DNA from: Candidatus Kapaibacterium sp.
Lineage (GTDB): Bacteria; Bacteroidota; Ignavibacteria; Kapaibacteriales; Kapaibacteriaceae
Direction of reading: 5' to 3'
Assembly (NCBI GenBank): GCA_018882895.1
Contig: VERF01000001.1
Coordinates: 91,286-134,504, forward strand
Length of the DNA stretch: 43,219 bases
The notes under the pieces are model-generated. The model searched no databases and was not told the DNA's origin. It was given only the letters and a program-made list of their open reading frames with translations. Of this stretch, positions 1-43,219 are shown piece after piece (positions within the stretch are counted from its first letter, which is position 1; each line of letters begins with the position of its first letter). A program made the translations under genes and the position numbers.

Positions 1-1238
1 TCGCGCACCTCGTCGCAAACCGGCACAAAGTCAGCAAGGAATTGCTCAAGGATCTTACGGTTCTGATCCTGTGGCTGCTCGGCGCCGAACCGTTCCCGCA
101 ACCATTCAACAAAGCTGCGCCGTACGGGAGAGTCCGCGAACTGTGATAGGGGGCGAAGCATCTTTGAAGGGTCTTCCTTTATCTCCTGAAGAAGATTTGA
201 GAAGTCCAAAAGCATAGTCACCTGGTCAAAACCGCGTGAAGCAGTAAGGGAGTTGAGCACCGTTGTGTAGGCTTTTCGGAAAAGAGCCACGTCCTCGGGC
301 AGTCCAACGGTCGAGAAGATGAAGTAGAGGCGAGAGGCATCATCATGCACCACATTGCTTCGCCCCTTGAGTAGGGCAAGAGCGCGGAGCAGATCCAATG
401 ACTTGGCCTGCGTTCGCGGGGAGATGTAGAAATCGCCTCCGGCTTGGGACTTGGCCTGTTCCCGGAACTGACGATTACGCAGGAACTCGAAATGCCTGAT
501 GACGATGTTGGTGAAATAGAGCATTTCGTTCGAGACGCTGATGGTCAGCTCATCGCTCTTTCCCGTAATGATGTTGTGCATGTGCCGAAGACGCTCGTAC
601 GAGATCTTGCGAGGCGGCTCTACTGTGCGACCACCGTGCATGAGGTATCGCTGTGAGATCTGGTACTGGACGAACGGATCCTTGTCGGGGAGAATGACGG
701 CCTTGAACAGGAAACGGTCGAGCAATGCCTCGGTGACCTCGCTGATACGCAGATAGTTGGTTGCCGCGATGACCGTGTGCAGTGGGGAGGAGACATCCTG
801 CATGCCGCGAAGCAGACGCCGTTCGTTCAGCAGAGACAGCAGGGCACGAAGTGTGAAGTCATTGGCATCAAAGATCTCGTCAATGAAGCCGAACTCGCTC
901 TCAACCAGTGACCCTTCCGTGTTGTGGATGATGCGGCCTGCCTTGAGCTGCTCAAGATCTAGTCCACCAAAGAACGTGTCAGGCTGCTGCTCCTTGCTGG
1001 CCTGCACGCGAAAAAGGCGAGCCCCCTCGAACATCGAAAAGATCTGCTCAGCCAGAAGTGACTTGCCGACGCCGGTACGACTCTGCAGAAGCAGGTGCTC
1101 GGAGGTCAGAAGTGCGCAGAAGGCCTGTTCGATGACCTCTTCGCGATTGATGACGCGCTGCCCGATGAACCAAGCGGCGTCCTTGAGTTCCTTTGCGATC
1201 TCTTCGATGGATCCTGTTGCAGGCTGTGACTGCCCCAT
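1..1238 (-). CDS. MoxR/RavA-type AAA+ ATPase, C-terminus cut off by window start
   Basis: Open minus-strand frame from ATG at 1238 (MGQSQPATGSIEEIAKELKDAAWFIGQRVINREEVIEQAFCALLTSEHLLLQSRTGVGKSLLAEQIFSMFEGARLFRVQ...ESEFGFIDEIFDAND...); Walker A-like GRTGVGKS-type loop (SRTGVGKS) and Walker B FIDEIF. Absent from the ORF track because it runs off the window. Confidence 0.85.
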   Translation of the reverse strand, partial: MGQSQPATGSIEEIAKELKDAAWFIGQRVINREEVIEQAFCALLTSEHLLLQSRTGVGKSLLAEQIFSMFEGARLFRVQASKEQQPDTFFGGLDLEQLKAGRIIHNTEGSLVESEFGFIDEIFDANDFTLRALLSLLNERRLLRGMQDVSSPLHTVIAATNYLRISEVTEALLDRFLFKAVILPDKDPFVQYQISQRYLMHGGRTVEPPRKISYERLRHMHNIITGKSDELTISVSNEMLYFTNIVIRHFEFLRNRQFREQAKSQAGGDFYISPRTQAKSLDLLRALALLKGRSNVVHDDASRLYFIFSTVGLPEDVALFRKAYTTVLNSLTASRGFDQVTMLLDFSNLLQEIKEDPSKMLRPLSQFADSPVRRSFVEWLRERFGAEQPQDQNRKILEQFLADFVPVCDEVR

Positions 1239-1305
1239 TGTGAGCTCCCGTAGGTGATGCTGCGACCAATATAGCAACGACATTATCCCAGCTGGGCATT
1301 TCCCG

Positions 1306-1313
1306 TAGTTTTG
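1306..1313 (+). promoter_or_regulatory. -7 element TAGTTTTG 4 nt upstream of uvrC start
   Basis: TAnnTTTG match immediately before GTG at 1318. Confidence 0.55.
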
Positions 1314-1317
1314 TCCT

Positions 1318-3192
1318 GTGGATCCTTTGGATCATAACGTCGTGCGCGACGACCGTCTGCATCGAATCGTCGAGGCCATGCCCACCAGGCCGGGCGTCTA
1401 CCTGCACAAGGACGCGTCCGGAACGATCATTTACGTTGGGAAGGCAAAGAACCTTCGTTCGCGCGTTCGATCGTATTTCCAGGAGGGGCGGCCGGTCAAT
1501 GCCAAGACGGTAGCCCTCATGCGGAAGATCGCCGACGTTGAGTTCATCGTCACCGACACCGAAGTTGAGGCCCTGCTTCTCGAGAATACGCTCATCAAGC
1601 AGCATCGACCGAAGTACAACATCCTGCTGAAGGACGATAAATCATATCCGTTCATCAGGGTGACCAAGGAGGCATATCCACGCATCTTCAAAACGCGTAC
1701 CGTCATCAACGATGGTAGCACGTACTTCGGGCCGTATACAGACGGCACCTATCTGTACCATCTCTTGAAGACACTCCGGTCGGTCTTTCCGTTGCGATCC
1801 TGCGACTTGCCGTTGTCCGATGTCGGAATTGCCGAGGGAAAATGGAAGGTATGCCTGGACTATCACATCAAGAAATGTGAAGGGCCATGCGAGGGACTCG
1901 TCTCGGCCGCACGGTACAACGAGTATATCAAACAGGCCACACAGGTGCTGCAGGGTAAAACTCGCGAGCTCGAGACGCAGCTGCACGAACGGATGCTTGA
2001 ACTTGCCGAGGAGCTGAGATTTGAAGATGCCGAAATTGTTCGGCAACGTCTGGACCGTTTACGCCAGCACACCGCAAAACAGAAGGTCCTTACCTCCGAC
2101 CGCAGAGACCAGGACGTATTCGCGCTTGCCCGATCGGAAGCGACGGCCTGCAGTCTGGTGCTGACGATTCGTGACGGCAAGCTTGTCGGGAAGCGACATT
2201 ACATCATTTCGTCCGTCCAAGACCGAACGGACGAAGAGATCTTGGCCACGACGATCGAGCGATGGTATATCGAATCGGATTCCGTACCCGAACAGATTCT
2301 TCTGCCGGTTGAGATCGAATCTGCCGATATCGTTGTAGAATATCTGCGCTCGAGACGGGGAAGCGCTGTCGAAATGATCATCCCGAAGATCGGCGACAAA
2401 CGAAAGATCATCGCGCTTGCAGAACAGAACGCCGACATCCTGCTCAAGGAGGTGCTGGCACAAAATGCAGCAAAGGATCAGTCGGTCTCAAAGGCCGTTC
2501 TAGCGCTCCAGAAAGATCTGCGTATGGATCGACTGCCTAGGCGCATCGAATGCGTCGACAATTCGCATTTTCAGGGCACGGACTATGTATCGTCGGTGGT
2601 GTGCTTTGTTGATGGCAAGCCGCGCAAGTCGGAATATCGACATTATAAACTCCGCACCATAGAAGGTAACGATGACTTTGAGGCAATGAAAGAAGTGCTT
2701 GGCAGGCGATTTGCCGGAACCGACGAACACGGACAGCCACGCGAGGTTGTGCTGCCGGACCTTCTGGTGATCGACGGAGGTAAGGGACAGCTCTCACATG
2801 CGATGGAGATCATCACGTCACTCGGCTTGCAGGGGCGCTTTACGGTGGTGGGATTGGCCAAGCGTCTTGAAGAGGTCTTTGTGCCGCAAAGCTCAAGCCC
2901 GATACTCCTTCCGAAGGTAAGCCCGAGTCTACGACTTCTTCAGCAAGTCCGCGACGAAGCACACAGGTTCGCTGTTCGGTATCATCGCATCCTTCGCACG
3001 AAACGAACGCTCCAAACCGAGCTGACATCGATCAAGGGAATCGGTCAAAAGACAGCAACGCTGCTGCTGACAACACTGGGCTCTGTCGATGCTGTTCGCA
3101 AGGCAACCCGCGAGCAGCTTGAAGACGTTGTGACAGCCTCGCAGGCAGAGAAGGTGTGGGTACACTTTCATTCACCTGACGGTGACGCATGA
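1318..3192 (+). CDS. uvrC: UvrABC system protein C (excinuclease subunit)
   Basis: GIY-YIG N-terminus (PTRPGVYLHKDASGTIIYVGKAKNLRSRVRSYF), UVR motif, RNase H-like domain (IECVDNSHFQGTDYVSS), C-terminal HhH; GTG start. Confidence 0.97.
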   Translation: MDPLDHNVVRDDRLHRIVEAMPTRPGVYLHKDASGTIIYVGKAKNLRSRVRSYFQEGRPVNAKTVALMRKIADVEFIVTDTEVEALLLENTLIKQHRPKYNILLKDDKSYPFIRVTKEAYPRIFKTRTVINDGSTYFGPYTDGTYLYHLLKTLRSVFPLRSCDLPLSDVGIAEGKWKVCLDYHIKKCEGPCEGLVSAARYNEYIKQATQVLQGKTRELETQLHERMLELAEELRFEDAEIVRQRLDRLRQHTAKQKVLTSDRRDQDVFALARSEATACSLVLTIRDGKLVGKRHYIISSVQDRTDEEILATTIERWYIESDSVPEQILLPVEIESADIVVEYLRSRRGSAVEMIIPKIGDKRKIIALAEQNADILLKEVLAQNAAKDQSVSKAVLALQKDLRMDRLPRRIECVDNSHFQGTDYVSSVVCFVDGKPRKSEYRHYKLRTIEGNDDFEAMKEVLGRRFAGTDEHGQPREVVLPDLLVIDGGKGQLSHAMEIITSLGLQGRFTVVGLAKRLEEVFVPQSSSPILLPKVSPSLRLLQQVRDEAHRFAVRYHRILRTKRTLQTELTSIKGIGQKTATLLLTTLGSVDAVRKATREQLEDVVTASQAEKVWVHFHSPDGDA

Positions 3193-5042
3193 CCGGGAGC
3201 TTGGAGCGACTTCGTGAAGAGCTTGTTCGGATCGACAGGTTCCCACCCACGCCGTATTGCGTTCCCGGCCTGTGGGTCGGCTCTGCCAGTCCGGTGATCT
3301 ACCCGTCGGCAAGCAGGTATTTCATCGATGTCTTGGACGGACTGACTTCGGGCACAACGCAAACCGTTGCGAAGCGGCCTGCGAACGGGGTGATGTATAA
3401 TGCCATGGTTCGGCACGTAACCTCATATGAACATGGCCTGGAGGCACGCACGGTTGGATGGCGCTCGACGGGTACGTTCCTGAAGATGATCGCGCTGTTG
3501 CCGTATCTGCGAGAGCTGCATGTCGAGACCATCGTGCTTTTGCCGGTGAGTCCGATCGGCGCCGTCGGTCGAAAGGGGCAGCTCGGTTCACCATATGCCG
3601 TTCGGGATCCTTTCGCTGTCGAGGCGGCACTTGCAGAGCCCCTTATCAATCTGTCACCCGAGCAGCAGGCGCGGGCTTTCATTGAGGCTGCCCATCGGTG
3701 TGGCATGAAGGTCCTGACCGAAGTGGTCCTTCGAACAGCCAGTCTTGACAGCGTTCTTGTTCGTGACCATCCGGAGTGGTTCTACTGGATCCGTAGCCAG
3801 GATGATGGTGGAGAGGGATTCCATGCACCGGTGTTTTCCGATCATCAGGTACGCGAGATACGCCGTCTGATCGAACTCGGACGTCGTATCGATCTGCCCG
3901 AACCGTCAGCAGAGTATCGAAGGCGATTCACCGAGCCTCCAATGGACTTGTACCCCAGTCAAGGCGGCTGGAGGGGGCGCACTGTTGACGGTGAAGAGGT
4001 GTCCTTGCCGGGCGCGTTTGCGGATTGGCCACCGGATGACCCTCAGCCGGCCTGGGATGATGTGACGTATCTGAAACTCCACCGTCATCCGATGCTGAAC
4101 TATATGGCCTATAACACCATCCGGATGTTCGATACAGAACTTGAAAAACCGGGTATGGAGAACGCAGGTGTCTGGAACATGATCGCCTCGGTGATACCGA
4201 CGACCATGAGAGTTCTCGGTGCCGATGGTGCGATGGTCGACATGGGGCATGCATTGCCCGACAGACTCAGACGACGTGTCATAGAAGATGCCAAAGCCGA
4301 GAGACCCGATGCGGTCATGATTGAAGAGAACTTTCATCTCGACGAAGCGTCAGTCCGCGATGGATTTGATGTCGTGACCGGGTATCTACCGTTTGATGCC
4401 CACGATGCGGGCAGGCTACGCTCGTTCATCGCCCGAGTGTCGGATGCATCGGTGCCGGTGCGATACCTTGCCTGTGGGGAATCTCATAATACGCCGAGAT
4501 GGGCCTCGCGCATCAACCCTGATCTTGTTCCGCCAACATGGGCCCTGCTGAGTCTGCTGCCCAAGGCCGTTGCGTTCATAGTCGCCGGCATGGAACTGGC
4601 CGAGACGCGGCCCATCAACACCGGGCTTGACTTCACGCCTGAGGAGATCGCGCTCTGGACGACCGATCGCCTCGCGCTCTTTAGTGACGTGCCCCTGCCG
4701 TGGGATACCTCGGCTGACCGACATGCGATGTTCATCGCGCAAATCGCAGCCATGAACCGGCTCGATGTGATGTATCATCTTCATGATGACGATGTCGTAC
4801 GATCAGTAGAATGTCATGATCAAGACATCGTTGCGTTTCATCGACACTGCGCCGGCACACGTAGGGGAATTCTTGTCGTTCTCAACACCGCAGCTGCGAG
4901 GACAGAATGTTCATTGGACATTTCTGACATACCACTGGCTGCGCTTGCCGTTTCAGGCACGTGGGGTATGTCCGGCCAGACAGTTCAATGCCAAATAGAG
5001 GCCATGTCCATCGTGATCATTCCAACGTTCATAGCCCCCTGA
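3189..5042 (+). CDS. alpha-amylase-like (GH13-fold) protein, possibly maltosyltransferase-like
   Basis: Amylase-like barrel motifs: LLPVSPIGAVGRKGQLGSPYAVRDPF, MKVLTEVVLRTAS, LGADGAMVDMGHALP, DAVMIEENF. Starts with an ATGA overlap on the uvrC stop. Confidence 0.75.
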   Translation: MTGSLERLREELVRIDRFPPTPYCVPGLWVGSASPVIYPSASRYFIDVLDGLTSGTTQTVAKRPANGVMYNAMVRHVTSYEHGLEARTVGWRSTGTFLKMIALLPYLRELHVETIVLLPVSPIGAVGRKGQLGSPYAVRDPFAVEAALAEPLINLSPEQQARAFIEAAHRCGMKVLTEVVLRTASLDSVLVRDHPEWFYWIRSQDDGGEGFHAPVFSDHQVREIRRLIELGRRIDLPEPSAEYRRRFTEPPMDLYPSQGGWRGRTVDGEEVSLPGAFADWPPDDPQPAWDDVTYLKLHRHPMLNYMAYNTIRMFDTELEKPGMENAGVWNMIASVIPTTMRVLGADGAMVDMGHALPDRLRRRVIEDAKAERPDAVMIEENFHLDEASVRDGFDVVTGYLPFDAHDAGRLRSFIARVSDASVPVRYLACGESHNTPRWASRINPDLVPPTWALLSLLPKAVAFIVAGMELAETRPINTGLDFTPEEIALWTTDRLALFSDVPLPWDTSADRHAMFIAQIAAMNRLDVMYHLHDDDVVRSVECHDQDIVAFHRHCAGTRRGILVVLNTAAARTECSLDISDIPLAALAVSGTWGMSGQTVQCQIEAMSIVIIPTFIAP

Positions 5043-5053
5043 GTCCTGACTGG

Positions 5054-6193
5054 TCAGGAGCGGCGGGCCTGAAGAAAGATCGTGCGCAGTTCCATCATCG
5101 ACGTCAACATGACAAGCTGCGTTGGCATGAATCGCTCCACATCGGCCACGGCTCGCTCAATCACTCGGTAGGCAGCGTCAAAGTCGGCTCGCGCAAATGT
5201 CGAGGCAAATCGTTCAAGGGGCTCGCGCTGATCGGCATTCAAAAGTTGCACAGCCGAGCCTGCCTGAATGATGGAATACGCATCGCGCAACCATAAGAGC
5301 AGAGCACTGGCCACTGCCGTTGATCGCTGACGGTCTCTCTGGCCGATAAGATCGTGCACAGCGGCGGTAAGGGACGGTCGGAAGTCCTTGCCACGAAGCG
5401 CCGTTCGCAGCAGATCGACGGCCGCATCACGGATCTGACGCACATCATCGGCCAAGAAGGCTTCGGCTGCGATATAATCGCCCTGTGCGAGCGAGGCGGA
5501 AATCAGAGCTTCTTCGGGCTGATGGTTGCCTCTTTCTGTCAAGGCCCTACTGAGCGTCGTTTCATCAAGTGCAGGAACGGTGATGACCTGGCATCTCGAG
5601 ATGATCGTCGCAAGCAGGCGGTCAGGTCGGGCACAGGTGAGAATGATGGTCGTATCGGCGTGCGGCTCTTCAAGTGTCTTAAGAAACGCATTGGCCGTGC
5701 TGACGTTCATGTCCTCGGCGTTGGCGATGATGGCAACGCGTCGTCCTCGCTGCGTCATTGACAACGACAGCTGCCGCGTCAGTTCGCGTATCTGAACCGT
5801 GCGGATCTCATTGGCCCCCTCCATTCGAGTCGGCGAATAGCCGTCGTGTGCCAGCTGTCGGGCCAGCTGATACAGACCATCGATCCATTCCTTTCGCAGC
5901 TCGTCGGCACCGTCAAGTTTGCCGGTGGGAATGGCCGATATGATCGAGATGTTGGGGTGCTGCAGGCTCCGAGCCTGATTGCAGCTCTGACATTCACCGC
6001 ACGCAGTGACGGAGTGACCGTCGATAACGGGACGGTAGCAGTTGACCACGCGCGCAAACTCAATCGCCAGGGCCATGGTGCCGAATCCATCCTGTCCAAC
6101 AAGCAGCATGGCCTGCGGAATCCGGTTCTGCGCGATGCATCGCTGCAGGATTTCCTGTACAGCATATTGTCCGATGATGCCTGGCCATTGCAT
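5054..6193 (-). CDS. holB: DNA polymerase III delta' subunit
   Basis: MQWPGIIGQYAVQEILQRCIAQNRIPQAMLLVGQDGFGTMALAIEFARVVNC...CGECQSC...NVSTANAFLKTLEEPHADTTIILTCARPDRLLATIISRCQ; start trimmed from the track ORF (6274). Confidence 0.9.
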   Translation of the reverse strand: MQWPGIIGQYAVQEILQRCIAQNRIPQAMLLVGQDGFGTMALAIEFARVVNCYRPVIDGHSVTACGECQSCNQARSLQHPNISIISAIPTGKLDGADELRKEWIDGLYQLARQLAHDGYSPTRMEGANEIRTVQIRELTRQLSLSMTQRGRRVAIIANAEDMNVSTANAFLKTLEEPHADTTIILTCARPDRLLATIISRCQVITVPALDETTLSRALTERGNHQPEEALISASLAQGDYIAAEAFLADDVRQIRDAAVDLLRTALRGKDFRPSLTAAVHDLIGQRDRQRSTAVASALLLWLRDAYSIIQAGSAVQLLNADQREPLERFASTFARADFDAAYRVIERAVADVERFMPTQLVMLTSMMELRTIFLQARRS

Positions 6194-6227
6194 GGCGGCG
6201 AAGATACGCCACGTCGTATTTTGCCGC

Positions 6228-6929
6228 ATGCGGATTCTAGTTATCGAAGACGAGCGCAAGGTCGCCAGCTTCATCCGGCGGGGTCTCGAAGAAGAACGCT
6301 ACATCGTTGAGACCGCCTCAGACGGTGAAGCAGGGCTCAACATGGCTCTGAACAACGTGTTCGATGCGATCGTGCTCGACGTGATGTTGCCGAAGCTTGA
6401 TGGCTACAGTGTGCTTCGATCCATCCGCCAGGAAGGCCTGGCGGTGCCGGTGATCATGCTCACTGCACGCGGTACGACAGAGGACAGAGTGCAAGGATTG
6501 GATCTGGGTGCCGACGACTACCTGGCAAAGCCGTTTCACTTCGAGGAGTTAGCTGCCCGGCTGCGATCGATCTTGCGGCGGTCAACCAGTGAAAAGACCA
6601 CCAAGCTTCAGTGCGGAGACCTTACGTTGGATCTGGTGACGCACTATGCGTTCCGAGATGACAAAGAGATCGAGCTTACGACCAAGGAATACGCACTGCT
6701 CGAATACATGATGCGCAACAAGGATCGCATCCTTTCCCGTTCCATGATCATGCAGCATGTGTGGAAGCATGATTTTGACCCTGAGTCGAACATCATCGAC
6801 GTATACATCAAGCGTGTCCGGCAGAAGATCGAACGGCCGGGGCAGTCTCAACTGATCCATAGTATCCGCGGTGTTGGCTATCGCATGAGAGAATCGGCAC
6901 CATCGGAAGGGAACGACATTGATGAATGA
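6228..6929 (+). CDS. OmpR/PhoB-family response regulator
   Basis: MRILVIEDERKVASFIRRGLEEERYIVETASDGEAGL...DVMLPKLDGYSVLRSIR...LTARG...GADDYLAKPFHFEELAARLRSILRR, C-terminal winged helix; start trimmed to 6228. Confidence 0.95.
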   Translation: MRILVIEDERKVASFIRRGLEEERYIVETASDGEAGLNMALNNVFDAIVLDVMLPKLDGYSVLRSIRQEGLAVPVIMLTARGTTEDRVQGLDLGADDYLAKPFHFEELAARLRSILRRSTSEKTTKLQCGDLTLDLVTHYAFRDDKEIELTTKEYALLEYMMRNKDRILSRSMIMQHVWKHDFDPESNIIDVYIKRVRQKIERPGQSQLIHSIRGVGYRMRESAPSEGNDIDE

Positions 6930-7254
6930 AACGATACATCCTCTGTGCGTGCATCTCTCGCAGGAGGTCAAGAGCGGTGTCGGCCCTGTGCAGAGAGCAT
7001 TCGACGCCTATCAGCAAGAGTGTTTCATTGAGCGTCCGGGTGAGTTCTTCTCACTTGAACTCTGTGGTGAGGCCGGCGAGCTGGCAAACCTGGAAAAGAA
7101 GCGTTGGAAGGGTAACGAGATCCCTCATGACCGACTTGCCGATGAGGCAGCCGATGTGTTCATCGCATTGATGAACTACGCCAATGCGCGAGACATTGAT
7201 CTGGCTTCAGCAGTTTGCGAAAAGCTCACGCGAATCCGTCCATCTCGACCCTGA
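6919..7254 (+). CDS. MazG-like nucleotide pyrophosphohydrolase
   Basis: LELCGEAGELANLEKKRWKGNEIPHDRLADEAADVFIALMNYANARDIDL, typical EExxE...ExxD MazG-like pattern; overlaps the preceding gene end. Confidence 0.8.
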   Translation: MMNETIHPLCVHLSQEVKSGVGPVQRAFDAYQQECFIERPGEFFSLELCGEAGELANLEKKRWKGNEIPHDRLADEAADVFIALMNYANARDIDLASAVCEKLTRIRPSRP

Positions 7255-7264
7255 AATCAGAACC

Positions 7265-7302
7265 AACAACGAAAAACGGCCCAGGGCATCTGCCCAAGGC
7301 CG
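7265..7302 (-). terminator. Rho-independent terminator for rpmG (minus strand)
   Basis: CGGCC-CA-GGGCA-TC-TGCCC-AA-GGCCG stem, followed on the minus strand by TTTTTC; lies between convergent mazG-like and rpmG ends. Confidence 0.7.
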
Positions 7303-7364
7303 CTTCTTGATTTTCAGTTTGCAGTCCGATCTGTAGCGAACAGGAACAGACGCTGTCAGGGGGC

Positions 7365-7544
7365 TTACCGAATCTCGCGGTGAACCGTGTGCCGACGAAG
7401 AAACGGATTGTACTTCTTCAGCTCGAGACGCTCAGTGGTGGTCTGCTTGTTCTTCATCGTTGTGTAGCGTGAGGCCGGCTTTCCTTCCTTCTTCGCTTCC
7501 GTGCATTCGAGCGTGATGATCACGCGGGCGCCCTTCTTTGCCAT
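7365..7544 (-). CDS. rpmG: 50S ribosomal protein L33
   Basis: [61 protein letters not shown]-like AAGGAGA upstream. Confidence 0.95.
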
Positions 7545-7620
7545 TTCAATTCTCCTTCGGTTCTCGCTGCTGCATGGCATGCAACAACGGTATGTCATTC
7601 ATTGTGATTGGGATAGACTC

Positions 7621-7628
7621 CAAAGTTA
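7621..7628 (-). promoter_or_regulatory. Bacteroidota-type -7 element TAACTTTG upstream of rpmG
   Basis: CAAAGTTA on + is TAACTTTG on -, matching TAnnTTTG, about 77 nt upstream of the rpmG start. Confidence 0.5.
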
Positions 7629-7654
7629 CGGTCATGCCGAAGCATTTCCAAACG

Positions 7655-10150
7655 TCAGTTTGCCGCAGTATGAGCAGTTCGGAGTGTCGCTCGCGAAGAT
7701 CTCGGCGACTTCGGAGGATCGACGAACGCAATCTTCACGGCCTCATCGGCGTGAGAAACAAAGACGATCTTGAGACCACGCGTAACCTCAGCTTGAAGTT
7801 CCTCGACATCCTTTCGGTTTTCGGCAGGCACCAGCACGATAGTCATGCCGGCCCTGCGCGCGGCCAGCAGCTTCTCGTTCAGGCCTCCGATGGCCAGCAC
7901 ATTACCACGCAGTGTTACCTCACCGGTCATAGCCACATCTCCTCTGAGCTCGCGTCCGGTGGCTGCCGACAGAAGTGCCATGGTCATTGTGATTCCTGCC
8001 GACGGACCGTCCTTTGGTATCGCACCCTCCGGAACATGGATGTGGATCTGTCGATCCTTCGCGAACATCTCGTCAAGACCGAAACGACTGTGGTTGCTGC
8101 GCAAATAGGACAGAGCGGCCATGGCCGACTCCTTCATGACTTCGCCGAGTTTGCCGGTAAGTGTCAGACGTTCCGCTCCAGGCATCATGGTCACCTCTAC
8201 GGGGAGAGTGTCGCCGCCCATTGACGTCCAGGCAAGCCCCATGGCCACACCGATCTTGTTGCTGAGTTCCTCTGGCTTGACCTTGAACTTTGGAGCTCGC
8301 AGGAATCCCTCGACACTCTTCTCGTCGATGACCCAGCGTTTGTTCTTTGCAATTGACTGGAACGTGCGTGACGAGCGCATCTCGCCACCAACAGCGGTCT
8401 TGGAGCGCTTGCCGACAGTGTCGACGATATCGACGGCGAGCTTCCGAAGAATGCTGGCGACCTCGCGCTCAAGGTTTCGCACACCGGCCTCTCGCGTGTA
8501 CTCGCGAACAAGTTTGCCCAATGCTCCTTCGGTGAAGGTAATGTCCAGCCCCTGCAGCCCGTGTTTCTCCAGGAGTTTCGGCACGATGTAGCGCTGTGCG
8601 ATCTGAACCTTATCCGGCTCGAGGTAACTCGACAATTCGATCACCTCAAGACGATCCAGCAGGGGAGCCGGGATATCGTACTTGACGTTGGCAGTTGCGA
8701 TGAACAGGACATTCGAAAGATCGTAGTCCACCTCAAGATAGTGATCGCTGAAAGTGGCGTTCTGTTCCGGGTCGAGCACCTCAAGAAGCGCAGAGCTTGG
8801 ATCTCCTCTGAAGTCCATAGACATCTTGTCTATCTCATCAAGAAGGATAACCGGATTGTTGCTTCCGGCTCGCTTCATTGCCTGAATGATCTTGCCCGGC
8901 ATCGCGCCTATGTATGTTCGGCGATGTCCACGGATCTCAGCCTCGTCGCGCACGCCACCGAGCGACAATCGGACGAAGTTCCGACCAAGTGCGCGGGCGA
9001 TGGACTTGGCAAGTGATGTCTTGCCCACACCAGGCGGACCGACCAGACATAAGATCTGACCGCGAACGGAGCCAACGAGGTTCAGAACCGAGATATACTC
9101 CAGAATCCGCTCTTTGGGCTTCTTCAGGTCGTAGTGGTCCTGGTCGAGAATCGTTCGTACATGGTTGAGTTGAAGATTGTCGACCGTTCGATCTTGCCAT
9201 GGCACTGTGGCGATCCATTCGAGCCACGTACGATTGACCCCGTATTCGGGTGACATCGACGGGGTGCGTTTGAGACGATCGAATTCTTCGCTGACCTTTA
9301 CGCGAACCGGTTCGGGCAATTCCACCATCGAGAGTTGATCGTTGAGCTTCGACAGCTCAGGTCCGCCGTCATCGTCTTCACCCAGCTCAGACTGCAGAGC
9401 ACGGATCTGCTCTTGTATGAAGTACTTCCGCTGTGACTTCTGGATCTGGTCCTGAACCTTGCTGTCAATCTCGACTTCAAGTCGAAGCAGCTCGATCTCT
9501 GCAGAAAGAAGCTGCACCAACTCGTAGAACTGATCCTTTACCGATGGTGCGTCGAGTATGCGTTGCTTGGCTTCAACCTTTTGAGGAATGTTTGCGGCCG
9601 CGTAGTAAAGTTTGCGGATCGGGTCTTCAAGATTCTGAAAGGCGCCAAGCACCTCTGGTGGCAAGTTCCGGTTGCCCTTGACGAACTCCTCAAACAATTC
9701 GGTAGCGTGACGCACCAGCGCGGCAAGGTTGCGGTCATTCATGTCGGCATGAACCGGCAAGGGAGAGATCTCTACTTCCAGATACGGTTCCGTGCGAACA
9801 GCATTCGTGATGCGGGCAGGTACCGTGCCTTCGACCAGTACCTTCAGCAGGTTGTTCGGCAGGCGCATCACCTGAAGGATCTTGGCAACAGTCCCAACAG
9901 AATGCACGTCGTCGATCGTGGCGTCTTCGGTTGACGGATGGCGTTGTGAGACGACAAGGATGAACTTGTCCCGCTCCATTGCCTCTGCCACAGCCTTCAG
10001 AGAAGACGACCGTCCGATCAGTACCGGAAAGATCATGTGGGGGTAAATGACAATATCGCGCAACGGCAACACCGGGAGGCGCTCCAAAGCGGGGTTGTTC
10101 TGCCGATCTGCCTGTTCGATTGAGTCGAGGACGTCTGATTGGTCGTTCAT
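7655..10150 (-). CDS. lon: ATP-dependent protease Lon
   Basis: Full-length: LPVLPLRDIVIYPHMIFPVLIGR, LVGPPGVGKTSLAKSIARALGR, VILLDEIDKM, PKDGPSAGITMTMALLSAATGRELRGDVAMTGEVTLRGNVLAIGGLNEKLLAA. Confidence 0.98.
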   Translation of the reverse strand: MNDQSDVLDSIEQADRQNNPALERLPVLPLRDIVIYPHMIFPVLIGRSSSLKAVAEAMERDKFILVVSQRHPSTEDATIDDVHSVGTVAKILQVMRLPNNLLKVLVEGTVPARITNAVRTEPYLEVEISPLPVHADMNDRNLAALVRHATELFEEFVKGNRNLPPEVLGAFQNLEDPIRKLYYAAANIPQKVEAKQRILDAPSVKDQFYELVQLLSAEIELLRLEVEIDSKVQDQIQKSQRKYFIQEQIRALQSELGEDDDGGPELSKLNDQLSMVELPEPVRVKVSEEFDRLKRTPSMSPEYGVNRTWLEWIATVPWQDRTVDNLQLNHVRTILDQDHYDLKKPKERILEYISVLNLVGSVRGQILCLVGPPGVGKTSLAKSIARALGRNFVRLSLGGVRDEAEIRGHRRTYIGAMPGKIIQAMKRAGSNNPVILLDEIDKMSMDFRGDPSSALLEVLDPEQNATFSDHYLEVDYDLSNVLFIATANVKYDIPAPLLDRLEVIELSSYLEPDKVQIAQRYIVPKLLEKHGLQGLDITFTEGALGKLVREYTREAGVRNLEREVASILRKLAVDIVDTVGKRSKTAVGGEMRSSRTFQSIAKNKRWVIDEKSVEGFLRAPKFKVKPEELSNKIGVAMGLAWTSMGGDTLPVEVTMMPGAERLTLTGKLGEVMKESAMAALSYLRSNHSRFGLDEMFAKDRQIHIHVPEGAIPKDGPSAGITMTMALLSAATGRELRGDVAMTGEVTLRGNVLAIGGLNEKLLAARRAGMTIVLVPAENRKDVEELQAEVTRGLKIVFVSHADEAVKIAFVDPPKSPRSSRATLRTAHTAAN

Positions 10151-10238
10151 GGGCGCAAATGACGTTGAATGGGGGCGAAAATTACAACCACAGGAACATA
10201 AGAGCGCTCCATGTTTGGTCGTAAGCCTAAGAAAGCCC

Positions 10239-10246
10239 TATCTTTG
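10239..10246 (+). promoter_or_regulatory. -7 element TATCTTTG upstream of infC
   Basis: Exact TAnnTTTG match, 43 nt before the proposed TTG start. Confidence 0.5.
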
Positions 10247-10289
10247 CGTTCTTATCTGAAGACTCTTTCCACTTTAGCCGAAAGTCTGT

Positions 10290-10928
10290 TTGAGGCGTCC
10301 AAGTCTACCCTTACAGGGTCCGCGAGTTGAATCACAACGCAAGCACAAGATCAATGACGAGATCGGAGCCCCCGAAGTACGCGTCCTTGATTCCACCAAT
10401 GCGCCACTCGGCATCTTGCCTCGGCGTGAAGCGTTGCGAATCGCAGCAGAGCGCGAGTTGGACCTTGTAGAGATCGCGCCGCAGGCAAATCCGCCTGTGT
10501 GCAAGATCATCGACTACGGGAAGTTTGTCTACGAACAACAGAAGCGGGAAAAGCAGGCCAAGAAGTCCCAGACACAGACATCGCTGAAAGAGGTTCGCTT
10601 CAAGGCCGGAACTGATACGCATGATTTTGATTTCAAGACGCGTCATGCACGTCAGTTCTTGACTGAAGGGCACAAGGTCAAGGCCACGGTAATGTTCAAG
10701 GGTCGCGAGATCCTGCACAAGGAACTGGGCGAGGTGCTCCTTCAAAGGTTCATTGATGCCCTGGCCGACGTTTCGAAGATCGATCAGCCGATGAAGATGG
10801 AAGGACGTTTTCTTGGTGTTCTCCTTACTCCAGAGTCGAAGAAGACACCGAAGAAGAAGAGTGAATCGGCACCTGCGGATGGAGCAGAAACCCCATCACA
10901 GGCACCGGCAGAAGCGGTAGCAGAATAA
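10290..10928 (+). CDS. infC: translation initiation factor IF-3
   Basis: [73 protein letters not shown]; non-AUG start (TTG 10290; in-frame TAG at 10275). Confidence 0.96.
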
Positions 10929-10954
10929 TCGATTGTCACGAAGGAGATTTCGAC

Positions 10955-11152
10955 ATGCCGAAGATGAAGACGAACTCGGGAGCCAAGAAGCGCTTCAAGA
11001 TCACCGGAAGCGGTGCTATCAAGCGTCAAAAAGCAAACCGTAGCCACATCCTGACAAGTAAGACCCGGAAGCGCAAGCGCAACCTGCGTCAGGATACGTT
11101 GGTAGATGCCAGCAACATGCCAAACGTGTTGCACTGCTTGGCTCTACGTTAA
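10955..11152 (+). CDS. rpmI: 50S ribosomal protein L35
   Basis: [54 protein letters not shown]. Confidence 0.97.
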
Positions 11153-11224
11153 GCAGACGATTTTCATTCACCGTCGTTCAGGGACAAGCCGTTCTCCTGA
11201 CGACCATCCACAAGGAGTTTTGAC

Positions 11225-11566
11225 ATGCCACGCAGTGTCAATAAAGTAGCGGCGCACCAGAGAAAGAAGAAATACTTCAAGCTCGCAAAGGGCTACTGGG
11301 GCGCCCGGTCCAAGGTTTGGACAATCGCCAAGCATCACGTTGAAAAGGGGCTTCAATATGCCTACCGTGATCGCCGTAACAAGAAGCGCACTTTCCGTTC
11401 GCTATGGATCGTTCGCATCAATGCCGCAGCTCGTGTAAACGGAACGACCTACTCGCGCTTGATGCATGGTCTGAAGCTTAAGAATATCGGTATCAACCGT
11501 AAGGTTCTTGCCGATATCGCGATGAATCATCCACAGGTGTTCACCACGCTCGTCAAGTCTCTCTAA
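11225..11566 (+). CDS. rplT: 50S ribosomal protein L20
   Basis: [70 protein letters not shown]. Confidence 0.98.
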
Positions 11567-11608
11567 GAGTAGACGTCGGCGGGGGATCGCCCATTACCGT
11601 CGGAATCG

Positions 11609-11644
11609 AACGGCGACAGCGAGAATTTTCACGCTGTCGCCGTT
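11609..11644 (+). terminator. Perfect 13-bp-arm hairpin between rplT and pheS (terminator or leader structure)
   Basis: AACGGCGACAGCG(agaattttca)CGCTGTCGCCGTT; no following T-tract. Confidence 0.55.
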
Positions 11645-11667
11645 GTCGCATCTGACTAATTTGTACC

Positions 11668-12696
11668 ATGACGTTGATAGAACAACTCCAGCAACTCCGT
11701 CAGATCATTGATCAGGAGTCCAGTCAGCTCGCATCGGCAGAAGATGCTGAAGCGTTCCGTTTGCGGCATCTTGTTAAGAAGGGGACCATACAGGCCTGTG
11801 TGGAACAGCTTCGCAGTGTGCCCAAGGAACAGAAGCCCGAAGTTGGCAAACTTCTAAACGAGGTCCGTGCTCTTGCAGACAAGGCCTATGAACAGGCCCA
11901 TGACCGATACGCCTCAGCCTCATCAGTTGAGCGTATCGACGTCACATTACAGGGCCGCGGGCCGCAAATCGGAGCGGTGCATCCTATCACACAGACCGTC
12001 GATCGGCTTGTCGACATCTTCGCTTCGATGGGCTTTGATGTTGCTGAGGGACCGGACGTGGAGGATGACGCCCACAACTTCGAGCACCTGAACTTTGCTC
12101 CCGATCATCCTGCGCGAGACATGCAGGATACCTTCTTCGTTGATGCCCCCGGCCGCTCAGATGTTCTTCTGCGTACGCATACGTCATCGGTTCAGGTTCG
12201 GGTAATGCAGAGCATGAAGCCGCCGATTCGTTGCATCATGCCAGGACGTGTCTATCGCAACGAGGCCGTCAGCGCGCGTTCACTGGCTGAGTTTCATCAG
12301 ATAGAAGGCCTTTACATCGATCGCGGTGTCAGCATGGCCGATCTCAAGGGCACGATCATGGCATTTGCTCGACGCTTCTATGATGCCAATGCCGAGTTCC
12401 GTTTTCGTACGTCGTACTTCCCGTTTACCGAGCCAAGCTGTGAGATTGACATGTCCTGCTTTCTCTGCAAGGGGGAAGGATGTCGGATCTGTAAGCACTC
12501 CGGATGGCTCGAGATCTGTGGCGCCGGAATGGTCCATCCGAACGTCCTGCGCGCCTGCGGAATCGATCCAGACGAGTACTCTGGATTCGCATTCGGTTTC
12601 GGAGTGGAGCGCGTCGTTCTGATGCTGACAGGGATCGATGACATTCGACTTTTGTACGAAAACGATGTCCGCGTCAACGGACAGTTCGCCCCATGA
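11668..12696 (+). CDS. pheS: phenylalanine--tRNA ligase alpha subunit
   Basis: HPITQTVDRLVDIFASMGFDVAEGPDVEDDAHNFEHLNFAPDHPARDMQDTFFV...LLRTHTSSVQVR...FAFGFGVERVVLMLTGIDDIRL. Confidence 0.98.
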   Translation: MTLIEQLQQLRQIIDQESSQLASAEDAEAFRLRHLVKKGTIQACVEQLRSVPKEQKPEVGKLLNEVRALADKAYEQAHDRYASASSVERIDVTLQGRGPQIGAVHPITQTVDRLVDIFASMGFDVAEGPDVEDDAHNFEHLNFAPDHPARDMQDTFFVDAPGRSDVLLRTHTSSVQVRVMQSMKPPIRCIMPGRVYRNEAVSARSLAEFHQIEGLYIDRGVSMADLKGTIMAFARRFYDANAEFRFRTSYFPFTEPSCEIDMSCFLCKGEGCRICKHSGWLEICGAGMVHPNVLRACGIDPDEYSGFAFGFGVERVVLMLTGIDDIRLLYENDVRVNGQFAP

Positions 12697-13379
12697 TCCT
12701 CCGGGCAAGGGGCTTGGTGAAGTCATATCATGGAGTCGACGCAGCGCCGACGCGCGTGCTTCGTGGTGTCGATGTATCGGTTGATAACGGAGTGATCATC
12801 TCGATCATGGGGCCGAGCGGCGCAGGCAAGAGCACGCTGCTTCATGTACTTGGGTCACTGGATCGGGCCGACACGGGCACGGTTGAGTTATGCCATAATG
12901 ACCGATGGATCGATCTGCAGACCGCAACGCCGGCGGTCCTATCAGAGGTCAGGGCGCATGCCATTGGAATTGTCTATCAGTTCCATCATCTACTCCCGGA
13001 ATTCACTGCCGTCGAAAACGTCATGATGCCGGCCCGCATTGTGGGTGTCTCAAAGAGTGAATCGCGCAGTCGTGCTCTGAAGCTTCTCGAAAGAGTGCAT
13101 CTTTCGCATCGCGCCGACCATCTCCCGTCTGAACTCTCTGGAGGTGAGCAGCAAAGGGTCGCCGTTGCGCGTGCACTCATGAACCAGCCACGGATCGTAC
13201 TGGCTGACGAGCCCACTGGAAATCTTGATACCGAGAACGCCGAGCAGGTCAGCGATCTGCTCATCGAAATGGTCCGAGAGCGTGGCTCCTCCTGCATCAT
13301 TGCCACACATAGTGCTGAACTCGCCTCAAGGGCCGACCTGCGGTATATCATGATTGACGGGGTGCTGACGCAATGTTGA
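12693..13379 (+). CDS. LolD/MacB-type ABC transporter ATP-binding protein
   Basis: GPSGAGKSTLLHVLGSLDRADTGTVEL, LSGGEQQRVAVARALMNQPRIVLADEPTGNLDTENAEQVSDLL; ATGA overlap with pheS. Confidence 0.9.
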   Translation: MILRARGLVKSYHGVDAAPTRVLRGVDVSVDNGVIISIMGPSGAGKSTLLHVLGSLDRADTGTVELCHNDRWIDLQTATPAVLSEVRAHAIGIVYQFHHLLPEFTAVENVMMPARIVGVSKSESRSRALKLLERVHLSHRADHLPSELSGGEQQRVAVARALMNQPRIVLADEPTGNLDTENAEQVSDLLIEMVRERGSSCIIATHSAELASRADLRYIMIDGVLTQC

Positions 13380-13738
13380 GCACTCGCCAGGTCAGCACTC
13401 TTCTGATCGGCTACGGACTATTCCTGGTCGTGAGTGGATTGATCGGATACGAGATCACGATTGAACACAGCACGTCGGCGCTGTTCAATGGAAGTATCTT
13501 CGGTTCACTTATCGTTCTGCTGGGAGTTCTTCACCGGATGGGACGCATGTGGACGTTGCCGGCAAGCATCTCGGCGGCCGCGATCTTTTCGTTGACGTTC
13601 CTTTGGCGCAGTGGACTTCAGTGGATGAAGATCGCAAGTGAAACGACCGAAAGAACAGGAATCGCCGTCCTGCTTACCGTGATGGCCACCGTCAGCGTAG
13701 TTGTCTTCTTTGTGTTACGGCGTTCCTACAGACACTAG
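13373..13738 (+). CDS. small multi-pass membrane protein (about 4 predicted TM segments)
   Basis: Hydrophobic segments LLIGYGLFLVVSGLIGYEI, SIFGSLIVLLGVL, ISAAAIFSLTFLW, IAVLLTVMATVSVVVFFVL; overlaps the upstream ABC gene. Confidence 0.7.
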   Translation: MLSTRQVSTLLIGYGLFLVVSGLIGYEITIEHSTSALFNGSIFGSLIVLLGVLHRMGRMWTLPASISAAAIFSLTFLWRSGLQWMKIASETTERTGIAVLLTVMATVSVVVFFVLRRSYRH

Positions 13739-15016
13739 GCCCCGTGCGGTACCAAACAGATCGAACTCTGCGGCATCTTCGATCTCAACATCCACGAAGC
13801 TGCCCGTGGCAAGGGGCTTATCGGATCGGACGTAGACGTCATTGTCCACCTCCGGAGCGTCGGCTTGGCTTCGCCCCCTGAATTCGCCCGATATCTCTTC
13901 TTCGATAAGCACCCGCAGGGTCTGACCAATGCGTTGCTGGTTCATCTCGTAGGAAATCTGCTGCTGAGCATCCATGATGCGGGCTCGACGTTCTTCCTTC
14001 ACTTCTGCAGAGATCGGATCTCCGAGAATGTATGCGTATGTATCGTCTTCCTGCGAATAGGTGAACACGCCCAGCCTGTGAAAGCGCTGCTTCGTGATGA
14101 ACTCTTCCAGCTCGTCAACATCGGCCTCGGTCTCGGAAGGATAACCCACGATGAAGGTACTCCTCAGGACGATGTCCGGTACGGTCTGCCTGATCTCATC
14201 AAGTAGCTCCTCGGTGGCGCGCCGCGTGATCCCGCGTCGCATGCTCTTGAGGACGTTGGTGGAGGCATGCTGCAATGGCATGTCTAGGTAGGTGCAGATG
14301 TTCGGCGTATCGCGTATCACGCGCAGCACGTCTTTCGGAAACTGCGATGGATAGGCATACATACAGCGGATCCATTCAGCGCCGCTTTCACCGGCAATTC
14401 GCTCAAGTAGGGAAGCCAGCGAGCGCTGCCCCACAGTGTCCATGCCGTAGTAGGTCAGATCCTGAGCCACCAGGACGATCTCTTTCGCCCCCTGAGCAAC
14501 GATCGAGCGAGCCGAGTTCACCAGCGTGTCGGCATCAATGCTGCGATGGTTTCCTCGCATCACCGGGATGGCACAGAAAGAGCAGGGGTGGTCACAACCT
14601 TCGGAGATCTTCAGGTATGCGTATGGTACGGGAGCAGAGAGGATGCGATCACCCAGAAGCGCATACTTCAGGTCAGGCGAAATGGCCTTGATGATCTGCT
14701 CGTAGGCCTCCGTTCCGAAGAAGTGGTCGACTTCGGGAATCTCCTTGCGAAGGTCGTCACCATAGCGTTCGCTCAGACAACCTGCCACAACAAGCTGCTT
14801 GAGCTTGCCTTCACTTCGCATGCGTGCGGCCTCGAGAATTGCACTGACGCTTTCTTCCTTTGCCTGATCGATAAACCCACACGTGTTGATCACCAGCGTG
14901 TCTGCATCATCGAGGTCAGTGGCAAGCTCAAGCGAATTAGCGCGCAGGTGTCCGGCAAGCGTTTCACTGTCAACCGTGTTCTTGCTGCATCCGAGAGTAA
15001 GGATGTGGACCTTCAT
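13715..15016 (-). CDS. rimO: ribosomal protein S12 methylthiotransferase
   Basis: MKVHILTLGCSKNTVDSETLAGHL...LVINTCGFIDQAKEES...KISEGCDHPCSFCAIPVMRGNHRS...VDNDVYV. Confidence 0.97.
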   Translation of the reverse strand: MKVHILTLGCSKNTVDSETLAGHLRANSLELATDLDDADTLVINTCGFIDQAKEESVSAILEAARMRSEGKLKQLVVAGCLSERYGDDLRKEIPEVDHFFGTEAYEQIIKAISPDLKYALLGDRILSAPVPYAYLKISEGCDHPCSFCAIPVMRGNHRSIDADTLVNSARSIVAQGAKEIVLVAQDLTYYGMDTVGQRSLASLLERIAGESGAEWIRCMYAYPSQFPKDVLRVIRDTPNICTYLDMPLQHASTNVLKSMRRGITRRATEELLDEIRQTVPDIVLRSTFIVGYPSETEADVDELEEFITKQRFHRLGVFTYSQEDDTYAYILGDPISAEVKEERRARIMDAQQQISYEMNQQRIGQTLRVLIEEEISGEFRGRSQADAPEVDNDVYVRSDKPLATGSFVDVEIEDAAEFDLFGTARGLVSVGTP

Positions 15017-15492
15017 GAGAACTTCTTGGTAAGGCGATCGGCAACGATCGGCGGGACGAATTCGCTGAGATTCTGGTGATATCTGCTCAGTTCTCGGATG
15101 ATACTCGAGTTCAGATAGGTGTACTTTTCATGGGGCATGAGAAAGATGGTGCTCACCAGCGGCTGAAGCTTGCGGTTCATGAGGGCTATCTGAAACTCAT
15201 ATTCGAAGTCCGTCACTGCCCGAATTCCGCGGACGATCACCGTCGCGCCATTCTCGATCGCGTAGTCGACCACCAGGCCTGCATGGACCACCACGCGGAC
15301 GTTTGGCAAGTGACGAAGCGACTCCGAGGCCATCTCATGACGTTCCTGCTCGTCGAACAGTGGCGTCTTGCGGCTGTTGCGAGCAACCACAACGGTGACG
15401 GTCTCGAACATCTGGGAGGCACGTTCGATCACGTCGACGTGTCCCAGGGTGATCGGGTCGAACGATCCAGGGTAGATGGCTTGTGTGCCCAT
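15013..15492 (-). CDS. coaD: pantetheine-phosphate adenylyltransferase
   Basis: MGTQAIYPGSFDPITLGHVDVIERASQMFETVTVVVARNSRKTPLF...NSSIIRELSRYHQNLSEFVPPIVADRL; start trimmed to 15492. Confidence 0.97.
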   Translation of the reverse strand: MGTQAIYPGSFDPITLGHVDVIERASQMFETVTVVVARNSRKTPLFDEQERHEMASESLRHLPNVRVVVHAGLVVDYAIENGATVIVRGIRAVTDFEYEFQIALMNRKLQPLVSTIFLMPHEKYTYLNSSIIRELSRYHQNLSEFVPPIVADRLTKKFS

Positions 15493-15498
15493 AAGCAA

Positions 15499-15506
15499 CA
15501 AAACTA
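15499..15506 (-). promoter_or_regulatory. -7 element TAGTTTTG 6 nt upstream of coaD start
   Basis: CAAAACTA on + is TAGTTTTG on -; coaD ATG ends at 15492. Confidence 0.55.
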
Positions 15507-16064
15507 CGGGTTCGTTTCGATACGGCGGAAGATCTCGACAATACTGGGTCCGCGAGCCCCTTGCCAAACTGGTTCAAAACGTTCTGTTGGCAGAAGAAAC
15601 TCCTGATCGCCGTGCTCAATGATCGCCAGTCCTCCGGGCCGAATCACATCATGAGTATTGAGCAATTGCATCAGGCGGTTGCAGTCTCGGCGCGCATATG
15701 GAGGGTCGGCAAAGAGGCAGTCGATCTCGGTCAGTTGTAGACCTTCGATTGCTGAAAGTGCATCAGTGCGAATGATCTTGACGTCTTCGTTTCGGCCCAG
15801 CTGCTGAGCAATGCTCCGCAGGTGCCGACAGATCTCGGCCGAAGTGTCGACCATTGTCGTTCGTGTGGCTCCGCGGCTCAGTGCTTCCCACGAAAGGATT
15901 CCGCTTCCTGCATAGAGATCCAAAACGGTGGAACCAGCCAGATCTACCGTCTGCTCGATGACGGTGAAGATCGACTCTCGAAGTTGGTCCATCGTCGGTC
16001 GAGTGGCATCGCCCGGTGGGGAAGGGATGATGGTTCGTTTGAGAGTTCCGCCGATGATGCGCAT
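15504..16064 (-). CDS. rsmD: 16S rRNA (guanine(966)-N(2))-methyltransferase RsmD
   Basis: MRIIGGTLKRTIIPSPPGDATRPTMDQLRESIFTVIEQ...VLDLYAGSGILSWEALSRGA...CLFADPPYARR. Confidence 0.95.
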   Translation of the reverse strand: MRIIGGTLKRTIIPSPPGDATRPTMDQLRESIFTVIEQTVDLAGSTVLDLYAGSGILSWEALSRGATRTTMVDTSAEICRHLRSIAQQLGRNEDVKIIRTDALSAIEGLQLTEIDCLFADPPYARRDCNRLMQLLNTHDVIRPGGLAIIEHGDQEFLLPTERFEPVWQGARGPSIVEIFRRIETNP

Positions 16065-16067
16065 CGG

Positions 16068-16898
16068 TTACGAACGCAGACGCGGCAGGATCCCTGCCAT
16101 GATGGGCGAGATGACGTGCGCTCGAGCGATGATGCGTGAGGCTGTCGATTCGTCGAGTGATGTTTCGACAATTCGAAACGGCTGCAGCCGCGTGGACTTG
16201 ATGCCTGATTCACGCAGTGCCGACTTCACCTGGTCGACCATCGGCAAGGTGAGGTAGTCGCCGAAGAGCATGGCGTGTTTGACGTTCACATCGAATCTTT
16301 GACCCACAGAGGCCAGCTCGGAAAGAGCTGTCTGGTGATAGGGGGCTTCTGCTGAAGTGGACTGGACGGAGATCACGGCCGGTTGGTGGTCGGAGCCGAT
16401 CACAGCTGTGATCGACAGAGGGCCGCGCCGTCCGTGAAGTGCCCATGGGTGGGCTTGGGCGGGCGTACACGCAAGGGCAACTTCAATGTCTACTGCAAGA
16501 TCGGTCCGAAGAGCACCGCTTGAGGCGAGCTCATTGTAGGAGGGTGCGTCTGGACGTAGTGCTACGAAGCTGCTCCACGACAGACCCGAGCGCAACCGAG
16601 TGGAACATTCCATGTCGACTGCGTGGCTTGCCGAGAGTCCGCATACTTCTTCCAATTCGAATGAACGGCGCCGCGAATCCGGTTGGTCGGAGGAGGTTGG
16701 AAAGCTGTGAACAAACCAGCAGTCATTGCCCAGAACACTGGTCACGTCTACGCCGTGCAGGTTGGCTACTGAGGAGTGATCATTCGGAGCATACTCATGG
16801 AATGCCACGAGACGTGGAACGGGTCCGCGTGCATCCCACGTGGCCACCAGCGTTCGCCTTGGATGGTAGTAGACCGTCGTCGACATCATTGCGGTCAA
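16068..16898 (-). CDS. uncharacterised protein adjacent to rsmD-coaD (positionally like DUF3822 proteins of Bacteroidota)
   Basis: Uninterrupted 276-aa ORF directly upstream of and co-directional with rsmD; family assignment by position only. Confidence 0.65.
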   Translation of the reverse strand: MTAMMSTTVYYHPRRTLVATWDARGPVPRLVAFHEYAPNDHSSVANLHGVDVTSVLGNDCWFVHSFPTSSDQPDSRRRSFELEEVCGLSASHAVDMECSTRLRSGLSWSSFVALRPDAPSYNELASSGALRTDLAVDIEVALACTPAQAHPWALHGRRGPLSITAVIGSDHQPAVISVQSTSAEAPYHQTALSELASVGQRFDVNVKHAMLFGDYLTLPMVDQVKSALRESGIKSTRLQPFRIVETSLDESTASRIIARAHVISPIMAGILPRLRS

Positions 16899-16899
16899 T

Positions 16900-17400
16900 T
16901 TACGGCACGATCACATAAGGCCGCAGCTTTTCAAGGGTCTTTGGGCCGATACCCTTTACATCCAGAAGGTCTTCGGCCGATGTGAAGGGGCGGATTCGAC
17001 GGCGTTCAATTATCCGCTGGGCCATGGCAGGTCCGATCCCGGGAAGTTGTTCAAGTTCCTTGGCAGAGGCGATATTGATCGGGATCGCTCGAGGAGGTCG
17101 AGACCTTCCTCCATCAGGGCGGGATTCGGTATCTCTTGGAGATTGTGATTGTCCGCCGGCCTGACGAGTTGAATCGCTGCCGGATGACATCGTGGACTGC
17201 TGCTGCTGTCCAAGACTATCCAGGATGCGGATCACCGATTCGACCGACGTGTGCTCATGCAGATCCGACGTGGAGTCGAGCGGCAGAAAACGCGATGCCA
17301 GCGAGCCGGTGACGACCACCGTGGCAAAGGCCGCAACGAACATCGCCTCGTTGGAAGTCACCCGCAGGTGGGTCTGTATGGTACTCAATAACTGCCGCAT
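16900..17400 (-). CDS. membrane-anchored ComEA-like helix-hairpin-helix protein
   Basis: N-terminal TM segment, low-complexity linker, then INIASAKELEQLPGIGPAMAQRIIERRRIRPFTSAEDLLDVKGIGPKTLEKLRPYV. Confidence 0.88.
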   Translation of the reverse strand: MRQLLSTIQTHLRVTSNEAMFVAAFATVVVTGSLASRFLPLDSTSDLHEHTSVESVIRILDSLGQQQQSTMSSGSDSTRQAGGQSQSPRDTESRPDGGRSRPPRAIPINIASAKELEQLPGIGPAMAQRIIERRRIRPFTSAEDLLDVKGIGPKTLEKLRPYVIVP

Positions 17401-17429
17401 GGAAACCTTTCCAGAGGCGACAGTTCGGA

Positions 17430-18575
17430 CTACGAAAGCGCCTCTTTGAACTTGGTGAAGAAGGACGAGCCCTTCGACTGGTCGGGGCCTCGGAAGTTCT
17501 TCGATGAACGGAGTGACTCAAGGGTCTTTCGCTCATCGCCCGAAAGCTTCGTCGGGATTGCCACATGTATCTCGATCAGCTGGTCGCCACTGCCACGGCT
17601 GTTTAGGTGGGGGATGCCCTTACCCTTCATGCGCAGCGTCGAACCGGGCTGAGTGCCGGGGTCAATTTCAATCTCAGCCGTCCCTGTCAGCGTTGGCACG
17701 ACGATGGATCCGCCCAGAGTGGCTGTGAGCATATCGATAGTAAGCCCGTAGGTAACGTCGTCTTCATGCCGATCGAAATGTTCATGTTCCATCTCCTCGA
17801 CCACAACGATGGCATCACCGGCCTCGCCTCCTCGGCGGCCTGCATGCCCCTTGCCAGTTACCGACAGGTAATTCCCAGTGCGAACACCGGCAGGAATCGT
17901 GACTTTCACTGACGTCTCGCCGTCAGTGCGCCCCTCGCCTTCGCAGCTGCCGCACTTGTCCTTGAGGATCTCACCACTTCCTGAGCACTGTGCGCAGGGG
18001 GCGATATTGATGAACTGGCCGAAGACGCTGCGCGAGACCTGGCGGACCTCCCCGCTTCCCTGACAGGCGCTGCAGGTGACATAACCAGAGTCTGATCCGG
18101 CACCCGATCCGGAGCATGTAGAGCACGGCTTATAATGTCGGATCTTGATGGTCTTATCAACACCAGTAGCGATCTCTTCCAGCGTCAAAGACAGGCGAAC
18201 ACGCAGGTCTGCGCCGGGTTCCTTGCGGGAACGTCTGCCCTGGGAACGGCCGCCCCCTCCGAACATGTCGCCGAAGACTGACTGACCGAATATGTCGCCA
18301 AAGGCACTGAAGATATCATTGACGTTTGAGTAAGAACCGTAGCTCTGACCTCCGAGGCCAGCCTCACCGTATTGATCATATCGGGCTCGCTTATCGGCAT
18401 CTCCAAGCACATCGTAGGCCTGCGCAGCTTCTTTGAAGTGCGCTTCGGCCTCGGGATTGTCCGGGTTGCGATCAGGATGGTACTTCATGGCCAGCTTGCG
18501 ATAGGCTGCCTTGATCTCGTCGCCGGAGGCGCCTCGCTGGAGGCCGAGGATCTCGTAGTAGTCGCGCTTTGCCAT
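17430..18575 (-). CDS. dnaJ: chaperone DnaJ
   Basis: [40 protein letters not shown]; CxxCxGxG zinc repeats. Confidence 0.98.
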
Positions 18576-19108
18576 TATGAGCCCGTTTCGGTGTGAGGGG
18601 GCAGACCGGCCGAGGTGATGACCTTGGCGTGTCTCAGCACGCGGTCATTGAGCTGATACCCACGCATTACCGGCTGGATGATATGCCCTTCCGGATGTTG
18701 TTCAGAGGGCGTGTGCATAAGGGACTCGTGCATTTCCACATTGAACGGCTGACCCGGCTCGGCTTCGATCACTTGCACACCCGACTCTTCGAAGATCTGC
18801 CGCGCCTTTGCGTAGATCATCTCAATGCCTGTGCGCAGCGCTGCTGAGTCCTGTGTGGTGCCGGCTGCTTCGACGGCGGCGTGCAGATCGTCCAGGACGG
18901 GTAGCATCTTGGTGATCACATGCTCGGCTGCACGCAGGTGCAACTCCTGCTTTTCGAGAGCTGTGCGGCGACGCATGTTTTCGAGATCGGCAAGACGGCG
19001 TGCAGCCAGATCCTTCCATTCGTCAATCTCGCGTTGCATCTGATCTATTTCGGCGGACTGCTCGCCGGTGGAGTCGTGCTGGCTGTGGTCGTGTTCCGAC
19101 ATCGTCAT
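18575..19108 (-). CDS. grpE: nucleotide exchange factor GrpE
   Basis: [29 protein letters not shown]...[13 protein letters not shown]...[46 protein letters not shown]. Confidence 0.95.
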
Positions 19109-19165
19109 AAACCTTCAATTCTTGTGATTATCACGTCGAGTGGCCACATGACGTACATGCGAACT

Positions 19166-20242
19166 CTATGGTGTGTGCTGTCCGAATGTTCGGCTCAGTA
19201 CCCCCGACATGAGCTGAACGATGTTGATCATTCTACCGTAGTCCATCCTTCGAGGACCGATCACGCCGAGCGTGCCGCGGGCTGTGCCAGCTCTGTAGGT
19301 GGATGTCACCAGAGAGTAGTCACGAAGTTCGACGTTTGGCATCTCATTTCCGATGCGGACCGTGATTCCCTCGGTGCCTGATGAGGAACCGAGAAGGTGC
19401 ACAATGACGTCTTCGTTTTCGATCAATTCAATGATGGTGCGCAACCTCTCGGGAGAGTCATGATGTGGCTGTGCAATCAGATTCGTGGCACCAGACACAT
19501 GCACGGTGGAGCCATCATTGGTAACGTCGATACTTCCGATCTGGTCAACGAACAGTCGCAGCAGGGAAGATTCGATCGCGTGTGGGGAAGCCCCCTCAGA
19601 GAGAAGCTCTGTGACATCTGCCAAGGGGCGACCATGGAGCCGCTCGTTCAGATATCTTCCGATCTCCTGGATAGACTCAAGTTCAACGGCTGTGCGGGTC
19701 TCCAGACTCACCGTTCGTACAAGTTCACTGTCAAGATCAATGATGACAACAAACCGTTCGCTGCTAAGCGCAACGATCTCGACGCGCCGCACTCGTGCTT
19801 GCCGAACCGTCGGCAATTGAACAATGGCCAAATGTCGGCTGAGTGATCCCAGGATTCTGGTCGCATCCTTTACCACGCTTTCGCGCGGAGTGTTCAGCAG
19901 ATCCGCCACGGCGGCATCAGCCGATTGCAGCTCTGCCGGAAACGGGAGCGGCTGCGATTCGATCAGAGAGTCGACGTAAAACCTGTACCCAAGATCGGTA
20001 GGCAGTCGGCCGGCAGATGTGTGTGGATGGGTGATGTAACCCATCATCTCAAGATCGGCCATAGTGTTGCGGATCGTTGCCGGACTCAGTGGCATCGTTC
20101 GCGATAGGAACGAGGACAGGACGCGCGAACCAACCGGCATTCCGCCGAGGATATAAAGGTGTACCACGGCCTGCAGGATCGTGCGTTCACGCTCGCTGAG
20201 GTCCCGCTGTGGGGTCGAAAGGTATTGTCCCGGCGCGATCAT
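19166..20242 (-). CDS. hrcA: heat-inducible transcription repressor HrcA
   Basis: LSERERTILQAVVHLYILGGMPVGSRVLSSFLSRTMPLSPATIRNTMADLEMMGYITHPHTSAGRLPTDLGYRFYVD; C-term GVIGPRRMDYGRMI. Confidence 0.96.
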   Translation of the reverse strand: MIAPGQYLSTPQRDLSERERTILQAVVHLYILGGMPVGSRVLSSFLSRTMPLSPATIRNTMADLEMMGYITHPHTSAGRLPTDLGYRFYVDSLIESQPLPFPAELQSADAAVADLLNTPRESVVKDATRILGSLSRHLAIVQLPTVRQARVRRVEIVALSSERFVVIIDLDSELVRTVSLETRTAVELESIQEIGRYLNERLHGRPLADVTELLSEGASPHAIESSLLRLFVDQIGSIDVTNDGSTVHVSGATNLIAQPHHDSPERLRTIIELIENEDVIVHLLGSSSGTEGITVRIGNEMPNVELRDYSLVTSTYRAGTARGTLGVIGPRRMDYGRMINIVQLMSGVLSRTFGQHTP

Positions 20243-20249
20243 GTATTCA

Positions 20250-22859
20250 TCAGCCGACGTACATGTAATGCGTCAGGAACGAAAAGCCGTGGTTCGTGAA
20301 GTCGAGAGACAACACAGCCGCCGCGACAACGATGATCAACAGACACAGGCCAATGAGATAGACCACCGAAGGACGTACGTCAAATACCACACTCGTGGCT
20401 CGGAGCATCCTCAGCATAACCCAAATCGAAACCATGAATACGGTTAGCGGAACCATCAGAGATAGCTCGTTGTCCGAAAGCGCCTGGTACAGGGCGATGC
20501 CGATCGGAAGCATGATGATGTAGGGCAGTCCCGACCACGTGACAATTGTGAATGTGTCTCGGATGCTGATGCGACTTCTAACGAAAGCAGCCCCCGTGCG
20601 GAGCGCCACACTCAGGAGTCCGAGCCAGATCAAAACGGCGGTAGACCATGCCAACGTAGATAACTCAGGATGCCAAGCGACGTAGCGAAGTGCCGAATAG
20701 AGGGAATCACTCGGCAACAGGATGTGAAGAATGCTCTCAACGTTTGGGTTGACGCGCACAAAGTATAGGAACGACGCAATTACAAGTCCGACTCCGCCAG
20801 AGATCACGCCGGCAAGCACACCTGTCTGCGCTGTTGACAGGATGCGTTGATCGCGAATGTCTGCGTAGAAATTGTAGGGTCGTACCAGTGCCCTGAGGAA
20901 GTACTCTCTGAAACGCCGTGATCTGTTGGCAACGAGTGCCAGCATGATTGCCAGCAAAACACCACCGGCGATGAAGACGATTGGTGTGGTGAAGCCGATG
21001 TCACGGGCCTGCAAGAGGGGGAGCTTCTCGTCGTTGATCAGTGCCTTGTACATTTCAAACGACACTCGTCGCTGGCGATAAGCATCAACCAAACCGGAAG
21101 TACACAGCAGAGGATCGTAATGATCGACAAGCATCGTCGCGCGTTCAAGTCGATAATCATTGAATGACCAAACGAGCATTCCTGCAAGCTGGGCAGATGT
21201 GGCCCACGTGTAGTACTTACTGATAAGAAGAGCCTGCGCCTCGTTCGATAGTTGATCACTGAAGCCGTTCGTGTTCTGGGGTGAGACGCGACTCCCAAAC
21301 TGGGCCAGAACTGCCGCCGATGTAAAGATCGCTTGGTCGCGTCGTCGCAGCAGCATCATTGCTGAGCTGTCAGCAAGGGAGGCGAAGTTGACGATGATAA
21401 AGTCGAAGCCCCCTTCACTTGCAAGACTCAGCTGCCTTGATGAAATGGTCTTGAAAACCAGCTTTGATGACATCCGCCTCGTATATCGAGCCATCTCTTC
21501 ATGATAGCGCGTCACTTCTGACGACTGCTCGTCGAGGCCATCGCTCAATCCGATGCCAAGCACCGACGGGTGGGGGTCCAGATACGAAAGGGTCCGCTCG
21601 GCACTATTTCGAAGGCGAGTCGACAGTTCAGCTTCACCAAGCACATCTGCTGGGATGTCCGAGCACGGCAGATCAGCAAGGACCATGATGCCATATCGGT
21701 CGCACAACGACAGGAAGACCGGATGTGGGCTACCGTGTGTGATCCGAACAGCATTGACGCCGAGTGTCTTCATGAGCGTCACGTCATACTGCATCTGCCC
21801 GACTGATAGTGCGGGTCCGCGTTCGGGTGCGTCTTCTATGTAATCGACGGCATGTACCCGAATGGCAGTATCATTGACAATGAAACGCCTGCTGCCATCG
21901 ACCATGCCTATGGCGATTGAACGGAATCCGAATGGTTGGCGGAAAACATCAACCAACATGCCATCGACGATGACGCGGATCTCGAGGTCGTAGAGATTCG
22001 GACTGCTCGGACTCCATAGTCGTGCGCCCGGAACGCTGAGGCTCATGGTCGGAGTAACCTCGCGAGCGCGACCGATCTGGGATGTCTGAGCACCCGTCGA
22101 ACTGATCACGATGCCGCTCCTCTGGTCGACGATCCGGGCTTCCACACCGAAACTGAGGTTGCTGCTCGTGTTAAACTCGTCTGATTGGCCTTGCACTTGA
22201 CGTAGCTTTTCGATCATTCCGCTCATGATCCTGGCTGAAACACTCAACTGCCCGGTGCCATTCTGGACGTTCGTGCGAAGACGCACGCTTTCGGTCCAGA
22301 TATGCGGTGTCCCGACAAGAAATACTTCGCGAAGAATTCCCAAGTACTGCTTCGGAGCAGCTCTGCCATTGCGCTGAACGTTTGCCGCAAGTTGGCTGGT
22401 CGGAAGGATATTGAGTTCAATGGTGTTCGATCCCGGACGAAGGATTCCGTCTCGTATGCGGATGGCAAATGGGATCATTCCACCCGGGTACTGCATGATG
22501 AAACGACCATTGACGGTCAGTTCGACCGCATCGGCCATGCCAAAAAACTGGAGGTGCCAGGAGTTGCGCGCAAGGATAGCACTGTCAATACGCAAAGCTC
22601 TGCGGAGTCTGACCGGCTCGTTTCCGCCCAAGTCACCCGGAACAGTAGCAGTTCCTGTTGCGACCCCGTCCTCAATCAGCTGCCACTGACCCCCAAGATC
22701 ATAAACTTTTCGTGTCTCGCTGGCCGTGAAAGGGGCTGATTCCTGTACGGTAATGGCACCGATCAGGCCGGTGGGCATGAGACAGATGGCAAGCAGCAGA
22801 AAGGCGAATCGTCCCGCCATTTCCGCGGTGCGCTGTGTGTGGTTCATAGAGCGATGCAA
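20250..22859 (-). CDS. GH2-fold (beta-galactosidase-like) protein fused to C-terminal multi-TM Yip1-like domain; probable pseudoenzyme
   Basis: Signal-like N-terminus, sugar-binding and barrel region (LMKTLGVNAVRITHGSPHPVFLSLCDRYGIMVLADLP, HPSVLGIGLSDGLDE), then about 6 hydrophobic segments from VFIAGGVLLAIMLALVA onward. Confidence 0.8.
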   Translation of the reverse strand: MHRSMNHTQRTAEMAGRFAFLLLAICLMPTGLIGAITVQESAPFTASETRKVYDLGGQWQLIEDGVATGTATVPGDLGGNEPVRLRRALRIDSAILARNSWHLQFFGMADAVELTVNGRFIMQYPGGMIPFAIRIRDGILRPGSNTIELNILPTSQLAANVQRNGRAAPKQYLGILREVFLVGTPHIWTESVRLRTNVQNGTGQLSVSARIMSGMIEKLRQVQGQSDEFNTSSNLSFGVEARIVDQRSGIVISSTGAQTSQIGRAREVTPTMSLSVPGARLWSPSSPNLYDLEIRVIVDGMLVDVFRQPFGFRSIAIGMVDGSRRFIVNDTAIRVHAVDYIEDAPERGPALSVGQMQYDVTLMKTLGVNAVRITHGSPHPVFLSLCDRYGIMVLADLPCSDIPADVLGEAELSTRLRNSAERTLSYLDPHPSVLGIGLSDGLDEQSSEVTRYHEEMARYTRRMSSKLVFKTISSRQLSLASEGGFDFIIVNFASLADSSAMMLLRRRDQAIFTSAAVLAQFGSRVSPQNTNGFSDQLSNEAQALLISKYYTWATSAQLAGMLVWSFNDYRLERATMLVDHYDPLLCTSGLVDAYRQRRVSFEMYKALINDEKLPLLQARDIGFTTPIVFIAGGVLLAIMLALVANRSRRFREYFLRALVRPYNFYADIRDQRILSTAQTGVLAGVISGGVGLVIASFLYFVRVNPNVESILHILLPSDSLYSALRYVAWHPELSTLAWSTAVLIWLGLLSVALRTGAAFVRSRISIRDTFTIVTWSGLPYIIMLPIGIALYQALSDNELSLMVPLTVFMVSIWVMLRMLRATSVVFDVRPSVVYLIGLCLLIIVVAAAVLSLDFTNHGFSFLTHYMYVG

Positions 22860-22955
22860 TAGGATGCGTCGTGAATCGTGCGACCGAGCTGTTGGCAGTC
22901 ACGTCAGGGCGAAAAACATCCCCGGCTGACTGCCGTGCAAAAGTAACGTGTCGGT

Positions 22956-22963
22956 TATCTTTG
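22956..22963 (+). promoter_or_regulatory. -7 element TATCTTTG upstream of sprA
   Basis: Exact TAnnTTTG match in the divergent intergenic region. Confidence 0.45.
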
Positions 22964-23079
22964 TCCATCACGCAGAAACACGGAGTCGGGTTATTCTCGC
23001 CGTTTGTTACGTCATGTTGCCGACCTCCAGGGGGGTTGGTCGTCAGTTTTCTTGAACAATAAAAGGTGAGCTTCCGACC

Positions 23080-26000
23080 GTGTTCGCGATTTCCCGACGA
23101 ACGTGGATAACACTGCTGTGCGCGTTTAGCGTCATTGCGGCTGGCCCAACATGCCTGCTAGCGGAGGTGTCACTTCTGCCTTGGCTGGCCGAGAGCGAGC
23201 CGCTGCACGTTGGTGCACTTCAGTTGACCACAACCCTTCTTGGGTCGCTCTTGCGGATGAAGCCGCAGGACACGACGCGTCGCGACACGCTCCCCAAGGG
23301 GCCGGAAGGTATCGGAGATCCCACCAACACGGACTATCCAGGATACTTTCCGGATGTCTTTATAAACCGATTCGGACTGACATCCCCTCAAAGATCCTAC
23401 CGATACATACGGCCACCGAAGGGATATACGATGCGGGGCGGGGTCGACACTTTGGGGTCGGCAATTACACTCCGTGAGATCACCGATGGCTCCGACGTTG
23501 GAACGACCGTACCTCTTTCACTCGAGGCATACCTAGATCAGCGGCGAGAGCAGCTCCTTCGGAAAGCACGCGACTCGGCGCTTTTGAAGTACGAGATGAA
23601 GAAGCCCCTTACGGCGGCAGAGCTCACCAAGCTCATCGACCAGGCAACAAACATCACGATCCCACTTCCGCAGAACCCGCTCTTCGGCATCTTCGGTAAG
23701 CCCGAGATCTCGATCAATGTCAATGGTGAAGTCAACATTCAGGCAGGTTGGCGCTGGGATGCCCAGTCGCTTGGTACTGCCTCGATCGCCGGACAGAACC
23801 AGTCGGCCCCGATCTTCAATCAGAACATCCAGGTCAACGTCAGCGGCCGAATCGGTGACAAGCTTCGCATGAACGTCGACTGGAACACACTCAACCAGTT
23901 CGAGTTCAACAATCGTTTCAAGATCGGTTTTGAAGGCAACGACGACGATATCATCAAGCGTGTTGAATTCGGTAATGTAAACCTCGAATCACAAAGCGCG
24001 CTGATCGGTGGTGGACAGACGCTTTTCGGAGTGAGAGCCGATTTCCAGTTCGGCCCCTTGTTCATAAAGACCATTGCGTCCCAACGCAGAGGGGAGCGCC
24101 AGTTCATCAATGCCCGAGGCGGTTCGTCGCGTCAGCAGTTCACCATCCGAGCCTACGATTACGCCAAGAATCACTTCTTTATCGACACTTCGTATTTCGC
24201 AGTTTGGAAAGATTATTTCCGCACTGCAACACCCGCCCTGTCGAAGGTCGGTGCGCAGCTCGTTGTCAAAGAGATCGAGATCTGGGAGTCCACCACAGAC
24301 CTTCGAGAAGTGCAGGCCAACGAGGCTGTTGCCTATGCGGACCTTCCATCGATTCGATACGTTGCCGGAGATCGATATTCCGCAGCTCTCACCCAGGCAG
24401 AGATCAAGGCCGGTATTGTTGAAAGGGGGCGATTCATTCGTCTTGATTCGCGCCGGTACGACGTTGATCTCAATCTCGGAACAGTATCGGTGCTAAACCT
24501 TCGGAACGACCGTTATTACGCCGTCTCCTATCGCGTCGAAGGACCAACCACCTCAGATGCTGATGATGAGTACGTCGGGACGCTTTCACGTAATGCCAAT
24601 GAACGCGACACCATCCTGCTGAAACTCATTGCGAGGCCTCAGATGCAGCCGGGCTTCCGTGCAATCTGGAAGCGCATGATGCGGAATCGTTACCCAATCG
24701 GCGTTCCGAATATCAATGCCCAGGATGCTCGCCTCGGGATGTGGTACTACAGGTCGACGAATGACTCTGCAGACGTCATCGACGGCGCTCAGGATAAGAT
24801 TGTTACGATCTTCCGCGTCGACCAGGTCAACAATGGTACCGGTGTAGAGCCCCCTGACGGGGTGTTTGACCCACGACCTCCGATCTTTAATTCACAGCGT
24901 GGTGAGATCACCTTCCCGAGCCTTGAACCGTTCAGGGAGGGATTGCGTGATTACTTCGCCGCAAAGGGTAATGCTCAGCTTGCCGAGCAATACGTCTTCA
25001 ATGAAGTCTACGACACTACCGATATCGCCGCCCGGCTGGTCTCGGCTAAAGACCGCTTTCTGATCGTTGGCGAAGCAACAGGCACTTCAATGGGCAGTCG
25101 TATTCCACTTGCGTATCAGCTGGCGCCGGGAAGTGTTCGTGTGACGCTCGACGGAGTAGCCCTACGCGAAGGTGTCGACTTCATGGTTGACTACAATAGT
25201 GGAACGCTCTCGATGCTCAACCCGAGGGCGCAGCTGCCGAACGCAAATCTCAATGTTGAATTCGAGAAGAATGATCTTTTCAACCTGACGACGCGCACGC
25301 TTCTTGGAATGCGCGCCGATATGCGCCTTTTCACGAAACGTCGGATGAACGGGTCCATCGGAATGACAATGATGAACTACGATCAAGCTGCGATCGTAGA
25401 CCGCGTGCTGCCGGGTCAGGAGCCCAATGCGAACTTCATGTTCGGCCTAGACGCGCGTTTCAATGCCGAACTCCCTTGGCTGACAGATGCACTGAACTTC
25501 ATCCCGGGGGTCGATACCAAGGAGAAGTCGACGTTTGCCTTTAACGGCGAATGGGCGATGGTTTCGCCAACTCCGAACAAGCGTTTTTCAACGGTTTCCA
25601 GTGACGGCGGCAAGGCTGTGGCCTATGTTGATGATTTCGAATCAGCCCGACGCTACCTCGGTTTTGGCCTCACTCCCACTACGTGGCAGCACTCATCTGC
25701 CTCCAAGGATTCCACGCTCTGGGATAGCGATACCACGGCCCAGAAGTTCCGTGGAAAGGTCTTCTGGTTTCAGAAGTTCGTCCCAGATGTTCCCCAAGTT
25801 GACGTCTATCCGAATCGTGCGCAGGTTCAAGGCCGCAACAACATCAACCCGCTTCGAATCGTGTTCGCCCCTGATGAGCGCGGTATTCACAACCCGAACT
25901 CTGAGTTCATTGATCCTCAGAACCCTGAGTGGAACGGGCCGGATAGTCTTTCGGTGCGGCAGCGTGCTTCTGAATTCCAGGGGGCGAATCGTCAGCGCAT

Positions 26001-29000
26001 ATGGGGAGGTCTGACGAGGCTGCTCTCGCCGTTCAACACGAACTTCGATAATGAGAACATCGATTTCATCGAAGTGATGATGCGCATCGAAGGATATGAA
26101 CCCGGTTCGAGAATGTTCATCGATCTCGGGCAGATCAGCGAAGACATCATTCCCAATCAGGGCCTCAACACCGAAGATCGGCCACCGGCAAACAACCTTG
26201 TCGACCTAGGTGAAGACACAGGACTTGACGGACTCACGGATGAGCAGGAGAAATCGGCATATCCGGCACCGCTCAATCAGGAAGCTGACCCGGCGCGCGA
26301 CAACTATTTCTTTGATTTCACTAGCAACCGGAACAATCAGACAGAAGAGCAATTCCGTCGCTACAACAACTACGAGGGCAATGCCACGCAGTCCGAGTTC
26401 GGCCAATTCCCCGATACCGAGGTGCTGAATCGTAACAATGGTCAGACCATCTCGCTCGACAACAGCTATTTCCGCTACGAGGTCAAGCTGATCCCGAATC
26501 CTTCTCTGAATGCTCAGATCGTTGGCGGAAACCCGGCAAGCGGCTGGTATCAGTTTCGTATCCCGGTTCGGCGCCCTGATTCAATTGTGGGCAACCCGCT
26601 GTTCACCAACATCCAGTACGCACGGATCCACTTCCAAGGCGGAAGCGTAAAGGTATCCATCGCCGACTGGGGCGTTGTCGGATCATTCTGGCTCCGAAAT
26701 CATCAGTTCCAGTCCGGTGTCGATCAGACCGACACCGTCATCCAAGTGGCCTACGTTAACCGTGAAGAAAATCAGGATGCTCCGGATTTCTACACCATGC
26801 CCCCCGGAGTAAGAGCTCCTCAGCAGCTGCAGAATCCGGATCCGTACCAACTGCTTTACCTAAATGAGCAAGCACTTGTGGTTCGGACGCGGAACTTGAG
26901 AGCAGGGGAGGAACGCTTTACTGCTCGAATATTCAGGCCGTGGGACCTCTTCTTTTACAAGCAGCTGGCCTTTTTCATACATGGTGATAACACCATGCCC
27001 TCAACTGTCAGTGAGGGGGCTACTCCGACAGCCTATTGCTTTATCCGATTCGGCATCGATTCGGCCAATTACTATGAATTCCGCCGCCCGATGATACGGG
27101 GCTGGCAGGATCTGCGCATTCGCATTGAAGACCTTACGGCCATCAAGGAGATCAGGGATAAGTCGAGAGTGACCCATCGGCAGGAATTCCCCGTTCCGGG
27201 AGACCCACAAGGTGTCTTTGCAATCAAGGGTAACCCTATCATGACGCGGATATCGTTCTTCGGGTTCGGAATTGCCAATCCCGCGGAACGTTATCCGAAT
27301 GAGCTGTCCACCACAATGTGGGTCAATGAACTACGTGCCGTCGAGCCGGCGGCCGACAACGATTGGGCGGCCATAGGAAATGCGACATTGAAACTTGCCG
27401 ACATCGGAGATATAACAACTGCTGTCAATACGACGACCCCGAACTTCCATCGCCTGGAGGAACGCTTCGGTAATCGTATGCACTCGACCACATGGACGAC
27501 GACGGTGCAGCTGGGCCTTGAAAGGCTTCTTCCGAAGAGTCTTCGTGAAACTCGCATCCCGATCAGTTACACCCACGCGGAAATCAGTGAAACACCGCAG
27601 TTCCAAGCACAGAACGACGTCGTCCTTGAAACCGCAGCTCTGGCGGCCGCTCGCGACACCGCCAGAAAGGGAGCCTCGGAAGATGTTGCAAATCAGGTTG
27701 CCGAAGAGGTTCGGCGTCGGTCGCAGCGTGTGCGGGTGCAAGACCAGTGGGCATTGAACGGCCTGCGACTCGGCATCCCCGTCAAGGCGTGGTACATTGA
27801 TGACACCTTCAACAAGCTGACGTTCAATTTTTCATACAGTCAGGAGTTTGAGCGCTCGCAGGTTGTGCAGCAGCGTTTCGATTGGCGTTGGCGATTTAAG
27901 ATGGACTATGCTGTAAACATTGCGCCTAAGCTCTCGGTCTCGCCTTTGAAGTTCCTCACCGATATCTGGGCATTGAAAGCATACAAGGATGCCAAGATCA
28001 ACTTCCTGCCGCAGTCACTCAATGCCAGTATCAACATGACGCGGGCACGCACCACGGAGCAGTCACGGTTCCTGGTGCAGGCAAGCCCCATCATTCGGGA
28101 ATTCATCGCCGAGAAGTCACTCGGATTCAACTGGCGATTTGTCGAGAATGGATTCCTGAGCCCAACGCTTGATTACAAGGTCATGTCCATGTCGACCATG
28201 GTGCCATTTGAGCTCGATGAAAATGGACGTCAGCGCACAGCATCTCAGTTGACGTCGCAGATCTTCGGCGGACAGGGCAGTGTTCTCAACTTCGGAAGTA
28301 TCAGCAACTACAATCAGAACGTTACCCTGTCGTTTCGACCGCGTCTGCCCGACATCGGGGGCTTGAATCGATTCCTCGAAACATCCAGTTCCTACACGGC
28401 CAACTTCACTCTCTTCGACCCACTGCAGGCCGACACTTCGCTGAGAGATGTCGTGCGGGAGGGCCGCTATACGGCCACATTCCGCCTTAGTCCTGTGCTT
28501 CGCTGGCGTCAGCTCGGCAATGAGATCTTCGGAACGCCTCCGAAGGATGGTGGTGGTATCGGGCGGATCTTCCAGGAGATCTTCTTTGGATTTGAGAATC
28601 TCACCACCACGTTCAATCAGGGCACCAATGCTATCAACAAGGGTGTTTTGGGACAGTCAGGATTCGGAAACCTCTGGTCACGTACAGTGCTCTTCCGTGA
28701 CAATGATCCGTCACTTGGGCCCAGTGCGGCCTACCAGCTTGGACTTGTTTCGAATCCGCACGGAGAAGTATCAATCGAGCCATCATCGAGCTTCCCATTC
28801 TTCCGTCTTACGAGTGCTCCGGGTATTCGGCCGGCCAACGCTGTCATGCAGGACGATTACTCACAGAAGAACACACTCCAGCTCCAGACCAGCCGGCCCC
28901 TGTGGCCCGGCGCTACGCTCGATCTAACGATGCGCACCGACGTTGGATTTACCCGTAATCAGCGCGTTGAGACCGATGCGGCCGGCATACCGACATTCAC

Positions 29001-29892
29001 CAATGTTGTCAAGCGTCAGACGCTCGATAGGACGTTCATCAGCTTTCCTGATCTGCCCTTCGGGCTCTCGAATGATAACGTTGAGAACGTCATTCGACTC
29101 TACAATGAGCGCAAGACCACCATCCTGGCAAATCCTGATACCACGAACCGCAACTCACAGCTCCTTAATGCTTTGGCCGATGCATTCCGTGAAGGATTTG
29201 AATCCTGGCAGTTCTTCAGTGGGGAGATCGCTCGAGCTATTCCAGCGCTCAACTGGACTCTGCGTTGGGATGGTATTGAAAAGCTCCCACTTTTCAAGGG
29301 GCTGGCGCAGCGTGTCTTCCTTGAGCACGCATATCAGTCCAATTACACCGAGAATGCCCGCACCAATGACAATGGCCGCTTTGTAGAAGTGCAACAGGTG
29401 AAGTCCGGCTTCACACCGCTGGTCGGATTGAACCTCAGCTTTGACGAGCGTAAGCTCAACGGCCTGCTGACGGCGACGGCCCGCTACAGCGTGACCACGA
29501 CGCATGGATTCAATGCTTCGGCACGCGCCGTGATCTCGCAGGAAACATCCCATGAGTTTCAGATCCAGGCCTCATACCTGCGTCGTAACGTTCCGATCAA
29601 ACTGCTGGGTATGGACCTGAACAACGACCTCGAGCTGACATTCAATACGCAGGTGAGAAAGAACCGCCGCGGACAGTTCGACGTACTCAACTACAAACCG
29701 GGCGGTGCGGTGGTTGATGGCACCACACAGATCGTTGTCGAGCCCCGAGCTCGATACACTCTTAGCGAGCGCGTCACCGCTTCTGCCTTCTTCAAATACG
29801 AAGGAAACTTCAGTGAAGGGGCGGCTAATCCGGGGTTCAGTACCACGCAAGTGGGGGTGGACATACGACTGTCCATCTCCGGCGGAAGGTAG
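23080..29892 (+). CDS. sprA: type IX secretion outer-membrane translocon protein SprA
   Basis: 2270 aa; signal peptide; DVFINRFGLTSPQRSYRYIRPPKGY, PQNPLFGIFGKPEISINVNGEVNIQAGWRWDAQSL, repeated beta-strand-rich blocks; size and motifs as in SprA. GTG start. Confidence 0.93.
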   Translation: MFAISRRTWITLLCAFSVIAAGPTCLLAEVSLLPWLAESEPLHVGALQLTTTLLGSLLRMKPQDTTRRDTLPKGPEGIGDPTNTDYPGYFPDVFINRFGLTSPQRSYRYIRPPKGYTMRGGVDTLGSAITLREITDGSDVGTTVPLSLEAYLDQRREQLLRKARDSALLKYEMKKPLTAAELTKLIDQATNITIPLPQNPLFGIFGKPEISINVNGEVNIQAGWRWDAQSLGTASIAGQNQSAPIFNQNIQVNVSGRIGDKLRMNVDWNTLNQFEFNNRFKIGFEGNDDDIIKRVEFGNVNLESQSALIGGGQTLFGVRADFQFGPLFIKTIASQRRGERQFINARGGSSRQQFTIRAYDYAKNHFFIDTSYFAVWKDYFRTATPALSKVGAQLVVKEIEIWESTTDLREVQANEAVAYADLPSIRYVAGDRYSAALTQAEIKAGIVERGRFIRLDSRRYDVDLNLGTVSVLNLRNDRYYAVSYRVEGPTTSDADDEYVGTLSRNANERDTILLKLIARPQMQPGFRAIWKRMMRNRYPIGVPNINAQDARLGMWYYRSTNDSADVIDGAQDKIVTIFRVDQVNNGTGVEPPDGVFDPRPPIFNSQRGEITFPSLEPFREGLRDYFAAKGNAQLAEQYVFNEVYDTTDIAARLVSAKDRFLIVGEATGTSMGSRIPLAYQLAPGSVRVTLDGVALREGVDFMVDYNSGTLSMLNPRAQLPNANLNVEFEKNDLFNLTTRTLLGMRADMRLFTKRRMNGSIGMTMMNYDQAAIVDRVLPGQEPNANFMFGLDARFNAELPWLTDALNFIPGVDTKEKSTFAFNGEWAMVSPTPNKRFSTVSSDGGKAVAYVDDFESARRYLGFGLTPTTWQHSSASKDSTLWDSDTTAQKFRGKVFWFQKFVPDVPQVDVYPNRAQVQGRNNINPLRIVFAPDERGIHNPNSEFIDPQNPEWNGPDSLSVRQRASEFQGANRQRIWGGLTRLLSPFNTNFDNENIDFIEVMMRIEGYEPGSRMFIDLGQISEDIIPNQGLNTEDRPPANNLVDLGEDTGLDGLTDEQEKSAYPAPLNQEADPARDNYFFDFTSNRNNQTEEQFRRYNNYEGNATQSEFGQFPDTEVLNRNNGQTISLDNSYFRYEVKLIPNPSLNAQIVGGNPASGWYQFRIPVRRPDSIVGNPLFTNIQYARIHFQGGSVKVSIADWGVVGSFWLRNHQFQSGVDQTDTVIQVAYVNREENQDAPDFYTMPPGVRAPQQLQNPDPYQLLYLNEQALVVRTRNLRAGEERFTARIFRPWDLFFYKQLAFFIHGDNTMPSTVSEGATPTAYCFIRFGIDSANYYEFRRPMIRGWQDLRIRIEDLTAIKEIRDKSRVTHRQEFPVPGDPQGVFAIKGNPIMTRISFFGFGIANPAERYPNELSTTMWVNELRAVEPAADNDWAAIGNATLKLADIGDITTAVNTTTPNFHRLEERFGNRMHSTTWTTTVQLGLERLLPKSLRETRIPISYTHAEISETPQFQAQNDVVLETAALAAARDTARKGASEDVANQVAEEVRRRSQRVRVQDQWALNGLRLGIPVKAWYIDDTFNKLTFNFSYSQEFERSQVVQQRFDWRWRFKMDYAVNIAPKLSVSPLKFLTDIWALKAYKDAKINFLPQSLNASINMTRARTTEQSRFLVQASPIIREFIAEKSLGFNWRFVENGFLSPTLDYKVMSMSTMVPFELDENGRQRTASQLTSQIFGGQGSVLNFGSISNYNQNVTLSFRPRLPDIGGLNRFLETSSSYTANFTLFDPLQADTSLRDVVREGRYTATFRLSPVLRWRQLGNEIFGTPPKDGGGIGRIFQEIFFGFENLTTTFNQGTNAINKGVLGQSGFGNLWSRTVLFRDNDPSLGPSAAYQLGLVSNPHGEVSIEPSSSFPFFRLTSAPGIRPANAVMQDDYSQKNTLQLQTSRPLWPGATLDLTMRTDVGFTRNQRVETDAAGIPTFTNVVKRQTLDRTFISFPDLPFGLSNDNVENVIRLYNERKTTILANPDTTNRNSQLLNALADAFREGFESWQFFSGEIARAIPALNWTLRWDGIEKLPLFKGLAQRVFLEHAYQSNYTENARTNDNGRFVEVQQVKSGFTPLVGLNLSFDERKLNGLLTATARYSVTTTHGFNASARAVISQETSHEFQIQASYLRRNVPIKLLGMDLNNDLELTFNTQVRKNRRGQFDVLNYKPGGAVVDGTTQIVVEPRARYTLSERVTASAFFKYEGNFSEGAANPGFSTTQVGVDIRLSISGGR

Positions 29893-29940
29893 CGTGAAAC
29901 GTCCATGAAACAAGGGTTTTACTGAGTACGCCCTGCTTCG

Positions 29941-29948
29941 TACCTTTG
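29941..29948 (+). promoter_or_regulatory. -7 element TACCTTTG upstream of parA
   Basis: Exact TAnnTTTG match 90 nt before the parA ATG. Confidence 0.4.
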
Positions 29949-30037
29949 CGACTGCTGCGCGGCAGGCACGCTGCGAATCATGCTGAAAACTTCACCTCAT
30001 TTGTGACTCGTGTCACAGTCCTGGAGTCGTCAATCCA

Positions 30038-30826
30038 ATGGGAAAGATCATTGCCGTTGCAAACCAGAAGGGTGGCGTGGGCAAGACCACGACCGCCGTC
30101 AACCTTGCCGCTTCTCTGGCTGCAACTGAGCAACGCACGCTGCTTGTAGACATCGATCCACAGGCAAATGCGTCGCATGGATATGGAGTCGACACGTCGG
30201 CACTCGATAAAACAGTTTACGAAGTGCTTGTCAATCGCTTGCCGGTTGAGACCGTTGTTGTCACCACGGCCATGCCATATCTGGATCTCGTGCCGTCGCA
30301 TATCAACCTCGTAGGTGCCGAGATTGAGCTCATCGACGTACCGCAGCGTGAACAGCTGCTTAAGTCGATCCTTTCGTCGATCAAGGATAAGTACGACTAT
30401 GTCGTCATCGATTGTCCACCTTCGCTTGGTCTGCTGACGTTGAACTCCCTGACGGCTGCTGATTCGGTCCTGATCCCTGTCCAGTGCGAGTTCTACGCAC
30501 TCGAAGGGCTTGGTCAGCTGCTCAATACTATTTCGATCGTTCGCCGCACATCAAATCCGAGCCTCGAGATCGAAGGCGTTCTGTTGACGATGTACGACTC
30601 ACGTTTGCGTCTGAGCAATCAGGTGGTGGACGAAGTACGACGTCATTTTGAGGACAAGGCTTGCAAGACCGTGATCTCACGCAATGTGCGTCTGTCGGAG
30701 GCCCCGAGTCATGGTAAGCCAGTGTTGCTTTATGACGCATCAAGTATCGGAGCTCAGAACTATCTGGCACTGGCCACAGAGATCCTTGAAAAGAATGCCG
30801 CCACCGCCGGTGCTCTGGTCGGCTAA
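30038..30826 (+). CDS. parA: chromosome partitioning ATPase ParA/Soj
   Basis: [28 protein letters not shown]...[12 protein letters not shown]...[20 protein letters not shown]. Confidence 0.97.
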
Positions 30827-30844
30827 TTCGGGAGATGTAACAGC

Positions 30845-31804
30845 GTGAAACAAGGACTCGGACTCGGTAAGGGCATTGGGGCTCTGATCCCGAAGGAACT
30901 TCTACGGCCGGAATCGACAGCGCAACAGCCGCTGGTTGGCGATGCGCAGCCATTGGGGGTAACATCGATCGAGATCGACAAGATCTCGACCAATCCTGTT
31001 CAGCCCCGTCACTACTTTGATCAGAAGGCTCTCGAAGAACTAGCTCAGTCGATTGCAGTTCATGGGGTGATCACGCCGATCACGGTTCGTAGACACTTCG
31101 ATGGCTACGAGCTTATCAGTGGTGAACGCCGGTTCCGTGCATCGCAAATGGCTGGACTGACGGTGATTCCTGCTCATGTGATCGAGGTCGGATCGGATGC
31201 TCAGATGCTCGAGATCGCACTCGTTGAGAATGTTCAACGCGAAGATCTCGATCCGCTGGAAGTAGCACAAGGATATCAGCGCCTCATCGATGACTGCAAC
31301 CTGAAGCAGGAAGATGTAGCGGTCAAGGTCGGCAAGGACCGCAGTACAGTTGCGAACTCGCTTCGACTTCTCAAGCTTCCGGCCGATATTCAGGCTGCGC
31401 TCAGAAATCGACGCATCAGTATGGGGCATGCACGAGCGCTGCTGGCCCTTTCGTCGGAAAGTAGAATGCTGGCGGTGCTTCGAGAGATCGTCAACCGTGA
31501 GCTATCGGTACGTAAGACCGAAGCACTCGTGAAGGATCTTGAACTCGGACGTAAGGAGATCAATCGTTCAGGACAGATCCAGTCGCGCCAGTCCAAGTCG
31601 TCACAGCCGGCTGCACCGAAGGAGACCGACAAGTCTATTCAGGCCATCGAAGATTCACTTCGGCATGTGTTTGCCACTCAAGTACGGGTGAAGGTGAAGG
31701 CTGACGATACCGGAGCGATCGAAGTCGAGTTCTTCTCATTGGAGGAACTCGAACGGCTCCTTGATATCATGATGTCGACGCCCGTTCAGGGTGGATCACG
31801 ATGA
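30845..31804 (+). CDS. parB: chromosome partitioning protein ParB/Spo0J
   Basis: GLGKGIGALIP, NPVQPRHYFDQKALEELAQSIAVHGVITPITVR, YELISGERRFRASQMAGLTVIPAHV; GTG start. Confidence 0.97.
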   Translation: MKQGLGLGKGIGALIPKELLRPESTAQQPLVGDAQPLGVTSIEIDKISTNPVQPRHYFDQKALEELAQSIAVHGVITPITVRRHFDGYELISGERRFRASQMAGLTVIPAHVIEVGSDAQMLEIALVENVQREDLDPLEVAQGYQRLIDDCNLKQEDVAVKVGKDRSTVANSLRLLKLPADIQAALRNRRISMGHARALLALSSESRMLAVLREIVNRELSVRKTEALVKDLELGRKEINRSGQIQSRQSKSSQPAAPKETDKSIQAIEDSLRHVFATQVRVKVKADDTGAIEVEFFSLEELERLLDIMMSTPVQGGSR

Positions 31805-32214
31805 GCTCCGAAGTTGCCCGACATACGTCGCAGTATCGTGTTCGTTACAGCGATACCGACAAGATGGGCGTGGTGTATCATGGCAATTACCTTCGTCTGT
31901 TTGAGATCGGGCGAACCGAGTTCCTTCGTGACAGGGGACTGCCCTACAGTCAGATGGAGCACGATGGATATATGCTGCCGGTGCTCGAAGCAAAATGTGA
32001 GTTTCTTCTGCCGGCTCGCTATGATGATGTTCTTGAGATCCATACGCTTGTAGAGCCCCTTGATGGCATGCGTCTGACCATCAGGTACGAGATCACCCGA
32101 GCTGAGGCTACACTCGTGCGCGGATGGACTCGTCACACGTTCGTGCGATCGGAGACGTTTCGTCCGACGCGTCCTCCGGAGTTTTTTCTCAAAGTGGTCG
32201 GAGATCATCAGTGA
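31801..32214 (+). CDS. acyl-CoA thioesterase, YbgC/4HBT family
   Basis: YRVRYSDTDKMGVVYHGNYLRLFEIGRTEFLRDRGLPY. Confidence 0.92.
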   Translation: MSSEVARHTSQYRVRYSDTDKMGVVYHGNYLRLFEIGRTEFLRDRGLPYSQMEHDGYMLPVLEAKCEFLLPARYDDVLEIHTLVEPLDGMRLTIRYEITRAEATLVRGWTRHTFVRSETFRPTRPPEFFLKVVGDHQ

Positions 32215-33176
32215 ATCGATTTCCTCAGGTGGTGCTGCTGCGCTATGCCGTGCTGCTGATCGGCTGTGTCTCCGCGTCCGCAATCATGAATGCTCAGCAG
32301 ACGTTCATATTTAACTTTCTGAGAAGTACCATCAGCGCCCGAATGGCTGGTCTTGGAGGAGCAACGGTTGCCGTTGCGCAAGATCCTGCGAACATGGTCA
32401 TCAACCCGGCAGTTCTGACGACGGTGGATTCGTCCGTTGTGACGGCCACCTTCATCAAACACGTTCTTGATATCAACGCCGGCTACGCCACATATAACCG
32501 AAACGTTGAAGGCCTTGGCAACATGGGCTTCACGGTCGGATATCTCAACTACGGTTCGTTTTCCAGAACGTCGGTCACCGGCGACCGTACAGGTTCATTC
32601 GGCGCAAATGATATCGCCGTATCGGCATCCTTGGCCAACGAACTTGACTCGACGCTCAGTTATGGTGTGACGGCCAAGATCCTTCATTCGACCATACCCG
32701 ACATGTCATCAACCGCTCTTGCTGTTGATGCCGGTCTTCTGTATCAGATTCCTGCCAAGCGGGTGAACATCGGCCTGAGCATACTTAACATCGGTACGCA
32801 GCTAAGCACCTACGACGGTGTGCGTGATCGTTTGCCACTGGATATGCGTTTGGGTGTGAGCCATCGTTTGCGCGGCCTTCCGCTTCTGGTGAATTTCTCA
32901 CTGAATCACCTTACGGATGAGACCGATGACATTCTCGACCGGCTTTCCAACTTTTCGGTAGGGGGCGAGCTGTATCTGGGCAAGGTTTTGCAGGCACGCC
33001 TGTCGTACGACAATCGGCTTCGTAATACATCGAGCGTCAACATTGCATCGCAGCTCTCCGGACTCAGTGCCGGAGTAGGACTGCGTCTACCGAGTTTTTC
33101 GTTCGACTACGCCTACAGCGCCCTTGGCGCTGCGGCGGTGATGCATCGTCTGAGTCTCGTGGTTCCACTCCAGTAA
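32211..33176 (+). CDS. porQ: type IX secretion system protein PorQ (PorV/PorQ family)
   Basis: FNFLRSTISARMAGLGGATVAVAQDPANMVINPAVL...; outer-membrane barrel of PorQ type. GTG start at 32211 overlapping the upstream TGA; track ORF start (32124) lies inside the upstream gene. Confidence 0.88.
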   Translation: MNRFPQVVLLRYAVLLIGCVSASAIMNAQQTFIFNFLRSTISARMAGLGGATVAVAQDPANMVINPAVLTTVDSSVVTATFIKHVLDINAGYATYNRNVEGLGNMGFTVGYLNYGSFSRTSVTGDRTGSFGANDIAVSASLANELDSTLSYGVTAKILHSTIPDMSSTALAVDAGLLYQIPAKRVNIGLSILNIGTQLSTYDGVRDRLPLDMRLGVSHRLRGLPLLVNFSLNHLTDETDDILDRLSNFSVGGELYLGKVLQARLSYDNRLRNTSSVNIASQLSGLSAGVGLRLPSFSFDYAYSALGAAAVMHRLSLVVPLQ

Positions 33177-33181
33177 GGACC

Positions 33182-33913
33182 ATGCTGATGACCTATCTAG
33201 GCTTCCATCTTCGGATGACGCTTCCGCTTCTTGGCCTATGCATGCTGTGCTGGCTTCTTGCGGGCCCTTCTGCCGAAGCGCTCACCGCAATTGCCGTCCT
33301 GTGCGCTGTGGTGGTGGTGTTCACGTTCCCCTGGGACTCCTGGGCCGTGAGAAGGGGCGTGTGGGACTTCCCGGATGACAGGCTGCTTGGACGCATCGGC
33401 GTGCTGCCATACGAGGAGGTTGCCTTCTTCGTTATCCAGACCCTTCAAGTGTCGTTTCTTACGCTCGCACTTGTGCGATGGTTCCCGACCGATGCCACCA
33501 GAGTGCTTGAAGTATCGATACCGGGCCTGACGGTTTCCGGCGTGATCCTTGCTCTGACGGTCGTGATCGGCATCCTTACCCGTGGTGTGCGTTCCAGGCG
33601 CAGAGACATCACCTATGCGTGGCATCTGGGTATCTGGTTTCTGCCGCTGATCTCTGCCCAGTGGGGATTCGGTTGGAGCATCCTGTCTCCGCGTCTGCCT
33701 GTGATCGCGGCCTCGACTCTTGCCATCGGCACGATTCTTACCTTGGCCGATGTGTGGGCCGTCCGGCGTGGCATCTGGTTTTTTGACGACAAGCAGATCA
33801 CCGGCATCATGCTTGGAAAGATCCTTCCGTGGGAAGAGGCGGCGTTCTTCTGCGTTACCAGCCTGTTGGTGGCACAGAGTATTCTTTTGTTCATCCCTGA
33901 ATCACTTCGATAG
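33182..33913 (+). CDS. lycopene cyclase domain protein (fused CrtYc/CrtYd type)
   Basis: Two homologous membrane halves: WDSWAVRRGVWDFPDDRLLGRIGVLPYEEVAFFVIQT and ADVWAVRRGIWFFDDKQITGIMLGKILPWEEAAFFCVTS. Confidence 0.9.
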   Translation: MLMTYLGFHLRMTLPLLGLCMLCWLLAGPSAEALTAIAVLCAVVVVFTFPWDSWAVRRGVWDFPDDRLLGRIGVLPYEEVAFFVIQTLQVSFLTLALVRWFPTDATRVLEVSIPGLTVSGVILALTVVIGILTRGVRSRRRDITYAWHLGIWFLPLISAQWGFGWSILSPRLPVIAASTLAIGTILTLADVWAVRRGIWFFDDKQITGIMLGKILPWEEAAFFCVTSLLVAQSILLFIPESLR

Positions 33914-33934
33914 TTCGGAGTCAGACCAACACCC

Positions 33935-36106
33935 ATGGAGAGTCTCAGTCTTGATCTTGCCGGCGGTCCCTGGTATGTCTACGTTGCCTTTGCTCTCATA
34001 GCAATTGCGGTGTCGACATTCTTCTATCGAGTGACGAATCCTCCGCTCGATCGACGGATGCGTTCGACGCTGATCGTCCTTCGTTCGATTGGTCTGATGG
34101 CCCTGATCCTGTTGCTCTACGAGCCCCTTGCCCGCTTCCGCCGCAGTGAGACCATTCAGCCGCGCGTGGCCGTAGCAGTGGATGTCTCCAGGTCGATGAA
34201 TATGCGAGACCGATCTCGTGACAGACAAGCTGATGTTCGTTCGGTGGTGAAGCAGGTATCGGACCGCCTTGGTGATGCTGCCGATGTCTATGTGTTTGAC
34301 GAGACGCTGCGCAACCTGTCAGGCTCGATCGATACCATGCGTATGGCAGGATTCCGATCCGACATCGGTGCTGCCATTCGCAAACTCGCAAACGCAGGCG
34401 CCGATGCCGATTATGGAGCCGTGCTGCTGATCAGTGACGGAAATCATAACAGTGGTGAGCAGCCGCTCTATGCGGCGGAACGAAGTGGTGTAGCTGTCTA
34501 TTCACTCGGCATTGGTGACAGCATTCCGCCGGCAGACCTGCGCATGGTGGCCCTGACATCTTCCGGTGTCGGCGTGGTGAATGAGCAGATGCCCATCACA
34601 ATTGATGTAGAGCAGACATACATTTCCGACCGAAGTGCTGCGGTGGTGATCAACGACAATGGCACCGACGTTGTGCGGCTGCCATTGGAGCTTAGACAAT
34701 CGGTACCACGCTATCAGCTCACGTATCAGTGGACGCCGAGTTCCGAGGGCATGCACCTCGTGACGGCCAGGATCGTTGATGCCGGATCGGAGTTCACACA
34801 AATGAACAACACTGCACAGACAACCATCCGCGTGCGCAAGAACAAGAAGCGAGTTGTTCTGTTTGCCGGTGCACCAAGTCCTGACGTTTCATTCATACGG
34901 ACCTCCATAGCGCAGGACCCATCGCTGGAACTGGGGACCTTTATTCATCGTGAGGGCCCATCCTTCTATGAGGGAGCACCGAGCGTAGCTGCGTTGGCTG
35001 ATGCAACCTCTATTGTGCTCATTGGCTTTCCGACGGCATTCACTCCCAAGTCCGTGATTGATGACATTGCGAGCCGATGTCGCAGGGGAGCATCGCTGCT
35101 GTTCGTTGCGTCGGTCTCTACCGACTACGGCAAACTGGGGGCATTGGCCGAGTTCCTTCCATTTCGGGTCACCTCCAATCGACCGATCGAGATCAGCGTC
35201 GCGGCTGACGTATCCACGGTGGCCACGGCCGATCCGCTGATGCGCTTGTCAGGGGGCGAGCAGGATGCCGAAACATGGAACAGTCTGCCCCCGATCTACC
35301 GCACGGAATTGTTCGTAGAACCAACCGCAGGGGCAACGGTGCTTGCGCGACTGAAGATCGGCTCAACACCGATTGATGAGCCCCTTATCATCAAGCGCGA
35401 TATCGGACAATCCAGGTCACTAGCCGTCCTTGGGCACGGTCTTTACCGTTGGAAGCTGCTCGGACAGGGTCCGGCACAGGCTCGGGGAAGCGCGGTGTCG
35501 GATGTGCTGCAGACGTTCACCGGCAACACGATGAAGTGGCTTGCCGTGCGAGACGACGAGCGACGGGTTCAAATACGCAGCACGCACGAGACCTATGTTG
35601 TGGGCGAAACCGTGGCCTTCACTGCATCAGTTTTCGACCAGACATTTTCCGCCGTTGATGACGCCGAGGTGCGGCTGGTGCTTGACGGCGCAGGGGCGCA
35701 GCGAACCGTTGAGCTTTCTCCCAAGGGTGCAGGTCAGTACGGAGCGTCGATCGGAAGCCTGCCACCTGGGCGGTATTCGTTCTCCGGCATGGCATCGGTT
35801 CGTGGAGTTGCGCTTGGTCGAGACCAGGGCACGTTCACCGTGAGCCAGATCGGACTGGAAGAGCAGACGACTGCAATGAACGCATCACTTCTGCGCGTTC
35901 TTTCTCAACGCACAGGCGCCCGATTCAGCGGCATCGATTCTGTGGATGCACTGTTGGATGCGATGATGAACGACCCACGTTTGCGACCGATCGTTCGTAC
36001 GAGTGAGCGCGAATTGGCATTGCACCACCTGCCGTGGATCATCGCAGTTGCCATTGCCGCTTTTGCAACGGAGTGGTTTCTGCGAAAGCGTAGGGGGCTT
36101 GTCTGA
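33935..36106 (+). CDS. membrane protein with von Willebrand factor A domain
   Basis: N-terminal TMs; VWA MIDAS (VAVDVSRSM), AVLLISDGNHNSGEQP; C-terminal TM (WIIAVAIAAFATEWFLRKRRG). Confidence 0.85.
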   Translation: MESLSLDLAGGPWYVYVAFALIAIAVSTFFYRVTNPPLDRRMRSTLIVLRSIGLMALILLLYEPLARFRRSETIQPRVAVAVDVSRSMNMRDRSRDRQADVRSVVKQVSDRLGDAADVYVFDETLRNLSGSIDTMRMAGFRSDIGAAIRKLANAGADADYGAVLLISDGNHNSGEQPLYAAERSGVAVYSLGIGDSIPPADLRMVALTSSGVGVVNEQMPITIDVEQTYISDRSAAVVINDNGTDVVRLPLELRQSVPRYQLTYQWTPSSEGMHLVTARIVDAGSEFTQMNNTAQTTIRVRKNKKRVVLFAGAPSPDVSFIRTSIAQDPSLELGTFIHREGPSFYEGAPSVAALADATSIVLIGFPTAFTPKSVIDDIASRCRRGASLLFVASVSTDYGKLGALAEFLPFRVTSNRPIEISVAADVSTVATADPLMRLSGGEQDAETWNSLPPIYRTELFVEPTAGATVLARLKIGSTPIDEPLIIKRDIGQSRSLAVLGHGLYRWKLLGQGPAQARGSAVSDVLQTFTGNTMKWLAVRDDERRVQIRSTHETYVVGETVAFTASVFDQTFSAVDDAEVRLVLDGAGAQRTVELSPKGAGQYGASIGSLPPGRYSFSGMASVRGVALGRDQGTFTVSQIGLEEQTTAMNASLLRVLSQRTGARFSGIDSVDALLDAMMNDPRLRPIVRTSERELALHHLPWIIAVAIAAFATEWFLRKRRGLV

Positions 36107-36735
36107 TGTCACGTCAGCTGCCGCCTGGCTTGGCCTCGCTCTACAGGGAACGACGCAAAGAGATCGCTGCACGACTTGATGACTTTGCCAAGGTGGCGCC
36201 GCAGCAACGGTTTTATGAGCTCTGCTTCTGTCTGATGACTCCGCAGTCGAGTGCCGTGCATGCCTCGATGGTGCAGACTGAACTGGAGAAGATGGACTTT
36301 CTTGCAAAGGGTCAAGACGTCGTCGATGTGCTTCGAGCTCCCGATAGATACATCCGGTTCCATCATACGAAGCACCGCCGCCTCCACCGTGCCCGTGAGC
36401 AATGGTCTGTGTTAGAGGCAGTTCTCGACGACTCGACTATCAGCGAGCAGGAGCGCCGCAATTCTCTACGAGAACTCGTCGATGGTTTTGGTATGAAGGA
36501 AGCAAGCCACTTTCTGCGCAACATTGGCCACAGAGGGCTTGCCATCATTGACCGGCATCTGCTGACGAATCTTGTAACGTGCGGCGTGTATGAAGAGATT
36601 CCATCAGTGTCAACAATCAAGCGCTATGAAGACGTTGAGCGGAGTTTCACGGCCTACTGCGTGGCCATCGGCATTGATATGGACGAGATCGACCTGCTGT
36701 TCTGGTGTGCTCAGACAGGACACATTCTGAAGTAG
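36106..36735 (+). CDS. Ogg2-type 8-oxoguanine DNA glycosylase/AP lyase
   Basis: HhH-GPD-like LVDGFGMKEASHFLRNIGHRGLAIIDRHLL with Lys/Asp, and a C-terminal WCAQTGHILK tail like archaeal Ogg. Confidence 0.78.
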   Translation: MSRQLPPGLASLYRERRKEIAARLDDFAKVAPQQRFYELCFCLMTPQSSAVHASMVQTELEKMDFLAKGQDVVDVLRAPDRYIRFHHTKHRRLHRAREQWSVLEAVLDDSTISEQERRNSLRELVDGFGMKEASHFLRNIGHRGLAIIDRHLLTNLVTCGVYEEIPSVSTIKRYEDVERSFTAYCVAIGIDMDEIDLLFWCAQTGHILK

Positions 36736-36740
36736 CCAGA

Positions 36741-37139
36741 TCAATGATGAGCCGCCGCGGCAAGTTGCGCAAGCCGCTCTGTAGGAAGCACTGCCTGCTC
36801 CTGCGTTCCTTCGGCGAGGATGACGTCACTGTCGGCAATACGTGCCTCGATGGAGCAGAGTATTCTGTTGCCCTTGATCTGCGTCACACGCGCCCGCACA
36901 ACCACGTGTGCGCCAACGGCAGCCATTGCCTTGTGATGGATGCTGAGCCCGGTTCCGCAGGCATTCTCATTGTCGTCGAAAAATGGTTCAATGGCCCGCC
37001 GCGCGGCCACCTCTGCATGGTATCCAAGCCAAAATGTCGAATAGACTGGATGCAGGATTCGGTCATCAAGACGCGCAACCATCTCTGTGGTCACCGTGAC
37101 CTTTACAACGCCTTCTGCAGATTCAATGCCGACTTTCAT
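36741..37139 (-). CDS. thioesterase-superfamily protein (FlK-like)
   Basis: VTTEMVARLDDRILHPVYSTFWLGYHAEVAARRAIEPFFDDNENACGTGLSIHHKAMAAVGAHVVVRARVTQIKGNRILCSIEARI. Confidence 0.8.
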   Translation of the reverse strand: MKVGIESAEGVVKVTVTTEMVARLDDRILHPVYSTFWLGYHAEVAARRAIEPFFDDNENACGTGLSIHHKAMAAVGAHVVVRARVTQIKGNRILCSIEARIADSDVILAEGTQEQAVLPTERLAQLAAAAHH

Positions 37140-37170
37140 GGATGCGTCTCTCTGAGTTCCACCGGGTCCC

Positions 37171-37178
37171 TAACTTTG
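37171..37178 (+). promoter_or_regulatory. -7 element TAACTTTG 5 nt upstream of mtaB start
   Basis: TAnnTTTG match immediately before ATG at 37184. Confidence 0.55.
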
Positions 37179-37183
37179 CGGCC

Positions 37184-38527
37184 ATGCGCGTTGCACTGAC
37201 CACGTTGGGCTGCAAGTTAAACGCCACGGAGACGTCGGCCATCGAGCGCCGCTTTGTCGATGGTGGTCATGAGGTGGTTGAGTATGGACAGCCGGCTGAT
37301 CTGCTTGTGGTGAATACCTGCAGTGTTACCGAGCAGGCCGACACCGAGTGCCGCAAGATCGTGCGTAAGGGGCTTCGTGGCGCCCCCGATGCAAAGGTGG
37401 TCGTTACCGGATGCTATGCTCAGCTGAAGCCCGATGATGTCTTGTCCATTGACGGCGTCAAGGCCGTGGTCGGGACGGCATCGAAACTGCGAATTGCCGA
37501 TATGGCAATGGAGATCCTTGCAGCGCCGCAGAAGATGCGCATCATGGAGCCCCTTACCCGGATGACGCAGTTCACATCGGCCAGATCATCACGTGTGAAT
37601 TCACGTACGAGGGCGTTCATCAAGGTGCAAGATGGCTGTGATTACAGCTGCTCCTTCTGCACGATCCCACTTGCGCGTGGTCCGGCACGAGCAATGCCCC
37701 TTGACCAGTTGCGAGAAGAACTCATCGCTGTTGTGAATGAGGGTTTTTACGAGTGCGTTATCTCCGGCATCAATCTCGGCGAGTACGAGTCTCCAGGCGG
37801 TGAGCGACTCATCGATCTTCTGAGAATGATCGACTCGATGCAGCTTCCGATTCGCGTGCGCTTGGGTTCGATCGAGCCGAATACTCTCACGTCAGATATC
37901 ATCGACGTCGTTGCACAGTCACGGACGATCGTTCCGCATTTTCATATTCCGTTGCAGAGCGGGTCGGGTCGGATACTGCGGGCAATGCGACGTCGATACA
38001 ATCCGGCGATGTACCGATCCGTGATCGAGCGTCTTCACCGGGCATTGCCCGATGCGGCCATCGGTATTGATGTGATCACCGGATTCCCCGGCGAAACAGA
38101 GGTCGAGTTCAATGAAACGGTTTCGCTTCTGCAGAGTCTGCCATGGACCTATCTCCATGTGTTCACGTATTCCGAACGCGCCAATACCGATGCGGCATCG
38201 ATGTCCGATGCGGTTGATGTAGTGGTCCGACGTGAGCGAACGCGCCGCCTGCGCGACCTGAGCGATGTGCGGACGCAGGAGTTTCATCGTTCCCAGCTCG
38301 GTAGCGTGCGAACGTTTCTTCCAGAGGGACACGATCCTTCCACACGCACCTGGACCGGCTGGACGGAGAACCACGTGGCCGTGAGGCTAACCGGTGCAGC
38401 GGACATGCCGAAGCGTCCGATGCGCGTGCTTCTTGTCCATGAGCACTCCGGCGCAGTCGATGCACAGGTGCTCGACGACGCCTCGTTACAGCAACTTTAC
38501 CCATCGTTACGCACAGGTACAGCATGA
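37184..38527 (+). CDS. mtaB: tRNA t6A37 methylthiotransferase MtaB
   Basis: MRVALTTLGCKLNATETSAIERRF...VVNTCSVTEQADTECRKIVRK...KVQDGCDYSCSFCTIPLARGPAR; start trimmed to 37184. Confidence 0.95.
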   Translation: MRVALTTLGCKLNATETSAIERRFVDGGHEVVEYGQPADLLVVNTCSVTEQADTECRKIVRKGLRGAPDAKVVVTGCYAQLKPDDVLSIDGVKAVVGTASKLRIADMAMEILAAPQKMRIMEPLTRMTQFTSARSSRVNSRTRAFIKVQDGCDYSCSFCTIPLARGPARAMPLDQLREELIAVVNEGFYECVISGINLGEYESPGGERLIDLLRMIDSMQLPIRVRLGSIEPNTLTSDIIDVVAQSRTIVPHFHIPLQSGSGRILRAMRRRYNPAMYRSVIERLHRALPDAAIGIDVITGFPGETEVEFNETVSLLQSLPWTYLHVFTYSERANTDAASMSDAVDVVVRRERTRRLRDLSDVRTQEFHRSQLGSVRTFLPEGHDPSTRTWTGWTENHVAVRLTGAADMPKRPMRVLLVHEHSGAVDAQVLDDASLQQLYPSLRTGTA

Positions 38528-39372
38528 AGGTCTTTATCGCCGTCGACATGGAAGGGGCCACCGGTGTGGTCCACAACGATCAGCTCATGCCCGAGGGGCG
38601 GGGTTATGCTGCCGCCCAACGATTACTCACCGGTGACGTGAATGCCGTGATCAATGGCATCTTGAGCATCGATCCAACGGCTGATATTGTTGTGGGCGAT
38701 GGCCACGGGATCATGCGCAACATTCTCCTTGACCAACTTCATCCGTCGGCGCGTCTTGTCGTTGGTTCAGCAAAGCCGTCGAACAAGCCCCTTTGCCAGC
38801 TTGAGGGAGTGCAGTTTGGTGCCGACGTGGGCATGTGTATCGGCTATCATACTATGGCCGGCACGCCTGGTGGACTCTTGGCACATACGTACGTTGGCTC
38901 CCTGATCCGTGAGCTGCGGCTCAATGGACGTCCGGCGGGCGAGGTCGAGGTCAACGCAGCGGTCTTCGGCAGCTACGGCGTGCCACTGGCGATGGTCAGC
39001 GGCAACAGCGAGCTGGAGCAGGAGATCCGCTCGTGGAACCCATCGTCGGTGTTTGTCTCGACAAAGCAGACGCTTGGTCCGACGGCTGCCATCTGTATGA
39101 CTCCCTCGGCCACTCAGGCACTTCTCGAGAAGGGGGCTGCAAAGGCCATTCAAGATCAATCGACTTGGCATCGCTCCCCAAACCGTGTTACGCGCATCGA
39201 AGTCGACACGTATCGACGCGAGCAATGTCAGCGTGCCGTGCTTTGCGAAGGAATCGAGCAGGTGGGGGAGATGACCTTTGCCGCGGAAGCACCGACTGCT
39301 GCTGACGCTTTCCGATTGTTCTGGCGGGCCTGCACCATGGCCATGGATGAGCAGGCAGTCTGGCTTAGCTAA
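38524..39372 (+). CDS. M55 family D-aminopeptidase (DppA-like)
   Basis: MKVFIAVDMEGATGVVHNDQL, VVGDGHGIMRNILLDQLHPSARLVVGSAKP, YHTMAGTPGGLLAHTY. Confidence 0.92.
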   Translation: MKVFIAVDMEGATGVVHNDQLMPEGRGYAAAQRLLTGDVNAVINGILSIDPTADIVVGDGHGIMRNILLDQLHPSARLVVGSAKPSNKPLCQLEGVQFGADVGMCIGYHTMAGTPGGLLAHTYVGSLIRELRLNGRPAGEVEVNAAVFGSYGVPLAMVSGNSELEQEIRSWNPSSVFVSTKQTLGPTAAICMTPSATQALLEKGAAKAIQDQSTWHRSPNRVTRIEVDTYRREQCQRAVLCEGIEQVGEMTFAAEAPTAADAFRLFWRACTMAMDEQAVWLS

Positions 39373-39377
39373 ACGTG
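39347..39377 (+). repeat. Direct repeat copy A: dppA 3' end
   Basis: ATGAGCAGGCAGTCTGGCTTAGCTAAACGTG; matches 42468-42498 at 29/31. Confidence 0.9.
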
Positions 39378-39472
39378 CAAAAAGGTATTGCAGAGATCCG
39401 TTCGCGATACCTCTTTGTCAATCAACGAAACTCCTTCCACATCAACCGACTCATGGTCACCATCATAAACAA

Positions 39473-40822
39473 CTAGCGAGCAAGCAAGAACCGTTGAAAG
39501 AGGAGACTGCGACCGTTTGCACTGAGTTGGATATTCACTGGGGTGTTTGGCATCCCCGGAAGGTTCAGATCTATCTCTTGTTGGCCGGGGTTAGTGATCC
39601 CACAAGCAATTAGCCTACCTTGATCATTATAGACGGACCAATTCACTTCCGTGTAACTGTCAATGAGACCTTCCAAGTACAACTTCGTGCCTATAAGGTT
39701 AGTCTGTTGCTCGGGACGTTCAATGACGCTAGTAGTGCCAATGACATATTCGATTGGCACAACGGCTAGGCCAAATTCATCCAAAACGAGTAGCGAATCG
39801 GCGTCCAGCATTTTGCAGTCTTTGATATATCGCAGGTTGTCTCCTAGACCATCCGGAATAGCAACGAGCCTTGAGGTTCCATCCTTGATGACAGCTATCC
39901 CATTCATCATTGCCACTAGCAAAACTCCTTGCACTTCGATCGCTGAATTTGCATACGCAGTCTGATGCGGAATCGTAATGATCGAAGTTAGCCTGGTGGC
40001 AAGATCGTAAGTGGCTATGAACGGAGCATGGATCACGCCTCTGTAGTTCACAGCAGAATAGAAACAATAGATTTTTCCGTTCTTGCCGCTATAGAGAAAT
40101 GAGGGTGTACAGTACTTTGGCATGTCAGCTGGTGCTTCGACCTCTTCGACACTTCCATCAAGCGACAACAGCACCAGATACGTGTGGCCATCGTCAAATC
40201 GTTGAAACGCAGTAGCCAAGCGACCATCAAGTGTCTTGACAACGTTAGTATGTGCGCCTCTACGCGTTATTGTGTCAGAGTATAGCGTGGTTAATCCACC
40301 CTTTGAAGCTATAGCAATGGAGTTTCGTGACGCCGAAGTGAACTTCATAACAGCTCCGTTTACCGTGTCTTGGCGATCTACTTGGTATGACCACAGAGAT
40401 GCTACCAAGCCCACGCCATCAATAATGGAGATGCTACGAGGGTAGGTTTCACGGAGGCCTTCCTTCGAACTGATGACCGACCATTCGCCATTCGGCTCTA
40501 CATATTGGAAACGATCGATTTCACCAATCCATAAAGTGTTGTCACTTGAAAAGTCGACACAGCTCTGATTTGGAATAGTCGCCGAGACTGGGGGGTAGTC
40601 AGAAAGAACCTGCGAAACCCACCTGCCTGACAAAGAGCGAAGGCGCGGCGTTGAATCTCGATCTGCATACAGAATGCTCCATTGCCTTTCACCGAATTGG
40701 TACAACGCACCAGTCACGTTGCCGTCCATCGACAATGATTTGAACGTCGTGTAAGAAACCTGTGTGTACACATTTAGAAATGTGAAGAGCAATAAAATCG
40801 GTAGCAGGTGAAGAGTTCGCAT
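39473..40822 (-). CDS. secreted protein, propeller-like, with putative T9SS C-terminal sorting domain
   Basis: Signal peptide MRTLHLLPILLLFTFLNVYTQ; repeated WxxV/LWIG-type blocks; C-term TKLYLEGLIDSYTEVNWSVYNDQGRLIACG...VNIQLSANGRSLLFQRFLLAR resembles T9SS type A CTD. Confidence 0.7.
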   Translation of the reverse strand: MRTLHLLPILLLFTFLNVYTQVSYTTFKSLSMDGNVTGALYQFGERQWSILYADRDSTPRLRSLSGRWVSQVLSDYPPVSATIPNQSCVDFSSDNTLWIGEIDRFQYVEPNGEWSVISSKEGLRETYPRSISIIDGVGLVASLWSYQVDRQDTVNGAVMKFTSASRNSIAIASKGGLTTLYSDTITRRGAHTNVVKTLDGRLATAFQRFDDGHTYLVLLSLDGSVEEVEAPADMPKYCTPSFLYSGKNGKIYCFYSAVNYRGVIHAPFIATYDLATRLTSIITIPHQTAYANSAIEVQGVLLVAMMNGIAVIKDGTSRLVAIPDGLGDNLRYIKDCKMLDADSLLVLDEFGLAVVPIEYVIGTTSVIERPEQQTNLIGTKLYLEGLIDSYTEVNWSVYNDQGRLIACGITNPGQQEIDLNLPGMPNTPVNIQLSANGRSLLFQRFLLAR

Positions 40823-40827
40823 GTGGG

Positions 40828-41511
40828 TTACTGACAATCGGTTTCGCATGGCTTGGGATTGAATGTTGCCTGGCCTGAACATTCTCCAATTGCTGTCTTA
40901 CCCACCAATGTCGCCTTAGTGTAGGTTGAGCCTGATCCATCACCACTGGAAGCCTCACAAACGTTCCATGTTCTCTTGCAACATTGTGTGCCACAGCTAA
41001 ACCATTTCCAGGACTTAACTTTTTTAGGGCTTACTGTTGTGTGTGGGGGTGGACCAGTCCATCCGCGGTCACAAGCGTACTGCACCTCGTCGGGCAGTGT
41101 ATACTCACATGCCAACCAAATACCGCAAGATGCAACATATGTTTGCACGATTTGGTTCGCTCCATTTGAGCAAGGGGGGACGGTGTACCCGATAGTGCCC
41201 GCGTACTGAGAGATTAAACCAAGTACGAAGTACTCATGAAGTGCATTTCTGTTCCTATGGAAATAGCTCAACGGAGAGTCAAACCCTACGCATCCCCAGT
41301 TTATATTAAAGCCGGTGACGTAAAACTCGCGTACACCATTACAAATGCGTGTTACGTAAGATACGCTTGCATTGCATTCTGGATCGCCAAGTGAAATCGT
41401 TACCGTATTGGCGGTTGACCAAGCGGTGCAATTGGGGTTATCACCGTCACACTGAGCATTTAAAAGTATTGGCGCTGAAAATAAGAGCAATAGGACAAGA
41501 AGCTTCGGCAT
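40828..41511 (-). CDS. secreted cysteine-rich protein of unknown family
   Basis: Signal peptide MPKLLVLLLLFSAPILLNAQ then about 16 Cys in about 208 aa; SD GGAGG; 5 bp upstream of the preceding T9SS-cargo-like gene. Confidence 0.72.
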   Translation of the reverse strand: MPKLLVLLLLFSAPILLNAQCDGDNPNCTAWSTANTVTISLGDPECNASVSYVTRICNGVREFYVTGFNINWGCVGFDSPLSYFHRNRNALHEYFVLGLISQYAGTIGYTVPPCSNGANQIVQTYVASCGIWLACEYTLPDEVQYACDRGWTGPPPHTTVSPKKVKSWKWFSCGTQCCKRTWNVCEASSGDGSGSTYTKATLVGKTAIGECSGQATFNPKPCETDCQ

Positions 41512-41690
41512 ATCTACCTCCAATTGAGAATATGAAGAACCTACGAATTAATTTTTCAATACTCCGAATGGAATACGATGATAATCAGTAATATGATTCA
41601 ATCACAATTTGGCCCATGTGCAAGCGGGTGTTGAGTGGGTGGTAAATATTGGCCAGTCCTAGATTGAGGTGAGAACCTCAGGGAGGCTCG

Positions 41691-41936
41691 ATGAAGAAGT
41701 GTCAGGACGCGGAAGAGCAGATCGTCAAGATCGTGCGTGAGTCTCATGCATACGGAGTGCTCGAGACATCGAAGAAATACAATATCTCGGAAAACACGAT
41801 CTGTATGTGGCGCCGGAAGTACGGAGGTATGGAGCCGAATCAGGTGTCCGAGATGAAGTCGTTGGCCTAGGAGAACGCGCGCTTGAAGCGACTCCTGGCT
41901 GAGCGAGCGTTAGAGATCGACGTCATGAAGGATGTC
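41691..41936 (+). pseudogene. IS3-family transposase OrfA remnant with in-frame amber codon, 3' truncated
   Basis: MKKCQDAEEQIVKIVRESHAYGVLETSKKYNISENTICMWRRKYGGMEPNQVSEMKSLA*ENARLKRLLAERALEIDVMKDV; TAG at 41868-41870; no orfB follows. Confidence 0.85.
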
Positions 41937-42012
41937 CCCGGAAAAAATGGTAGGCATGACCCCTACTTGGAGAACCCATTATTGTAGTATATCATGCAGT
42001 ACATGGAGTAAT

Positions 42013-42330
42013 ATGCTACAATCTATCACACGAACTGACTACCTTGAATCAATCCGGGTGAGATTGGCCGAGTCGCCGGTAGTGGGATTATTGGGCGCAC
42101 GGCAGGTAGGCAAGACAACCCTTGCGGGCAACCCCAGAAAAGCTGTTATCTGAACAAAGTGGTTTGATAATTCTGGATGAGGTACAGCGTTTGCCCGAAT
42201 TGTTCGAGCTCTTACGTCCACTATGCGATGATCCTCAACGCAACGCGGTGTTCCTTCTCTTGGGTAGTGCCTCATGGTAACTCATCAAAGGTGTTTCCGA
42301 GACTCTGGCTGGCAGGATTCAATGTATCCG
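42013..42330 (+). pseudogene. AAA_14/DUF4143-type ATPase remnant
   Basis: MLQSITRTDYLESIRVRLAESPVVGLLGARQVGKTTLA (Walker A), break and frame change, TPEKLLSEQSGLIILDEVQRLPELFELLRPLCDDPQRNAVFLLLGSASW*LIKGVSETLAGRIQ (Walker B, premature TAA at 42278). Confidence 0.85.
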
Positions 42331-42404
42331 CCCGAGCAAGTACATCTGTTATGGCGTGAGAGTGTGACCGAGGTTTGCCGTCACACAATCATGAGGAATG
42401 ATCG

Positions 42405-42467
42405 ATGCGACGGAGTGCAAAGCGAGAGAAGATGTATGCCATGGTGGAGTCGTGGCAACGCAGTGGA
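42405..42467 (+). mobile_element. transposase-associated HTH protein N-terminal stub (IS66 TnpA-like, tentative)
   Basis: MRRSAKREKMYAMVESWQRSG(MS) reads as the start of a transposase accessory HTH and then runs into the dppA-tail repeat. Confidence 0.4.
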
Positions 42468-42498
42468 ATGAGCAGGCAGCCTGGCTTAGTTAAACGTG
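42468..42498 (+). repeat. Direct repeat copy B: detached dppA 3' end
   Basis: ATGAGCAGGCAGCCTGGCTTAGTTAAACGTG; 29/31 identical to 39347-39377. Confidence 0.9.
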
Positions 42499-42568
42499 TG
42501 AATTGGGCGGATCGGGATAGCCAACGCCGACAAGACAGAGTCCATATGCAGGTGCAAGGGAGGTAGGG
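42490..42568 (-). pseudogene. truA 3' remnant (tRNA pseudouridine synthase A C-terminus)
   Basis: Minus-strand reading ...PTSLAPAYGLCLVGVGYPDPPNSHV* matches the typical TruA C-terminal APxxGLxLvxVxYP block; upstream part replaced by Rhs sequence. Confidence 0.65.
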
Positions 42569-43219
42569 ATGCGTTCGGCATGTTCCTTGGCTACCACACT
42601 GACGACTTCAAGCATTCCGGCTCGACGGCCGACGCGGCAACGACCACCGACAACAGCAATACGTGGCACCTCGCTCCTCTGGCATCGCTCCACAACGGCA
42701 ATATCGGAGCCTGGACATGGGGCTCGCGCAACAGCTCTGGCAACAAAGAGAACCTCGCCTCGCGGTACCGGTACGACGTGCTCAACCGTATCCGCGTGGA
42801 CACGCTCAGCACGCGTGCGTCCAACGCATGGACGGCAACGCCGAATTATCGATCTTCGTACACGTACGATGGCAATGGTAATCTCAAGAGCCTCGTTCGT
42901 GTGGATTCGGCAGGGACGCTCATGGACTCGCTCATATACCGCTATCAAACCAACAGGAATCGTCTGACGCATGTGGACGATCCAGGGGGCGTTGCAGGCA
43001 ACCACAGCTTTGACGTGGACGATCAGGACACGAACAACTACACGTACGATGCTACGGGCAACCTGATCGGCGATTCGCAAGAGGGCATCACGAACATCGA
43101 GTGGACGCCGTCGAACAAGATCCGGAGTATCACCAAGGGCAGCACGTCCAAACTGGAGTACACCTACGATGCGATGGGCAACCGCGTGGTCAAGCGCTAC
43201 TACCAGCCGGCCAGCACGC
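42502..43219 (+). pseudogene. Rhs/YD-repeat protein fragment, 5' truncated, running off window end
   Basis: Frame with DAFGMFLGYHTDDFKHSGSTADAATTTDNSNTWHLAPL...YRYDVLNRIRVDTLS...YTYDGNGNLKSLVRVDSAG...YTYDATGNLIGDSQEGITNIEWTPSNKIRSI...YTYDAMGNRVVKRYY; opens after TGA at 42499 with no credible start. Rhs homology begins about 42568. Confidence 0.85.

Follow-up and report, generated by a model that had tools for sequence, protein, structure and literature searches.

The closest described relatives of the protein studied here are the GH2 enzymes, namely the beta-galacturonidase and beta-glucuronidase group (6ncw, 8dhe, E. coli GUS and LacZ), with which it shares the three-domain GH2 fold. In contrast to these enzymes, the family of the window (i.e., of the whole 43,219-nucleotide stretch of DNA that was analysed) does not keep the two catalytic Glu residues as a pair, is fused to a six-helix membrane domain, and is encoded by a single-copy core gene. 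The membrane domain has a weak to moderate profile likeness to the Yip1 family (PF04893; yeast Yip1p, archaeal arCOG02054, PMC5898192), although Yip1 proteins have about four or five transmembrane (TM) helices, whereas the window protein has six, plus the fused ectodomain. A further likeness, in manner of working, is to the catalytically inactive LytM regulators EnvC and DipM (PMC10336132, PMC8416486), which also combine a dead periplasmic hydrolase fold with a division context; DipM and other inactive LytM proteins set a precedent, in that a hydrolase fold without activity regulates the wall enzymes acting at division (PMC10336132). However, the two folds are unrelated (GH2, not LytM, and no Pfam match to a LytM domain was found in the window protein), the present family is integral to the membrane, and the regulation of hydrolases carries over by analogy only. 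Components of the SprA/type 9 secretion system (T9SS) are neighbours of the gene in the window's family, but this linkage is absent elsewhere, and the gene is not required for SprA to be present. Our literature search found no paper joining a Yip1 domain, a glycoside hydrolase and Bacteroidetes; the 'Yip1' of the PSP paper refers to HAAS domains, and the M. roseus genome paper leaves GH2 unmentioned in its main text.

Gene and domain organization

The gene occupies positions 20250..22859 of the minus strand as an open reading frame of 869 amino acids, recognized by its Pfam domains and its orthologues, and we consider it real because single-copy orthologues were retrieved from 59 of 60 relatives; the named matches are Candidatus Kapaibacterium and Ignavibacteria. 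The start codon of the frame is TTG, and a start a few codons further in, at about Met14, suits the signal peptide better. The latter, at residues about 14-36 (22752..22820, minus strand, as are all features of this gene), is marked by a hydrophobic core in the aligned family and by a low-confidence helix at residues 8-32 in the AF2 model. It is followed by a jelly-roll domain of the sugar-binding type at residues 50-190 (22290..22712; PF02837, GH2_N, E 2.6e-4), an Ig-like domain at residues 191-313 (21921..22289; PF00703, E 1.6e-10) and a TIM barrel at residues 314-618 (21006..21920; PF02836, GH2_C, E 4e-13); PF02837 was matched in 34, and PF00703 in all, of the 41 family members. Residues 627-869 (20253..20981) make up the six-helix Yip1-like membrane domain, as judged from AF2 and hydropathy.

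The AF2 model of the 869-residue protein, for which 41 orthologues served as input, had a mean pLDDT of 90.1 and a pTM of 0.86. When it was searched with Foldseek, the whole GH2 part matched the beta-galacturonidase 6ncw with an E value of 9e-36 and a TM-score, by target length, of 0.86. The earlier note on this DNA had described a GH2 sugar-binding and TIM-barrel protein, to be overlaid on LacZ and GUS, and both the Pfam domain set and the fit to this GUS/LacZ-type structure bear it out.

Catalytic positions of the GH2-fold ectodomain

In the window protein, the region of the acid/base motif reads HPSVLGIGLSDG and that of the nucleophile motif reads LAQFGS. To place these residues, 128 non-redundant orthologues were aligned with 15 ordinary GH2 sequences, of which 13 carry the standard motifs. 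All 13 put the acid/base Glu in one column and the nucleophile Glu in another, and these columns are occupied in the window protein by Gly441 (21537..21539) and Gln520 (21300..21302), respectively. Among the orthologues, Glu is found in the acid/base column in 14/128 (11%), in the nucleophile column in 22/128 (17%), and in both in a single one (L063, family f23), leaving 127/128 without the pair. The other residues of the active site followed the same trend: the His is present in 12/13 canonical GH2 sequences versus 14% of the orthologues, and the Asn in 13/13 versus 6%. The structural residues W59, N117, G174, W282, D359, R372, D486, D568 and G589, on the other hand, are 91-100% conserved. 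Since the active-site columns are relaxed while the structural residues are kept, the function under selection would not be hydrolysis.

In a tree from which the two catalytic Glu columns were excluded, the orthologues group in a single clade that is separate from the canonical GH2 sequences, with at least seven changes of state at one Glu site and nine at the other. Judged from these alignments, the ectodomain is a dead enzyme whose catalytic residues were lost long ago and throughout the family. The possibility that other acidic residues fill both catalytic places was rejected, as the alignment leaves no doubt about the two columns and shows no pair of conserved acidic residues in place of the lost Glu. 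According to the earlier note, homologues with intact motifs would mean that the decay was recent; a single Glu is indeed kept in scattered lineages, and both in L063, but the loss extends over the family, which rules out recent decay of an ordinary GH2. The central claim of that note, a membrane-anchored GH2-fold pseudoenzyme, thus held up, with Gly441 and Gln520 in the catalytic columns, six TM helices, and the Glu losses shared among homologues, and we regard a family-wide pseudoenzyme of this fold on a membrane domain as virtually certain. It is to be noted that the exceptional genome (G123; loci L063 and L195) has the motifs WGIGNEF and ITEYGK, with both catalytic Glu in place.

Membrane domain, reduced forms and distribution

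By AF2 and hydropathy, all six TM helices lie after residue 627, in agreement with the roughly six hydrophobic segments noted before, and the membrane domain modelled by itself reached a pLDDT of 90.5. The Yip1-like ending that had also been noted was recovered, albeit below the Pfam cut-off in the window protein (PF04893, E 0.003; 17.9 bits against a cut-off of 28.6); the profile matched 17 of the 41 members at E<=0.01, the best at 1e-8, and the stand-alone membrane protein of family f19 scored 32.8 bits, i.e., above the cut-off. A structure search of the PDB with the membrane domain retrieved no fold relative (best E 1.0). Cytochrome oxidase subunit 2 was dropped as a candidate relative, the matches being in sequence only (E 0.009) and looking like chance similarity of TM helices. 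The most conserved stretch of the entire protein is the cytosolic, Arg/Asp-rich loop between TM1 and TM2, SRRFREYFLRALVRPYNFYADIRDQRILS (20835..20921), placed by its conservation and the positive-inside rule; its pattern, RRFRExxxRALxRPYNFYADIRDQRILS, averages 3.17 bits per column, compared with 1.5-1.95 in the other mature domains. This loop contains seven Lys/Arg residues versus two in the next, periplasmic loop, a bias that agrees with a periplasmic location of the ectodomain.

Profiles of the membrane domain (A2, A3) allowed reduced forms of the protein to be found. In families f34, f39, f44, f51-f55, f57, f60, f61, f64 and f65, the open frames are shortened to 500-690 amino acids, and those that were read consist of a signal peptide, the barrel and the membrane domain, the jelly-roll/Ig part being absent. 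Five of these forms were tested against Pfam, and none matched any family; nonetheless, the shortened barrel aligned to the barrel of the window family with an HHalign E value of 8e-36, as opposed to 1e-14 for ordinary GH2, and none of 17 aligned shortened barrels had Glu at either catalytic site. Family f34 is probably Rhodothermaceae, and for the other families with reduced forms we infer the label 'Rhodothermia-type'. The reduction goes further in f19, where genus g52 has the membrane domain only (about 260 amino acids) and genera g58, g75, g89 and g93 appear to lack the gene altogether, so that the gene can apparently be lost. Four f19 genomes that are more than 90% complete (G077, G112, G119, G130) gave neither the full protein nor the membrane domain, while a sister genus keeps the latter. 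Taken with the conservation of the loop, this series of domain reductions suggests that the membrane domain and its loop are the conserved working core, to which the GH2 fold would be an accessory, free to drift or disappear.

In the class as a whole, orthologues were found in 378/391 genomes and in 330/338 good genomes, f19 being counted by the membrane domain alone. Beyond the class, the full-length protein was found in f32, f35, f50 and f62. No match to the membrane-domain profile was obtained in the listed genomes of f33, f36, f37, f38 and f41, which we take to be Bacteroidia and Chlorobia, and the absence from Bacteroidia-type families implies that division in general does not need the protein. 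Almost every bacterium of the deep Bacteroidota branches keeps it, and nearly all genomes in several classes retain it in single copy. It has been hidden by automatic names, because the Rhodothermia form has no Pfam match and the Ignavibacteria form reads as an ordinary beta-galactosidase. Two peculiarities were encountered in this survey. In G024, a genome of the window's order that consists of one contig, the orthologue (L193, about 6500-9000) is broken over several frames, which could reflect sequencing error or real decay, and contigs labelled 'Bradyrhizobiaceae bacterium' (L086) and 'Armatimonadetes bacterium' (L140) carry a gene of the Kapaibacteria/Ignavibacteria type and are probably mislabelled MAGs.

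Gene neighbourhoods and possible roles

In the window, hrcA (19166..20242, minus strand) lies 7 nt downstream of the gene, with grpE, dnaJ and a comEA-like gene after it, and sprA (23080..29892, plus strand) diverges from the gene; these neighbours are lineage-specific. Members of the window's family have hrcA-grpE-dnaJ behind the gene, which within the order moves among several neighbourhoods. Conserved linkage to genes of division and segregation was found beyond the order. The smc gene is directly 3' on the same strand at 49 loci, and in 40/41 distinct genomes outside the window's order (18/19 in L049-L070 minus L050, L064 and L065; 20/20 in L151-L170; plus L186 and L194). As these include ten out-of-class genomes, smc is the likely ancestral neighbour of the full-length form; the membrane-domain-only gene of f19 still precedes it. 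Of the 26 Rhodothermia-type loci, 14 have ftsZ immediately 5' of the gene and in the same orientation; they represent five families (f34, f51, f55, f61, f64), with murC and ftsA upstream; the gap between ftsZ and the gene ranges from -4 (in the stop-to-stop frame) to 235 nt, and is about 930 nt in f34.

These two separate sets of neighbours, smc and ftsZ, suggest that the protein may take part in segregating chromosomes, in dividing the cell or in building its wall. Our preferred reading, plausible enough to put forward but held tentatively, is that deep-branching Bacteroidota share a core protein of the inner membrane which acts together with the cell-cycle and envelope machinery, its pseudo-glycosidase ectodomain serving as a non-catalytic binding module. 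The essential part would be the six-helix membrane domain with its Arg/Asp-rich cytosolic loop, the latter coupled to FtsZ or SMC partners in the cytosol; the dead periplasmic ectodomain may bind an envelope glycan, such as the nascent septal wall, or a periplasmic partner, and the protein could in this way couple periplasm and cytosol, with ligand binding and transmembrane signalling as its putative activities. A bolder version, which we offer more speculatively, is an unrecognised core cell-cycle family of the non-Bacteroidia Bacteroidota, in which the Yip1-like domain acts with FtsZ and/or SMC, the pseudo-glycosidase reads the septal wall, and the enzyme part was trimmed in some lineages. 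If the smc and ftsZ neighbourhoods mean what they suggest, the protein would fill a gap in the division or segregation apparatus of deep-branching Bacteroidota, and the family would clearly exemplify how an enzyme fold is made non-catalytic and then discarded stepwise. According to PMC5822342, Rhodothermus marinus has been genetically modified before, which should make the role testable there.

Against the cell-cycle reading, adjacency to essential genes can reflect an inherited operon structure with no shared function, and in the genome that contains the window both smc (contigs C87, C3) and ftsZ (C19) lie apart from the gene. A rival reading is a general envelope protein, engaged for example in the assembly of lipid A/LPS, of surface polysaccharide or of the outer membrane; its neighbours would then be no more than stable housekeeping clusters. 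In several families, lpxB-lpxK are found beyond smc at a distance of 4-7 kb, which would fit such a protein, as would the linkage to hrcA/dnaJ seen in the family of the window and, near one Rhodothermia-type locus (L190), MlaC next to a gene weakly similar to a sugar-nucleotide transferase; the latter gene (L190:9569-10549, and equivalents) is convergent and comes after the ftsZ-linked gene in most Rhodothermia-type loci. The nearest partner, however, is smc or ftsZ and no envelope-synthesis gene, and unrelated lineages have arrived at cell-cycle partners, which leaves a general envelope protein possible but on the unlikely side. We find it very improbable that the protein is a signalling receptor whose glycan-sensing ectodomain relays through the loop to a cytosolic partner unrelated to division: the ectodomain and the conserved cytosolic loop speak for one, yet the f19 protein is a membrane domain without any sensor, and no signalling gene was found adjoining. 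Catalysis by relocated residues, or processing of glycans by another mechanism, could be argued from the survival of a single Glu in scattered lineages and of both in L063, and from the conservation of D359, R372, D486 and D568 in the barrel. Canonical GH2 sequences, however, share these four residues as invariant positions, the lost Glu are not made up for by another pair of conserved acidic residues, and the barrel is trimmed in the Rhodothermia-type relatives and absent in f19; an active enzyme is thus very unlikely.

The earlier note had also suggested a possible tie of the protein to SprA and the T9SS from its divergence from sprA, an arrangement indeed seen in all loci of the window's family that were examined and in some relatives in its order. 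SprA is present in 388/391 genomes of the class, including every one more than 90% complete, and at that completeness the gene never occurs without SprA. The converse does not hold, as f19 genomes lacking the gene retain SprA; in complete genomes of other orders (G158, G163) the gene and sprA are megabases apart, and the neighbour elsewhere is smc or ftsZ. A T9SS accessory as the general role is therefore rejected by synteny and the SprA survey, and a gliding or T9SS accessory working with SprA appears very unlikely, the adjacency being confined to the family of the window and a handful of its relatives. Finally, one sprA match in the surveyed genomes (G179:C10:17110-23460) contains seven in-frame stops.
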